64,000 nt of DNA from Pycnococcus provasolii (Eukaryota; Chlorophyta; Pseudoscourfieldiophyceae; Pseudoscourfieldiales; Pycnococcaceae): the NCBI GenBank assembly GCA_938743325.2, contig OW568883.1, positions 1 through 64,000 on the forward strand, in the 5' to 3' direction. The first letter of the stretch is position 1, and each line of letters opens with the position of its first letter. The notes below the pieces were generated by a model that searched no databases, was not told where the DNA came from, and worked only from the letters and a program-made list of their open reading frames with translations. Position numbers and translations under genes: made by a program. Below, one piece after another: positions 1 to 64,000 of the stretch.

Positions 1-125
1 TCAATATGTATGTAGTGGTATGTATACAACAACAACTGTAACATCGAAATCCTGTATCTGAACGAAGGGAAGGAAGTCTAACGCTTTCGGACTCGCAGGA
101 CACGGGCAAAGGGAACGGCGGCGGC

Positions 126-299
126 CTAACCCTAACCCTAACCCTAACCCTAACCCTAACCCTAACCCTAACCCTAACCCTAACCCTAACCCTAACCCTA
201 ACCCTAACCCTAACCCTAACCCTAACCCTAACCCTAACCCTAACCCTAACCCTAACCCTAACCCTAACCCTAACCCTAACCCTAACTAACCCTAACCCT
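126..299. repeat. Telomeric CCCTAA array
   Basis: About 27 near-perfect tandem copies of CCCTAA (complement TTAGGG), with one short unit near 286. The C-rich strand reads left to right, the orientation expected at a left chromosome end. About 125 bases of ordinary non-repeat sequence (1-125) precede it, in which I see nothing, so the array is either slightly internal or the assembly carries a small extension. Confidence 0.9.
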
Positions 300-440
300 A
301 ACCCTAACTAACCCTAACCCTGTAACCCTAATTGTAACCCTAATTGTAACCCTAATTGTAACCCTAACCCTAACCCTAATTGTAACCCTAATTGTAACCC
401 TAATTGTAACCCTAATTGTAACCCTAATTGTAACCCTATT
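300..440. repeat. Degenerate telomeric repeat with TAATTG variants
   Basis: The pure array gives way to a second tandem pattern built on the unit CCCTAATTGTAA, about ten copies, mixed with ordinary CCCTAA units. The order, pure repeat outside and variant repeat inside, is what a decaying proximal telomere looks like. Any open frames here are products of the repeat and are not genes. Confidence 0.85.
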
Positions 441-831
441 TGCCAGGCTGGCAGTTTGACCCACATGTTGAAAAAAAAATTTCGCCTCCGGTATGCGGAC
501 GACCGTCGGCCAGCGTCGTGCAGAACGAAGCCAATAACAACAGCCATTTTTTTCACCCGCCGTTTCCGGCGATATCTTGTCATATCACCAAGTAGCGCGG
601 TAATGTTATGTTGTTAAAAGTTATGGCCGCAAGGCTCCCGAAGATTTTAGGTGATACTTTGTAGGGTCCGCCAGGGTAACGGCCGCCTCCCTCTGTGTGA
701 TTTTTCCCGGATGCGGTGATTCGTGACTCGTGGCTCGTGACCCCGCAGCGATATCTTTCCGGCGACATCTTGCCAAATGACCTTGTGTGCTCATTGAAAG
801 CGCAAGAAGATTTTTCGTCTCATAACTATCT
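441..831. other. Gene-free subtelomeric spacer
   Basis: No convincing coding frame or RNA gene. The two short related phrases CGATATCTT near 570 and 750 suggest an old local duplication. Confidence 0.5.
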
Positions 832-948
832 ATATGTATTCTTAGGGCGCTAAGAATACATATCCCCGAATCGACTCCCCTTTTTCGGAAAGTTCGGGGA
901 TATGTATTCTTAGGGCGCTAAGAATACATATCCCCGAATCGACTCCCC
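832..948. repeat. Doubled palindromic repeat
   Basis: A unit of about 50 bp is present twice in direct orientation (about 833-880 and 899-948). Each copy carries an inverted repeat. The second copy is perfect at 896-935: arm GGGGATATGTATTCTTAG, 4-base loop GGCG, and the reverse complement of the arm. The first has 14-bp arms (832-863). Both are followed by CGAATCGACTCCCC. The neighbouring minus-strand ORF ends inside the second palindrome. This could be a small foldback element or a transposon terminus. Confidence 0.8.
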
Positions 949-2892
949 CTGCCTTGCGCGCACGTACTCGTCACGCATCTGCTCTCTCAGCTGGTACGTC
1001 TCCACAGAAACGCACATGTTCACCTGTAGTCCTGACTGCCACGCGGCGTGAACACCTCGTCCGCACACGCCCGGTCCTTCAACCAAGCTCACCACTGCAC
1101 GTACGCCATGCGCACGCACCGCTGCCAATTCCTTCACTATTGGTTGGCTCTGCGCTGGCTTCTCTCCTCGCGTGAGGAATGATTCAGGTAACGGCTGCGC
1201 GTTGACTCGGGAGTCCGCTGCGGCCGCCGTGCTGATCATAGGCTCGTCGTGCCCACCTGACACGCACACGCTAGCCGTCTTCCTACCTTGCGTGCCACCC
1301 TGGTGACCTTGCAAGTCGGCGTCAGCTAACGCCGCGGCAACGGCTGCCGCCACCGCCGCTTCTTCATCCCTTTCAGCCAATGCGGCTGCCACAGCCGCAT
1401 CGATACGCTGCTTGCGTCCCTCTTCCGCGGACGCCGTGGCGGCAATGCCAGGCTTGCTTACGACCGGGACAACCTTGCCCTCGGTGTCGAGCATGAGCCC
1501 TCCTGACATAGCTTTGTCCTTGGGAGTGTTACACATGTAACATTGAGTCTTTGACGCGAAATTCGCTCGGTTGCCTTTGGCTCGGCACCCTATGACTCCA
1601 CATTCCCAATCACCTGGCCTTGGCACTTGACCCGTGGGCTGAGCACCTCCCCCTACGCGCCCCGTGGCTGCGTTCGGGTTCCACCTCCCACCTCCGACTG
1701 GTGCGGCCACCGCAGCCGTGTCAATTTCTGCCACTGCCGCTACCCTGTTCCGCCGCGTAGTCTGTGACATGGCGTGCACTTGCTTGTGGACGGAACAATT
1801 ACCATTGGTGTGCTTGCCCTCTGGATGGAGTTCGCACGTTGCGTTTTCCCACGCCGTGTCGCCAAACTTTGGTTTCACGAGCGACTGGAGTTGTTTCACC
1901 AATTGGTATGGCGTGATGTTCACCTCCTCGCGACGAGCGCCACCTACGGCAGCTTCACTTCGGTTGAGCCTGTTCCACTTGATCTGGGCCTGCTTGGAGA
2001 TGGCCCTTATTAACCCAATGGCTATGCCCTGTCGCGTTGTGAGCCGGCGCGTACGTGTCGCCATGGCAAACAGCTCAGGGTGTTCACCTTCCGCCTTAAC
2101 TCGCCGCGCATTCTCTGTGAGCAAGTCCTGCACCTCCTCTGGTTGGAGTGTTACGTCGGACATGTCTGAATGCGCCTCGTCGTGTGTCGAGACGGCCTCC
2201 ATCCCTTCGGAGCTCTTCACCCACTCCCGGAGGTACTGGTGAAGCTCTGAATGCTTAGTGTACGCGTCTACCACGACACGCTGGAGTTGCTCCATGTTGT
2301 ACTCCGGCGCGACGCGTTCGACCTCCTGCTCCATCAACTTGGCCATGTGTTCAGGGCGGTCCTTCTTCCCACTCACCTTAATCGTGTGAAGTTGGGAACT
2401 CTCTAACTTGTTACGCTTAGTAACAAATTCTTTACGTACGGCGTCGTCCCATTTAGTGAACAGCTCCGCAGCCGCTTTCGCCACTGCCTGCCTCTCGCTT
2501 CCCGTCTCGGCATCCTTGCTGGCGGCAAGCGCCTTCTTGAGCCAATCGGCGTCGTGCTGCGTGTCCTGCAGTAGTGTCCACGCCGGCGTGCCTTGAGCCG
2601 TGTTCGCCACCAAGAACGTCAACACCGTTTGGTAATTGGCGTTATGCAACTTCGGTTGATACAACTGTTGGAAGTTGGCCAACCACCTCGCCGCCTCCTC
2701 CGATGTCTCGGATCCCGTGAGCGGACTCAGGTGCGACGACCTGCTACCGCTCGCGTTTGCATCTCCACCGTCGCTCATCGCTGTCGGCTCTTCGGTACCC
2801 TCGCCGTCTACGCTTGGTGCCTCGTCAGTGACGTCGCGTCCCTCTTGCTCGTTGGAGATCTGTCTTTGACGACGTTGTGATCTCGTGAGCAT
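910..2892 (-). CDS. Retroelement gag-like protein with RanBP2 zinc finger (partial element)
   Basis: An ATG-started 660-residue frame. Residues about 360-375 contain CELHPEGKHTNGNC, resembling the Cys/His knuckle-like motif (C-x2-H-x4-H-x5-C) seen in some LTR-retrotransposon gag proteins. Residues about 425-458 match a RanBP2-type finger (W-x-C-x4-C, Asn, C-x2-C: GDWECGVIGC, then QCYMC). Alanine/glutamate-rich linkers follow. The last about 55 residues (VVSLVEGPG, then a VSVET segment) faintly resemble the SAM-binding start of a cytosine methyltransferase, then the frame stops in a palindrome. No reverse transcriptase, integrase or LTR is visible, so I infer the remnant of a retroelement truncated at the chromosome end. 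A host protein is possible. Confidence 0.55.
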   Translation of the reverse strand: MLTRSQRRQRQISNEQEGRDVTDEAPSVDGEGTEEPTAMSDGGDANASGSRSSHLSPLTGSETSEEAARWLANFQQLYQPKLHNANYQTVLTFLVANTAQGTPAWTLLQDTQHDADWLKKALAASKDAETGSERQAVAKAAAELFTKWDDAVRKEFVTKRNKLESSQLHTIKVSGKKDRPEHMAKLMEQEVERVAPEYNMEQLQRVVVDAYTKHSELHQYLREWVKSSEGMEAVSTHDEAHSDMSDVTLQPEEVQDLLTENARRVKAEGEHPELFAMATRTRRLTTRQGIAIGLIRAISKQAQIKWNRLNRSEAAVGGARREEVNITPYQLVKQLQSLVKPKFGDTAWENATCELHPEGKHTNGNCSVHKQVHAMSQTTRRNRVAAVAEIDTAAVAAPVGGGRWNPNAATGRVGGGAQPTGQVPRPGDWECGVIGCRAKGNRANFASKTQCYMCNTPKDKAMSGGLMLDTEGKVVPVVSKPGIAATASAEEGRKQRIDAAVAAALAERDEEAAVAAAVAAALADADLQGHQGGTQGRKTASVCVSGGHDEPMISTAAAADSRVNAQPLPESFLTRGEKPAQSQPIVKELAAVRAHGVRAVVSLVEGPGVCGRGVHAAWQSGLQVNMCVSVETYQLREQMRDEYVRARQGESIRGYVFLAP

Positions 2893-3499
2893 GCACTGGG
2901 ATCCTCCGAGTGTGGGCCGTGATCCTCGCCTGGCGCTGACCTACTATGCGTAAGCCGCAGCCTTAGGCCGTGGGGAACCTACTTTCTGCCTCCCCAACTG
3001 GTGATCTCACACGTGGATCTGAGGATCCCGGGGCCACCTGTCAGTTCCTTTTTGGAAACCAACTCGGCCCGCTCCCTGTCAGGTTTAGGGTTAGGGTTGC
3101 GTTCGTAACCCTAACAGAAACCCTAATCAGAGACCCTAACGGTAACCCTAGTAGCAACCCTAGTCAGAAACCCTGGTCAGAACCTTACTCAGTTGTCGGG
3201 ACCCCTTCCCTGTAGGTCTTATGCTCAGGACCAACTGTGGATCCCCTCGTTACAAGCAAACGACAAAGGGTTTTCCACCCTTTTCTCAGTTCGGGTTTTG
3301 GAACGAGACAAGTGTCTTCAAGTTCGGGTTTTGGATTTATTCTAACGAGTTGCCTTCTCGGGTTTTATAGTGGAGGAGGCTTTGATAAAAGCCCCCGAGC
3401 CCGTTTTTTAACGAGGTTGGTTCGCCCACTTCCTCAGGGACCCCAACTAATTTATACACTAATTTATACGCGCGTGCGCGCCAACTGCTGACTGCTGTC
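2893..3499. other. Spacer with scattered telomere-like motifs
   Basis: No gene seen. From about 3083 to 3180 there are about eight imperfect TTAGGG/CCCTAA-like units separated by 5-7 bp in both orientations (GGGTTAGGG, then AACCCTAAC and AACCCTAAT). Around 3290-3340 the phrase TTCGGGTTTTGGA is repeated. It looks like decayed subtelomeric sequence upstream of the gag-like ORF. Confidence 0.6.
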
Positions 3500-3517
3500 G
3501 TTGTGGTCGTGTGGGAT

Positions 3518-3549
<32 letters not shown>

Positions 3550-3624
3550 GATCGTTGTCCCTTTGGGATTCCTCTCCTGCTGCTGCTGCTGCTGCTGCTG
3601 CGATCGTGGTCCCTTTGGGATTCC

Positions 3625-3680
<56 letters not shown>

Positions 3681-3703
3681 GATCGCGGTCCCTTTGGGAT
3701 TCC

Positions 3704-3735
<32 letters not shown>

Positions 3736-3759
3736 GATCGTGGTCCCTTTGGGATCCTC

Positions 3760-3790
<31 letters not shown>

Positions 3791-3905
3791 GATCGTTGTC
3801 CCTTTGGGATCCTCCTCCTGTGCTGCTGCTGCTGCGATCGTTGTCCCTTTGGGATTCCTCTCCTGCTGCTGCTGCTGCTGCGATCGTGGTCCCTTTGGGA
3901 TCCTC

Positions 3906-3936
<31 letters not shown>

Positions 3937-4095
3937 GATCGTTGTCCCTTTGGGATTCCTCTCCTGCTGCTGCTGCTGCTGCTGCGATCGTTGTCCCTTT
4001 GGGATTCCTCTCCTGCTGCTGCTGCTGCGGTCGTGGTCCGGTCCCTTTGGGATCCTCCTCCTCTCCTGTTGCTGCTGCGGTCGTTGTCCGCGTTT
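3500..4095. repeat. (CTG)n compound minisatellite
   Basis: About 11 copies of a compound unit: a run of 5-17 CTG triplets, then CGATCG(T/C)(T/G)GTCCCTTTGGGAT and a short CCTC(T)CCTG tail. The longest CTG run lies at about 3629-3680. The linker contains two small palindromes, CGATCG and TCCCTTTGGGA. Long open frames exist in all three forward frames and one reverse frame, which follows from the triplet repeat; I do not call a gene here. Confidence 0.9.
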
Positions 4096-4509
4096 TTGTG
4101 TAAATGAAATATGTCACTAACTCACGTCACCCACTCCACGTAATCCTAACACACACACACAATCTCCCTCCACACCAGCGCCACCACCACCACCCCAGGC
4201 GAGCCCACGAGGCTCGACCAGGCGACAACGGACAACCCTAGTTGTTTTACCACCCTAACTCCACAAGGCCGGAGCCAAGTTACACTTAAAACTCTCTCTC
4301 TCTCTCTCTTCACCGGTCAACAAGCGTACGCCACTCGTGCGTACACAAAAACGCGTTGACAATGGCAGCAGGGAAACCCATACAACCACAGCCCACCACA
4401 CACAACCGTGGGGCCACCTTGCAATAGGCAACCTCCACACGGGGCCGCCTTGCAACGGGCAACCTCCACTCGGGGCACCTCACCTGTCCACATCACGTGA
4501 CCTTGCAAG

Positions 4510-4573
4510 TCCCCATGAACAGCGGACAAAAATGACATTAATGTCATTTTTGTCCGCACTTCACGGGGACCAA
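4510..4573. repeat. Perfect 36-bp palindrome inside a longer hairpin
   Basis: Bases 4522-4557 form a perfect palindrome with no loop; the left half is GCGGACAAAAATGACATT. It lies within an imperfect longer inverted repeat, GTCCCCATGAAC on the left and TTCACGGGGAC on the right, giving a possible hairpin of about 64 bp. It could be a MITE-like foldback, or a replication or recombination relic. Confidence 0.85.
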
Positions 4574-4602
4574 GAAAATCCACATTAATGTGGATTTTCT
4601 TG
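4571..4602. repeat. Perfect 32-bp palindrome
   Basis: The left half is CAAGAAAATCCACATT and the right half is its exact reverse complement, with no loop. It starts where the previous hairpin ends and shares the same centre, CATTAATG, suggesting both arose by the same mechanism. Confidence 0.85.
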
Positions 4603-4961
4603 CTGATACGTCATCCTGATAACGTATCCCCGAATCATCCACACTCACCCATATTTATCCTGAGGGGGCCCAAACCCTCACCAACTCTAGAAGGTTGGAG
4701 GCACTTATTCCACACACACACCACTCACCACCGCACCACTGCGCCACCACACCGCCATGCCGCGCGACATCATCACGACCAGGCTTCGTTTCGACCCTTT
4801 CCTCCGACATCGTTAAGTAGTCTAGCTAGGAAGGTAGGTGTTCTCTTCCCGTCACGCCATCGTGGCGGCAGCGTCGTGTGCGCGGCTGTTGCTGCAGTCC
4901 AACCTTAGACACAGCTATTTGTGTGTATTTGTGAAGATGAAACGTTAGAAAAAGTGCTCAA

Positions 4962-6053
4962 TTACACATCCTTTGTTGACAAGTGGGACAAGTCAGTCTC
5001 GTGCATGGGGTACGAACCAAGCACGCGCATGTACGGTGCGATTTCTCCTAGGTGGCGCAGCGCGTTCTGAACCGTCGCGTCGTTCGTGCCTCCCACAAAG
5101 TCGCAGTAAAAGACGAAGTTAAAGCGCTTCAGCTTTTGCACACTTCCCGCCTCGTCAGTTACGATAGGCGCATCGCGCATCGGGCGCGACTCAAGCTTTG
5201 TCAGGTTGATGTCGCGCAACGCAAACACGCTCAGTGCCTTGAAGAGCACCCCGGGACCCTCCTTTAGCGTGAAGACGATAGACGTCTTGTACTGCCGTTG
5301 GCTGCCATCGTCGTCTTTAATAGGAACAGGCTCCCGCGCGAGAGCGACAAAGCGAGTGACGTTCAGCTTGTCGTCCTGAATTCCCTCGTCGAGAATCTCC
5401 ATATCATACAGCTCCGCCGCGCGCCTGCTGGCAATCGCGGCATATCCCTTGATGTCTTCCTGCGCGATGCGCTTCGCGCTGTCCGCCGTGTCGTCCGTCG
5501 CCTGGTGCACGACACCACGCGAGTTGGGGTAGTGCGTGTTCAGATAGTTTTCGCACTGCGCGAGAGCCTGTGGATGGCTCTGCACGCAAACGATTTCCTC
5601 CTTTTTGGTTCCAGGCAGCGCCATGATGCAGTGGTTGATGGGAAGGCCCACCTCGCCGACGATGTGCAAACGATACTTCAGCAGAAGGTCGTAGTTGCGG
5701 TGGATCGACCCGCCGAGTGAGTTTTCAATCGGAAGCACGGCACGATCTGCCCTCCACTCCGTTACCGCGAGAAAAGCGTGCTCGAACTGTGAGCAAGGCA
5801 CTGGCTCACATTCGTCGTACGCGAGCATGCACGCCTGCTCGCTGTAAGCGCCAGGCGCACCTTGATATGCGACGCGCAGCTCGTTCGACCCCACGAGTCC
5901 AAGGCCCGCCGCATCCGCCTGTGCGACAACGGTGCGTGAAGGTGAGTAGCGCGGCGCTGTCCGTGCTCGCGCTGGACGGGCGCACGGTATCGTCCTGTGC
6001 GCCGCCGCCGCCGCCGCCGCCGGTGACGCGTGGTCGGTTGGAACGCGGAGCAT
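4962..6053 (-). CDS. Prephenate/arogenate dehydratase
   Basis: The enzyme decarboxylates and dehydrates prephenate or arogenate in phenylalanine synthesis, in plants in the plastid. The 363-residue protein starts at the ATG at 6053. A roughly 60-residue Ala/Arg/Ser-rich N-terminus looks like a plastid transit peptide. The catalytic domain begins at VAYQGAPGAYSEQA and contains the family motif NVTRF. A C-terminal ACT regulatory domain follows (KTSIVFTLKEGPGVLFKAL, then ESRP), the usual phenylalanine-sensing module. Lengths and domain order fit plant arogenate dehydratases. Which substrate is preferred cannot be read from the sequence by eye. It is divergent from the Gemin5-like gene. Confidence 0.93.
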   Translation of the reverse strand: MLRVPTDHASPAAAAAAAHRTIPCARPARARTAPRYSPSRTVVAQADAAGLGLVGSNELRVAYQGAPGAYSEQACMLAYDECEPVPCSQFEHAFLAVTEWRADRAVLPIENSLGGSIHRNYDLLLKYRLHIVGEVGLPINHCIMALPGTKKEEIVCVQSHPQALAQCENYLNTHYPNSRGVVHQATDDTADSAKRIAQEDIKGYAAIASRRAAELYDMEILDEGIQDDKLNVTRFVALAREPVPIKDDDGSQRQYKTSIVFTLKEGPGVLFKALSVFALRDINLTKLESRPMRDAPIVTDEAGSVQKLKRFNFVFYCDFVGGTNDATVQNALRHLGEIAPYMRVLGSYPMHETDLSHLSTKDV

Positions 6054-6317
6054 GCCGGGTATGGTATGAGAAGGGGAGAAGAGGGGCAAGAAAAGAAACC
6101 CCGTCAGGCCTTGGGTCCCCTGATCCGAGAGGAGAGGAGAGGAGAGGGCAGGCTCCCCCCATCCCCATCCGGGTCACCGATCTCGCACTCCATGCTCCGC
6201 CTCGACCCTTCGCATACATAACCCCCAAACGATGCCCCCTCTCCCCCCCCTCTCCCCCCCCCTCAGCCACTCTCTCAGCCGCCAAGAACGAACGCCACTA
6301 GAACCAACCGTGACGGC
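6054..6317. promoter_or_regulatory. Divergent promoter interval
   Basis: A 264-bp spacer between two head-to-head genes. It contains GA-rich direct repeats (GAGAGGAGAGG near 6130) and a long pyrimidine tract (6236-6265) just upstream of the forward start codon. No TATA box is evident. Confidence 0.45.
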
Positions 6318-9300
6318 ATGTCGCGCGCGCATACCACGCGCTGGATCGCCGCGCCGCCGTCCGCGTCGTGGTACCTGCCGAACGCAGCGCACATGGCCAA
6401 GGACTGCGACGAACGTGGAACCTTCGCAGTGGCTATGGCGACGCGAAACGGCGTCGCGGTGGGCACGGCGAGCGACGCCGACGTCGTCTTCCGTGACGTG
6501 CTCAGCACCGACGGAAAGCCAACCGCAGTTTCGTTTGCAGGCGGCAAGCTGCTGTTTGCTGCCGCCGGCGCGACCGTGCGAGCTTGGGAAAGGATGGACG
6601 ACGCTTCGTGGCGCGTGTGTACGCACACCTTCAAATGCGCGCAGACGTGCGTGGCGGCTGAGCACGGCGACGGCGACGACATCAAAGTCTCCACCGCCTC
6701 ATCCGTCGACGGACTTGTGACAATGCTCAAGTACTCAAGGCAGGGGAACGGAAGCCTCGTCCAGCAGCACCAAACGCAGCTGAAAGACAAACAGGCTGTA
6801 TCCATGACATACGTCGGCGAGTATCTGTGCATCTCATCTGCAAGCGGTGGGATGACGTGGCTTTCAAGAAACGACCTTAGCGTCGTGCGTGAGAGCGACT
6901 TTGACCTTGGCGACGACGAAGTCTGCTCAATGGACGCAACCACCGCAGACACGACGACCCACTACGTCGCCGTAGGCACAAAGGCTGGTGCCATTCGCAT
7001 CGCGCGGTTTCGCCGAACAATGGACCACGAACTCGTACACGAACACGAAGTGTGCGTCACGCCGCCAACGCCCGTGCAAGGATCCCCGCCATCGGCAAAG
7101 CGCGAGCGCGGATTTCTTGCAGTCCACTTTCTCACACCGTCGACGCTGGTTTCAGGTGGATGTGGCGGGGATATTCTTTTCTGGTCAGTTGAGAGAAGCG
7201 AAGCAACGGGAGAAGTGTCCGCAAGAGTCGTCGCACGCACCGCGAGCGCACATCAGCGCACCGTTTTCACCATAAACTCGGACAGAGAAGGATCGCGCAT
7301 TTTGACGACGTCGATGGATCGCGTGACCTCACTCTGGACACCAGCTCCAATCGATGAGAACGACAACGATGGCATCAGCATCGACAACGACAACAAGAAC
7401 AATAGGAATGATGGCATAGATGATGACTTGAGCTGCAGTAGCGCAGTTACGGCGGCGGACAAAAGCAGAAGCGCAAAGAAGAAGCCGAATGCCAAGCAAT
7501 TCCCTCCCGCCCTTCGGCTCATCGATCGTTCGCATGCGCTTGGTGGGTATCCGTACACCCTCGCAAGTCACGCACGTGGCGATGTCAGCTACACGCTCGC
7601 GGCGTGTGGGGACAACAGCATGCGCGTCTGGAGGCGCGTGGACAATCGCATGCAATTGCGGCACATGGTCTGGCGTGGAGTGAATGATCGGTGCCTTTGC
7701 GCGACGTGGCACCCGCGCGATGATGCAGATAGTGCATCCGCTGTTTTTGCCACTGCGTCAGGCTCGCTTGGCATTGTTGCCCTGCCACTAGATGCTGCGC
7801 GCACCGCGGCGGGCGAGCCTCTATTTGCAAGCACTTCGCTTGGCGCCGGGGCGTCTTCGCTAGCCTGGAGCCAGCACAATGCCATGGTCTCGTCGCCGAC
7901 GGTGACTGCGATAGGGGTAGACGGCACGTGCGTCTCGTGGGAGGTGGATGCGGCTGCGTGTGAGTCTGCCGCCACGGCCGCGGCTTTGGCGACACGTAAG
8001 TCCAAGGTACCTTGGACATCAAACTCTTCGCTGATTGCGCCAAGTCGAGCGTATTCTCTCGTGCTTCCCACCCTTGCGGACGAGGGAACGAGGAGATTGT
8101 GGGTGACATGCGCTTGTCACATGGACGCTCTTGCCCTTGGCGCCGTTGACGGCACCGTCGCTATCGTCGTTCCAACCTGCACGGACGTGAGATGGCGTGC
8201 TACTTTATTGCTTCCGAAAGCGCACGCGAAGCGCGTCAACCGTGTCGCCTGGTCACCGGGCTGTGGCACGATGCTTGCATCTGCATCCGACGACGGCACT
8301 GTCCGAATTTGGCGTGCACCGCATCCCGATGATACCACGGAAGGTGGATGTGTGGATCAGTTGCCACTTACGACGCTGCGTGCGCACACTGACGCCGTGT
8401 TGGACATTGCATGGACAGCCGCGCCGGACGCCGGCGATGGCAGCGGTGCTTTGTTGCTTGCGACTTGTTCAGCGGACCATACCGCTGTCGTGTGGTCGAT
8501 ACGTATCACCGCGCAGACTTGCGAATCTGTACCACTCAGCGTTGTGCGAGGTCATGCAGGACGCGTGCTTTGTGCCTGCTTCGACGCCGCGGACACAAGC
8601 TTGCTACTAACGGGGTCGGAGGATCAGACGCTGCGTGTTTGGCGTTGGCAAGACGACGAGTATCGAGGCGCGAGCACAGCTCTTGATTGCAAGGCACGTG
8701 CACGTGCGGAGCGGAAGCAAGCACGCGAGTCTAAGGAGACAACCGCACCCGCACCCGCACCCGCACCCGCACCCGCACCTGCGCCAACGTCCACGACTAC
8801 GCGTGATTGCCAAGATGCCAAAACGTTCTCGTGCCGTGACGTTGATGACGAAGCCCGTGCGTTGGATCGCATTCGTGCACTTCTCGTCGATCAGGACGTT
8901 GCACCCGCCCTACCAAGTGGATGCTCGTTTGAAGATGATGGTAGCACCAGCATCGTGACCAACGAGGTGCGCAGCGCGCGCGCCTTGGCTCGATCGCAGA
9001 TTGCATTTGGAAAGCTCGACGACGCGCTGGAGACACTGATCAACGCGCCACTCGGTGCGCTCAATGCGGACTTCGTCAACGCGGTTGTTCCCATGGGTGG
9101 GGTTGCTCTTTGGGAGCGACTTACGCGCCTTTTGGCGAAACAGTGTGCACTTCTCGGAAGTCCATATGCCGCTGCTATGCACTTCTTGTCATTGGGCGAC
9201 GCCGCTGCGGCTGTAGCTGCACTCGATAAGGCTGGTCGCACTGATGCGGCGGCAGACGTCGCCGAGGCGCGGCTGCTCCGGATGGATCCAACACGCACGC

Positions 9301-9494
9301 GCGTCACTCAGCGTGCGGCGGAGGCTGCTCAGGCGTCGGGTCGTCCCGTCGCGGCCGCGGCGAGATGGGTTGCCGCTTCGTGCAACGTAAAAGCCTGCAA
9401 GTCGCTCGGGATACAAGGCGGCGACGATGAAGAGGACGAGGAGAGTGCGCGGCAAAGCCTGCTTGAGTACGTTGCCGCTCGCTCGCTCTCGTAA
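6318..9494 (+). CDS. Gemin5-like WD40 protein
   Basis: In animals Gemin5 binds snRNAs for the SMN complex and also regulates translation. This protein has 1058 residues. About residues 1-800 are WD40 repeats, clearest late on (VNRVAWSPG, LASASDDGTVRIW, LLTGSEDQTLRVW), enough for two propellers. A Pro-Ala repeat linker (about 810-825) is encoded by a GCACCC microsatellite at 8745-8780. The C-terminal part, about 900-1030, has HFLSLGDAAAAVAAL and a following Ala-rich helical array matching the Gemin5 TPR-like dimerisation region. Human Gemin5 is about 1500 residues, so the far C-terminal RNA-binding part is absent. The start ATG is preceded by in-frame stops. A different WD40-TPR scaffold is possible. 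Confidence 0.75.
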   Translation: MSRAHTTRWIAAPPSASWYLPNAAHMAKDCDERGTFAVAMATRNGVAVGTASDADVVFRDVLSTDGKPTAVSFAGGKLLFAAAGATVRAWERMDDASWRVCTHTFKCAQTCVAAEHGDGDDIKVSTASSVDGLVTMLKYSRQGNGSLVQQHQTQLKDKQAVSMTYVGEYLCISSASGGMTWLSRNDLSVVRESDFDLGDDEVCSMDATTADTTTHYVAVGTKAGAIRIARFRRTMDHELVHEHEVCVTPPTPVQGSPPSAKRERGFLAVHFLTPSTLVSGGCGGDILFWSVERSEATGEVSARVVARTASAHQRTVFTINSDREGSRILTTSMDRVTSLWTPAPIDENDNDGISIDNDNKNNRNDGIDDDLSCSSAVTAADKSRSAKKKPNAKQFPPALRLIDRSHALGGYPYTLASHARGDVSYTLAACGDNSMRVWRRVDNRMQLRHMVWRGVNDRCLCATWHPRDDADSASAVFATASGSLGIVALPLDAARTAAGEPLFASTSLGAGASSLAWSQHNAMVSSPTVTAIGVDGTCVSWEVDAAACESAATAAALATRKSKVPWTSNSSLIAPSRAYSLVLPTLADEGTRRLWVTCACHMDALALGAVDGTVAIVVPTCTDVRWRATLLLPKAHAKRVNRVAWSPGCGTMLASASDDGTVRIWRAPHPDDTTEGGCVDQLPLTTLRAHTDAVLDIAWTAAPDAGDGSGALLLATCSADHTAVVWSIRITAQTCESVPLSVVRGHAGRVLCACFDAADTSLLLTGSEDQTLRVWRWQDDEYRGASTALDCKARARAERKQARESKETTAPAPAPAPAPAPAPTSTTTRDCQDAKTFSCRDVDDEARALDRIRALLVDQDVAPALPSGCSFEDDGSTSIVTNEVRSARALARSQIAFGKLDDALETLINAPLGALNADFVNAVVPMGGVALWERLTRLLAKQCALLGSPYAAAMHFLSLGDAAAAVAALDKAGRTDAAADVAEARLLRMDPTRTRVTQRAAEAAQASGRPVAAAARWVAASCNVKACKSLGIQGGDDEEDEESARQSLLEYVAARSLS

Positions 9495-9848
9495 GTGTAA
9501 CAATTCTTGCTGTAACCTATATCTTAAATCTGACACCTTTGTCGTCGTGCCCAGCGTACCTAGTGCTGAGCGTGCGCACGCTTGACACCAGTGCCTAGTG
9601 TACTATGGTGACACATGCATCAGGAAACTTTTTCAGCCGAAAATCGATCGTGTTTTTTTGATGTGAATTTTCGGGTTTATTAGGATCGCAATATTTGGGT
9701 TCCGACTTCCGAGGGCGTTTTCCCCCTGTCCCCTGTTCAACGCGTCCTCTCCCTGTCGATAGTCGGGGTAACGGACGTCACGGGTGGCGACGCCGATAAC
9801 TCGCAGGCAGCAAAGCAGCACCACGCATCACACCAAAACGAAACGTCA
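9495..9848. other. Intergenic spacer
   Basis: Spacer between two same-strand genes. It includes TGTAA twice just after the upstream stop (the chlorophyte-type polyadenylation signal) and the phrase TTCGGGTTTATTAGG about 170 bp before the next start. No RNA gene seen. Confidence 0.4.
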
Positions 9849-10670
9849 ATGCCTGCCAAAGGAGATAACCCGTGGATTCTCAAGCAGTTTGGCGAGCAGG
9901 GTGGCCCAAATGGACCGACGCCGCACCCGGGATGTCGCGTTCGGCTGTTCTGCGTGCCGCAGGCTGGCATGGGTGCGTGGGCGTTCCACGGTTGGATTAA
10001 CAAGCGCGGTCTGCCCGCAGAGATCGAGGTGATGCCCGTCGAGCTTCCCGGGCGGAATTCGCGCGTCGACGAGGGGACGATCGACATGATGGACGACGTT
10101 GTAAGCCAGCTCTGCGACGCACTCTCCGACTACTTCAAGGACACTTCCATGCCTTATGTTCTTTTTGGGCACAGCATGGGTGCTTGGGTAGCTTACGAGC
10201 TCGCGTGCGAGATACGCAAGAGGGGCTTGCCCATGCCGTGCAAGCTCTATGCAAGTGGTTGCCGTTCGCCGTCTCTGTATGGCCAGGACTACGACGTGGA
10301 CCCGGTGGAGTTCTCCGACCTCAGCTACGACGAATTCTGGGAAAACTTCGAGCGACGCTACGGTGTGAACAAGGACCTGCAGAGTGACCACATACGGCGC
10401 TACGTGTATCCCACGCTGCAGGCGGACTTCAACACCATGGACAAATACGTGCCTCAGAACCTCGAACCGCTTGATATTCCTATTGAGGCGATGGGTGCGC
10501 GCGACGACAACCGCTACTCACCTGACCAGATTTCGCTCTGGGCGGAGCGCACGACTGCTGAGTTTACCGAAACGTGGTTTCCCGGAAAGCACCGCTACGT
10601 CGTCGACAACCCTGAGGAGCTTGTCGAACGTCTAGGTGTGGACGTCGTGCGGTTTATCAAGCAAGATTAA
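9849..10670 (+). CDS. Type II thioesterase (alpha/beta hydrolase)
   Basis: This family hydrolyses acyl groups from carrier proteins and usually edits polyketide or non-ribosomal peptide synthases. The 273-residue protein starts FCVPQAGMGAWAFHGW and PVELPGRNSR, both typical of GrsT/TesA-like enzymes. The nucleophile elbow FGHSMGAWVAYELA places the catalytic Ser near residue 109. GKHRY near residue 246 supplies the His, and GARDDN near 219 is a candidate for the Asp. There is no obvious targeting peptide. No synthase gene is in the window, so the partner is unknown; the family is bacterial in origin and transfer is plausible. Confidence 0.88.
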   Translation: MPAKGDNPWILKQFGEQGGPNGPTPHPGCRVRLFCVPQAGMGAWAFHGWINKRGLPAEIEVMPVELPGRNSRVDEGTIDMMDDVVSQLCDALSDYFKDTSMPYVLFGHSMGAWVAYELACEIRKRGLPMPCKLYASGCRSPSLYGQDYDVDPVEFSDLSYDEFWENFERRYGVNKDLQSDHIRRYVYPTLQADFNTMDKYVPQNLEPLDIPIEAMGARDDNRYSPDQISLWAERTTAEFTETWFPGKHRYVVDNPEELVERLGVDVVRFIKQD

Positions 10671-10719
10671 CTGGAATATTTGTTTTTGGATACAGAGAGA
10701 GAGAGAAAAAAAAACTAAA

Positions 10720-11241
10720 CTACAGCGGTTGTGCACTTGGCAGAAGTTGTGCAAACTCCTCGCGAAGCTTGTGAACAAGCTTGTGCCCGTCTCGTTGGCT
10801 CACCCACAGGTTTCCTAACGTGTCAAGTTCGTCATCATCCGCCTCGGCATCGCCGGTGGTGCCGCCGTAGTCATATCGGAACGGCCCACTCACAGGTGAC
10901 GACAACCAGAGCTGCCTGTTCGGCGTCTGCTTGTTGAGCACGAACGTCCCCTCATCATCGCCGAGGAATACCGTGAGCACGCCATCTCCGTACGTAACGT
11001 CCCCTCCATCGCAGTGGTCGTCGACGATTGCCTCCACGCGTTCTTGCAGCGCGTGTATTGTTCTGTCGGCGACGCGGTGAAACACCGACTCGTCCTCGAG
11101 TGCAGTGGAGTGCGTTGTGGCGGTGCCAAGTCGCGTGACGTGGCATAGTTGAGGTACAGCTGCAGTTGAGGCTCGTTGGCGCAAGCGCACGAGCCACCGC
11201 GCCGCCGTTGCGAAGGAGGTGAGAGAAGTGGTCGCCGCCAT
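10720..11241 (-). CDS. FXN: Frataxin, mitochondrial
   Basis: Frataxin stimulates iron-sulfur cluster assembly on the ISCU/NFS1 complex in mitochondria. The 173-residue protein begins at the ATG at 11241 (MAATTSLTSFATAARWLVRL), an Arg/Ser/Ala-rich mitochondrial-type presequence. The conserved core shows an acidic first helix, then GTFVLNKQTPNRQLWLSSP and SGPFRYDY, the family signature. A longer in-frame extension exists upstream but reads through GA-rich DNA and is unlikely to be coding. The gene is convergent with the thioesterase (49 bp between stops) and divergent from PSTK. Confidence 0.95.
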   Translation of the reverse strand: MAATTSLTSFATAARWLVRLRQRASTAAVPQLCHVTRLGTATTHSTALEDESVFHRVADRTIHALQERVEAIVDDHCDGGDVTYGDGVLTVFLGDDEGTFVLNKQTPNRQLWLSSPVSGPFRYDYGGTTGDAEADDDELDTLGNLWVSQRDGHKLVHKLREEFAQLLPSAQPL

Positions 11242-11815
11242 GGTTGGCTTGCGCCGAAAAGGGAATAATGAGGCGGGGCGTCGGAACTCCCCCAATCGAA
11301 AGCCAAAAGAAAATGGCCCTTGAGGGGATCCGTCCATGAACCATTTCCCAATCCTCTCTTCCCCGACTTCTTCCCCCCCCCCCAACTTCCCCTCCTCAAA
11401 CCTCCTCCTCTTCATGGCGGCGGCGGCGGCGGCGGAGCTCCCAACCAGTGCTGGTGGGATACGGTACTCGCTGCTCCACCGTCTACCACAACACGTGGTG
11501 CTCTAAACGTACGTGTATTGCTCGCTGCGTATGTCTCAACTCTTTACTGCGCGTTCTCCTCCCTGTTGCCAAGGACGATCTTCTCATTGCTGAACTAGTC
11601 ACGACAATGCGCCTCCGAGCAAATATTAGCTCGGAAATAGCCTAATCTTTTTTCATGTTGAAACTTTTACAATCCAACAGCTGAGGCAATAAAGGAGATG
11701 TGTGGTGGTCGTGTATGGGTGCAAAAAAGAAATGCAAGAATCAGCACACTCTAACAAACTTCCCCCCCTCATTCTCCCTCGACTCATTCAATACACAACT
11801 TTTAGAAAGCACAAC
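11242..11815. promoter_or_regulatory. Divergent promoter between frataxin and PSTK
   Basis: A 574-bp spacer with a pyrimidine tract near 11368-11400 and a GGC repeat at 11416-11435. No further gene is recognised. Confidence 0.4.
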
Positions 11816-12739
11816 ATGCAGCAGAAGCAAGAGAAAGCCCGCATTCTTGTCGTGAGCCTTTGCGGCCTACCTGCCGCGGGAAAGTCACAGGTTGCCGCGT
11901 CGCTGTGCGACCTGATACACGCCTCGACGTCTTGTGGTATGAAGTGCACGCACGTGCGTTTCGACGACTACGAGCACCTTGCCATCGCAGACGCTGGTGG
12001 GACGTTTGACCCGGCAAACTGGCACGCCGCACGCCAGCACGCGTTTGCAGCTGTTCGTGAAGCCGCCAAGGGAAACGACGAGCACAGCGCGATTATTCTC
12101 GTCGACGACGTCCTTCACCTGAGCGGCATGCGCAGGCACGTACTGCGCGTGGCGGAGTCCGTGGGTGCCGCACACGCGCAGCTTTGCATCACTTGCGACG
12201 CATCCGTTCGACATGACCGGAATCAGAAAAGAAGCGGTCTGCACCGCGTTCCTGACGAGACGCTCAGCCGTCTCGAAGCGAGCTGGGAAGATCCTACGAC
12301 CACGACGTTCGCCTTTGACCGCAAAACGGTGCGCTTGGACACCACCGAAGCACAGGCTGACGACGTTGCGGCACAGGCTTGGAGCGAGTTGCAGTCACGC
12401 TGGGGTGGCGCTGCCATTCATCCCGACGAACTTGCTCGCAGGCGTGTGTTAGCTGGCCAAGCTTCGAATGCAAAGTCGTTCGCGCACCAGGCTGACGTCA
12501 CGACGCGCGCGATGTTAGGTGCTGCTGTGCAGCGTGTTGACTCTCGCTTGCGCGGCGAGGTAGCGCGTCACCTGAACGAGGTGCGGCGGCGTGTGCTCGA
12601 GAGTGCGAACCGCGTGTACAGCGTGTGCTGTCCCGATGCTGATGAAGCTTGGGCGGTGGCGCTGTCGTTTGCCGACGAGTGTGACGAACAGACGAAGCGG
12701 CGGCTGCAGCCGGGGGAGGGGGAACCTGACATTCAGTAA
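11816..12739 (+). CDS. PSTK: O-phosphoseryl-tRNA(Sec) kinase
   Basis: PSTK phosphorylates Ser-tRNA(Sec), the step before SepSecS makes selenocysteinyl-tRNA. The protein has 307 residues from the ATG at 11816 (context ACAACATGC). A P-loop GLPAAGKS lies at about residues 16-23. The nucleotide-kinase fold continues with RFDDYEHLA and VDDVLHLSGMRRHV, then DRNQKRSGLHRVPDE, a basic lid-like segment typical of the family. The C-terminal about 100 residues are helical and would form the tRNA-binding domain. Presence of PSTK implies selenocysteine use, which agrees with the UGA-containing deiodinase-like gene near 51 kb. A less specific P-loop kinase such as Kti12 is the alternative. Confidence 0.8.
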   Translation: MQQKQEKARILVVSLCGLPAAGKSQVAASLCDLIHASTSCGMKCTHVRFDDYEHLAIADAGGTFDPANWHAARQHAFAAVREAAKGNDEHSAIILVDDVLHLSGMRRHVLRVAESVGAAHAQLCITCDASVRHDRNQKRSGLHRVPDETLSRLEASWEDPTTTTFAFDRKTVRLDTTEAQADDVAAQAWSELQSRWGGAAIHPDELARRRVLAGQASNAKSFAHQADVTTRAMLGAAVQRVDSRLRGEVARHLNEVRRRVLESANRVYSVCCPDADEAWAVALSFADECDEQTKRRLQPGEGEPDIQ

Positions 12740-12900
12740 TTATTCGGGGATTGCTCTCTGATTTCTTGGATTTTCTGAAACCCCCAAGTACCTGTTCATG
12801 GGGACAAAAGTCAATCCCAAACCATATCGTCTTTCCATCTTTTTCCTCCCCTTTCCTGCCGTGCTCCCCCCCCTCTCTCCATCCCTCAAAATCTATCCAA

Positions 12901-13595
12901 CCATGCCCATGCTCACCAACACGCGTGCGCCCGTCTCCTCGCGCAGCTTTGGACGCATCTCCGGGCTCGGACTCCGCCCGGCGGCCGCACGCACCGCCGT
13001 GCGCCGCGCCGCCCCCGTGCGAGCTGCCGCGGACGAGAAGTCGACGGTGATCCAGCCGCTGAACGGCGACCCCTTCATCGGCATGCTCGAGACGCCCATC
13101 ACGTCGACGCCCGCCGTTGCGTACTTCCTGTCGAACCTTCCCGCGTACCGCGTTGCGGTGTCGCCGCTTCTGCGCGGAACGGAGGTTGGCCTCGCGCACG
13201 GCTTCTTCCTCACCGGGCCTTTCATCAAGCTTGGACCTCTTCGCGCGACGGAGTTTGCCGAGCTCGCGGGGTGTCTTTCTGGCGCGGGAGTGGTGCTGAT
13301 CCTTTCTTTGTGCCTGACTGTGTACGGCATGGCGTCGTTCCAGCTCGACACGGACGGCGTCACGGAGACGAAGACGCTCAGCGGCCGCGCCATCGCGAAG
13401 GACCCGCTGCAGAGCTCTGAGGGCTTCGCACAGTTCGCGGCCGGCTGGACCGTCGGTGGACTGTCGGGCGTCATCTTCAGCTACATCCTCACGCAGACGC
13501 TGCCGTACTACTCGTAGACGCGCGGCGTTTGCCTCAGCAGGGTAGGTGTGCGGGTGCTTGTTCTTGTTTCTTTTGTTTTTTCCCTCTTCGGTAAC
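12901..13595 (+). repeat. psaL inverted repeat, left arm
   Basis: About 695 bp that recur in opposite orientation at 18925-19618. Homology begins two bases before the psaL start codon, covers the whole coding region and continues about 80 bp into the 3' flank, where small indels appear. The 5' flanks of the two copies are unrelated. Confidence 0.93.
12903..13517 (+). CDS. psaL: Photosystem I subunit XI (PsaL), copy 1
   Basis: PsaL is a thylakoid membrane subunit of photosystem I involved in trimerisation or docking of light-harvesting proteins and PsaI/PsaH. The 204-residue precursor has an Arg/Ser/Ala-rich transit peptide to about residue 42. The mature part starts VIQPLNGDPFIGMLETPI, a signature of PsaL, then LSNLPAYR, GLAHGFFLTGPF and two or three hydrophobic helices (LAGCLSGAGVVLILSLCL, VGGLSGVIFSYIL). 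The protein is identical to copy 2; only two coding differences, both third-position C/T at 13151 and 13190, separate them. A pyrimidine-rich leader precedes the ATG. Confidence 0.97.
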   Translation: MPMLTNTRAPVSSRSFGRISGLGLRPAAARTAVRRAAPVRAAADEKSTVIQPLNGDPFIGMLETPITSTPAVAYFLSNLPAYRVAVSPLLRGTEVGLAHGFFLTGPFIKLGPLRATEFAELAGCLSGAGVVLILSLCLTVYGMASFQLDTDGVTETKTLSGRAIAKDPLQSSEGFAQFAAGWTVGGLSGVIFSYILTQTLPYYS

Positions 13596-13833
13596 CACGA
13601 CGGAAGCACGAAAACAAGTACAGAAAGGTCGCACACACGCCATCGTAGTACTCAGTCGAAGCATTTAGGGTTTTATCGAACCCGACTGCCCGAATAATGG
13701 GAGGTTTTGAATTTCCCTCCCCTTCTTCTCCCGGCTTTGGATTCCGCCCCTCCGCACCCCTCCATAGAAGAGCTGTGAGCTGTGGAGTGCACGCGACGGC
13801 GACGACGACGCCGACGCCCACCCACTGACGACG
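13518..13833. other. Spacer between psaL copy 1 and the TDP2-like gene
   Basis: The first about 78 bp belong to the psaL inverted repeat. TTTAGGGTTTT at 13664-13674 is a telobox-like motif about 160 bp before the next start. No gene seen. Confidence 0.5.
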
Positions 13834-15300
13834 ATGCGCCTCGCCACGTGGAACGTGTACAGCGGCGCGCTCTGCCAACCGCGCCTGCTCGCACTCCAGG
13901 AGCAAATTCTGCACATGACGTGCCCAACCGAGTCGTCGTCGTCGTCGTCAGCGTCACCTGCGAGTCAAGGGGTCGACGTGTGCTGCCTGCAGGAAGTCAC
14001 CGCAGCCGCGTGGGCAGCGTGGCGCAGACTCAAGGAGACGTTCCCATATCACGTCACATCCAAGCAGTCGTGCGAATCCTCGTCCGCCGACTTCTTCACG
14101 GCGATTTTATCCAAATACCCGCTGCAAGACGTGAAGTACGTCGAGTTCAGGAACAGCCCGCAGGAACGAGGGCTCCTGCTAGCGACGGTCGTTCCAGGAG
14201 GCGAACGAGTGCACGACGAAGGAGACGGTGCGTGTCGACGACGACGCAGGAGAGCAATGTCGGCACCGCCATTCGTCGTCGCAACCACGCACCTCGAAAG
14301 CCCCCTAGGCGTGCGTGGAAACAACGCGGATAGAAGGGAGGAACAGCTCAGGTTCAGCTTGCGCGAAATCAGCAAACAGCTGGAATCACACACGATTGCC
14401 ACATGCCTGCTGCTTGGTGACCTGAACTGGCACCCTCACCTGCACGAGCCGCTTGACGACGTTCTTGGTACTGTCTCGCATAACGACGGCTCGCAGCAGG
14501 TGCAGATGCAGCCACCCAGGTCGGCGTCTGGACGCGGCAGGCGAACAAGACGGCGCATCTCCGCCGACTCGACATCGTCCGAGAGCCACTGGCAAGCTGA
14601 CGGCGGCAGTGCTGGCACCATCGCCTGGCGAGACGGATGGAGCATGCTCGGACGCGGCGAGGAGGGTGGTGCGACCTATGACAGCGCGAGATGTGCGACG
14701 TGCGGAGACGACAAGCCTGGACAGAGTCGTCTAGATCGCGTGGTTATCGGGCGACGACGACACAATGCCGCAGTGCCGGGAACGTCGAGGATGGCTGAGG
14801 CGACACCGACGTCGAGGCTCGCCTTGCGCCTCACACAGTCGAGAATGGACGACGGCGGCGCAGGCGGCGGCGGCGGCGGCGACGAAGAAGAAGAAGAAGA
14901 AGAAGACTACCTGCTCGTGGGCGCTTGGCTGTTCGGCGCACCTCTGTGCTCGAAAGTGGGATACTACAGCGCATGGAGTCTACCTCCACCCGAGCAGCTG
15001 TCGTGGCTGTACGAAACGACTGGAGATCGTGCGCCGCCATGGAACGATGAGGCAAAGGAACAGGACGTGGACAGGACGCCGACGCCAGAGCTTGCCTCAC
15101 CATCGGCGCCCGCGCAGGCTTCGCCCTCGGACAATGCTTTCATCGCGGCAAGCGATGACGGCGATGACGGAGGACTGCCGACAACACCCTGTACGCCATC
15201 GACGCCGCCCGTTAGCGCGGCGAATGTGGTCAATGCCAGAAGACGCGCATTCTGTCCCTCGGACCATTATGGAATTCTTCTGGAACTGCACGCACTGTAG
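13834..15300 (+). CDS. TDP2-like endonuclease/exonuclease/phosphatase-family phosphodiesterase
   Basis: TDP2 removes 5'-tyrosyl topoisomerase II adducts from DNA. The 488-residue protein carries the metal-dependent family motifs in order: TWNV (residues 4-7), CLQEV (near 52), THLES (near 152), LLLGDLNW (near 193), RLDRVV (near 300) and PSDHYG near the end. This order and the LQE/GD-N/SDH set match TDP2. Low-complexity insertions (poly-Ser near 35, Gly/Glu runs near 345) are encoded by microsatellites. No targeting peptide is obvious. A different member of the superfamily, such as a deadenylase, cannot be excluded. Confidence 0.75.
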   Translation: MRLATWNVYSGALCQPRLLALQEQILHMTCPTESSSSSSASPASQGVDVCCLQEVTAAAWAAWRRLKETFPYHVTSKQSCESSSADFFTAILSKYPLQDVKYVEFRNSPQERGLLLATVVPGGERVHDEGDGACRRRRRRAMSAPPFVVATTHLESPLGVRGNNADRREEQLRFSLREISKQLESHTIATCLLLGDLNWHPHLHEPLDDVLGTVSHNDGSQQVQMQPPRSASGRGRRTRRRISADSTSSESHWQADGGSAGTIAWRDGWSMLGRGEEGGATYDSARCATCGDDKPGQSRLDRVVIGRRRHNAAVPGTSRMAEATPTSRLALRLTQSRMDDGGAGGGGGGDEEEEEEEDYLLVGAWLFGAPLCSKVGYYSAWSLPPPEQLSWLYETTGDRAPPWNDEAKEQDVDRTPTPELASPSAPAQASPSDNAFIAASDDGDDGGLPTTPCTPSTPPVSAANVVNARRRAFCPSDHYGILLELHAL

Positions 15301-15450
15301 TAACTTATAGATTTTCTATTTCTGTCGAACGCAACACCTCGTCTAACTCTAGTTCGGCGATATCTTCACGCACGCCCTCCTGAATGTGCTCTGGCATGAC
15401 GACGCCCTAAAGTTTCGTTGCCTTTGAAAAAGAAACAAGACCGTCTTCAG

Positions 15451-17895
15451 TTACAGATACGCCTCTCTCAAGAATCGCGCGGATGTGCGGCTCAGAAGCT
15501 TCGAGCTGAGTTCGGGAAGCAGCTCCACGGCAAGCGACGGAATCGCCGGAAGCACAACCTCCGCCAAGTAAGTCTGCTGCTCCTGCGCCCCACTGTCCGA
15601 CGGTGCGCCGTCCGACCGTGGCGGCGCATTCAATTTTCCTCCGAGAAAGCGGAGCACCTTCTCGGCATTTCTCAAGATGAGCTCATCCTCCTCCGTGAGC
15701 GTTGGCGCTAGTGCGATTGAACTCTGCTTTGCTCCAGGAAGAAGCATGGGAATGCGAACATTGTTTAGTCCTAGCGTGATCAGTCCAAGGTTAGCCGTGT
15801 AGCGCGCGTACGCATCGAGGCCCTTCGCCGCCTCGTCCAGCAGAAGTTCGCGGAACAGTGCACCGCGATCGCTCAGCACAAAGGCTAGAGCATCGCCATA
15901 CGCTGGCCTACCTACAGCAGTTCGCGTCGACGTTGGTGCGGGTAGAGAAGAGGCTGGGCCAGCTGTCAGCGACGACGAAGACGACGGCAGCTGCGAGGAA
16001 GGGAGGGAGGAGCCTGAGGCGATTGTATTATTTGTGCTAGAGCCCTGCGGAAGGCCGAAGCTCGCGACGTCCTGAAAGTTCTCCAGAGCGACGAGAAGGT
16101 CGATGATGCGCTCGGCGTCGAACACGCCGCTCTTGCCGTAAACGAGGTAACGCAGCGCTTCGCGCATGCGAGGTGTGTCATCCGTCAGCAGCTTCTGCGC
16201 AATGTACGGGTACGCCTCGTCGACGAGAGCAAACTTCGGGTTCGCCTTCAGCGCAATTCCCTCGAGAACGCCAATGGATCGGATGATGAGAGCAAACACC
16301 GGCGGGATGCGAAATGGGAAGTCGAACGTGATCTGCGCGAGGTCTGCGGCAAGCTCCTGGAAGTTGATCGCTTTCGCACCGCCGCCTTCGAGTGCTTGGT
16401 CGAAGACATTCGAGAGCGCGGGGAGGATCGGCCTGAGATCCGTTCCCTCGGGAATGAATTCCAGCGTGACAAAGTCGTCGAGAATCGCCTCGTAGTCGCG
16501 CTGGATCAGGTGCGCAATCGCCTCGATCATGCCGTACTTGAAGTCGTCGTCCACGGTTGTCATCAGGCCATAGTCAATCACCGCAAGGCGTCCCTCCGGC
16601 GTGCGGATGAGGTTTCCCGGATGCGGGTCGCTGTGGAAGTGTCCCGTGTCCAGCAGCTGCGTGAGAAAGCACACGACGCCGACGTTGACGAGATCGCCGA
16701 CATCGCCCGCTTCGCTTCTCGACAGCTTTTCCCCCTCAATCCAGCTGCACGTGAGAACTTGTCGCGACGTGTACTTCATGTATGTTCGCGGAACCACCAC
16801 CTGCGGCAATTCCGCCGCCATGTCCGCGACGAAACGCTCGCCGTTGAGCCCTTCATTGACGTAGTCGAGTTCCTCGAAGAAGCTCCGTGCCCACTCGTCC
16901 AACAACGCGACGAGGTCTGTTCCTGTCGTGTCGTCGTCGTCGTCGTCACCTTGTCCTGAATCAGACGACGCACGGAGCAGCATGCCAAGGCGTCGGAGCA
17001 AGTACAGGTCGATGCTGACAGTCTCGCGCACGAACGGTCGCTGCACCTTCACGGCAACGACGTCGCCATTCTCCTTGAGAACACCCTTGTAGACTTGGCC
17101 AAGGGAAGCTGCGGCGATGGGAGACGGCGTGAGTTCGCTGTAAACTTCGTTCCAGTTGTCGACGCCAAGTTCGGAACACAGAATGGACATGGCAAGGTCG
17201 TTGTCATATGACGGCACCTTGTCGCAGAGCTGCTGAAGTTCAACCATGGCTGAAGGCGATAGCAAGTCAGGACGAATGGAAAGTGCCTGCAGGAGCTTGA
17301 TGTATGCAGGCCCCAGCGAGGTTGCGATGTTCCTCAGCTCTGCAGCGAGCTGTGCGTCGTTTGCTTCGAGTTGGCCCGTGACTGCGGACGCGATGAGCTT
17401 CGCGAGAAACGGCGAAGACTTGGCAAAGATCTGCGTCACTCGCTTCACGACGGCGACTGGCCTGAGACTCCAGTAGTCCGCGATTGCTTCCGGGTCGTAG
17501 ACGAGCGGGAGTTCTCCCACTTCTCCGTACGACGCTGAGTTTGTTGACGACGCCAGGTTTGGCGAGCTTCCCCTCGCGTCCATCCACTCGACGGTTGTGT
17601 CGGAGGCTGCGAAGTCGTCGTCGTTAAGGTTCGCGCCTCTGAGCGACTGCATGATGGCGCTGAATTCCGAATCTGCGGAATCCGCGGAGGGCCCTGGAGG
17701 GCCCCCTGTAGACGCCGTATCATTATTACTAACAAGAGTCGAAGTTGACGTCGACGTTTCCGTTGTAGAGACCGCCTTCAAAGGTACGACTACGGATGAG
17801 GGGGAGGTGCGAAGGTGCGCACGCGAGTGAGCACACCGCGCAGTGAAGGCGTGTATCCTCGTGTGAGGGAGCGCAGCACGAGAGGCTGTGGCCAT
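15451..17895 (-). CDS. ABC1K/UbiB-family atypical kinase, probably plastid
   Basis: ABC1K proteins sit on plastoglobules or mitochondrial membranes and regulate prenylquinone metabolism. The 814-residue protein has a transit-like N-terminus (about 40 residues). The kinase-like domain shows SLGPAYIKLLQALSIRPDLL, the Ala-rich loop AAASLGQVYKG, the lysine of VAVKVQRP, FFEELDY, HSDPHPGN and VIDYGLM. The layout matches plastid ABC1K1/ABC1K3. The signature normally written KxGQ reads KLLQ here, with Gly replaced by Leu (bases about 17297-17308). A C-terminal extension of about 250 residues follows. The gene is convergent with the TDP2-like gene. Confidence 0.9.
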   Translation of the reverse strand: MATASRAALPHTRIHAFTARCAHSRAHLRTSPSSVVVPLKAVSTTETSTSTSTLVSNNDTASTGGPPGPSADSADSEFSAIMQSLRGANLNDDDFAASDTTVEWMDARGSSPNLASSTNSASYGEVGELPLVYDPEAIADYWSLRPVAVVKRVTQIFAKSSPFLAKLIASAVTGQLEANDAQLAAELRNIATSLGPAYIKLLQALSIRPDLLSPSAMVELQQLCDKVPSYDNDLAMSILCSELGVDNWNEVYSELTPSPIAAASLGQVYKGVLKENGDVVAVKVQRPFVRETVSIDLYLLRRLGMLLRASSDSGQGDDDDDDTTGTDLVALLDEWARSFFEELDYVNEGLNGERFVADMAAELPQVVVPRTYMKYTSRQVLTCSWIEGEKLSRSEAGDVGDLVNVGVVCFLTQLLDTGHFHSDPHPGNLIRTPEGRLAVIDYGLMTTVDDDFKYGMIEAIAHLIQRDYEAILDDFVTLEFIPEGTDLRPILPALSNVFDQALEGGGAKAINFQELAADLAQITFDFPFRIPPVFALIIRSIGVLEGIALKANPKFALVDEAYPYIAQKLLTDDTPRMREALRYLVYGKSGVFDAERIIDLLVALENFQDVASFGLPQGSSTNNTIASGSSLPSSQLPSSSSSLTAGPASSLPAPTSTRTAVGRPAYGDALAFVLSDRGALFRELLLDEAAKGLDAYARYTANLGLITLGLNNVRIPMLLPGAKQSSIALAPTLTEEDELILRNAEKVLRFLGGKLNAPPRSDGAPSDSGAQEQQTYLAEVVLPAIPSLAVELLPELSSKLLSRTSARFLREAYL

Positions 17896-18124
17896 GGCGA
17901 GTTTAGCCGATAATGAAACGGGGAAGGACGGGAGGACGGGAGGGAGGGAGAGGGGGGGACGAATCCGGGACGAACGTATGGCTCACAGAACGCCTCGAGG
18001 GAAGGTGCGCCTAAGACGGATCCCCGGATGCACTGGAAAATGCACTCGCCTCCGCCTTCCCTCCCGCGCCCCCCCTGGTCCTGGTCGTGGTCCTTGACCC
18101 TCCCCCCTCCACTGGACTCCCAAC

Positions 18125-18880
18125 ATGTTCGGCGCGCACGACGTCAACGCCTCGAAGAAGGCGCCCGTGCCGCCCGTGCCTGACGTCGACGCGAAACGGG
18201 CGAACGCGCAAACGCGGGTCGTGCTCGCGCTCGTCGCCGCGGCCCTGCTCGCGGCACTTGCCCTGCTCACGCCCAAACACGCAAGCAAGGTGGCGGCGAA
18301 GCTTGGCGTGTCACACCCGCTCGGTGTCAAGAGCTGGTCGGAGCAAGCGCCCGCGCACGTCGACCCGTTCGACGTCGACGCAGGTAAGTGGGATAAGAAG
18401 GAAGCGGAGAACGGACAAATCATGAACGGACGCCGATTTAAGGTGGGCGATGAGGACATCACGGAGAGCACGTTCAAGCGACAGGGACGTGAGAACAACT
18501 TCGGAAGTGACCTTCTGTCGCGTGTCGCGGAGACGGAGCAGAGATTCCAACCGATGAAGGGAAATCCGGTCGCCACCGGACCGGACACGAAACTTCTCGT
18601 CAAGGCGGCTGATGTTAGCACAGTCGGATATAACTGCCCGAGGAACATTGGAACGCACTGCACGGGTGCAGCAGGTCGTCACGCCAACTGGCATATTAAG
18701 CTCGGGTGTGAAAACGTTCGTATCTACTGCATCTTTGACAAAACTGGTGCACTGGTGGAGCGCACCAAATGTGGTATGGTTTACCCTGAACCTTCCGTGC
18801 ACTGTGGCACCGCGACCACGCAAGGTTCAACGAGAAGAAGGACCTGGCGGCGCAAGTTGCTTCGCGAGTATGCTGTGTAA
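18125..18880 (+). CDS. Unknown single-pass membrane protein
   Basis: The 251-residue protein has no family I recognise. A short cytoplasmic N-terminus is followed by one hydrophobic segment (VVLALVAAALLAALALL, about residues 32-48), consistent with a type II membrane protein or a signal anchor. The rest is polar. The C-terminal part carries spaced cysteines (YNCPR, GTHCTG, LGCENVRIYC, TKCGM, VHCG) compatible with a disulfide-bonded lumenal domain, then an Arg-rich tail. It is divergent from the ABC1K gene, 229 bp between starts, and lies between the two psaL copies. Confidence 0.65.
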   Translation: MFGAHDVNASKKAPVPPVPDVDAKRANAQTRVVLALVAAALLAALALLTPKHASKVAAKLGVSHPLGVKSWSEQAPAHVDPFDVDAGKWDKKEAENGQIMNGRRFKVGDEDITESTFKRQGRENNFGSDLLSRVAETEQRFQPMKGNPVATGPDTKLLVKAADVSTVGYNCPRNIGTHCTGAAGRHANWHIKLGCENVRIYCIFDKTGALVERTKCGMVYPEPSVHCGTATTQGSTRRRTWRRKLLREYAV

Positions 18881-18924
18881 CCTTTTGATACTTGATTTGA
18901 AAAATCGTGCGTCGTTCGTGCGTC

Positions 18925-19618
18925 GTTACCGAAGAGGGGAAAAAGAAAGAAACAAGAACAAGCACCCGCACACCTACCCTGCTGAGGCAAACGCCGCGCG
19001 TCTACGAGTAGTACGGCAGCGTCTGCGTGAGGATGTAGCTGAAGATGACGCCCGACAGTCCACCGACGGTCCAGCCGGCCGCGAACTGTGCGAAGCCCTC
19101 AGAGCTCTGCAGCGGGTCCTTCGCGATGGCGCGGCCGCTGAGCGTCTTCGTCTCCGTGACGCCGTCCGTGTCGAGCTGGAACGACGCCATGCCGTACACA
19201 GTCAGGCACAAAGAAAGGATCAGCACCACTCCCGCGCCAGAAAGACACCCCGCGAGCTCGGCAAACTCCGTCGCGCGAAGAGGTCCAAGCTTGATGAAAG
19301 GCCCGGTGAGGAAGAAGCCGTGCGCGAGACCAACCTCCGTTCCGCGCAGAAGCGGCGACACCGCAACACGGTACGCGGGAAGGTTCGACAGGAAGTACGC
19401 AACGGCGGGCGTCGACGTGATGGGCGTCTCGAGCATGCCGATGAAGGGGTCGCCGTTCAGCGGCTGGATCACCGTCGACTTCTCGTCCGCGGCAGCTCGC
19501 ACGGGGGCGGCGCGGCGCACGGCGGTGCGTGCGGCCGCCGGGCGGAGTCCGAGCCCGGAGATGCGTCCAAAGCTGCGCGAGGAGACGGGCGCACGCGTGT
19601 TGGTGAGCATGGGCATGG
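18925..19618 (-). repeat. psaL inverted repeat, right arm
   Basis: Mirror copy of 12901-13595; about 5.3 kb separate the arms. The coding part is nearly identical, the 3' flank shows indels, and the upstream flank is unrelated to the other arm's. Confidence 0.93.
19002..19616 (-). CDS. psaL: Photosystem I subunit XI (PsaL), copy 2
   Basis: Encodes the same 204-residue precursor as copy 1, with transit peptide and full mature PsaL. It is intact and expected to be functional. Its promoter differs completely from copy 1: upstream of the ATG lies CGCCAAACGCCACGG, AT-rich DNA near 19660-19680, and two CACGTG boxes about 200 bp away. Near-identical coding sequence with different upstream regions points to recent duplication or continuing gene conversion, possibly with separate regulation. 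The neighbouring forward-strand gene ends 121 bp beyond its stop. Confidence 0.97.
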   Translation of the reverse strand: MPMLTNTRAPVSSRSFGRISGLGLRPAAARTAVRRAAPVRAAADEKSTVIQPLNGDPFIGMLETPITSTPAVAYFLSNLPAYRVAVSPLLRGTEVGLAHGFFLTGPFIKLGPLRATEFAELAGCLSGAGVVLILSLCLTVYGMASFQLDTDGVTETKTLSGRAIAKDPLQSSEGFAQFAAGWTVGGLSGVIFSYILTQTLPYYS

Positions 19619-20867
19619 CCGTGGCGTTTGGCGGGTGCGGGCGACAATAAACTGTATCTAAAAGATAGCACATACTATCCTCTGCAAGGTGGAAGGGGGA
19701 GATTTGCCGGGACTTGGATTGCCGATAATTTGCACGGAGGGAGGGGATTCAGACCCTATTCACACCTGAACTGCTGTAGTTTACCCTGGTCAGTAGACTA
19801 TGGAGTATCACGTGAGATCACGTGAGCAAGGAACATTCTCGCCTGAAACTGGACGCCAGAAGGTGACCCATGTTTCCTGATGAGGGGATACAATAATGTA
19901 TCCCCAATAGGACAGACCTCGTCCGTACGGGTAGTCCACTCCGAACACCTCTCCGCATCAGCACTCCGCAACGTGTGGTACCCGGTAGGCGTGTTCGCAC
20001 CGTCCTTCTCCGCCGTCCAAAAGATACCTGGCATCTGGCAAGTGGCAGCCTGGAAGAGGGAGAGGGAGAGGGAGAGGGAGAGGGAGAGGGAGAGGGAGTA
20101 TCCTAGACTATGTGATAGGGGTAGGGTACAGTGCGTGATCCCCCGAGGAAACTGCTTGTTGAAACTGCTTGTTGTTGTTAATTGCGTCACGCCTGTGATC
20201 ACTCTCGAGCCTTGACATCTCTCGAGACGCTTGTCACCCACTGAAACTTCCAATTGATTGACATCACGTCTTAAGACCGTCAACGTTGACATTGTTGTCA
20301 ACGTTGGCATCAGTCGCTATTGATTGACATGACGGAATGCAGGCCTTTTGCCTCTTGAACATCGAAATCTTTCGTTCGGTGGTGGTGGTGGTGGTGGTGG
20401 TGGTGGGGGTGGTGGAGTGAGGCCCTGGCCTCACTCCACATGTCAAGGGCGGAATATCAGAAAAAAGCGACGGCCGCCCGGGCACAACAGGGGTCCCTCC
20501 CTCTCCCTAGGGGTAGGGAGGGACCTCTTTCAAGAAATGCAACGGGATCAGCAGGCCCAATAGTCCCCCTCCCCTGATCCCTCCCCCCCCCCCCCGCGGC
20601 GCCGACAGAAGAAGGGGCGCCGACCCTCCCTTACTCCCTTCCCTTTCCCAAGGAGTACCCTATCGTAGTACTACTTCGTCTAACCTCAAGTGCACCTCCC
20701 GCCTTCGACTCGTGGCAACACACACTATCATAGACTAGACGGTACACGTACTGCACAGAGATCCGGCCAGTCAATAGTAGTACAATAACAATAACACTCG
20801 TATAGGTTAACCTCATAACGGAAACGCCTTCATAACCACCTTGCACAGCACAGTACATGCAAAATAT
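19617..20867. other. Repeat-rich intergenic region
   Basis: No gene recognised over 1.25 kb. It contains two CACGTG boxes (19809-19814, 19819-19824), an AGAGGG microsatellite (about 20055-20098), a GGT run (20380-20413), an inverted repeat with 13-bp arms (20412-20439, left arm GTGGAGTGAGGCC), GTTGACATTGTTGTCAAC near 20284, and a poly-C tract at 20584-20595. It serves as the divergent upstream region of psaL copy 2 and the ankyrin kinase. Confidence 0.6.
19809..19824. promoter_or_regulatory. Tandem G-boxes (CACGTG)
   Basis: Two CACGTG hexamers within the repeated phrase ATCACGTGAG, ten bases apart, about 195-210 bp upstream of psaL copy 2. In plants G-boxes bind bZIP/bHLH factors and are common in light-regulated promoters. 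The link to psaL here is inferred. Confidence 0.4.
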
Positions 20868-22796
20868 ATGGCGCACATACCTCCGCTCAGCCTGAACGAC
20901 CCGCCCTCGCCGGAACACTCGCAGCGAATTCAGCAGCGAGATAGGGCCGTTTCGTTTGAGAAACGGATCTCAAACGGTTCAACCGGTTCAAACGGTTCAA
21001 ACGGTTCTCAAACGAAACTACGAAGCGTGAACGAAACTTCGTCCTTTAAACGCAATGAAAGCAGGGAGGGGAGCGTGACGCCTCGAAATACATATGCAAA
21101 TAGCCCAGCGTCACTCCCACAACCAGCGGGATCGCCGGCGTTTCGCACCCGACTCCGACGGGAGTCCTCCTTCACTGCAACCGTGCCCAAGACTGGACGT
21201 GTGCCGTCGTTTGCCAACTTGACCGACCTCGTCGGGGTCGTCGGGGAACCGGACATTAACAGCAACGAAGGGGAAGGAGGCTATGAAAATGGGGATTCCA
21301 GTCGCACTGCGTACGACTGGCAGCTAACGCGCGTCCACGCCGTGGCAGAGATGAACTTCCTCGCTTCTATTGGCGACCTCGAACGCTTCAAGAGGACCGT
21401 GCTGCTAAGCGGCTTAAAGGTGGATGATCCGTCAACCGCAACCGTCGACGCAAGGACGCCGCTGCACATCGCCGCGGAGTTTGGCTCGTACAGTATCGTG
21501 GAGTGGCTCGTCAGCAAAAATGCTCCCATCAACGCCATGGACAGCTCGGGGATGACGCCACTCTACTGCGCCGCAAGGCAAAATCACACGCTCGTCGTTG
21601 CGATCCTCGACGCCAACGGAGGTCGGGTCGCGAAGAGCCTGAGGCGCGGCGACTTAACGTTGGTTGCCATCAGCGAGGGAACGGTGCGCGGGAAGATGGA
21701 CATCGAACTTCCCGATGGCATGATGGACAAGTGGCAGCTGCCGAGGTCGGACATCCAGCTCGGTAAGCTCATCGGCGAGGGCCAGTTTGGGAGCGTGTTC
21801 CACTCCATGTGGCACGGAACGGAGGTGGCTGTGAAGAAGCTCAAGCTGACTATCCTCGAAAGTCCCGAGGGCCGGACTGCGCTGCAGGAGTTTCGTGGTG
21901 AGATCAACCTCATACACACGCTACACCATCCTCACATCGTACAGTTTCTCGGAGTCGTCCACGAAGGAAATAACCCGATGGTGGTCACGGAAGTCATGCC
22001 CATGAGCCTCGAGACGGTGTTCACGAAGCCCACGGCGTTTGGGAATCGCCTCGCTACGGAACGATGCTTGGACCTCGCGCGCGGGCTAGCATATCTGCAC
22101 GGCCTGACGCCGAAGCCCATCTTGCACCGCGACCTCAAGCCAGCGAACATCATGATCAGTCTCGCAGGGCGCATCAAGCTGACGGACTTCGGCCTATCGA
22201 AGACACACCAGTCTGCAGACCCGTACAAAATGACGGGCGAGACGGGAAGTTACCGGTACATGGCCCCTGAGGTGTTCAAGCACCTGCCGTATGACAAATC
22301 CGTCGACATTTACGCTTTCGCGTTCGTCATGTACCAGTGCTACACATGGCAGAGGCCGCTTGACGGCTTCAACGGTGCCGATGCCGCGCGGGCGGCATGC
22401 GATGGCATACGCCCGACGGTGCACACGGTGCCTAAACCGCTTCAAGATGTGCTGCATGCGATGTGGCACGAGAGTGCGATTAGCCGCCCCGAAATTCTCA
22501 GCGTTCTCACGTCGCTGGAGCTGTACAAAGAGACGCTCGCAGTTGCCTCTCAAAAGAGCGGATTCAGCTTGAAGAATATCAACTTCAGCTTCTCGCGACC
22601 AAAGGTTCCAAACCTCGACCTTGCCGCATCTCGGTCAAACTCCCAAAGTCTTTCCACGACCGTGATTACTTCGCCTGGGCCAGCCTCACTGAGCAACATC
22701 AAAAGTGAGATCGTGGCGGACGACGAGTCAAGTGATGCACAAAACCATGCCAGCGCCCAAGCACAGGCACCGGCTTGCGGATGCGCAGTCATGTGA
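20868..22796 (+). CDS. Ankyrin-repeat TKL (Raf/ILK-like) protein kinase with CaaX end
   Basis: A signalling Ser/Thr or dual-specificity kinase of the plant ILK/Raf-like type. The protein has 642 residues from the ATG at 20868. The first about 160 residues are Ser/Asn-rich. Ankyrin repeats follow at about 195-255 (TPLHIAAEFG, TPLYCAARQN). The kinase domain spans about 295-550: glycine loop GEGQFGSVF, VAVKKLKL, HPHIVQFLG, HRDLKPANI (near 420), DFGLSK (near 440), GSYRYMAPE. All catalytic residues are present. It ends CGCAVM, a CaaX prenylation box (CAVM) with an adjacent Cys that could be palmitoylated, suggesting membrane anchoring. Confidence 0.92.
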   Translation: MAHIPPLSLNDPPSPEHSQRIQQRDRAVSFEKRISNGSTGSNGSNGSQTKLRSVNETSSFKRNESREGSVTPRNTYANSPASLPQPAGSPAFRTRLRRESSFTATVPKTGRVPSFANLTDLVGVVGEPDINSNEGEGGYENGDSSRTAYDWQLTRVHAVAEMNFLASIGDLERFKRTVLLSGLKVDDPSTATVDARTPLHIAAEFGSYSIVEWLVSKNAPINAMDSSGMTPLYCAARQNHTLVVAILDANGGRVAKSLRRGDLTLVAISEGTVRGKMDIELPDGMMDKWQLPRSDIQLGKLIGEGQFGSVFHSMWHGTEVAVKKLKLTILESPEGRTALQEFRGEINLIHTLHHPHIVQFLGVVHEGNNPMVVTEVMPMSLETVFTKPTAFGNRLATERCLDLARGLAYLHGLTPKPILHRDLKPANIMISLAGRIKLTDFGLSKTHQSADPYKMTGETGSYRYMAPEVFKHLPYDKSVDIYAFAFVMYQCYTWQRPLDGFNGADAARAACDGIRPTVHTVPKPLQDVLHAMWHESAISRPEILSVLTSLELYKETLAVASQKSGFSLKNINFSFSRPKVPNLDLAASRSNSQSLSTTVITSPGPASLSNIKSEIVADDESSDAQNHASAQAQAPACGCAVM

Positions 22797-24519
22797 CTTG
22801 ACGCAGTACACCAAAATGCGTCTCCATATTGTCAATATCTGTACTATAGGGTGTTTATACTAACTAGGCTATATATAGTGTATAGCTACACGAGAGAACT
22901 AAGAAATAAAATCGTTCCTGTTATTTTTGTCTATATTTATACATATGTGTAAATATAGATTCTTTCTTTTCTTCAAGAGTGATAGAGCGTGCCTCTTCCC
23001 TTCGCCCAAAACCCCCAACCCAACCGCACGCACGCACGCGCGAAACCTTCTTCGCGCCAAAACTCCTCCTAAGGAACGGTCGAGAGCCCTCCAAAGGCTC
23101 TCCCGTTGCCCCGTTCCCCTTCTTATTTTCTTTTCATTCATGTAACGTGCGATTTCTTTTATCACACGCTTGCAAGCGCACGTGCACCTTCCGTGCGTGC
23201 CGTACGCGTACGCTACCACACCGTTAAGGTCGTTCCCGACTTCTAACCCCGAACCCTTTTCTAACCCCGAACCAACCCCTTTTTCCTTCAAGAGAGCGAG
23301 AGCGAGGTGCCCACGATAACTACGATAACGCGTCAGGCATCCGGGGAGTAGGAAGTACAACGCGTCGTCTGTCTGCGAGGGTTCGGTCCCCCTTCTCGAG
23401 GGAGTCTGTCGTTCTGTCCCGTTTGGCGTGCGCGTGTTCGTTTAGTTTCGTCCCCCTCTCCCTCTCCCTCTCCCCTCTCCCTTCATAAATTGTCCGCGCA
23501 CCCCTCCATGTCCGCACTGCTGGCGAGGGGGCGGTGCCGGGCCGCGCACGTCCCTAACAAGCCATGCCGGTTCATACGAGCCGTACTCCTACTCCGGTGG
23601 ACTGCGCGTCCTTGAACATTGCAGTCGTGCTCTTACCCTTGTGAGTCGTCGTCGATTATTCCGACCTCTTGGTAAGAAGTCTGTCAGAGCATTGCACCTG
23701 CTGATTCAACCCCTTTGCGTTTCTTTGTCTTGACTTGTGAACGCGATGTTGAAAAAACACTTCATACACACGCGATAACTGCTTGGTTGACATTCTCGCA
23801 AAATAAATAAAAACTTGAAACGAATCTTACGGAGTGAGCGTGAGCCTCGAAAAGCCTCGCTGCACATCCAAAGTTGCCTTGCGTGCCCTTCTCTTCGGTT
23901 GAGATGAAGTGGAAATGACAAACGCGCACAGGAGACAGCTCAGCCCTGGGTGCGAGCAGCAGAATACCGTCGCGTTGGACGGTCTGGTGAGGAGGGCCTC
24001 GTGGTTCGTTGAGTTGGTGCACGCCACGTCAGAGTACGACATCCTGGGTTCTGTACACACACCTGCCACCTGCACACACACACACTAGCCTGCACCTGCA
24101 CCTGCACACACACACCTTGCAACAACGAGTGGTTGAGTGGTTGGTTTGGTTTGTTTTGTTGGCGTCGGAAAGGAACACAGAAGGCTTCTTTTTTTTCTTT
24201 TTCTGCACGGTGCTTCTCAGCAACCCACGGCGCTTTTTAAGCGCCACCGACTTGACGTTCCAGGTTTCCTCCGGTCCAAAAGAAGAAGAAGAAGAGACGA
24301 CACCAAGGAGGAGTGCCCGACGCGCGCTTGGCGCTTTCCTTCCTCCATGCCTGTGGAAGCGTGCTGGAATCCCTTTCAAACCACGACGTGGGACTGCCGC
24401 ACAATCCTTCTTTATCCTTCTCTGTCACACGACCTCTCTCCACACATCAAACGGGGGGGATGGATGATTTGTCACATGCATAATAGATATACAATTCTTT
24501 CTTAGTACAATCATCATCA
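22797..24519. other. Long convergent intergenic region
   Basis: A 1.7-kb gap between the 3' ends of two convergent genes, unusually long for this window. I see CT-rich stretches (23455-23480), CA/TGCACC microsatellites (24055-24115), and a few open frames of about 70-150 codons without recognisable motifs. An unrecognised non-coding RNA or fast-evolving gene is possible. Confidence 0.4.
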
Positions 24520-27500
24520 TCAGCGCAGCAAATAGCACACGTCCACGCTGTCGTCCCCCTCAGGCTCCTCTCCGGACAGCACGCGGCGAGCCGCCTCGCG
24601 CAGACTCCCAGTAAGCCAAGGCGCGCGCACGATTTCCGAGAGGCACTCAAAAACCTCCTCCTTCTCCTCCAAACCCTGAGGTTGTGCCCCGTACGCGAGA
24701 AGGACGGCACGGCTCGCCGCACGAAACGGAATGTCCATACGTGCCGGATCATGCGGCCAGCCGCGCTGCACCTCAAACTTCACGCCGCGCGCGCACCGAA
24801 TAGCAAGACCGCGAAGGCCGGCATGCGCACGACCGCACGACGCGCGACGATGAAGCTCGCGAGCGGCGAGCATGCCAACGAGCAGAGGCTCGTCGTGCTG
24901 ATTTTCGCCCTCCACCTCGAAGAGACGGCCGTCGTCATCTTGAGTCGCCGCCTCAAGATCAAGATGGAGAACCAAAAAGGATGTCGCGAGCGACACGTCG
25001 TCGCAGTCGCGGCTCACCCTCTCTAACAGTAGGTCGTGGAGAACGGAGGCTTGCGCATCCGGCTGCCCAAGCACATGACCCATCGCGCGCGCCGCCGCCG
25101 CGCGAGCGGATGGGTCTTCGTCCGCGAGAAGGCGGCGCGCGGCTGCCCAGAGCTGCAGCCTGTACGGAAGGACATCGCTCACCCCTGCGAGCCGTAGAAG
25201 CGAGCGTGGCGCGGCGCAAAGAGCCTCCGCAGCCGCAACGCGGCTGTCGCCCTGCTGCCCAGGCAAACTGAGGAATTCCAACGCCGCTGCGAACGACGCC
25301 TCGATGGCGGCGCCGCTCCTGTCGACGATGAGAGCGAGCGCGAGCGTCGCCACCTCGCGCTCGCGACGGTGCGGCTTGCATGCCGGTCCCGCGACGCGTG
25401 TCGTGGCGCATGGCGCGTATGCCTTTCCGTGCGCCACACGTGAGAGAGCGTTGGCATGGGCTGCCAAGGTTGCCAAACCATCGTCGCCACCAGCCTTGGC
25501 AGCGTCGCAGGCGACGCGAAGCAGACGCCATCGCACCTTGGCATCGCCCTCGCGATTCCAAACGTGATCCAGCGCCGCCTCGAGGTCGTCCATGCTGGGC
25601 TCCAGATTGCCATCCACGCCCGGGTAAGCACACGCGCGGCGCGAGCTTGTCTGCGCAGCCTTCGCCGCCGCCGATCGAACGCCCACGCAAGAGGATGCTA
25701 GAAACGACGCGAGGCTCGGCATGTCGCATGCCACACCGCTGAACGCCAGCGTCGGGGCACACCTTCGCCAGAGCGCGATCGTCGCGCTCTCACGCCAGCG
25801 AGCAGTCGCCGGCTCAGCTGGCGATGGTCCAGCCGCTCCTCCCAATGACGCGCACGAGCAGCTTGCAAACAGACGCGATGACGCCTCTGCCGCAAGTTGA
25901 ATTCGACTTGCACCTATGCTCGCACTACCGTTCGCAATCACCTTGTCGGCATCGTCGTGCTCCGCACGCGCCTCGATCAAGAACAGCTCGAGTGCACGAC
26001 ATGCGGCGTCAATGACATCCGCGCGCACCATCGGCGGAAGTCGCTGCTCATCAAGCAATTCAGAGGCATGTTCCACAAAGCCGCGCAGCGCAGGCGTGGC
26101 CGAGCTACGTGCCATGACAACCGTGGCACGCGACGACGTCAGTGAGGCAGCACGACGGGTTGACGCGTCCAACAGGCGAGACAGCAGCAGCACGGCGCCG
26201 TGCACATCGTTCGACCTTCCGAGCTTGCCGGCGCGCGGCAAGTTCGCCGCCGCCGACGCAATGGCGTCTGCGAGCGCTGAGGTACTGCCCGGCACGAGCG
26301 CGGGCAGTGCACGAGCAGCCATCGCACGCACGTGGTGTCTCCAGTCGCCCGTCGCGCGGAGAACGCACGTTCGCAGCGCCGCCGCCACGGACTCCGCGTC
26401 TGCGTGTGCAGATGTGGCGCTCCCAGGCGTGGGCGGCGCTAGTCGGCCGAGTAACGCGAGCAGGGGCGCGAGCGACGGGGCCAGCACGCCGTGTTTCAAC
26501 GCAGATACGGCAGCGGAGAGTCGTTCGGGCAAAGTTGATACGAGCGCGGGGTACTTGGCAAGAACCTCTCGCAACGTAAGAGGATCCCGCCGGTACGAGG
26601 GGTCGCCATCACGCCCTCCGACGACCCCCTCCTCCTCGCTTTCATCTGCGGAAACTACGCCGCCGGCAAATACGTGAAACTTGACGTTCTTCACCCCGCA
26701 TATCCTTGCAACGAGAGCGACGAGGCATTGCCCAGCACCATTCCGCACGTCCCACGACTCAGAGGCGAATGCCGAAAGCGTCGCCTCAAGGCCAGGCACG
26801 ATGTACTGCTGAGCGGCTATCACAAGCTCCGACTGATTGAAGAGGCGAGTGAGTACATTCAGCGCATGGACGCGATGCGCTTCAGCCACCACGAGCGAAC
26901 CATCGGATGAGTCGTTGGGCGCGACGGTATCGCCATTTGCAGCCTCGGGACCCTCGCGTGCAAGCTGGAGGAGGCGAGGCATCGCGCGTGCAAAAAGGCG
27001 CGTCGGCGGCGAGCCATCCCCGCGTGCACGCTCGGACAGCATGAGCGCCGCGAGGGCGTACGGATATCCCGCCGATCGCCGCACGATGTCGTCCTTCGAT
27101 TGGTCACGTGCAGCCATACGATCGAGGATCATGTCAAGCCAACGAGCCGGAAGCTCGGGCAGGTAAAACCTGCTGCCGTCGTCAAGTACAACTTGCTCGG
27201 CATTAGATTCGGACAGCAGGCGTGCACTGATCTTCATAAGGGCAACTTGCATGTTGTCTACCACGCCTCGATGCTTGATGACGAGAATGGCGTCAACGAG
27301 ACGATTTCCCATCTGAGCCAAATGCTGTGCTGGCAGCATCAACAGAGGAACTGTAGTTGCCAGAGCACCCTGCAGCAGTACAGCCTCCTTGCTGCTGTTC
27401 CAGCACGATGTACTCAAAATTTGCGCATCGGGTGCGACGATCGAGCAGTCGTCCTGCCTATCATCACACCAATTGACGATATCTTCCGTCTTTCGCGGAG

Positions 27501-30500
27501 CCTGCGGCAATTTTGGAGAAAGAAGATCGGGTCCACGTGTTGACGCTTTGTTCAACTCTTCGACGAGACGTGCCAATGCGGCTGGTGTTGCATCCTCAGC
27601 CATGAATTCGATGAACGTCACATCGTCAGGCCAGCCGTCGCCACTGCCATCCGTGCCCATTGCAGGCGCATCTGCCATGGTACCATCTTGTTTCACAATA
27701 TCAGCACGCAGATCACCGTCACCGCGTCCCCATACAACATCGGTGAACTCCGAGCCGCCGTCGAGCGAAGAAAGGCCGACAACATCCTCACTTCCGATGC
27801 GCTCTGGTGCACCCACAAGCATGTCTCTTGATGCGTTGAGCAGACGGTCGCACGCCTTCAGCACGCGTATCACTTTTTCTTGCCACTCTGCCACACGACA
27901 GTAGTCGTGCGCATCCAATTTCCAAGGTATGTCATCGAGCATGTGTCGAATGAGCAGCATGACCCCTGCGGGAAGTGTGAGTGAGTGTGTGTGTGTGTGT
28001 GTGTGTGTGCGAGCGTGCGTGTGAATGTGAGTGGACATAGTGGAAGTGATATCGTCTGATTGAACCGTCTCGATGAACAGATGTCCGCTTTTATAATGCA
28101 TGCGTGCATCTTTCCACCATAGATGCGACGACCACGAGCCATCAGACAACAAGCTTTAGAATAAATTCTTCGAACGTAATTTGGCAATTCAGCCAAACAG
28201 TTGATTGTTTGTATTCGCATTGACTTTGTCGGTGGCAGAGCCATGTTTCGCAGAAAGGGAAGAGAAGAGATGACATGCAAATACATACCTTGTCCCAAAG
28301 ATCGCTTGCACGCGAGCATGATATTCGACTCGGCGACCAGCGCCTCGTGCTCAAGCGCGGAGACGACGGAGTTGAAAAAAAAGGGCCGGGCCCACTCTGC
28401 CCACTCTGAAAGCCTTTTTTTGCCTTCTGGTGGAGTTGCCCGCACAGTCGGGCATAGGGTGACTGTCCACCCACGTGATGTGCCAAGCAGATCTGCAAGC
28501 AGACGTATGACACGAGCGCCCGCGTCGGCATCTCGTACACGCGGGGAACGCACGAGACGAACGGCCCACGACATCCACATCATCGCGTCAGCTTCCGTCT
28601 GCAGACCTGCCACAGCATTTGGCCACGTTGACGTTGGCTTGGTGTGAGCAGGCGTGTGCAAGAGCTTGAGCGTTTCCGTCGACGCGGCCCGCACGCGCTC
28701 GAAGCTGTGAGCGGCTGCCGCGAGCAGAGCTCGTGTAAGATGCGCGGCAGCATCACCTGTTCTCGGAAACGGGTCGCATCTAGAGACATCGAGTGGGGTA
28801 ACGTTTTCTCCAAGAGGTTCTGGCTGCGTTTCTGCATTGGCAAGTGTGAGCGGCGGTGACACATGCAAAGCGGGCTGATCGCTGTCTGCTGTGGACATAA
28901 GCCGTGCCATGAAGTGCAGACCGTCAACCGCCAAAAAGATGCGCTCGGAAGGTGCTCCGGGATAGGTCGAGTCGGTCATGAGGTGTATGAGCCATCCCAG
29001 ATGTCCCGCTGCTCGGCAGTACGTGGCGTGCACTTCGTTCGCCGGGTCCGCAGCGCCGCCGATAGACGTGCAAGCCGTCGATTGCTCGGACCTCTTCGCC
29101 TTTTTCGGCTTGCGCAGCGCCCGCAGCCGCCCGGGAATGACGAGCGTGGCGCGTGCGGCGTCTGCTCCTGATTTTAGTCTCTCCATCACGCGAGCAAGTA
29201 CAGTTGTATATCGATGCCTGGCCTGCGCTCCGCCGCCACGCAAGCTTCTTCGCAGAGCAGCGCGAAGAAGTCCCATCTCGCGCAGGTCTGGAACGCGGCT
29301 TATGCGCGCGTCGAGCAGAAGCAGTTCTATTATTGCGTGGTGAAGCGCTGTGTTGCGATGGTGTAGTGTGGCGGCAAGAAGCTCTTCGGGAACGTCAACC
29401 TCGGAAATATCTCTGCCACTGCTCGCCAGGCGATCGTTGAGGCGGATTGGGCCGAGCACGGCATTATTGTTCAGCAGGCTGAGCTTGCGCGCGCAGCTCA
29501 GCGCGGTCACCAGTGCAAAGCGTGCCATGCCACTTCCCGGCGAGCCGCTTGCCTTTGCGAGAGGCAGTGTCGCGGCGACGAGAGTGAGAATGCCCTCTGG
29601 ATCCGCGTTCAGCGCAGTGGGGAGCGCGTATGTCGTAGCATTGCCGCGCACGACGACGTCCGCGCTGCTGAGCGCCGCAATGAGAGGTTTTACCCACACA
29701 TCCCTGTGCTGCGCTGCATCGTTCTTGATGTCCTCGAGAAGCATACGGAGAAGTGGCACGCATGCCGAGCACGCGAGACGATCTCCCATCGCCTCCTCAA
29801 AGCACTCGGAGAAAAGAGTTGGGTGGCGTGCGAGCAGAAATGGCGTGCCGAGCTTTTTGGCCAGCAGTACGAGCGGGGGATATCGCGCCTTGCTTGCCGC
29901 ATCCATGGAAAGTACGAATGCAATCACCTCCTCCAGGAACATACCCGTGGGTGGTGAATGTGTCGGAGTCGGTGTCGGAGTCGGAGTCGGAGTCGGCAAG
30001 CAAAACTCGATGTGATCGAGCTCCAGGTCAATGGCAAGGTCGAGTATACCAATCATGTTCTTCTGCGTGGACGCAAACGCATCGTCGATGTGAGCGCGAA
30101 CCACGCCGAAGACGGCGCGCTGGCGTTCGAGCGTGAGAGGTGGTGTATGGACGTCGACTGGCGGAAGGTCGCGCAGTCGATTCAGCGCGTTGTGCAGGAT
30201 CCCCGTCGCATGGAAGCGCGCGGTGGCATCGCTCACGAGGCTCGCGTCGCGCATGGCGTCGAGGCTCCAGTCCACAAGGCGGTGCATGATGCACTCTCGC
30301 CCTTCGAATGCGCGCACGAGCGCTGCAGCCCTCGGTGCTGCCACACCAATGCCACGAAGCACGCAGAGTCTCTGATAGGGCTCAAAGCGCGATCCGCTGG
30401 ACAATGCAAATTCCGCAAGCCTTTTGGCCACGACGTCAGGCGAGTCGTCTTGAGGGTGTGCAACAGCGACGGCGAGCACGAGACCACTTGACGCACACGT

Positions 30501-31190
30501 GTCCAAGCTAAATGCGTTTGGCGCCTGAAGGAGCGAGACTACGGCAGCTTGCATCGACTCCGCCGCCTCCTGGCTCAGACTAGCGCCCGCCTTACTTGCG
30601 ATGGTATGTGCAGCAACGAGCACGTCCACCACTGCGTCTGGATGAGCCGTTCGTCTGCTCGTGTCGTTCGTTTCGTTCGCCGAGACGGCATCTACGTGCG
30701 CCTTGAGGTCTCTGCCAAGCGCAAGCACGACATCGCCTGCATCCTCAACGATCGCCGCGAGCGCGCGCGCGTCGCAGCTGATGGCGTGTACGACTCTGGC
30801 GTACTCCATGGGCGCATTCACGATGGCGTGTTTGACGTCGTTGCGAAACTCGTCAGAGCGATAGAGCGAAGCGACGATCCGTCCCGCGATGTTCTTCTCA
30901 TTCTTAGCCCGTTTGGACGACGACGACGACGACGATGACGCACGACTGCCATTGGCCCGTGTGGGTGCGGTGGTTGCGTTGCCGTATCCAAAGTCGCATT
31001 GGAATCCCGACAGCAAGCGTTGAACGAATGGCGAGGTGTTGATTTCGGATGAGCACGTCAAAAGCAGCTCGAGTGCGTCTGAGCACGCGTTCCACTGCCT
31101 GCTGTCGTACAGCGAGAGCACGTGCGCGAGCGCGTCCAGCGTGAGCGAAGGAGGACTGCTCGCCGCCTCCGCCTCCGCCGCCGCCGCCAT
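24520..31190 (-). CDS. THADA/Trm732-like protein (HEAT repeats, DUF2428), one intron
   Basis: Trm732/THADA partners the methyltransferase Trm7/FTSJ1 for 2'-O-methylation of tRNA position 32. Two long minus-strand frames join through a GT-AG intron (27966-28288): exon 1 is 31190-28289, exon 2 is 27965-24520, giving about 2115 residues, in the range of THADA proteins. Helical HEAT-like repeats run throughout. The DUF2428 region is in exon 2: RRSAGYPYALAALMLSE, then HRVHALNVLTRLFNQSEL, ESWDVRNGAGQCLVALVARI. No catalytic motif is expected. The junction reads SLGQ-G-VMLLIRHML. The gene is divergent from the DJ-1-like gene. Function in tRNA modification is inferred from the family. Confidence 0.88.
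27966..28288 (-). other. Predicted intron in the THADA-like gene
   Basis: On the minus strand the donor reads ACAAG|GTATGT and the acceptor CCCGCAG|GGGTC. Removing 323 bp joins the frames in phase 1, and the total is a multiple of three. A (TG)n microsatellite sits near the acceptor (about 27980-28010 on the plus strand), which is why both flanking frames appear to encode His-Thr runs. Confidence 0.85.
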
Positions 31191-31406
31191 TTATCCGGTA
31201 ATTCTCTTGGGGAAAAGGGAAGGACCTGCTTCGGTCGAGATTCCGCGCACCCCTGGAGTTCGGGTTTTCCGGGAAATCTGGATCTCGGAGGTTAGGGAGG
31301 GAGTAACGCGCGCGCGGCAAATCGTGCACTGCTCACTTATTCGTTCAGCCAATTAAGTTTTCAATCTTGTACCTTGTCCAGACAGATCCGCCAGTAATCT
31401 TTCATC

Positions 31407-32477
31407 ATGGGTCGAGGTGGAGTAGGTGCCGCGGGGTACGCCGTCGACAGAAGTGTGCTCGTCGTGGTGCCGGCTGCCATGTACGCGTTCCACGAGGCGA
31501 GCCTCAACAAGCGTGTTACGTTCAAAGATCATCACGACGGCGACGACGAAATTGCCGAGATTCAACAACAGCACCATCATGATGGTGGTGGTGGACGGGC
31601 GATTTGCTCGGAACGAGCGCAGCTCCTTGAACTCATCGACGTTGCACAGGCAATCTTCGCCATCGAGGAAGCTGGCATGGTCGTCAACGTCGCCGCGCCA
31701 CGAACGCCGCTGCTGAAGCGCGACGGAACGAACAAGCATGTCAACGCGCTCATGCTGTCGGGAGAGGATGATAAACGAGCAAGCGCACGCGCACGCATGC
31801 TCTTGCGCCAAACCAAACAACAATCTGACTTGGACGAATCATCATCAACCGCCGCTGACATGATTGATCATAATGATGATAATGACGACGGCGACGAGCC
31901 ACTTCCAGACACTCTGCTGAAGCTGCTGCGCGACCACTGCGACGCACGCAAAAAACTCGCCCACCCAATCGCTCTCGAACACGCCTTTGGTGTCAGCGGT
32001 GTTTCCTTCGACGCACTCTTGCTCCCTGGTGCACGTCCTGACGCCGCACTGACGCTAGCGAGCCGATCGCTGCGCGAGTGTCCGCGGGCAAAAGATATTG
32101 TGCAGCACTTTGCCACACATGCTAAGATCATCGCCACAACCGCCGACGGCATTGACGTGCTGTTGCTCGCCCTGTGCCCAAAGAGTGCGCCGCGCGCCAT
32201 CGCGGGAGGTGCAATCGCGCCTGCTCTGCCCGCGTCATACATCACGCTCGACCCCTCAACACCTTTTCTGAAGAATCGCAAGGTAGCATCGCCGGCGGTT
32301 CACGAGTGCGACATACCACTCGAGCAAAACCTTTTCGAAGCCGGCGCACGTCTCATTGCCGACAAACGAGTTGTACAAGACGGCGCTCTCATCACTGCGG
32401 GGGACGTCGATGCACGTCATGAAGTCGTGCGAGAGCTGATCACCGCGCTGCTGGAACTCGATGAGGATGATTTGTAG
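31407..32477 (+). CDS. DJ-1/PfpI (class I glutamine amidotransferase-like) protein
   Basis: The 356-residue protein has a split DJ-1/PfpI-like fold: an opening strand RSVLVVVPAAMYAFHEASL, a following EEAGMVVNVAAP, and later VSFDALLLPGARPDAAL and AKIIATTADGIDVLLLA. An Asp/His-rich insertion (about residues 40-70 and 130-170) separates the first and second halves. In most family members the strand before the nucleophile elbow ends in Cys; here the corresponding position reads TTADG, with no Cys, so protease or amidotransferase chemistry is doubtful. There is no targeting peptide. It is divergent from the THADA-like gene, with 216 bp between starts. Confidence 0.6.
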   Translation: MGRGGVGAAGYAVDRSVLVVVPAAMYAFHEASLNKRVTFKDHHDGDDEIAEIQQQHHHDGGGGRAICSERAQLLELIDVAQAIFAIEEAGMVVNVAAPRTPLLKRDGTNKHVNALMLSGEDDKRASARARMLLRQTKQQSDLDESSSTAADMIDHNDDNDDGDEPLPDTLLKLLRDHCDARKKLAHPIALEHAFGVSGVSFDALLLPGARPDAALTLASRSLRECPRAKDIVQHFATHAKIIATTADGIDVLLLALCPKSAPRAIAGGAIAPALPASYITLDPSTPFLKNRKVASPAVHECDIPLEQNLFEAGARLIADKRVVQDGALITAGDVDARHEVVRELITALLELDEDDL

Positions 32478-32649
32478 TAGGCGAATACTACCAAAGGAAG
32501 GTAGTTGGAGGCTGGTGGAAGCGTGTTGTACAGCTTCAAAAGTGTTTGGTGGACTGTGAAGAAGGGAAGATGTACGTATGTTGTGATGGCAAGACTGTTG
32601 TTGTTCGTAATTAGTTTACATCTTTTATAAAACAAACTCTTCATCATCA

Positions 32650-34230
32650 TCACTCTTCTGGCAACCCAACGTGTCGGAGCCATGCTCGAGCACCCTCTGC
32701 ATCTCGCTTACGATGCTCGAAAATCTTTCGCAGTGGCTTGTGGTCGCAGTCAATCACGCTCACGCGTGCGTGCAGCTCAAACTCCGTTGGATCTCCGCCG
32801 ATCGATGCAAGGGCGCCTGGAGGGAGTGCCGTCCAGTCTGCGGCATCGCGCCATGCCTCGAAATGCGAAGGATCACTGTTGCTATCGCCGTCATCATCAC
32901 CATACCCATCGACGGTCGATCCTTTGCACTTACGCACGACGCGCAGCGCCACAAGGATGCTGACATCGCTTGCGCACGCAGCTACGAGGTACTTCCGAAT
33001 GCTCGCAACAAGCCTTGCGGGTGACGTCGACGTCGACGCTGCTGCTGTCGACTCGATGAGTGCTTCGAGCGCAGTCGCTGCTGCGTGGCTACCGAGTGCA
33101 TCGAGCCGCTGGGCGTGAAGAAGTCCACGTGCGACACCCGACGTGTGAATTGCATGCGACACAGGATCCGCAAGAGCGGCGGCCGCGGCGGCGGCGGCGC
33201 TGGCGCCGACGAAACCGTCTTTTCCGCTCGAACCTGGCACAAGCACGCGCACGGCATCCTCCGCCGATTGCACGCGCATCAACTTCGCGTGCATGCCCGC
33301 ACCACGAACGTGAATCCTTGCGTGTCTCCCGGCGCCCGCATCGCCACCCGCATGCGACTCGTGAGCAGAAAGCAGGCGCTCAACAGCATGCGCAACGTCC
33401 TCTCTCGTTCCATGGAAGAAGTCGCGTGGATCGTACCAAGTGACGTCAGCGTGAGCGTCGGCGCCGGTGTGATTTCCGGCTCTCTGCGCGAGCGTGCACT
33501 CGCGCATGAAGTACAGCGGCGTTCCCAGCCGACGGTGGTGCCTGGTGGAAGGCTGGCGGTGCGTCGCAAGAAATGCGCGTTCGACGACGGGCGCCTGCGG
33601 GAACGGTCGTGGCCACTGACCACGCTTTGGTTTGATTTCCACAGTCACCACCGCTGGCCAGGTGGCAACACCTTGGCGCGGCATTAGCGACGGCGTCGGA
33701 GGTGGGTTTGCGTAGTCGGGAAGCAGAAGTGCCTTGACAAACTCCCGTCCGTCTTGCTTCATCGATTTTCCCGCGAGCTCGCACACGCGCTCGACGACTT
33801 GCCACGGCACGTCTACGACACGCGCATGCGCGACAACGCCTCGCGGCAGGTACTTCGCGAGGTGTTTTGCGTGTGCAGCCGATGCGACGGCGTCGTCCGC
33901 CATTCGGTTCTGGACGACCATGTCAGGTACTTCTGGCGCCCACACGAGCGCAGAGAGCCGACTCCAAGCGTCTGAGGTGAGTGCAATGTGTTCGTTCGTG
34001 TCACTTCGAGTCACTGCGTGAGTCGACGCGTTCGGTCCTGCCGATGCCGACGGTGATGTTGAGGATGGCACGACGCGTATTCTCAGTATGGCGTGCGACA
34101 TGAGCCGCAATAAGGAATAAGGCACATCTGATGCCTTGATGGACGTGCACGATGGTGATGGTGCGGACGAGGACGAAGTGTCAAGGCGCACGCAGACGTG
34201 CGCTTTGCCCGCCCCCGCCAACGACAGCAT
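32650..34230 (-). CDS. IPK1: Inositol-pentakisphosphate 2-kinase
   Basis: IPK1 phosphorylates the 2-position of InsP5 to give phytate (InsP6). The protein has 526 residues from the ATG at 34230 (MLSLAGAGKAHVCVRL), which matches the usual N-terminal glycine loop followed by HAILRIRV. Family signatures are present: VTVEIKPKRGQW (near residue 195), TPLYFMREC, WYDPRDFFHG, and near the C-terminus VSVIDCDHKPLRKI, the usual S-x-x-D-x-D-x-K box. Ala- and Asp-rich insertions are microsatellite-encoded. An in-frame extension upstream lacks an ATG. Confidence 0.88.
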   Translation of the reverse strand: MLSLAGAGKAHVCVRLDTSSSSAPSPSCTSIKASDVPYSLLRLMSHAILRIRVVPSSTSPSASAGPNASTHAVTRSDTNEHIALTSDAWSRLSALVWAPEVPDMVVQNRMADDAVASAAHAKHLAKYLPRGVVAHARVVDVPWQVVERVCELAGKSMKQDGREFVKALLLPDYANPPPTPSLMPRQGVATWPAVVTVEIKPKRGQWPRPFPQAPVVERAFLATHRQPSTRHHRRLGTPLYFMRECTLAQRAGNHTGADAHADVTWYDPRDFFHGTREDVAHAVERLLSAHESHAGGDAGAGRHARIHVRGAGMHAKLMRVQSAEDAVRVLVPGSSGKDGFVGASAAAAAAAALADPVSHAIHTSGVARGLLHAQRLDALGSHAAATALEALIESTAAASTSTSPARLVASIRKYLVAACASDVSILVALRVVRKCKGSTVDGYGDDDGDSNSDPSHFEAWRDAADWTALPPGALASIGGDPTEFELHARVSVIDCDHKPLRKIFEHRKRDAEGARAWLRHVGLPEE

Positions 34231-35083
34231 TCTCAGGCGAAGAGGAGCTCGAAGAGGAGAGGAAGGGGCGTCATCTGGCAGAGGAGGAGGAGGACATGTT
34301 GCAGAAGGTGGGAAAAGGGGAACCGAAAAGTTCAAGGGGCAGCGGCAAAGGAAAGGAAAGGAAACGAGGAGCAGGGGGGGATCCCGAACCCTAACCCTAA
34401 CACCCTAACCCTAACCCTAACCCTAACCCTAACCCTAACACCCTAACCCAGTGGATCCGCGCGTGTTTCTTAAAAAATTCTTGAGAGCTCATCAAGAGAG
34501 CTCCACCTTAAAGGTTTAGGCTTGCAGGGACCTGTTTCTTCGCGTTCGGGTCCTCATGTAAGTACCTTTACTGTAATGTATTCTTAGTTCTACCACCTTA
34601 ATTCACGCCTTACAAAACCGGTGATCGGTCATTCCGGTGTGCAAGGGAAACCTCCTGTTGCCTGTGCATAGTTGAGTGGGGCCATTTTTTTACACCTTTA
34701 CGTTGGGTAACGGTTCTCTCGGCCTTAAGAGACCGACCGCTCGGCGCTCGGTTCGATCGATGCCCAGTGCTCGGTCCATGGTGGGCGAGCACGCGCGAGG
34801 GGCATGGCGCCTAGGCCGGTTTTGGGCCGTCGACCTTTGTCTGCGCATACTCACTGTGCTAGGAAAACAGTCGTCCTTTGGGTGGTGGATGAAGCCCACT
34901 CGTGCGTTTCTCTTCAAAATGCACACGCACGCGTTCAACCTCAAGGCGAGAGATAACCACAGACTCGCAGATCTGTTCCAGCAAAAACTTAGGCAGCTCC
35001 AACGAGACGTACAGACGCACGCTCGCTCATGTGTCGCGTGCACGCCCGTGCCGCTCCTGCCCATCGCGCCGCCGTGCCTCAAA
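34231..35083. other. Intergenic region with interstitial telomeric block
   Basis: Between IPK1 and the reductase core. It holds GA-rich DNA (34240-34380) and the CCCTAA block listed next. An open frame continues upstream of the reductase start through 34760; whether those residues are translated as a leader is unclear. Confidence 0.5.
34387..34449. repeat. Interstitial telomeric repeat
   Basis: About ten CCCTAA units, twice interrupted by an extra CA (CACCCTAA). It lies about 160-220 bp upstream of the IPK1 start codon, in the middle of the window. Confidence 0.9.
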
Positions 35084-35917
35084 ATGAAAGCACCCATCAA
35101 GCGCGACATACCAGCCGTCGCGCTCGGGTGCGACAGGGACATCACGCACATACACATCGCACACGCGCTTGGCGCGGGCAAGTACCGCATGCTGGACACC
35201 GCGAGCGGGAACTTCAACGAAAAGGTCGTCGGAAGAGGCTTGCGCTTGTCTGGAGTCCCGAGAAACGACGTGTTCGTGCAAACGAAACTTAACCCGCTCG
35301 AGTTTGGATATGACAATGCAAACAACGCAATCAGAAGGCAGCTCGCCTTCCTTGGAACGACGTACGTCGACAGCTTGCTGCTCCACGAACCAGGTCCAGA
35401 CCTCAAGACGCGCGTCGCGACGTGGCGGGCGCTTGAACTGTGGCATGCAAAAGGACTTGTGCACCGCATAGGTGTCGCCAACTTTGGGGTGCGCCTTCTG
35501 ACGGAAATGCTCACGTTCTGCATCATCAAGCCGGCTTTCGTGCAAGTGGAGTTGCATCCGCTGTGTTGGGCGACGCAAGCACACCTCGTCGACTTTTGCC
35601 GTGAGAATGGAATACAAATGCAGGCGTACTCGCCTCTAGGCAAAGGTAAGTTGTTGTCCGAGGCGCCTGCCATTGCACAAATCGCGGAGCGGTACGACGT
35701 GACGCCTGCGCAGGTTGTGCTGCGATGGATCGTGCAAAAGGGCGTCGTTCCCGTGTGCCGTTCGGAGAATGCCGTGCGCGTCATCCAGAACAACTCGTTA
35801 GGCGACTTGTTTCTCGATGCCGACGATGTCGCCGCGATCGACAACCTCGAGTCGAGTGTTGGTACGGTGCGATTTAGCGGCGTATGGACGAAGGACCACG
35901 ACGAGCTGAGAAAGTGA
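35084..35917 (+). CDS. Aldo-keto reductase, catalytic Tyr replaced
   Basis: Members reduce carbonyls with NADPH. From the ATG at 35084 (context AAAATGA) the protein has 277 residues, the family's usual core size. The barrel motifs are present: IPAVALG, the RMLDTA strand, FVQTKL with the catalytic Lys, LLLHEPGPD with the catalytic His, and the cofactor-binding end QVVLRWIVQKGVVPVCRS. In the D-T-A-x-x-Y-x-N-E motif the catalytic Tyr is Asn (DTASGNFNE, bases about 35201-35225). With that loss the usual proton donor is missing, so activity may be reduced or altered. In-frame ATGs at 34919 and 34760 could give a longer, possibly targeted form. Confidence 0.85.
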   Translation: MKAPIKRDIPAVALGCDRDITHIHIAHALGAGKYRMLDTASGNFNEKVVGRGLRLSGVPRNDVFVQTKLNPLEFGYDNANNAIRRQLAFLGTTYVDSLLLHEPGPDLKTRVATWRALELWHAKGLVHRIGVANFGVRLLTEMLTFCIIKPAFVQVELHPLCWATQAHLVDFCRENGIQMQAYSPLGKGKLLSEAPAIAQIAERYDVTPAQVVLRWIVQKGVVPVCRSENAVRVIQNNSLGDLFLDADDVAAIDNLESSVGTVRFSGVWTKDHDELRK

Positions 35918-36097
35918 TGTGGCCGGCTATGAAATAGGCTGAGTACGCGTGGCCTCGTCGCGCAACCTGTATGTAGTCTTGTACACCTGCACGCGTCGGC
36001 TCTACTCGCGCGTTGTTAGGAAGGTGAAGGTGTAAGAAGTTGAAAAAGGGGTTTTGCAATTTATTTAAAGCAACATTACATGTATTTGTTATACAAC

Positions 36098-38623
36098 TTA
36101 CTTTTTTTTCCGCGCAAGAGGAGGAGGAGGTGGTGGTGGTGGTGAAAGTGGAGGAGAAGGGGCAGCAGCAGCAGCAGGAGGAGCAGGAGGAGGACGACGA
36201 CGACGACGACCGCCGCCGCCGCCACCACCACCACCACCACCACTATCAGCAGCAGCAGCAGCATGAGATTTGTCTGCCGTCTTCGCTGCTGATTTCCGCT
36301 TCTTTGGCCTACTGAAAATCTCCATAGCCTCCTGTGCCTTGCTGTCTGACGACTCATTGATAATCTGCCGGAAGCGGCTTAAGCACATAAAGTCCGTCCG
36401 ATACCGGCCAGCGAGCGATGGAGGGATGATGCCGTTTTTCTTGCGCGCCTTTGGATCCATGCCGTTGAGCAGCGAACTCACCGCAGACCACAAAACCTTG
36501 TTTGCATTTGCCACCTTGCACTTTCTAGCAGCATCCAATAGACGTCTGTCCTCCTCTTCGCTCCAAGGTCCTTTGTTCAGCTTCGGGTCAAGAATGTTGC
36601 ACCATCTCTCGCGGCACTGCGCATCTGAGCGTCCTGGAACGTGTGCCGCGATGTCGCGCCAGCACGTTTCGCCCACGAGGTCCACGGCACGGACCAGCGC
36701 TTCGTCCTCGTGCGTCGCCCACTTCCCTTTCACACGGTGCCGCTCATTCAGCGGCTTCTCAGGCGATGCCGACGCATTGTCTGCCCCTTCACCGGCGGCT
36801 GACGGCAGCTCTTCAGATGGCGGTCGTGCGGGCATGAGCATTCGCGTGTAGCGATAGTGACACTGCGCTGGTGATCTGCGAGGCACGTGCTCAGCCACCT
36901 TTCTCCAGTCCGCACCCCACCTCGTGACGGCGGCAACGAGCGCCGCATCCTCCTCTTCCGTCCACGTCGTTCGGAACACATTCGGATTGTGGTTTTGCAT
37001 CCAGTAGCTGAGGCACCCGAAGGCTGTGCGCCCACCTCCAACAGCCTTGGCAATCTCATCCCAGTTGCCTCCGACAGGTTTTCCGTGTTGTTGCCGCTCG
37101 ACGAAGTCGTAGTCGTCGCCACAAGCCTTGATTGCACAAAGCAATGCCGTGGTCTCTTCTTCCGTCCACGTGCGCTCGTCTGGATTGCAGGCGACCTTTT
37201 CCTTCGCGAGGGCGTTGTTGTTGTTGTTGTTGTTGTTGTTGGGGGTGGCGGTGTCGTCACCGCTCGTGGACGCCGCGGCCGCAGCATGATCGCGCCTTGC
37301 GTGGAACGCCTCGTAGGTGCGCCAACGCGCCTCACACGCGTCAGCCGTTCTTACGGATAGCGCAAATGATGATTGCGACGGCGACGGCGACGACGACGAC
37401 GCGATATCTATGGAAATCTGCTCCCACTGCGCCCACGACAAATTCGGCGGCGATGGATTCGACACCAGCGGCGTTTCCGCGAACACGCGCATCGTGTCCT
37501 TTAAAAGTTTTGCCACGACGGCGTTGCGTAGGCGCGCATCTTCCTCCTCGGTCCATGCGACGTAGGGTCTGTACGCGAGTGGCACACGCCTTCGCGCGTC
37601 GAGGAGTACCTTGGCATCGTCGTTTGGCGTTGGCTTTGATCCGTCAAAGCACTCGAACAGCCGCCCTGTGCCAAACTCGAATTCGTGATATTTCTCCTTC
37701 CCGTCTCTGCACGGCGGCTGCCACCACGGCGTGGTTCGAATTTGCTTCAAATTACGCTTCATGTCACCGCAAGCGACGTTGTGCAGTCGTCCCGACGGCG
37801 CCCCGCTCGCAGGTTTGAGGTGCATCTGCTCTTCTTGTCGTGCGGCGGACTTGCACTTGTCCCACTCCTGCTGAACATCTTCGAGGTCTTGGGCGGCACA
37901 TGCCCTTGCGGCTTGCGCTTCGACGACAAGCTGCTGCAGGTGTTTATGTGCAGCCAAGTTCGTGTCGAGGAGGTTTCGGAGTTGTTCAGAAGATGCGCGT
38001 TTGAGTTTGTCTTGAAGCGAAGGCGGCGGCGGCTGCTGCGGTTCCGGCACGCAGATTTCCATGGGTTGTTGCATTTCCGCGGCGCGCGCCATGCGTTTCT
38101 TCCTGTACTCCGCGAGCTGCTGTGCGTTTAGCGGCGTTCCCTGTTCTTGTTGCAGGAACTTCGCGAGTGCGACTTGCGCCGCCTTGGCAGCCTTGTCTCC
38201 TTCGAGCATGCGCACGGCGTCCATCACACCCATGGAGTTGGACACAAGAGGTAGGTGTGTTGTTGTGTCAGGACAAGAGCCGCTGAGCAGAGGCGTGCCC
38301 CTTCCCATTTTTCTCCTCTTATGGTTCTTCTCCAAGGGAGGGTTCAGAAGGAGTTGTTCAAGTTGTTCAGGTTCAAGGATGTTGTCATTGTCGGAGAGCG
38401 TCATCGGAACGAAAGCCAAGTTGTGATTAGTAGTATTATTACCATCCCTACTAATGTCCTTGTCCTTGTCATTGCTCAAGGGCTCTTCTTTATCATCAAA
38501 CAGTGCGTCCAAGGAGGAGTCGTAATCAACCAAGGAGGCATTGTTGGCATTGATTGGAACAGGAACATCAACCTGAAGCTCCAACGAGGGTGCCAAAGAG
38601 GCCGACGCCGCCGCCGCCGCCAT
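36098..38623 (-). CDS. SNAPC4-like multi-Myb DNA-binding protein
   Basis: SNAPC4 is the Myb subunit of the snRNA-activating complex. From the ATG at 38623 the protein has 841 residues. Four clear Myb/SANT repeats and one degenerate one span about residues 355-745: AWTEEEDARLRNAV, TWTEEETTALLCAI, TWTEEEDAALVAAVTRWG, KWATHEDEALVRAV and PWSEEEDRRLLDAA. That number and spacing match SNAPC4's 4.5 repeats better than R2R3 or R1R2R3 Myb factors. The last 60 residues are Gly, Arg and Pro homopolymers encoded by microsatellites near 36120-36260. The upstream reading frame extends into telomere-like repeats and is unlikely to be translated. Confidence 0.78.
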   Translation of the reverse strand: MAAAAASASLAPSLELQVDVPVPINANNASLVDYDSSLDALFDDKEEPLSNDKDKDISRDGNNTTNHNLAFVPMTLSDNDNILEPEQLEQLLLNPPLEKNHKRRKMGRGTPLLSGSCPDTTTHLPLVSNSMGVMDAVRMLEGDKAAKAAQVALAKFLQQEQGTPLNAQQLAEYRKKRMARAAEMQQPMEICVPEPQQPPPPSLQDKLKRASSEQLRNLLDTNLAAHKHLQQLVVEAQAARACAAQDLEDVQQEWDKCKSAARQEEQMHLKPASGAPSGRLHNVACGDMKRNLKQIRTTPWWQPPCRDGKEKYHEFEFGTGRLFECFDGSKPTPNDDAKVLLDARRRVPLAYRPYVAWTEEEDARLRNAVVAKLLKDTMRVFAETPLVSNPSPPNLSWAQWEQISIDIASSSSPSPSQSSFALSVRTADACEARWRTYEAFHARRDHAAAAASTSGDDTATPNNNNNNNNNALAKEKVACNPDERTWTEEETTALLCAIKACGDDYDFVERQQHGKPVGGNWDEIAKAVGGGRTAFGCLSYWMQNHNPNVFRTTWTEEEDAALVAAVTRWGADWRKVAEHVPRRSPAQCHYRYTRMLMPARPPSEELPSAAGEGADNASASPEKPLNERHRVKGKWATHEDEALVRAVDLVGETCWRDIAAHVPGRSDAQCRERWCNILDPKLNKGPWSEEEDRRLLDAARKCKVANANKVLWSAVSSLLNGMDPKARKKNGIIPPSLAGRYRTDFMCLSRFRQIINESSDSKAQEAMEIFSRPKKRKSAAKTADKSHAAAAADSGGGGGGGGGGGRRRRRPPPAPPAAAAAPSPPLSPPPPPPPPLARKKK

Positions 38624-38704
38624 GAACCGCCTTACCCCTTGGAGGAAATTGAAGTGAAACGAAACTGGAACCTCCCCCGGGGGGAAGCAGGCGAGACGCC
38701 ACAC

Positions 38705-38760
38705 CAACCCTAACCCTAACCCTAATAACCCTAATAACCCTAACCCTAATAACCCGAACC
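38705..38760. repeat. Interstitial telomere-like repeat
   Basis: Mixed CCCTAA and CCCTAATAA units, about eight copies, starting 82 bp upstream of the SNAPC4-like start codon. Confidence 0.85.
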
Positions 38761-38913
38761 CTTTAACCCCTAAACCCCGAGGAGCGTCTGTCTTGGACGA
38801 AAAATAAAAATGAAAATGGAAAATGCGCGTGAGATTCCCTGGGACGACGGACGACGACAACGAGAAGACCTCCCTCCCAAGCAAGGGCAAGCTCCCGCCA
38901 GACGCCAGTCCCC

Positions 38914-38960
38914 TCTCTTAGAGCAAGGGGAAATAAATCTCATTTCCCCTTGCTTAGAGA
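38914..38960. repeat. Inverted repeat (hairpin)
   Basis: Perfect 12-bp arms GCAAGGGGAAAT and its complement around a 7-base loop, extended outwards by CTCTCTTAGA versus TTAGAGAG with a small bulge. Total span about 47 bp. A terminator, small foldback element or structured RNA is possible. Confidence 0.7.
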
Positions 38961-39454
38961 GCCCCTGTGACCTCTGTCTGATGAGGTGGGATCCAGGCAC
39001 ACACACACACACGTTTACAGTAGGACTTTAGGAAGGCGACGGGCAAGGCGAGACCCAGCCTTCGTTCGTTCCTCTCCAGTAGACTAAAATCCCACACCTT
39101 CCCACTGCGACTGCGACTGCGACTGGGAAGTGGGATCGACAATCAATCCGACCGGACTAACCTGGGGCACAGCACGGGTCCCCGAGTTCACAGAATACAC
39201 GGCAACTCAGGCACGTGGGGAGAAGAGAACTCAGTAGACTATTTATTAGCCGCCAAAGAACAGCACACCCTTCCCTCGCCATCACGCCCTCCCTCATCAG
39301 CCATCACGCACGCATCAGCCATCACTCGCACTTATTTGTCGTCCCCTTGTGAGATTCCTGATTCTGTGTTGTGGTACTACAGGAGTACTACATAGGCGCG
39401 GTTTCTTCGATCATTGTGTGTGTCTTCTGTGCACCCACGTCACGTGATATATAC

Positions 39455-39951
39455 ATGTCTGCGCAGTGCTATTCTATTAGTCTGTTTTGTACAAGAATTG
39501 CAACTGCTCTCTCAACATCAACGTCAACATCAACACCGCTCGCACGCGCACTCAGGTCGAACATGCCTGCGTTCACACACGTTCACACGTCTCTAACCGG
39601 ACAAAGCCACAAAGCCTCCTCAACGGCAGCAGCTTTGAGGAACGTGGGCTGTCGAAATACACAAGGGAGAACAAAAGCTTCGATTCAGCACTCATCCACG
39701 TCACCATCCAGTCGGTCGGCGTCAACACCACCACAACCACAACTACAACCACAACCTTCGCCTCCGCCTTCGCCGTATTCAGCAGCACAACATCAGCCTC
39801 GCAGCAGCTACCAAACAAACGGGTCTCGGGCGAGGAACTTGCCGCCGTCGAGAATATGCTGGGAAGAGTACCCAGGCGCTACGCCAATACAGCCTAACGG
39901 AATACGCAGAAGTAGCAGCAGCTTTGCGGCGACCGCAACGGCGACGAACAT

Positions 39952-39985
<34 letters not shown>

Positions 39986-42900
39986 AACGGGAAAAACAGA
40001 CAAGACGCGCGCAAGGCGCGCGCATTGATGCGAGCAGAAAAAGCCGCTGCAAATAACAATTCCACCAAAAAGGAGCAGCAGCAGCAGTGGTCGTCGGCGT
40101 CGTCGACACCGCCACCAAACAGACAGCAACCCACGAAACAAACAACACCCATCAAGCCGCCAACATCGCTCAACAAAACTCCCGCCGCCACCACAACAAC
40201 AGCCAACTCCTCCACCGCACAACAACAACGACGAAACGCGCGAGCACAATCGTCACAGCCAGCAACACCACCCAAGAAAACACCCATCAGTCCGCCAAAA
40301 CAAGCCTTGTCTGCCGAGGAAGATGCAAAGATTGCGCTACAAGATACGCACGTCGTGCGTGACGTCGACGCGGCGCGGCGTGCCGTCGAGCTGCTGAAGA
40401 GGCATGCGCGCGAAAATGAAGAACACGCACACGCTATCGATACGGAGGTGCAGTCGATCGACGTCAAGGCGGATGGGCCGTGTGGACATGGGCGTGTGAT
40501 TTGCATTAGCGTGTACGCTGGGCCGCTCGTCGACTTTGCCAACAATAAGATATACTCGCGTCTGTCAGATGTGCCCTCTGATGCAAGACGCACACTCTGG
40601 ATTGACACCGGCGTCGTTCTTACCGAAGAGCAGCAGCAGCAGCAGCAAACGGCGGCAGAGATGGAACCCCCAGTGAACCCGTGGCTCGAGGAGGCGAAGG
40701 CGAATGAAAAGAAAAAGAAGCCGAAGAGCAAGAAAGATGGCGACGTGGTTTCTGCAGAAACGTCGTCAGCAGAGACAGCAGCGTCTGAGGCATCTGATGC
40801 CGTCTCACAGCCGACGATGACGGTGTTTGGGAAGTATCCAAGCACGCTCGAGGACCCCGATCTGTACAAAGCCAACGATATCATGGAGGTGTTCCAAGAG
40901 TACTTGGAAGACGACGTCTCGCAGAAGGTTTGGCACAACTACGGATTTGATCGACACGTGCTTGAAAATGTCATGCTCGAGAATGGAAAAACGGTCAAGC
41001 TTGCGGGCTTTCACGGGGACACCATGCACATGGCACGGCTGTTCGATACGTCACGGCGTGCTGGTGCAGCGGCGGCGGCGACAGGTGAGGATGGCGAAGA
41101 TTCAGCGGGTGGAACGTCGTACAGCCTTGAGAGTCTGAGCACGGACAGAAACATATTCAGCCACTACGACGCTGAAAATGACTTGGAGGTGGTTGGAAGG
41201 ACCGGAAACGAGGGTGCCGAGGATCGTGAGAAAGCGAGGGAACTGCTCAGCGCAGCGTTCGCGAAGAGACGTTCGATGAAGGAGATTTTCAGCAAAAAGA
41301 AGGTGAAAAAGGACGGCACCGAGGGAAAGACTTCGGTGATGCCAGAGATGGAGGAGCTGCAGACGTCAGAGGAGACGAAGGACCTGTGGGTGGCATACTC
41401 CGGCACGGATGCCAAGGCGACGTGGATGCTATATCGCGCGCTGAGGTGCAATCTTCGGAGTGTATGTGCGAGGGTGGACAAGGCGCTGTACCCGTCGGAG
41501 GAGGGTCGAGACGACAGCAGCCGACGAACGCTCTGGAACGTCTATCGCGACTTCCTCCGTCCGTTTGGAGAGCTGCTGACGGATCTGGAGAGCGTCGGCG
41601 TTTGGGTCGACAGAGATGCGCTAAAGAAAGGCGAGGAGACGGCTCAGCAGGCTGAGAAGGACTGCATTCAGACGTTCGTCGACTGGGCGTCAACATACAT
41701 CGAGAACGCAAAGTACATCAATCCCGGCTCCGTCATCCAGCTGCGCCAGCTCTTCTACGCGGGGCTCGTGGACCCGAAAACAGGCAAGGAGATTGTTGCA
41801 GAAAGCCGAACGTTCAAGACGGAGAACACGGAGAACATCATCCTACCCGACGCGAAGACTTCGAAGCCGAAGAAGTACCTCGACTTTGATCTCACGGCAC
41901 TTCTGCCGGGCAAGCAGATGACCGTGTATGGAACCACGCCGAGCGGCCTGCCTCAGGTGAATGGCCCAATGCTGCGCAAGCTTGCGGGAAATCCTGGTGC
42001 TGGAAAGGCGTACCTTGACGCGCTCGACGCCGGGGAATCGTCGCCGCCGACGAATGGCTTGGGAGACGCGTTTTCAGCCTTTGGCGGTGGCCGCGAGGGT
42101 GCGCGCGCATGCCACGCCATTGACAAAATGTGCGAGGCGACAGCCATCCAAACACAGGTGGGCACCTTCCTGCAGCCTCTGCAGAAGCCGACGCACGACG
42201 AGCGCATTCACTGCAGCCTGAATCTCAACACGGAGACGGGTAGGCTGAGTTCAAGGCGGCCGAATATGCAGAACCTGCCGGCTCTGGAGAAGGACCTGTT
42301 CGGCGTGCGAAAGGCGATCCGTGCGGAGCACGGCAATGCGCTCGTGGTGGCTGACTACGGTCAGCTTGAGCTTCGCCTGCTCGCTCATCTCGCGCAGTGC
42401 CAGAGCATGCTGCACGCATTCGAGGTGGGTGGTGACTTTCACAGCCGCACGGCGCTGGGCATGTACGACCACATCAAGGAGGCGGTGTCGAAGCACGAGG
42501 TTCTGCTCGACTACAGCGAGCTTGACGACTCCATCCCCGATGGCGAGCGCCCGCCTCTCATCAAGGATGTCTATGCAAGCGAGCGACGCAAAGCGAAGGT
42601 TCTGAACTTCAGCATTGCTTACGGCAAGACGGAATACGGCCTTTCGAAGGACTTTGGCGTGAGCGTCGAGGAGGCGAAGGACACGGTGAACCGCTGGTAC
42701 GCCGACAGGCCTGAGGTACTCGCTTGGCAGGAGGAGCAAAGGCGCATGGCAATGCAGGATGGCTACGTGGCAACGATGCTCGGACGTCGGCGGAACCTTC
42801 CCAATGCGGCTGGTCGTGCAGGCGGTGGATCTGGTGGGCGCCGTATGTACAACAAGTTACAAGGTGGCGCGCTCCGTGCTGCGATCAACTCGCCGATCCA

Positions 42901-43168
42901 AGGCTCCGCGGCGGACGTCGCGATGTGCGCGATGATTCGCATCCACGGAAGCGAGGAGCTGCGTCGCCTCGGCTGGAAGCTGCTTCTGCAGGTGCACGAC
43001 GAGGTGATCCTGGAGGGTCCCGAGTCGTCGTCGCAGGAAGTGCTCGAGCTAACGCGCCAGCTCATGGAGAGCCCGTTCGACGGTCTCGTGGAGGCTGACC
43101 ACCCGGCGTTGAGCGTTGCACTGAGCGTGGATGCCAAAACAGATCTCACTTGGTACGACGCCAAGTAA
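39455..43168 (+). CDS. Plant-type organellar DNA polymerase I (family A, POP-like)
   Basis: Replicates plastid and/or mitochondrial DNA. From the ATG at 39455 the protein has 1237 residues. The first about 290 residues are Ser/Thr/Gln/Pro-rich, including a CAG-encoded poly-Gln near residue 168, and probably contain a targeting peptide. A 3'-5' exonuclease domain starts at AIDTEVQSIDVK (Exo I, D-x-E), with WHNYGFDRHVLEN and GFHGDTMHMARLFD (Exo II region). The polymerase domain has motif A LVVADYGQLELRLLAHL, motif B RRKAKVLNFSIAYGKTEYGL and motif C LLLQVHDEVILEGP. All key residues look intact. There is no 5'-3' exonuclease domain, as in plant organellar enzymes. Confidence 0.95.
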
Positions 43169-43343
43169 GTGACGACCCCGACCGTACAAGATGACACCAC
43201 GTAAGAAAAAAACTGTTACATCGACACATTTGTTCATATTATAATTTCTAAAGGTAACCCTAGTTTCCGCCTTTCCGGGTTCGGGCTCTGTTTTTTCTTT
43301 CACTTCGAGCCCCGCCCATTTTGGCGACGGACGCCAAGCAAAC

Positions 43344-43802
43344 ATGGGACAAAACCTCGTCAGCGAGGCGTCGAGTCGTCGTCGTCGCGGCGCGGTGAGA
43401 GAGCAGCAAACGCACGGCGACGCGGACGGCTTGGTGGAGACGGCCGTGGAGAAGGCTCGCGTGAGCCGCGAGACCATCTTTGCGTTCGTGACACAGTCGC
43501 TCGAGATGTTTGATGACCACGCATTCACCGAAAGCGTGCTCGAAGCTGCAAGAGTTGGCGGACCGCACGACGTCGAGCACGCCATTGAAAGTAAGCAGCG
43601 TGACATATTCAAAAGACTCGGAGCACCTGACGACGCGCTCGATAGCCTGCGCACGGTTGCGAGCCAATATCCCAACGACAAGCAGCTCATGAACGCGCTC
43701 AGAGCTCTTGCAGCGCGTGAGACGGACTTGCACAGCGCTGCGCGCAAGGCGACGCGTGCGTCCAAAAGCAGAGGTGGCAGCTCGCTTGCCAAGCGCGACT
43801 AG
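43344..43802 (+). CDS. Small unknown protein with possible myristoylation site
   Basis: A 152-residue protein that I do not recognise. It begins MGQNLVSEASS, which fits an N-myristoylation signal (Gly2, Ser8). The body is helical and charged (VETAVEKARVSRETIFAFVTQSL), with no transmembrane segment, and ends in a basic Ser/Gly/Lys tail. A telobox-like TAACCCTAG lies 81-89 bp upstream. The reading frame and start context look genuine, but homology is unknown. Confidence 0.6.
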   Translation: MGQNLVSEASSRRRRGAVREQQTHGDADGLVETAVEKARVSRETIFAFVTQSLEMFDDHAFTESVLEAARVGGPHDVEHAIESKQRDIFKRLGAPDDALDSLRTVASQYPNDKQLMNALRALAARETDLHSAARKATRASKSRGGSSLAKRD

Positions 43803-44059
43803 CAAGGCTCAGGCACAGGTCTTGCGGCGCCTTTTTTGTGTACGGTGCAGGCGCGAAGGGCACGCGGGTTGGTGGTGCCGCTCCAAGGACCGACTTCCTT
43901 CCTTTGCAAGTGCATTCGCGCAGTCTGCGCCTTGTTAGAATTTTATTCGTGTATCACTATTACAAAATTTCCTTGCTTGGTTGTTTTTTCTTCTTGTAGT
44001 TAATCTTCCTTTATTTCAGGTTTTGTTTTTTTTTTGTTGAAATGACGTTTTCGCCGTTT

Positions 44060-44803
44060 TCACGGAAGCAAGTCGTCGTCATCCGCGGGAGGGAGGAGGT
44101 CGTCGCCGTCGTCGATGTCGTCTTCCCCATCGTCGAGCAGTACGTCAATGGGAGGCACGTACGTCGCCGCCTTGGGCGCGTGTTTGAGCCAGGCGGTATC
44201 CTGCTGCACGCTACGCACCATGCTGTCGTACCTCTCGGCGTACTCTGCAGACACCTGTTCTTCGAACGTCGCCCCCGCGAACGACTCGCACGGAAGGTTT
44301 TCATCTTCCGCGAGCTGTCTCGCTCGCGCGTCAATGGTTTGCTGTTGAATTGTGTTGTTCTGCTGCTGCAGAGTTTGCTGTTGCAGCTGCTGCTGCAGTT
44401 GTTTTTTCTGCCTTTGCACGGTTCTTTGCTTCGTTTTGTTTGTCGTCGCCTGTTTGGCTGTTGTTTTGTGCGTGGTATTTGTGTTTGCGCCGTTCGTGAC
44501 ATCTCCGAGCACGCGCCTTCCTGGCGTCTTCGCGCCCAAGGCTCCCCCACCCCCACCCCCAAACGCGCCACTCTTAGAGGCTGCCGCCGCACCACCAAAC
44601 GGCGTAGAATTTCCCCCAAGCAGGCTTAGGGGCTTCTTCACCATGGAGGTATGATTGAGCATGGCTGATGATGATGACGACTTGCCCGGCGTCTTCCATA
44701 TGGAAGATAAAGCACCTTGAAGAGAGTTCTCGTCACCATAAGCAGCCAAAGAAGAGGAGGAAGGAGCATGAGCAGGTACAGAGGAGGGTAAGAGCGCGTC
44801 CAT
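44060..44803 (-). CDS. Securin/PATRONUS-like protein with D-box (tentative)
   Basis: A 247-residue low-complexity protein. It carries KTPGRRVLGDVTN at about residues 88-100, a destruction-box-like motif (R-x-x-L-x-D-x-x-N) similar to those of cyclins and plant securin-like PATRONUS proteins, plus basic residues and an earlier WKTPGKS. A Gln-rich coiled-coil-like stretch (about 125-155) is followed by an acidic C-terminus (DDGEDDIDDGDDLLPP). Short basic N-half and acidic C-half fit a securin, but sequence identity outside the motif is weak. It may instead be another APC/C substrate. Confidence 0.5.
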   Translation of the reverse strand: MDALLPSSVPAHAPSSSSLAAYGDENSLQGALSSIWKTPGKSSSSSAMLNHTSMVKKPLSLLGGNSTPFGGAAAASKSGAFGGGGGGALGAKTPGRRVLGDVTNGANTNTTHKTTAKQATTNKTKQRTVQRQKKQLQQQLQQQTLQQQNNTIQQQTIDARARQLAEDENLPCESFAGATFEEQVSAEYAERYDSMVRSVQQDTAWLKHAPKAATYVPPIDVLLDDGEDDIDDGDDLLPPADDDDLLP

Positions 44804-45397
44804 GACCAAATTAAACCAAACCAAAGGGAGTGTTGCGAATGATTCGGAATGGGAACGGGAATGGGGTAGAAAAACAGCCCAAGCAAAGCAAACGAGTGGA
44901 GAAACCAACAGCTGGAAACTGGAAAGGAGAAAAGGAAAGGAGAAAAAGGGAGGGAGAAAAGGGAAGTTCCGGAAAGGGAAGGAGTTCCGGGGAAATATTG
45001 AATATGGAATTTTAATTGTCAACACTCAAACAGAACAGAACAGAACAGAAGAGGGAGGTCAAGAGGCTCAGAAGTCAGAGAGAGAGATGGCAGAGAGATG
45101 GCATCAGAGAGGAACACATGAGGAACACTTGGGAGCAATCCCCTAACCCCCTGGGAAAGAATTGTGGTTCCCAGCATAGATGATTCGGGGTTCCCTGGAG
45201 GAGTCTTGTGACTTGTAACTTAAGCTTAGGATTGGGGAGCAGCATACTGCATAGCATAGCATGGCTGGCGTGGTTCTCGGAGAGGTTCTCGGATGCTCTA
45301 CGGGTAGAGGTGTGATGAACTTGACTTATTTCTTCGTTCACGAGCTGAAATTAACTTTACTGTACAGGGTAACACTTACTTGCTTTGATGGTTGGTT
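44804..45397. other. Intergenic spacer
   Basis: GA-rich DNA upstream of the D-box gene, with GGGAATGG-type repeats (44845-44870), AGAACAGAAC repeats near 45030 and GGCAGAGAGAT repeated near 45087. No gene recognised. Confidence 0.4.
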
Positions 45398-46357
45398 TTA
45401 CAAATCTTGCAACATAAATGGACCGGCGACGCCGCCGGGAGGTGCCTCGCCGTTGGTGTTGACTCCCCAGCACGCGATGCTGCCGTCGCGACGCAGCGCC
45501 AGTGAGTAACGCCAACCCGCTGCGATCGCGACGAAGTCTCCCACGATGCCGGCGGGAGGCGCCTGACCTAAGCCGTTGACTCCCCAGCACGCGATGCTGC
45601 CGTCGCGTCGAATCGCGAGCGAGTGGCAGCTCCCCGCAGCGATTGCGACGAAGTCTCCCACGACGCCGTTGGGAGGCGCCTGACCTAAGCCGTTGCGTCC
45701 CCAACACGCGATGCTGCCGTCGCGACGCAGCGCCAAAGAGTGACCACCACCCGCTGCGATCGCAAAGAAGTCTCCCACGACGCCGGCGGGAGGTGCCTGG
45801 CCGCGGTTGTTGCGTCCCCAGCACGCGATGCTGCCGTCGCGACGCAGCGCGATGGAGTGCTCGTAACCCGCGGCGATCGCGACGAAGTCGCCCGCGACGC
45901 CATCGGGAGGCGCCCGGCCGTCGTCGTTCGATCCCAAGCACGCGATGCTGCCGTCGCGATGCAGCGCGATGGAGTGACGCCCACCCGCTGCGATCGCGAC
46001 GAAGTCTCCCACGACGCCGTCGGGAGGCGCTTGGCCGAACCCGTTCTCGCCCCAGCACGCAATGCTGCCGTCGCGTCTAATTGCAAGCGAGTGATACGCA
46101 CCCGCGGTAACTGCGACGAATTCGCCGTCGACGCCGCCGGGAGGTGCCTGGCCGTCGCCGTTCGATCCCCAGAACGCGATGCCACTGTCGACTCGTCGCG
46201 CGAGCGAGTGGGCAAAACCCGTGGCAACCAGTCCAGAAGAAGATAGTCGCGCAATTCGAGTTCGCTCACGCTCCTTGGCAAGACGTCGTTCTCTCTGCCA
46301 AGGCACGAATGCGAGTCTGAGCGCCTCGTACGCCAGCTCTCCGAGAGCTGCTGCCAT
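45398..46357 (-). CDS. RCC1-like repeat protein
   Basis: A 319-residue protein from the ATG at 46357 made almost entirely of about seven repeats of about 37 residues with the pattern GDFVAIAAG..HSLALRRDGSIACWG.N..GQAPP. This is the RCC1-like beta-propeller unit. The N-terminus is basic (RERRLAKERERTRIAR). The repeats are also very similar at the DNA level (about 111-bp units), suggesting recent expansion or homogenisation. A regulator of a small GTPase or an E3-associated propeller is possible. An upstream in-frame ATG (46546) could add 63 residues. Confidence 0.8.
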   Translation of the reverse strand: MAAALGELAYEALRLAFVPWQRERRLAKERERTRIARLSSSGLVATGFAHSLARRVDSGIAFWGSNGDGQAPPGGVDGEFVAVTAGAYHSLAIRRDGSIACWGENGFGQAPPDGVVGDFVAIAAGGRHSIALHRDGSIACLGSNDDGRAPPDGVAGDFVAIAAGYEHSIALRRDGSIACWGRNNRGQAPPAGVVGDFFAIAAGGGHSLALRRDGSIACWGRNGLGQAPPNGVVGDFVAIAAGSCHSLAIRRDGSIACWGVNGLGQAPPAGIVGDFVAIAAGWRYSLALRRDGSIACWGVNTNGEAPPGGVAGPFMLQDL

Positions 46358-46558
46358 GGCGTCGAAGAATGAGAAACAGAACCTGATGAGGTGAGGGGAC
46401 ACTGAGGGGACAAACAGAGGGGACAAACAGAGGGCACGTCGCGTTTGGGGGTTAGGGCGAATCCAAACGATGGCTCCTCTTGGTCGTCTTCGAGTGGATC
46501 CACGCACGTCACAGGCAAGAGTAGTACTAAGTAGCAAGTACTCCACAGTAGTTAAGTA

Positions 46559-47824
46559 TTACACCTTATTATTCGTAGTACTAGTACCAGGTGTTGACGT
46601 GTTGTTATTAGCAGCATTCTCCTGAGGAACGGGCATGTAGCGCCAAGCAACCGCCAACAGAGAACCGACGATGCTCATCCATATCACACTCACAGCCGCG
46701 GGAACGCGAACGCTGTAGTCGGTGAAGTGCTTCGCCGCCAAGATGAAAGCAAAGCCGCTGCTCTTCATCGCCGTCTCGATCGCAACCGTGCGACTCACCT
46801 TCTCGCTCAGACGCATGCCGCGCGCGCCGAAGTATCCAAGTATGCCGCCAATCGCGTGAAGGAAAATCAACGGCCACTGCAGCGACCAACCAGCATCCAA
46901 AATCGCAGAAGCGCAACCGGCAACACTAGCACCCACGAGCGTGATAAATACAACCAGGCCTACCGCAGGACTGTGCTCCGCAATCGCACGGCCAGCCTTG
47001 GGCGCGTACTGGTTCAGCAGCAAACCGACGATGATCGGGAGCAAAACCACCTGAACGGTGCTCTTCGCAATGCCAAGCGCGTCCACCCCGACGATCGTGC
47101 CGAGCACGAGCTTCGCAATGAGCGGAGTCATCGCGATGCATCCGAACGTTGTCACCGTCGTCATCGCAACGGACAGGGCGACGTCTCCGCGCGCGACGTA
47201 CGTGCACAGGTTCGAAGCCTGACCTCCGTTGATGGACCCAACGAGCACGATACCCGCGAGGTACGCACTAGGCAGCCCACAGAACACTCCGATGGAGTAC
47301 GCCAAAACGGGCATGAGCAAGTAGCAGCACGCGAAGTTGAAGAGCACGGGGAGCGGCTTTTTGAGCGTTGCTTTCATGTCGTCGAACGTCAACGTGACTC
47401 CCATCGTGAGCATGATGAGCGCAAGTCCGTTGACGAAGAGGTCGTTCGTCATCCAGCTCGTGTACATCGTCGGCGCGACAAGCCCGCTGACAGCCGCGAG
47501 CGCCGTCCACACCGGGAAGAGCGTGTTCATGCCCTCAACAATTTTCTTGTACGTCGACGACGAGGGTGGCGCAGATGATGGTGCTGCTGTGCCATCAGAC
47601 GCCGCGCGCGTGGTCACGGCATGGCGCATGCCTTTGCGCGAAGGCGTGAAGTCGTCGCAGGGAAAGGCCGCAGAGAGCGTGCCGCCTTGCTTCCTGTTCG
47701 CAGCGCGAAGGCGAACGAAGCGCTGACGAGGGCAGACTGAGGCGAGCACAGGAGCACGCGAGCGAGAACAACACGGGACGAGTCTGGCACGTAACAAGGC
47801 TGCTGACACACCAGAGACGGCCAT
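46559..47824 (-). CDS. Plastid sodium/bile-acid-symporter-family (BASS) transporter
   Basis: BASS proteins move organic anions with sodium across the plastid envelope. From the ATG at 47824 the protein has 421 residues. A Ser/Arg-rich transit-like N-terminus of about 80 residues is followed by about nine to ten hydrophobic helices. Recognisable segments include LALIMLTMGVTLTFDDM, GSINGGQASNLCTYVARGD and AIETAMKSSGFAFILAAKHF, the two conserved sodium-site regions. The substrate (pyruvate, pantoate-type or glucosinolate-related acids in plant relatives) cannot be assigned. It shares its upstream region with NAA40. Confidence 0.9.
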   Translation of the reverse strand: MAVSGVSAALLRARLVPCCSRSRAPVLASVCPRQRFVRLRAANRKQGGTLSAAFPCDDFTPSRKGMRHAVTTRAASDGTAAPSSAPPSSSTYKKIVEGMNTLFPVWTALAAVSGLVAPTMYTSWMTNDLFVNGLALIMLTMGVTLTFDDMKATLKKPLPVLFNFACCYLLMPVLAYSIGVFCGLPSAYLAGIVLVGSINGGQASNLCTYVARGDVALSVAMTTVTTFGCIAMTPLIAKLVLGTIVGVDALGIAKSTVQVVLLPIIVGLLLNQYAPKAGRAIAEHSPAVGLVVFITLVGASVAGCASAILDAGWSLQWPLIFLHAIGGILGYFGARGMRLSEKVSRTVAIETAMKSSGFAFILAAKHFTDYSVRVPAAVSVIWMSIVGSLLAVAWRYMPVPQENAANNNTSTPGTSTTNNKV

Positions 47825-47920
47825 GAAGCGTTGGAGAGAACTACTTATGAGGATTATTTTCGCACAGGTTGTGTGTGCCCTCCAAGCCAGCCACATGCCT
47901 GCCCAAAGCCGGCGGAACCC

Positions 47921-47980
47921 GAACCCTAATAAGAATGCCCTAATGCCCTAATGCCCCACTAATGCCCTTCCTAATGCCCT
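47921..47980. repeat. CCCTAA/CCCTAATG repeat in a divergent promoter
   Basis: Begins AACCCTAATAA and continues with about five CCCTAATG-type units. It lies about 100-155 bp upstream of the BASS start and about 110-170 bp upstream of the NAA40 start. Confidence 0.75.
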
Positions 47981-48088
47981 TTTTTACCGGAGTTCCCGCC
48001 CTTTCCATTCCATTGATTTCGCTCCTCCCTCTCCCTCTCCATGGCCGTGCCCCCCGTCGTTTTGTCGTTTTTGTTTTGATGGCGCACA

Positions 48089-48829
48089 ATGAAGTCTTGT
48101 GCAGAAGTCACAGTCATGGGTCTTGCCACTCACTCAGGCTCAGGAAGTCGTCGCTCAGGAAGCCGGACTGCGAAAGATACGGTATTGTGTACTCTCGCGC
48201 ACGCGTACGCCGTCACAGACTGTACCCTCACACTCGACGACGATGCCAACCTTGGCAACAGGCTCTTTGGCTCGAGTGACGACAACTTCAAGGTAAGAGT
48301 TGGCGCACTTTCGTCGTTCACGGCGTCGCAGCAGCGAGAACTCTTCGAGGTTCTGCAGCAAAACATGGCGCCCTTCTATGGCGCACACTCGTGGAAAACC
48401 AAAATGGCGCGCCAGAAGAAGAAAGAGTCGAAGCAGACGGACGCGAGGTTCGCGGCGGTCTTTGGTACACAGCACGCGAACGACGAGAAGTTGGCGGCGT
48501 TCATGCAGTTCCGATTCGTCGAGGAAGAGGGCGAACCTGTCGTCTACATCTACGAACTGCAAGTGCAAGCCAACTACCAAACACAAGGACTCGGCAAGAA
48601 GCTCGTCGCTCTTGCCGAGCAGCAGGGAAATCGCGCGAACCAAGCCTTGACAAGTGCGCCACCACTAACAAAGGTCATGCTGACGGTCCACAAGTCAAAC
48701 GAAAGAGCGCGAGCCTTCTACCGACGTCTCGGCTTCGACGTCGACGACATTTCACCCGCGAAGAGCGACGCCGAGGGCGACGACGCTGGATACTACGACT
48801 ACGAAATCCTATCGAAGCCATTCTCGTGA
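48089..48829 (+). CDS. NAA40: N-alpha-acetyltransferase NAA40 (NatD)
   Basis: NatD acetylates the N-terminal Ser of histones H4 and H2A. The protein has 246 residues, close to the family's size. The GNAT core includes FMQFRFVEEEGEPVVYIYELQ, the acetyl-CoA loop QTQGLGKKLV and KVMLTVHKSNERARAFYRRL, then FDVDDISPAK and YYDYEILSK. The last two segments are distinctive for NAA40 rather than other N-acetyltransferases. HSWKTKM upstream also matches. No targeting peptide. An out-of-frame ATG ten bases upstream (48079) could act as a short upstream frame. Confidence 0.93.
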   Translation: MKSCAEVTVMGLATHSGSGSRRSGSRTAKDTVLCTLAHAYAVTDCTLTLDDDANLGNRLFGSSDDNFKVRVGALSSFTASQQRELFEVLQQNMAPFYGAHSWKTKMARQKKKESKQTDARFAAVFGTQHANDEKLAAFMQFRFVEEEGEPVVYIYELQVQANYQTQGLGKKLVALAEQQGNRANQALTSAPPLTKVMLTVHKSNERARAFYRRLGFDVDDISPAKSDAEGDDAGYYDYEILSKPFS

Positions 48830-49011
48830 ATCGCTGCGAGTGGAAAGCTGAGATGCCTCATTCAGTAATATGAAGTGTACTTTATAAACTCCTCTGTGCA
48901 GCGGTCTTCCATTCACACCACTCAGCACGCTCACGTCGACTATGTAGTACTTATTAGGATATTTGTACATCCTTAAGGTTAGCTGGGCGAGAGATTCACC
49001 CCACGTGGAGG

Positions 49012-49036
49012 GTAACCCTAACCCTAACCCTAACCA
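49012..49036. repeat. Short interstitial telomeric repeat
   Basis: Four CCCTAA-type units directly after a CCACGTGG element at about 49000. It is not close to a recognised start codon. Confidence 0.85.
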
Positions 49037-49451
49037 GACCTCCACGAAGAAAGCACATTAGATTTTATAGGGGATATGTAGACGGTGATTGACGGTGATT
49101 GCTCGCTCGGTAGGAAGTAGTCGGTGAAACGTAAATGCAAATAAATGGCGAATCTCCTTCGAATCCCGCTCCTCCTCGCACTCGCACAGGTTGCGCCGCG
49201 TACAGTACGTAAAAAATCCACCGGGAAAGCGTGAAGTTCAGGGAAATCAGCGAGCGAAAATACAATAATAAGGGCCACCTTATTTTAAAAAATATTAGGC
49301 AAGCCGCAAGGTATGTAAATAGAAGTAGGAAGAAGTAGTACTATGGAGGAAGTTCTAAGGGTGGTAAAATTTTACATATCTGACGTTCCTAAAAAACTTT
49401 TTAGTCTACCAAATACATGCTCAACAAGGATGGGCAAAGGATAGATAGATG

Positions 49452-49479
49452 CACCTAACCTTAAGGTTAAGGTTAGGTG
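49452..49479. repeat. Inverted repeat
   Basis: Perfect 13-bp arms CACCTAACCTTAA and its complement around a 2-base loop (GG). Confidence 0.8.
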
Positions 49480-50069
49480 GTCAGCCACCTGGTCAGCCGT
49501 TCTTTGTCGAGGTTTTCTCGCCGCAGGGAGGCGTGAGCGGAGATATGAGCGGTGAATTATCACGCCTCTCCGCGTCTCTCGAGGCGTCGAGGCGTCGAGA
49601 TACAGCCGGTATATCGTGCATTTGTCTTTCTAGAACGCGCCGGCGGTCCAGAATTTGGCCGGTATCTTTTTCCAGCACCGGAGGGACGCCCGCCGTGGTC
49701 GAGTCTCAGTAGTCGAACCGTTCGACTTCCACCCTGGTGGTGGTTTCCGGATTTCAGCCGGCCGAACGCACGCGCTTTCCCTTCCCCTTGGCTTTGCTTT
49801 CCCACCGTCAAGAAGAAAGAGCTTGCTTCGTCTGCTTCATCACACGCTCGCCGTCTTTCATTTTCCCTTTTCTAAGCGTCTTCTAAGCTCTGGAGGACGC
49901 TCTTTAGCTCACCGAGTGGTGCTAAGTAAGAGAGAGGCGTGGTGGCCGGTGGCGTCCATACTGTAGGTAAGCGTGGTGCTACATCATACACAACAGAACA
50001 CAACAACATATCACATCACGTCCTGTATTCATTGCTGGCCTTGCAACAACACAAGAAGAAGAAGAAGCA

Positions 50070-50576
50070 ATGGGGTGCACGTCCTCCAGGTCGGTGCAAA
50101 CGCACGACAAAGTGTACTGGATCCAGGATAAGGGCAAGGGAAAGAGCAGCAGGTCAGCACGCCAACGCATCGAAGAAGCGCTCGGGGGACACGAGGACAT
50201 GAGCGTCACGGTTGGCTCGCACAGCAGCGCAAGCTTTACGTCCAACAACTCGTTGGGCGCGTCTAGCGTGAGCAGCTTCTCACTGTCGATGTCGTCGTTC
50301 ACGTCGCAAACTTCCGACGAAGGAGACAACGAAGGCCGGCCCAGGTCGACGAACGATGGACGAAGGACGGAGAGCCTTGAGCGTATCATGGACAGCGCCA
50401 TGAATGGTTTCGGCAACGCGCGACTTGATTTGGAAAAGGCGAGTCTCGCAGAAGTCAAGAGGCGTGCGCTCGTGGTGAAGTACGAGCAGACGAGGCGGCG
50501 CGCGAGGAAGCAGATCGCTGAAGAGCCGGAGTGGGACTACTTGAGCTCGAGTCTCTACGACACCAACTCGGACTGA
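50070..50576 (+). CDS. Small unknown protein with MGC acylation motif
   Basis: A 168-residue protein of unknown function. It begins MGCTSSRSVQ, a classic dual-acylation motif (Gly2 myristoyl, Cys3 palmitoyl) that would hold it on a membrane. The middle is Ser-rich (residues about 48-90). The C-terminal half forms a charged helix (LERIMDSAMNGFGNARLDLEKA) and ends with an acidic EPEWDYLSSSLYD segment. It is likely regulatory or structural. No family recognised. Confidence 0.6.
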   Translation: MGCTSSRSVQTHDKVYWIQDKGKGKSSRSARQRIEEALGGHEDMSVTVGSHSSASFTSNNSLGASSVSSFSLSMSSFTSQTSDEGDNEGRPRSTNDGRRTESLERIMDSAMNGFGNARLDLEKASLAEVKRRALVVKYEQTRRRARKQIAEEPEWDYLSSSLYDTNSD

Positions 50577-50954
50577 TTCCTTCCTCTCCTCTCTATACAA
50601 CACATCACCACCTTAAGCACACGCCAACATCAAACCAAATAAAACGGCTGACTCGTTGATTAGCTTGTGCGTGACCAAAGCATAAAAATAACCTGTAAAT
50701 CTGTAAACCGTTTGACGACGACGGACATTCTTTAGAATATTTTTTTATACAAAAAGTAACCACAATGAAGAACCACAATGATGAATGAACTCCTCTTCAA
50801 AACGCGATCAAACTCAACAAGTGTTCCGGTTACACGACAAAGAACAATTCAGGCAATTTCCCGCTCTCAGCTTCCAAAGGAAGCGGATCTTCTTTCCGCA
50901 GGAATGCCGTCACATAGTCCAAGCGCAAAAACCGAAACGTGCAACTATCTGGCT
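50577..50954. other. Convergent spacer, 3' region of the selenoprotein
   Basis: This is the 3' side of the deiodinase-like gene (minus strand), where a SECIS element should lie. On the minus strand about 50915-50855 reads GTGACGGC, then a stem with an AAAG segment, then GGAAGCTGAG. This gives the 5' TGA and 3' GA pair expected at a SECIS core, but the stem is imperfect and I treat it as a candidate only. Confidence 0.3.
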
Positions 50955-51566
50955 CTAGTCACCATCTTGAATATTGTCGAGCCATCGGGGAATACAACTC
51001 GGATCGTGCATGCCACGCTCAGCACGAGAAACGAAGCCAATCGTGTTATTATTTGCAGTCAGCCCGAAGAATCGGAATGGCCACGGCGACCAGTCGCGTT
51101 CAAACTCGTCACCACGCTCGATGTCGTCGCACACCACCAAGTCCACCATATCTGCAAAGCACTCGAAGTCTCGGGCAAACGCACGCGCCTCCTCAATGCG
51201 AGCAGCCTGCTTGGTCGGTTGCTTGACTGACACGGGCCCTCGTCCAAGATTCGCGCGCGAGCTCCGAATCGGCCACTCGTCTTCCGCATGTGCCTCGGCA
51301 ATGTAGACGAAGAGGAAGCGCGCTCTGGATGCTTCGTTCGCACGCAAGCGCCGCAAATGCGGCACAAGCGCACGAATTGGCGGTCAAGAGATCGAGCCGG
51401 CAATGACGACGACTGGCAACCCACCACCGCACTTCGCTGCCGCCTCGAGCACAGTCATGCGCATTCCATCGATTGTTGTCATGCGCGAGGCAGGGGCGGC
51501 ATCACCTGGGCGAAGATTGCCCGCGCTCGCGCGGTTGAAGCGCACGTACAACGGCACTTCTTTCAA
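50955..51566 (-). CDS. Iodothyronine-deiodinase-like selenoprotein with in-frame UGA
   Basis: A thioredoxin-fold protein of the deiodinase family interrupted by one TGA at 51384-51386. The context is VVVIAGSIS-U-PPIRALVPHL, matching the family's GSCT-U-PPF active site with selenocysteine at the stop. Downstream is RFLFVYIAEAHAEDEWPI, the family's VYIEEAH-x-x-DGW signature. Upstream is LRPGDAAPASRM, typical of the fold's start. The reading frame continues 136 codons past the TGA to a TAA/TAG/TGA-terminated end at 50955. Read with selenocysteine, the visible product has about 203 residues. The true 5' end is unresolved: the frame lacks an ATG before an in-frame TGA at 51576-51578, so an upstream exon or an internal start (51479 region) is likely. 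Substrate is unknown; algal relatives are not thyroid enzymes. Confidence 0.82.
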
Positions 51567-51860
51567 ATCTGGATATCACGTCGTCAAAAACCACCTCGAA
51601 AAGGGGACGTTCCGGAAAAAGTAAGTGCCAGCTGACCTTAACAAGATCGTGCGTGCGCCCTGTCGCTAGGTGCCATCTTTGAATGCGCAAGCAAAACGCG
51701 TTTTGTAATTGGTGTTTGCGTCGACGGATGGAGACCGAGGAAGACTAGCAAGCAAGGTGCAAGGCGACACGAAGGCGATCAGGCGTTACCAAAGGCCATC
51801 AGGCCATCTCTTAACAAAGTTATAAAATAAAGTAAGTAGCTGTGATAAATATTATTTTTG

Positions 51861-51906
<46 letters not shown>

Positions 51907-52203
51907 GCTCACGCACGTAGAACAACAGCTGTGTTGTGTTCTTCAACGGCCATTTTCTGCAAAACGAAGGATTCTCCGGAGAAAACCGGAGGAATTCCGG
52001 TGGACTTGTTGGGGGGATCCGTCGCTGCACTGATAGAGTTCATGCTATGGTGTAACTTCTACGTACGGACGGACTGCCTTGCCTTACGCAGGCCACCTCG
52101 CCTTGCCTCGCCTTGCCCCTCGCCTCGCCATCCGCGTAGCCACTCGCTCGTAGCCACTCGCCGCGCCATTCATTCCGCGCGGCCGGCAACCACCGCCGCC
52201 ATC
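51567..52203. other. Spacer upstream of the Crypton-like gene
   Basis: Holds an (AAC)n microsatellite at about 51862-51906 and a CGCCTTGC-type repeat at 52075-52135. The first exon of the deiodinase-like gene may lie here. No other gene recognised. Confidence 0.4.
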
Positions 52204-54822
52204 ATGAACCATGTCGGTAGTTCGAAGAGCTGGACAGGCCAAAAGGCAAACGTTGTCCGGATCCACGATGTCTTTGCACAGACTTGCAAAGACACAATGT
52301 GGTCCGATTGCACTGAGGAGGAGCTCACGTCGAAGGCGCGCTACGCGAGGTTCGCAGACTTCCTCGTCGACGGATATAGGTCAAAGCAGAACGAGCAACT
52401 TAGCATCAATCCCGCGGTGAACTATCTGACTACGCTCATCAATCTGGCGAAGGCGAGGGTCGCCACTTCTGAGAGGAAGGAGACGCGAATGTTCTTCACT
52501 TGTCTAGAGAAGAACTCGGCAACAGAGGAGAGCGCTTGGCTAGAGGGACTGAAGCACAATATGAAAAGGGTGATATTCGAAAGGCAGAAGGAGCACGGTG
52601 AGCTGATTGACAAGAGCGCGACGCCGATCTACTCGGATACAATTCGTGCGTGCGTGCGTGCCTACCAGCTTACCACTGGCTCGGCCGAGGCGATCATGAG
52701 GGCGCTCGTCATCATATGCCTATGGCTGGCTGCTGGACGTGCGTCGGAGGTTGCTTGGCTTACGTTCGACAGTTTGAAATGGGATTCGTTACACCAATGC
52801 GTTCTTCAAGAGGTGCTTCAGAGCAAGACCTCAAAGAGCAAGATGGTTGCTTATGTCGCAGGATCGTGCCGCCATCTGTGTTGGTTTCTTGCTTTCGGAG
52901 ACTTCCTCACGATGTGCTTGGCGTCGATAATCTACAACGAGGAGCGCTGCCAGAACTGGATGTTTCCAGACTTGCAAGGCTATGATGCGCCGCGCAAGAG
53001 GGTCGGCACATACTTCAAAGCTCTGCGCCCATCATCGAGGAGCGCGGGGGCCCGTAAGTTCCCGGAAGTGGACGGCCTGCCAGACGACATCTCGGGCGGT
53101 GGAGTACGCCCTGGTGCGGCTAATACGCTCGTGACGCACATGCCCGTGGAGCTCGCATGTGCTGTCACTGGACACGACATGAGACAACAGAGTGCCTTAT
53201 ATGAATATATTGACGCGCATGTCTCGCCGTTGATACCTGGGTCGACGGTCTTGGCAGGGTGGCCAGCGTTCCCTTGGGGACAGCTCGGCAAAGCGCCAAC
53301 GCCGCCAGACTTGGCGCCCATCGAGGAGCGCGGGGTCCCCTTGATTGCCTTAGATGACATCATTGACAAGCTGTACAACATCGACAGCGCCACACCGCCC
53401 ATGTTAGGGAAGACTGGGAGCTTACGACCGGCAATGCGGTGCGCCTTCGCATCGCAGCTGATGTATTTTTCCGAGCGTCGCGCAGTTGGTGAGGCGCACG
53501 ACATTCGTCTGAGCATGGTAAACGCCGTAGGGGCCATCATGAAGTGCGATGCGGCGACAGCTATGGAGTCCATCCTCTCGTGGGGTGCAGTCGTGAGGGA
53601 GAGATTTGACAGCAAGAACTCTCGACTTCACGCAAATTCCACGAACAGCATCCGTACACCGCTTGCGACCGTATCAGACAACGTTGGCGTGCTCTCCTCT
53701 ACGATCGGCAAATATATACATGAACAGCGCATGACGATACAAACGTTGGAGACAATGATAGCCACGTTGAATGCTCGAATAGCAGATTTGGAACTAGTTC
53801 GCCCCTCAAGCGCCGCTACCGCAGCTGCACCCGCATCCGCCGCTCCGAGTGCCGCCGCCACTGCCGGAGGTATATCCACCGCTCCGCCGCCGCAAATGCC
53901 GCAGACAAATGCCACCGCAACAGCAGCTCCTTCTCCCTTAAATGCTCTCATGGCGTACAACGCGGTGCCGGGTGTGAAGAGTGGCACGGCAAAGCTCGCC
54001 TGGGAATTCTACTGGGAAACCATGCAAGATGGCGGAGAAGTTCGTGGGAAATGGAAGTCAGACGGGGAGAAGGGAAGAGCAAAGAAAACCGTCGAGTGGT
54101 TCAATGCGATGGCTACGGAAACGGAAAAGGCGGTGCTGAAGAACAAGACTACAGAAGTAGGCTTGCGGAAGAAGCTCGCGAAGAAGATCCACGACCTTAT
54201 CCTTGTCAGAATTCGCGAAGCCTTCCGAGAACATGGAGCAGTGAAGGGATCTGTGAAACCTGGATCTGTGATGACATCCGGATTCATAGAGTCACGCGTG
54301 AAAGAGTTGAAGAAGGATCATAACAGCACCATCGACATCAGCACATTTGCCGTGTGGCGGGTGAACTACGAGAGCCCAGACGTGGATGCCACGCCGGGGA
54401 CCGCCGAGCCGCAGACGAAGAAACGCAAGGCGAACGCAAAGCCGGTCATGTTCTGTACTCCTCCACCTACGATAGGTTCGCAGTCGCTCGCCGCCTCGAG
54501 CGGAGGCAGCGGGAGCGGAGGCAGCAAGGGCGGAGCCAGCGGGGGCAGCGGGAGCGGAGGCAGCGGGGGCGGTGGCAAGACTGGCAGCGGGAGCGGCAAC
54601 CTCACCGGCACGGTGCTGTCTCGGCTATTCGCCGCCGCCACCGCGGTGCGATCGCCGTCGGGCCCGAGAGCCGAGGCCGGGAGCTGTGGGAACCCAGGTT
54701 GTGTAATACCCACGGGGCACACGTGCCGCAAATGCGGCACGCCTGTGTGCACATTGTGTGCTGGTAAATTGGGATTGGAGGGGGTTTGGGAATGTAATGT
54801 GTGTAATGCACTGCCAATTTAA
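52204..54822 (+). mobile_element. Crypton-like tyrosine recombinase element
   Basis: An 872-residue protein from the ATG at 52204. Residues about 170-340 form a tyrosine-recombinase catalytic region: AAGRASEVAWLTFDSL (first Arg), GGGVRPGAANTLVTH (second Arg), VTGHDMRQQSALYEYID (His then Tyr). A coiled-coil-like segment and Ala-rich linker follow. Residues about 580-720 resemble a GCR1-type DNA-binding region (AWEFYWETMQDGGEVRGKW). After a Gly/Ser linker there is a cysteine cluster, GHTCRKCGTPVCTLC and WECNVC, a cross-brace zinc finger like those ending piggyBac transposases. No reverse transcriptase is present, so a Crypton rather than DIRS element is the best fit. The element's ends are not defined. 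Confidence 0.7.
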
Positions 54823-55318
54823 AATTGTGTCAGCCAAGAAAAACAAATCAGATCATATGTATCTGACTTTTGGGAAAAATTGTCCCAAATGTCAGTTGAC
54901 CACCTTCTAAGCTTGTCAAATAAGTCCCATGCACTTGTAGTTTTTCTGGCAAGGTGTGCTCGTAGGGTGGGCATCCTGAAAAACAAGATTGCCGCCTTGG
55001 GAGCTCCTGGAATGTTGGAACCCTTCGGGCGACTTGGATTTCCGAGGAGTACGGATGTCCTCGGAAAGTTGGAGAAAGTTTTTCCGAGGAGTACGGATGT
55101 CCTCGAGAAAGTTTTTGTTTTTTCCCTTCCCTTCCCTTTCCTTTCTTCCTCCGGAATTTTGGGGGGGTCCTCCGGAATCGGCCCCTTTTCATACCCACCA
55201 AAGAAACGCTCCGAAGGGTAACCCTAACCCTAATAACCCTCGGAGTTCTTCTACTTTTTACCTTGGGTTGGCGCGCTCCAGTCTATCTCCCTCTCATTCT
55301 CGCCGCCGTCACCGTCAC

Positions 55319-55350
<32 letters not shown>

Positions 55351-55439
55351 ACCCGAAGTCTCGCAGCTACAGAGGCAGCTACCTCTACCGTCGCTCACCC
55401 CTTCGCACTTCCCTCTAGGCTCCAGACTAACGCCGTACC
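54823..55439. other. Spacer with tandem hairpins and telobox
   Basis: No gene recognised. It may include the 3' end of the Crypton-like element. It contains the two hairpins listed next, pyrimidine-rich DNA, a CCCTAA doublet at 55218-55240 and a GTCGCC microsatellite near 55310-55350. Confidence 0.5.
55039..55110. repeat. Tandem hairpin repeat
   Basis: Two direct copies, 42 bp apart, of a stem-loop: TTTCCGAGGA, 9-base loop GTACGGATG, then the complementary arm. The first copy (55039-55067) is perfect; the second (55081-55110) has one inserted base. Confidence 0.85.
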
Positions 55440-55772
55440 ATGGGCATTCGTCCGTTCGCAGGAAAGGGCGTGGGGTTCGGGGCGGGCGCAGGCTGCGGGT
55501 TTGGCATCGGCTGGGGATTCGGAGGCATGCGTGTCGGTGCGCTGCCTCTCATGATTGGCGCAGGAGGAGGGTGCGGCGTCGGTGTCGGAGTCGGGTGGGG
55601 ATTTGGAGCTGCGCTAGGAGCACGCTACATCGACCACGCCGTCGAGTTTAGCGAGGTGACGAGACGACGGACCACTCCAAGGAAAAACAACGACGACGAC
55701 GACGACCGCGCGCCGCTCGCGCGAATGACGAGCAGCTTTGCCAAGGTGGTTGCAAAAAGTGCGTGGCGATAG
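55440..55772 (+). CDS. Small glycine-rich protein, TGD5/AS8-like
   Basis: A 110-residue protein. Residues about 8-65 are built of Gly-rich hydrophobic stretches (GFGAGAGCGFGIGWGFGGM, then GGGCGVGVGVGWGFGAALGA), followed by a polar, Asp-rich tail. This pattern resembles plant TGD5 and cadmium-induced AS8 proteins. TGD5 acts in ER-to-plastid lipid transfer with the TGD1-4 transporter. The match rests on a low-complexity region, so the assignment is tentative. Confidence 0.55.
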   Translation: MGIRPFAGKGVGFGAGAGCGFGIGWGFGGMRVGALPLMIGAGGGCGVGVGVGWGFGAALGARYIDHAVEFSEVTRRRTTPRKNNDDDDDRAPLARMTSSFAKVVAKSAWR

Positions 55773-55834
55773 CCAGTTGTAAAAAAAACGTTAGTCGTTG
55801 TTGTCGAAGGTTAATAAAAATAAAATAAACAGTA

Positions 55835-57397
55835 TTACAGCTTGTTGTTCTCGAAGCAGCCGCGAACGGGTGCACCACGCGCCTCGGCGAGGCTGAGTGC
55901 GGCGCTCACCACGGCGTCGTCGCCGCCTGCGACGTCGTCGGAAACAAGCGTTGCCGCGACAAACGCGTCGCCCATCGCATCGCCGCGATCGCCACCCGCA
56001 CTTGCCACCTCGTCCGCCGTCTCAACCACACGGCGATACCCGTCGTACACGCGCCGAGCGGCACTCTCGTCGTCGCCACACGCGGACACGAGGTGGCGCG
56101 CACGCTCGCCCGCACCGAGCGCGTGGAGAAAGTCGCTCTGAGGCACAGGGCCGTGAAAGCGCACGCCGTGGCGATATTCGTCGCTCACCTCCTCGTTCGC
56201 CGATGCGGTGGCTAGCGCCATCGCTCCGAAGTCGACGCAGGCGCTCAAGTCCGCAGATAGCGCTGGCGCTGCAAGCGGATGCACCTGCCTGTGTGCCTTG
56301 ATCGCACGCACGCTCGCCTCGTACGGCTCTCCGCGCCCATAGTCGACGAAGAGCGCCGCGCCGCCGTCGCGTCTCAGACGACGTGTCACCTCCACGCACG
56401 CCGCCATCGCCTTTCCTGAAATCTCTACGGAACGCAGGCGGTCGCGCACACTCGGGTCCATTGCCGCGAGACGTCGCGGCAGCAGCATAGCGGACGCGGC
56501 CGTCGCACCTGGTGCGACGACGTATCGAAATCCGCCTGCGGATGGCGCATCCGCTGCAACGTCGAGATCCACGCCGTGGTCGACGCCGCCGTCGCCGTCG
56601 CCGTCGGCATCGCCGTCACGATCGTCAACATCGACGAGCACCTCGCGCCAGGCGCCATCTCGCTCTTGCCGTCGAAATACGTGCGTTGGCAAGGCGTCGA
56701 GGAATTCGTGCGCTATGACAATGGTCGGCACTCCGTGCGGCACGTCCGCAATCTCCGCGTGCCAAGACACGCTCGCGACGCCGTCGTGGAACCTGGCAAG
56801 TCTCTGTCGCTGGTTGTCGCGCAAGTGCGGGCTCGACTCGACGAGCGACACGTGGCACTGCTCTAGCCTGCGCTTGCCGTCGGGTAGCATGCTGAGCGTG
56901 CGCAGCACGTCGTCCATGAGCGTGCCGTTTCCAGGTCCAAGTTCGACGATGCGCCACGGCTGCGGTTTGGCTGATCGCGCGGCGCACACAGTGTGTACCC
57001 AAAGTCCGACGGACTCTCCGAAGATCTGCGTCATCTCTGGAGAAGTGACGAAGTCCCCCTTTGATCCTAGTATAGAGGCTGCCTCAGAGCGCGCGTAGTA
57101 CCCCAAAGAAGGGTGCTGCAAAGTTTCTCTCGTGAATTCCGCGACAGAGATCGGTCCACCTCGAAACCGAATAATCCCAGCGATGTGCGCCGGCAAGGAT
57201 GACACCGACGACGACGACGACAAGGGCGCAGAAGACAAGGGCGCGCGTTGTGAATATGTTCTCGAAGGTGGAAACATGGATGCCAACGTGGATGTGGATG
57301 TGGATGCACGCACTGACACGCATGACAGTGAGCACGTATATGTTCTCCAAGACCAAGGGCCCAACCGGTTCATCATGGCGAACATCGCTAGCGCCAT
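55835..57397 (-). CDS. NDUFAF7: NDUFAF7/MidA-like protein arginine methyltransferase
   Basis: NDUFAF7 dimethylates an arginine of complex I subunit NDUFS2 in mitochondria, an early assembly step. The 520-residue protein begins with a Ser/Thr-rich presequence. The family motifs follow: GGPISVAEFTRETLQHPSLG, YYARSEA, GDFVTSPEMTQIFGE, and the SAM-binding VELGPGNGTLMDDVLR. EFLDALPTHVF and VDYGRGEPYEASVRAI also match. An acidic insertion (about residues 255-280, DGDADGDGDGG) is microsatellite-encoded. CACCCTAACCCC lies 66 bp upstream of the ATG. It is convergent with the TGD5-like gene. Confidence 0.93.
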   Translation of the reverse strand: MALAMFAMMNRLGPWSWRTYTCSLSCVSVRASTSTSTLASMFPPSRTYSQRAPLSSAPLSSSSSVSSLPAHIAGIIRFRGGPISVAEFTRETLQHPSLGYYARSEAASILGSKGDFVTSPEMTQIFGESVGLWVHTVCAARSAKPQPWRIVELGPGNGTLMDDVLRTLSMLPDGKRRLEQCHVSLVESSPHLRDNQRQRLARFHDGVASVSWHAEIADVPHGVPTIVIAHEFLDALPTHVFRRQERDGAWREVLVDVDDRDGDADGDGDGGVDHGVDLDVAADAPSAGGFRYVVAPGATAASAMLLPRRLAAMDPSVRDRLRSVEISGKAMAACVEVTRRLRRDGGAALFVDYGRGEPYEASVRAIKAHRQVHPLAAPALSADLSACVDFGAMALATASANEEVSDEYRHGVRFHGPVPQSDFLHALGAGERARHLVSACGDDESAARRVYDGYRRVVETADEVASAGGDRGDAMGDAFVAATLVSDDVAGGDDAVVSAALSLAEARGAPVRGCFENNKL

Positions 57398-57611
57398 GGG
57401 AGGGGAAGGAGGGAGGGCGAAAACGAATGGGAAATCAGAAATCTCTTCCCCTATGATAATAACACCCTAACCCCCAAAATCCAAATCCATCCAAGCACGT
57501 GAACCCCTTGGAGAATCATCTCTGTCCGTGTCCGTTACTGCATTTGGAAATCTGTCTGTGACCCGTTTGGTCACGTGCGAGTACATTTACTCCAGGTATT
57601 TTCATATATCA

Positions 57612-59053
57612 ATGGCGCCTTCGCTCCCACTGGGGAGTGTTGCCCACCACCATACTCGTGGTGGTGGTGGTTCAGCTCAATCTCGTCGTCGTTCATGCCA
57701 ATCATCATGCGTGCTTCGGCTTGTGCGATGGCACTTTCTCAAAGACGCCTTGCTCATCGCTGCGCTTGGTTTATTCTTGGTGGCAATCATACAACAAATC
57801 TCAATCATTACAACCAACAACAAATACGAGCGCGCGCAATCTGCACCAACGACAAACTGGCAGTCACGCCAGTTGAACAACAATGCCAACAACACAATGA
57901 TAGGCGCGGTCGACGACGTGCCCACCGCGACGCGGATTAACATGGGTCCTAATCCTGGATCCTTGAACCTGGATCCTATTTCTGGATCTTTAACCTGGGT
58001 GGACGTTCCTGCAGCACCACTCGTCGACGACAACTTCGATCCACAACCATCCTCCATTGCGGACATCACCGCGTCACGTGGAGCTTTTGAGGGGAGCGGA
58101 AATCGGAGAGAGGCTGGAAATAATATTGGCGTGAGCGGTGCCTACCTGAAACCCGTCACCCTTTTCTTCGACGACGTGTTTCGCGCCAGCCAGGAGCCCA
58201 GGACCAGTCGTCCTATTTCCCGATCGACGTCGACCTCGATTGCCTGCCGCTTTGGCCAAAATATCATGCTGGACATGAGGACAACTTTAAAATCGGAAAC
58301 GCGGACGCATGCCTGACGTTTGTTGACAAGGCCAAATGGTGCGAAGTGACTCGTTTGGCTGTTAAGTTTGAAAAAAGGCCCCTGGTGTGGTTGAACTTCC
58401 AGTCGCTATGGAGACATGAAGCGGCGCGGGGCCTTTCCTGCCCGATAAACAATACGTTCTACACGAGCACAGCTTTCAACAAGTCTGCGTACAATCCGCG
58501 TCTGCACATTCCAGTGCCGACGCCAACCTTTCAGAACTACCGGTACCCTACCAGCACCTCTGATGTGCTCGCGCGGTGTCGAGAGGCGAAATTGCTGGCG
58601 TCCTTTTACGGTCAGATTGCGACGGAAGAACGGAAGGAAATCGTGCGCGCGTTCCGAAACGTGTCCGGCACATCCGTGCTCGATAGCGGCGGTTACGGGG
58701 CGGGGGGCGCTAGAATGTACGAACTCCTATTAGACTCGAAGTTTGGTCTAGTACCCGCGGGAGACGGTTGGCACTCGTATCGGCTCGTGGAAGTCATGGC
58801 CATGGGCGTGGTCCCTGTCGTTCTGTCGTCGCAGTGGATCCTGCCGTTCGAGTCGTCCCTGGATTGGAAGAGCTTTGCGATCGATGCGCGCGATACCAGC
58901 CTACAGAAATTGCCATCGCTCCTTCGCAGCGAGCTCCCCAGAGCTTGCGACATGGGTGCAAAAGCGTACGGCGTGTATCATGAGTACATGGCTACACCAT
59001 CCGCAATCGTAAGGGGTATCCAGAAGCACGTGAACGCTTTTTCTACGCCGTAA
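57612..59053 (+). CDS. Exostosin-family (GT47-type) glycosyltransferase, one predicted intron
   Basis: A type II membrane protein: from the ATG at 57612 the N-terminus is basic, followed by one signal anchor (DALLIAALGLFLVAIIQQISII, about residues 54-76). A 71-bp intron (58131-58201) is predicted; without it the frame shifts. Spliced length is 456 residues. The C-terminal half shows the exostosin region: NPRLHIPVPTP, LASFYGQ, then YELLLDSKFGLVPAGDGWHSYRLVEVMAMGVVPVVLSSQWILPF, the donor-binding signature of the family. It likely acts in the Golgi on a cell-wall or proteoglycan polymer. Substrate unknown. Confidence 0.85.
58131..58201 (+). other. Predicted intron in the exostosin-like gene
   Basis: Donor TTGGC|GTGAGC, acceptor GAGCCCAG|GACCAG, with a pyrimidine tract (CACCCTTTTCTTC). 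Removing 71 bp joins two frames in phase 0 (NNIG then DQSSYFPIDVD). A frameshift at the same place is the alternative. Confidence 0.6.
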
Positions 59054-59307
59054 ATGGGCTGGGTTCTCCAAGACGAACCATCACACGCGTTTCCCCGTTT
59101 TCTCACCTGTAAAAAAAGGAGGTCACATCAGCAATCAGAAACCCTCCTCCGAAAACGATTCCACTGCGCACATTTTGAGTACGGAAGCGCATGGTCACAC
59201 TACTTGATGACTGAAGAGAGAGTCACGCTTTCTAATCCCCGAAATCCCATCCCCTCTCACATAGATGAAGGTGGCGACAGAAGAAGAACGAGCTTTACAT
59301 GTCGCGG

Positions 59308-60237
59308 TCATACCTTCCTGTCGGGTCTCGGCAAGTCGAACGTCCCTCCTAGTGTGGCGTACGTGTTGCCTCCCAGTCTGCTGATAGGCCTCAGCTTCGC
59401 GACGTCAACGACGCCCTTCCCGCCCTCGTTCACGCCGTACACCGCGGGGTGGAAGTGAAACATCACAACCTCGCCAAGCACAACCGTGCAAGAAGGCTTG
59501 CCGTTCACCGCGCTGTTCAACTCGTGCAGGTGTTTCACCTTGCACTCCATACTGATAGCCGCCTCCCCGACGCGCGGCGCGGCGGCGTGCCGGCAATCCC
59601 ACACCTTCGTCAAACCCGCGAGCTCGAACTCGTCGACGTGCGGGTCGAAGTTGCCGCACGTGTGGTTCGCGCTCTCGACGTACCAGTCGGACATTATGCT
59701 GACGACGAAGGTTCCCGTCGCCTCGATGTTCGCGAGCGTGTCCTTTCGCGCACCACCTCGCATGCTGCTCCTGCATATTCCGATCGCGACGACGGGCGGG
59801 TCGTGCGACACGCCTCCGAAGTACGAGAACGGCGCGAGGTTCACGAAGCCGTCCGCGCTGATGGTGCTTGTGAGAGCGATGGGTCTCGGCACGACTGTGG
59901 ACACGAAGAGCGCGTACGTTCCCCCAGGCACTTCTGCGGGCGTCAGTGAGACTGTGGTTGCGTCAGCGCCGTACGGGCAGCTTTGCGGTCGGTCTCCTCC
60001 GGGTTGCCACGACGGGTGCGGCGACGCGCCACTCGTGATGGTCGCCGCGCCGCCGCTTTTCGATCGAGTGGTACTCCCCAAGTTGCCATGATTCCGCCGA
60101 TTTGTTTTTTTTCTCAAAAACTGAACAAACTTGGAGGAGAAGACGCCGGAGATGAACGACGCAGAGATGAGCGTCGCCAGATTACGCTCCTGGAGCGCCT
60201 CGACCAAGTCCAATAACGAGTCGACGAGGCGGGACAT
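59308..60237 (-). CDS. Flavin-reductase-like (FMN-binding split barrel) protein
   Basis: A 309-residue protein. Residues 1-40 hold a hydrophobic, helical stretch (LATLISASFISGVFSSKFVQ), likely a membrane anchor or targeting segment. The domain at about 105-300 matches the flavin reductase family: STVVPRPIALTSTIS, GFVNLAPFSYFGGVSHDPPVVAIGI, RKDTLANIEATGTFVVSI, and ELAGLTKV. These proteins bind FMN and often reduce flavin or metals with NAD(P)H. The physiological substrate is unknown. Confidence 0.88.
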   Translation of the reverse strand: MSRLVDSLLDLVEALQERNLATLISASFISGVFSSKFVQFLRKKTNRRNHGNLGSTTRSKSGGAATITSGASPHPSWQPGGDRPQSCPYGADATTVSLTPAEVPGGTYALFVSTVVPRPIALTSTISADGFVNLAPFSYFGGVSHDPPVVAIGICRSSMRGGARKDTLANIEATGTFVVSIMSDWYVESANHTCGNFDPHVDEFELAGLTKVWDCRHAAAPRVGEAAISMECKVKHLHELNSAVNGKPSCTVVLGEVVMFHFHPAVYGVNEGGKGVVDVAKLRPISRLGGNTYATLGGTFDLPRPDRKV

Positions 60238-60771
60238 GACGCGAGCTGAAGTGACACCGGGCGCGGGGGGCGGAGGAGGGAGATTTCAAACAAAACCCGG
60301 GAAAAAAATCCCCCGCAACGTTCGGGGGTTTTCCCAGGACCTCAACCCCCAAATCATCGGCGTCACAGATTCCATTTCATGCAGTCAGGTGTGAGTGTTT
60401 ACGTGGTGATTTTCCACGCCTATGGTGAGTTAGCTGACGTGCGCGTGCTCCGCCTCCAGCCTGAACCAGCAAGGCGAAGGCAGCGGCAGTGGCGCCTGTG
60501 CGACGCACGGCTGGGGAAGGCTTGGCAACGTAACCTTAGGCGAAGACAACATCTTATGATGACAACAAGTAAAAGTTGTCAATGATGATTGCTCTCACGC
60601 CGGACGCATACGGAAGACCTGCGGCCTGATGTAGATAGTAGCTTTGAAAAATCACATGTGCCAAATACAAATGGCGCCATTCGCTGAATGGGCTGAATTT
60701 TGGGGAATGGGAATGGTCTAACTAGCTAGACGATCGTTGAAACTCTATTACATTACACAATGAGATATATC
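60238..60771. other. Intergenic spacer
   Basis: No gene confirmed. CCCCCGCAACGTTCGGGGG at 60310-60330 is a short hairpin. Around 60556-60622, ATGATGA and CTGA boxes and a TGACAAC/GTTGTCA hairpin occur, but I do not accept a snoRNA on this evidence. Confidence 0.4.
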
Positions 60772-61854
60772 TTAAGTAGCAGCATTTTGTTTGCAGAGCT
60801 TGCTCCCTCGTGCGCGCACCTGCTCCTCAGACAATGGCGCGCCCTTGCGCTTGCGTCCGCCGCCGCCGCCGCTTGCCAACATGGACAAGTCGTCGAGCGT
60901 CAGCCAAACGTTCAGACCAACCTTGCGCACACCTTTCCTCAGAGGCTCGCCGGCGTGCAGAACGTCCAGGTCAGGCTCGGCTTGGCCCGTGATGTTGCAC
61001 CAGACGACGGCGTCTCCGCGCTTCGGGTGGATCTCCAGCGCGCCACGGCCGTTTGCAGCGCGAAGGCGGGGAAAGCGAGTCGCGCCGCCGCCGGACGCAG
61101 GAACGTCGTTCAGGTACGCGAAGACGGTGGCAACGCGAAGCGGCGAGACGGCGTCGACCGTGTTGGTCTTTGGGTCCCACGTGCCGATGTCGTGGTGCAC
61201 GTCGAAGAACTGGCCCTGCTCGTAGCAAACAACCTGCAGCGGCTCGACGCCTGATACGGGAAGGCCTAGCACGTCCGCTGCGCGGGACTCGACATTGCGC
61301 ACGACGCGGTCCTGACCCTTGCGCAGGGCTCCTGTCGTCGACGTGCGGTGCGCGTCATCCTTGTTGGTGTTCACGCCGTCGTCGGTCGTCGACGTGCGAC
61401 GCAAACCGCCAGGCGCAGACGATACGCCGAGTCCGGCGAGGTGGTCGCATTCCGCCTCCGTGAGGAACCCTCTCGCGTAGTAGACGTCCGGCGACGTGTG
61501 TATGCGCTCGAGCACTCGTCCTGCGAGCGGCGGCGGCGCCGCCCTGTCCTTGCTCGCTCGCGTCTGCCTCCTCGCGTTTTCCTTATTATCGTTTTTGTCA
61601 CCACCCTTCTTGCTTCGACTTCCGTGCATCATGGGTTCTCCAGCAGAGGGGACCGAAGTGCCAAGCCCGTGGGGGAAGAAGAGCCCCCGAAATCGCGCGG
61701 AGAGCAAACGAGAAAGTGCCCTAACCCTCCCTAAAGCGGAGGAGGAGCGCGACGATCGACGCACAACCACAGCACTATTCTTATTCTTGTCATCATCGTG
61801 AGCAGCAGCAGAAGCAGCGGCGACGGGCATGGAAGACGCGTTTCTTGAGGACAT
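60772..61854 (-). CDS. Prolyl 4-hydroxylase (2-oxoglutarate/Fe(II) oxygenase)
   Basis: Hydroxylates proline, in plants and algae mainly in cell-wall glycoproteins in the ER/Golgi. The protein has 360 residues. The N-terminus is basic and Ser-rich, followed by a weakly hydrophobic segment (LSRLLSARFRGLFFP). The catalytic domain starts VYYARGFLTEAECDHLAGLG. Iron ligands are visible: QFFDVHHDIGTW (H-x-D) and DVLHAGEPLRKGVRKVGLNVWL (distal His and the basic residue binding 2-oxoglutarate). FAYLNDVPASGGGATRFP also fits. Confidence 0.92.
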   Translation of the reverse strand: MSSRNASSMPVAAASAAAHDDDKNKNSAVVVRRSSRSSSALGRVRALSRLLSARFRGLFFPHGLGTSVPSAGEPMMHGSRSKKGGDKNDNKENARRQTRASKDRAAPPPLAGRVLERIHTSPDVYYARGFLTEAECDHLAGLGVSSAPGGLRRTSTTDDGVNTNKDDAHRTSTTGALRKGQDRVVRNVESRAADVLGLPVSGVEPLQVVCYEQGQFFDVHHDIGTWDPKTNTVDAVSPLRVATVFAYLNDVPASGGGATRFPRLRAANGRGALEIHPKRGDAVVWCNITGQAEPDLDVLHAGEPLRKGVRKVGLNVWLTLDDLSMLASGGGGGRKRKGAPLSEEQVRARGSKLCKQNAAT

Positions 61855-61906
61855 GAATAGGAGACAGGAAAAAAGGAGTCAAAGAATGCAAAAAACCTAG
61901 GATGGT

Positions 61907-62010
61907 CCATTCGTTTTTACCCGATTCGATTCGGTCCTAACGGTGCCCCCCATTCGTTTACATTCTGTACCCATTCTTTTCCATTCGTTTCTCATTCGCG
62001 CACCATTCGT
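61907..62010. repeat. CCATTCGTTT repeat cluster
   Basis: About five copies of CCATTCGT(TT) or near variants (61907, 61950, 61970, 61981, 62002) in the 3' flank of the transposase gene. Spacing is irregular. They could be subterminal binding sites of the hAT element. Confidence 0.65.
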
Positions 62011-62074
62011 GCTATGGCCGCCACAGCTCTAACTGAACGATGCCGCCTGTTGCTCCTTCCTACTGCAGACTCTC

Positions 62075-64000
62075 TCAAACGTCATCGAGGACACTAAGCA
62101 TTTCACTGTGAAACTCGTGCATAGCGCAGTGCTCGTCGGCATCCTCGTTGGTGGCGTCAGTGCTAGGGTTTTCGTCGTCATCGTCGTCGCTCTGCTCGTC
62201 GGCGGCGGTGAGACGGTTTGCAGCCTCGCGCTCCTCCTGCGCGGCGACGAAGCGCGCGTGTTCTTCGCGCACGTACGAGAACTGTTCTGCGAGTGCTTCA
62301 ACAAAGGTGCGATGCTTGCTTTGTTGGTCTTTCTCTGCGCTTGCCGTTCTGTGCTGGTACATCGCGGCTGATTTTATTTTGAGCAGACCGTTCGTAGTTT
62401 CTGCAGACTGCCTGTTTCTGCCTTTCGTCCTCGTCCTCGCCACGTCCTTATTTGCCCTCTCTGAAGAGCCTTGACCACTAACTTGTGAACACAACTTTCT
62501 CGCCACTTCAGATATGCATTTCTTGCCACTACTGTCCGCCTGAGCGTAAAACAACTGCACGGAATGCTCATCGAGACTGTCGACAAAGCTTTTCGCGACG
62601 CGCTTCGTTCCCACAAGCTTTCCGAACCAGGTGTTCGCTTGCAGCTCTGATAGCTCTATATATTCGCGACGCGCCTGATTCGCTCTGTCCTCATCATCGC
62701 CGAAGTACTTCGAAATAACCTCCTGCAGTGCTTCTTGCGCACCGTCAGGCAGATACCGATCGTCAGCGTATATGTATTTTGGATTCACGGCGGAAGCAGC
62801 TAGGGCCATTGGTGACACGCAGTCGGGTCGCCGCTTGTCTACACATGTGTTGATGTGCGCCACAAGCCCGACCAGGTGATCTTCGCGGTTTTGCAGGTGC
62901 TCTCCCGCAGCTTCGAGCGATCTCATGACAGAGGCATCAAACGACTTCGACACCATGTGGAGGTGTGGCAAGTCCGAGTCGGTTACGCGCAAGAATTCAC
63001 GGAACGGAATGCTGACATCAAGAAACGCGTTGGCACGCGATTTACGCTTCACATTCCCCAGCTCGTCGACGAAGAATTTCACCTTCGCTGATGGCGGATT
63101 CGGCGGCCCTGTCGCATTTCTTCCACGATTTGAGAAATAATTTTTATCAGCGCGCGGTAAATAATCTTGTACTTTCCGTGAGAGAAAAAACGATGGTAGG
63201 TCCTCCCACACTAAGACTATTGATTCCACGGCAACTGTTGTTGAGGCGAACCTCGTGTCCACCTCTTGTTTTACCAGTGGGAGCCCAAGCTCGAGAAAAG
63301 CGCCGTAAATTTCGTCGTGATTAAGAATAAATGACGCTATGGCAAGGCACAATTTGATGTCCACCATGAAGTATTTAGCCAAGTCGAATAACAAGAGATT
63401 GCAACCATGTGTAGCACACCTTTGATGGAAGATCCAGTGATATTTTTGTGCCACCTTTTTTGCGGCATTCAGTTGTGATTTGAGTCCATCTGTGCACACC
63501 ATGAACACCAAGCGGGGCCCTATTTGTTCCACACTATGAATCAAATGAGTGGTAAGGTATGCTTGGCTCTTGTGGTCCCCTGTGATGTCATGAGATCTAA
63601 CGAAAATACACGCCTCTGGCGTGACGAAGGTGGTATTCTGTCCTGCCCTTTTCTGGTTCTTCGCACCATCCTCCGTGAGTGTTCCTCCTGTGCGTACCGC
63701 ATTCGCGAGGGGCACCGCGAGCACCTCGTTAGCCCATTTTAGCTTTCTTTCATAGACGGCTCCGCCAGGTCCAAATGCGTGACGGTCAGAGAACCTGCCA
63801 GCAAATCCCGCCTTTCGGAGGACGTTACGAAGTGGGAAGCCAGAAGCTTGGTTCGGGCACACCTCCCCACCATTTGCGAAGTACTCCATAAGGGCCTAGA
63901 AAGATGTACTGTATGTTAGTTCCAACTTCGAAAAGCAAATCAACAGCAAAATTAAGGCACTTTTGACGTACATCGTCCAGGGCAGGTTTGTAATTATCAT
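62075..64000 (-). mobile_element. hAT-type (DUF659) transposase, 5' end off the window
   Basis: At least 604 residues in the last exon (63895-62075). The RNase-H-like catalytic region includes RSHDITGDHKSQAYLTTHLI, VCTDGLKSQLNAAKKVAQKY and QRCATHGCNLLLFDLAK, typical DUF659/hAT features. Later, SAVNPKYIYADDRYLPD and WFGKLVGTKRVAK fit the C-terminal half. The C-terminus is Asp-rich. A 76-bp intron (63896-63971) precedes it, and an earlier exon encoding NYKPALDD continues past 64000. There is no internal stop, so the copy may be intact or a domesticated gene. Confidence 0.78.
63896..63971 (-). other. Predicted intron in the hAT-type gene
   Basis: On the minus strand the donor is GACGAT|GTACGT and the acceptor ATCTTTCTAG|GCCCTT. 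Splicing joins in phase 0 (NYKPALDD then ALMEYFANGG). Confidence 0.75.

Follow-up and report, generated by a model that had tools for sequence, protein, structure and literature searches.

The window, by which we mean the whole 64,000-nucleotide stretch of DNA analysed, carries on its minus strand a single reading frame (51566-50955) of 203 residues, which contains one TGA (51386-51384) and ends at a TAG stop (50957-50955). Over the same interval the remaining two minus-strand frames hold 4 and 8 stops, and the three plus-strand frames 1, 2 and 3 stops. The first-pass annotation had described two minus-strand frames in the same phase, split by this TGA alone, with the motif GSIS-U-PPIR around it and a deiodinase signature motif downstream. 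The one continuous frame bears this out, and both GSIS-U-PPIR and VYIAEAHAEDEW were found in the read-through product. The features of the locus are collected in Table 1.

Table 1. Features of the deiodinase-like locus (positions in the window; residues numbered from TTG 51566)
Feature	Position	Strand	Basis
Deiodinase-like selenoprotein coding exon (predicted)	50955..51575	minus	YPD plus 203 residues; PF00837 match across the TGA; YPDLKEVPLYVRFNRA matching YPDLKGIPLYVRYNRA of P0041
In-frame TGA, putative selenocysteine codon, residue 61 (GSIS-U-PPI)	51384..51386	minus	aligned with Sec/Cys of Dio2 and Dio3 and with Cys of P0015
Deiodinase signature region VYIAEAHAEDEWP, residues 87-99 (Y88, E91, H93, D96, W98)	51270..51308	minus	PDB profile alignment; 117-row alignment
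Further in-frame TGA directly preceding YPD, at the tentative 5' boundary	51576..51578	minus	frame reading
SECIS-like element, form II	50842..50920	minus	own pattern/helix scan, shuffles, control strands

The assignment to the deiodinase family was supported by Pfam, PDB sequence and fold matches. The read-through product matched PF00837 across the TGA with 53.2 bits (E 3.4e-14; Pfam gathering score 27 bits). The portion downstream of the TGA by itself reached 27.9 bits and the upstream portion by itself gave no PF00837 match, which indicates, set against the joined score, that both sides of the TGA belong to one protein. Dio2 (1.3e-7) and Dio3 (2.6e-6) were the top matches in a PDB sequence search and, with a 12-row profile, the only PDB matches at E up to 0.1. 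In the alignment of the read-through protein to deiodinases, a check proposed by the first-pass annotation, the TGA falls at the Sec/Cys column of Dio2 and Dio3, with coding homology on both sides, as in eukaryotic selenoprotein genes. If this TGA encodes Sec, as we infer, GSIS-U-PP matches the deiodinase Sec-site motif GS-x-(S/T)-U-PP. A first structure model, based on 12 rows, was poor (pLDDT 55) and was set aside. For the predicted fold, a thioredoxin fold with the deiodinase insertion, deiodinase is closest by far, with 1-Cys and thiol peroxidases and CcmG/ResA ranking next after Dio2 and Dio3.

A profile search for relatives returned 419 proteins at E <= 1e-4, of which 120 were listed; 116 of these (all except P0093, P0095, P0106 and P0111) were aligned with the protein described here, giving 117 rows. 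The deiodinase loop EAHxxDxW is present (Y88, E91, H93, W98) and nearly invariant in this alignment: Y88 is found in 116/116 rows with a residue at this position, E91 and W98 in 117/117, and H93 in 116/117. Among the matches listed, 112 of the 119 relatives with the EAH motif have 32 or fewer residues before its His, a count that ignores indels; judged by their sequences, these relatives have their N-terminus at the Sec position or downstream of it. Only four rows carry a residue at the Sec column, namely Cys in P0015, Trp in P0041 and in P0054, and the read-through position described here. Homologues with neither Sec nor Cys at this column had been named in the first-pass annotation as evidence against the reading; of the three relatives concerned, the Cys of one agrees with it, and the Trp of the other two may be a TGA translated by a gene finder using code 4. 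A scan of viral contigs for the DNA of P0041 found nothing, the relatives sought in viral contigs and genome contigs gave pattern matches of which none was confirmed, and a search with the N-terminal half alone returned no homologues. A second deiodinase-family gene is present in the same genome (L003:1450-2307(-), C32:123947-124462); it is a Cys form with the motif GITCPFYR and scores 28.6 bits against PF00837.

The 5' end of the gene lies further upstream than annotated in the first pass, where the frame began at TTG 51566. The coding frame reaches at least to 51575, since YPD is common to the relatives P0041 and P0054; the segment read here from 51575 is matched by both, P0054 carrying YPELRGIPLYVRYNRA. 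The TTG is thus an internal codon and not the start. In view of the second in-frame TGA immediately upstream, either the 5' part comes from another exon or the sequence there is not settled. Nothing in the window convincingly matched residues 1-63 of P0041 (lowest remaining E 0.027, for P0054), and a genome search, which scores the best candidates only, reported residues 61-234 alone, so that no 5' exon was located. Forty combinations of ATG, donor and acceptor could provide a 5' exon, none of them favoured. A candidate splice acceptor, CAG, is located at 51571-51569; an intron ending there is possible, and the YP match would then be a coincidence. Beyond the 5' end, a long GTT/AAC triplet repeat (51861-51906) separates the deiodinase-like gene from a divergent ORF (52042-54822, plus strand). 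This ORF was read as tyrosine-recombinase-like (GRASEV ... GGVRPGAAN ... TGHDMRQQSALYEY) and gave no match in a Pfam search; it may represent a mobile element beside the 5' end.

On the 3' side, 378 nt separate the stop of the gene from a convergent ORF (50070-50576), and a form II SECIS-like element was found within this interval, in the 3' region that the first-pass annotation had singled out for a SECIS. The TGA of its core lies 42 nt past the stop, and the element is presumably part of the transcript. It consists of helix I (GGAC/GTTC), the core GTGAC (50913-50909) and TGAA (50851-50848), an 11-pair helix II (GGCATTCCTGC/GCGGGAAATTGCC), AAA at 50895-50893 and a six-pair mini-stem GCTTCC-TTT-GGAAGC (50884-50870). 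A first, stricter scan did not report the element because only a single hairpin was permitted. It was detected when the scan was relaxed and given an anchored-helix score. The settings of this second scan were not blind, the 3' regions having been inspected by eye beforehand; shuffles and control loci were used as a guard against this. The score of 28.25 was reached by 0 of 1,000 shuffles and, in a larger set, by 4 of 10,000; it is unique on both strands of the window (next best 26.25), and none of the control strands, taken from other loci and totalling 191,030 nt, contains a site with this score. The specificity of the scan is weaker at 24.5, a score reached or exceeded by 40 of 10,000 shuffles and by four control-strand sites, and a Cys-form GPX locus (L012) scored 24.0. 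Minimum-free-energy folding of the stretch reproduced helix II and the mini-stem; its folding stability is ordinary (z -0.49; 59 of 200 shuffles as stable). Rfam covariance models detected no SECIS in the gene region, in nine loci or, at the gathering score, in the whole window. This result was not counted against the element, since Rfam likewise missed SECIS at all six other TGA loci among the nine tried. An alignment of five SECIS stretches proved not to be structure-consistent and was not taken on to a covariance model.

The genome assembly (32.3 Mb, 46 contigs) contains the Sec machinery, with tRNA-Sec, SepSecS, eEFSec and SelD all located. The eEFSec (L019) scored 505.5 bits to 5izk and 175.2 against TIGR00475, under the cut-off of 242.25; the first TIGR00475 candidate, L017, was tentatively read as an organellar EF-Tu and passed over. 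One in-frame TGA is found in 2/2 Rdx, 4/5 GPX and 1/1 Sep15/SelM family matches, so that, besides the deiodinase-like gene, seven genes of Sec families in this genome have a single TGA. Four of these seven show the pattern GTGA...AAA...NGAN at scores of 24.5-27.8 (SelT L009, SelW L010, GPX L015 and SelM L016); the other three gave no strong SECIS score (L011 19.5, L013 16.0, L014 no hit, or 14.5 at lower cut-offs). The SECIS-like element, the Sec machinery and the other TGA-containing selenoprotein genes together support the selenocysteine reading of the first-pass annotation.

The SelD of this genome is fused to an NADH-dehydrogenase-like (Pyr_redox_2) domain (C14:757116-758039; L034:1372-3663(-)); the fusion has no in-frame TGA and was read as a Cys form (CGGCG). 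Fusions of this kind have been reported, in a passage of PMC4561486, as horizontally acquired in protists. The photosynthetic nature of the host is indicated by 51 matches to the chlorophyll-binding domain in the genome, some of them being pieces. The single chlorophyll-binding protein tested was closest to Lhca3 chains, which we take to be of the green lineage, in support of a green algal host.

From the sequence evidence, the central TGA is very probably read as selenocysteine, and we assign a probability of about 0.93 to the locus being a Sec-decoding gene of the deiodinase family. A decayed pseudogene, with the TGA as a genuine nonsense mutation and the 5' part lost in the same decay, could account for the second in-frame TGA (51578-51576), for the failure to place residues 1-63 of P0041 in the window or by the genome search, and for the adjoining recombinase-like ORF. 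It is nevertheless highly improbable, as the sole interruption within the domain falls exactly at the catalytic Sec/Cys column, the 203 codons hold no other stop, the active-site neighbours are conserved, the SECIS-like element follows downstream, and the downstream frame is also retained in P0002, a near-copy from the environment with 96% identity across 62% of the query. The Trp residues of P0041 and P0054 would fit a UGA that is read through or reassigned to another amino acid such as Trp; these residues are most simply a TGA passed through a code-4 gene finder, and the presence of tRNA-Sec, SepSecS, eEFSec and the seven other one-TGA genes in the genome, together with the SECIS-like element at this locus, makes the chance of such a reassignment close to negligible. 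The locus is best explained as a nuclear gene, encoding a deiodinase-family selenoprotein, in a marine green alga of prasinophyte type, most likely Pycnococcus provasolii.

Comparison with animal DIO1-3 (mouse Dio2 9h48, Dio3 4tr3) revealed several differences. The proximal Cys of these enzymes is replaced by Ile59, a position at which DIO2 itself has Ala, according to a section of PMC9141512. The solvent-side relay His (DIO1 His174, Dio2 His182) corresponds to Pro117, unlike in deiodinases sensu stricto; over the 117 rows this column contains P (74), T (20), H (13), A (6) and S (4), and in human DIO1 the H174Q variant is inactive whereas H174A is active. Likewise, Phe164 occupies the position of Glu225 of Dio2, and this column is hydrophobic in 116 of 117 rows (L 48, F 47, I 15, V 6), whereas Arg165 (Arg226 in Dio2) is kept in 117/117; Glu225 and Arg226 are described as hormone contacts in an excerpt of PMC11592359. 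The motifs DEWPIxS and WPxR are specific to the family of the algal gene. The deiodinase homologue of Dictyostelium discoideum is, like the present one, a non-animal protein with Sec and a form II SECIS, but in an amoebozoan host; the part of PMC2375036 that describes it reports a 75Se band of the expected size. DI is unlisted for two Ostreococcus species and Thalassiosira in Table 2 of that paper. Bacteria have Sec or Cys deiodinase homologues, as stated in a section of PMC1088965. P0001 matched the model for such proteins, NF038285 (deiodinase_rel), with 65.9 bits, below the model cut-off of 250, and the SECIS lies just after the UGA in bacterial deiodinase-like genes, in contrast to the eukaryotic-type 3' position here. 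The first-pass annotation overrated how unusual such a gene is in an alga: DIO is well established among the selenoprotein families of algae, 42 of which are treated in PMC7539508, with 80% of DIO members containing Sec. The gene family is already known, and the algal copy is a new, well supported member of it. A paper search for Pycnococcus and selenocysteine returned a match on Fe-S synthesis only.

In the proposed mechanism, a SECIS-binding protein, eEFSec and Sec-tRNA(Sec) would recode the UGA as selenocysteine 61. Its selenolate, assisted by Ser58/Ser60 and the Tyr88-Glu91-His93 network, would attack an electrophilic atom of the substrate, which could be a halogen on a small, possibly phenolic, halogenated compound or the oxygen of a peroxide, in chemistry of the deiodinase or 1-Cys-peroxiredoxin type. 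Since Ile59 stands in place of the proximal Cys, the oxidised selenium would probably be reduced directly by an external thiol, e.g. glutathione or thioredoxin. We infer that the enzyme probably works by such an attack of Sec on an electrophile, and are evenly divided on whether it is a reductive dehalogenase rather than one with a peroxide or thiol redox role. The same protein could instead, at slightly short of an even chance, reduce peroxides as a selenoenzyme resembling peroxiredoxins or glutathione peroxidases, or serve as a thiol oxidoreductase: peroxidases and CcmG/ResA rank next in the fold comparison, the proximal Cys is absent, the hormone-contact Glu position is hydrophobic across the family, and a redox function has been proposed, in one part of PMC1088965, for bacterial deiodinase-like proteins. 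Against such a role, deiodinase is the nearest fold by far and the EAHxxDxW loop of deiodinases is nearly invariant. Thyroid hormone is a very improbable natural substrate.

The locus offers a non-animal deiodinase, from a green alga, that is compact, testable and accompanied by a SECIS-like element; the activity of the enzyme would bear on the role of deiodinase chemistry outside animals with thyroid hormone. Ordinary gene finders split such TGA-containing genes in two. Of the 119 relatives examined (419 found), 112 have their first residue at the catalytic position or beyond it, which would conceal the Sec-dependent members of the family from ordinary surveys. On a more speculative and, in our judgement, rather unlikely extension, Sec-dependent deiodinase-like enzymes of the DEWPIxS/WPxR type would form a large clade in the plankton, masked by gene finders that cut at UGA; they would use deiodinase chemistry on a non-hormone substrate (such as halogenated phenols or halotyrosines) and tie the selenium nutrition of marine phytoplankton to halogen cycling.

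Elsewhere in the window, the segments 12901-13602 and 18917-19618 form an inverted duplicate of about 700 bases with 99.0% identity. An ORF of RCC1 repeats at 45398-46357 (minus strand) shows in-register DNA repeats every 117 bases with about 80% identity. A further minus-strand ORF (62075-63889) contains DUF659 (PF04937, 55.8 bits), a domain known from hAT-like transposases.
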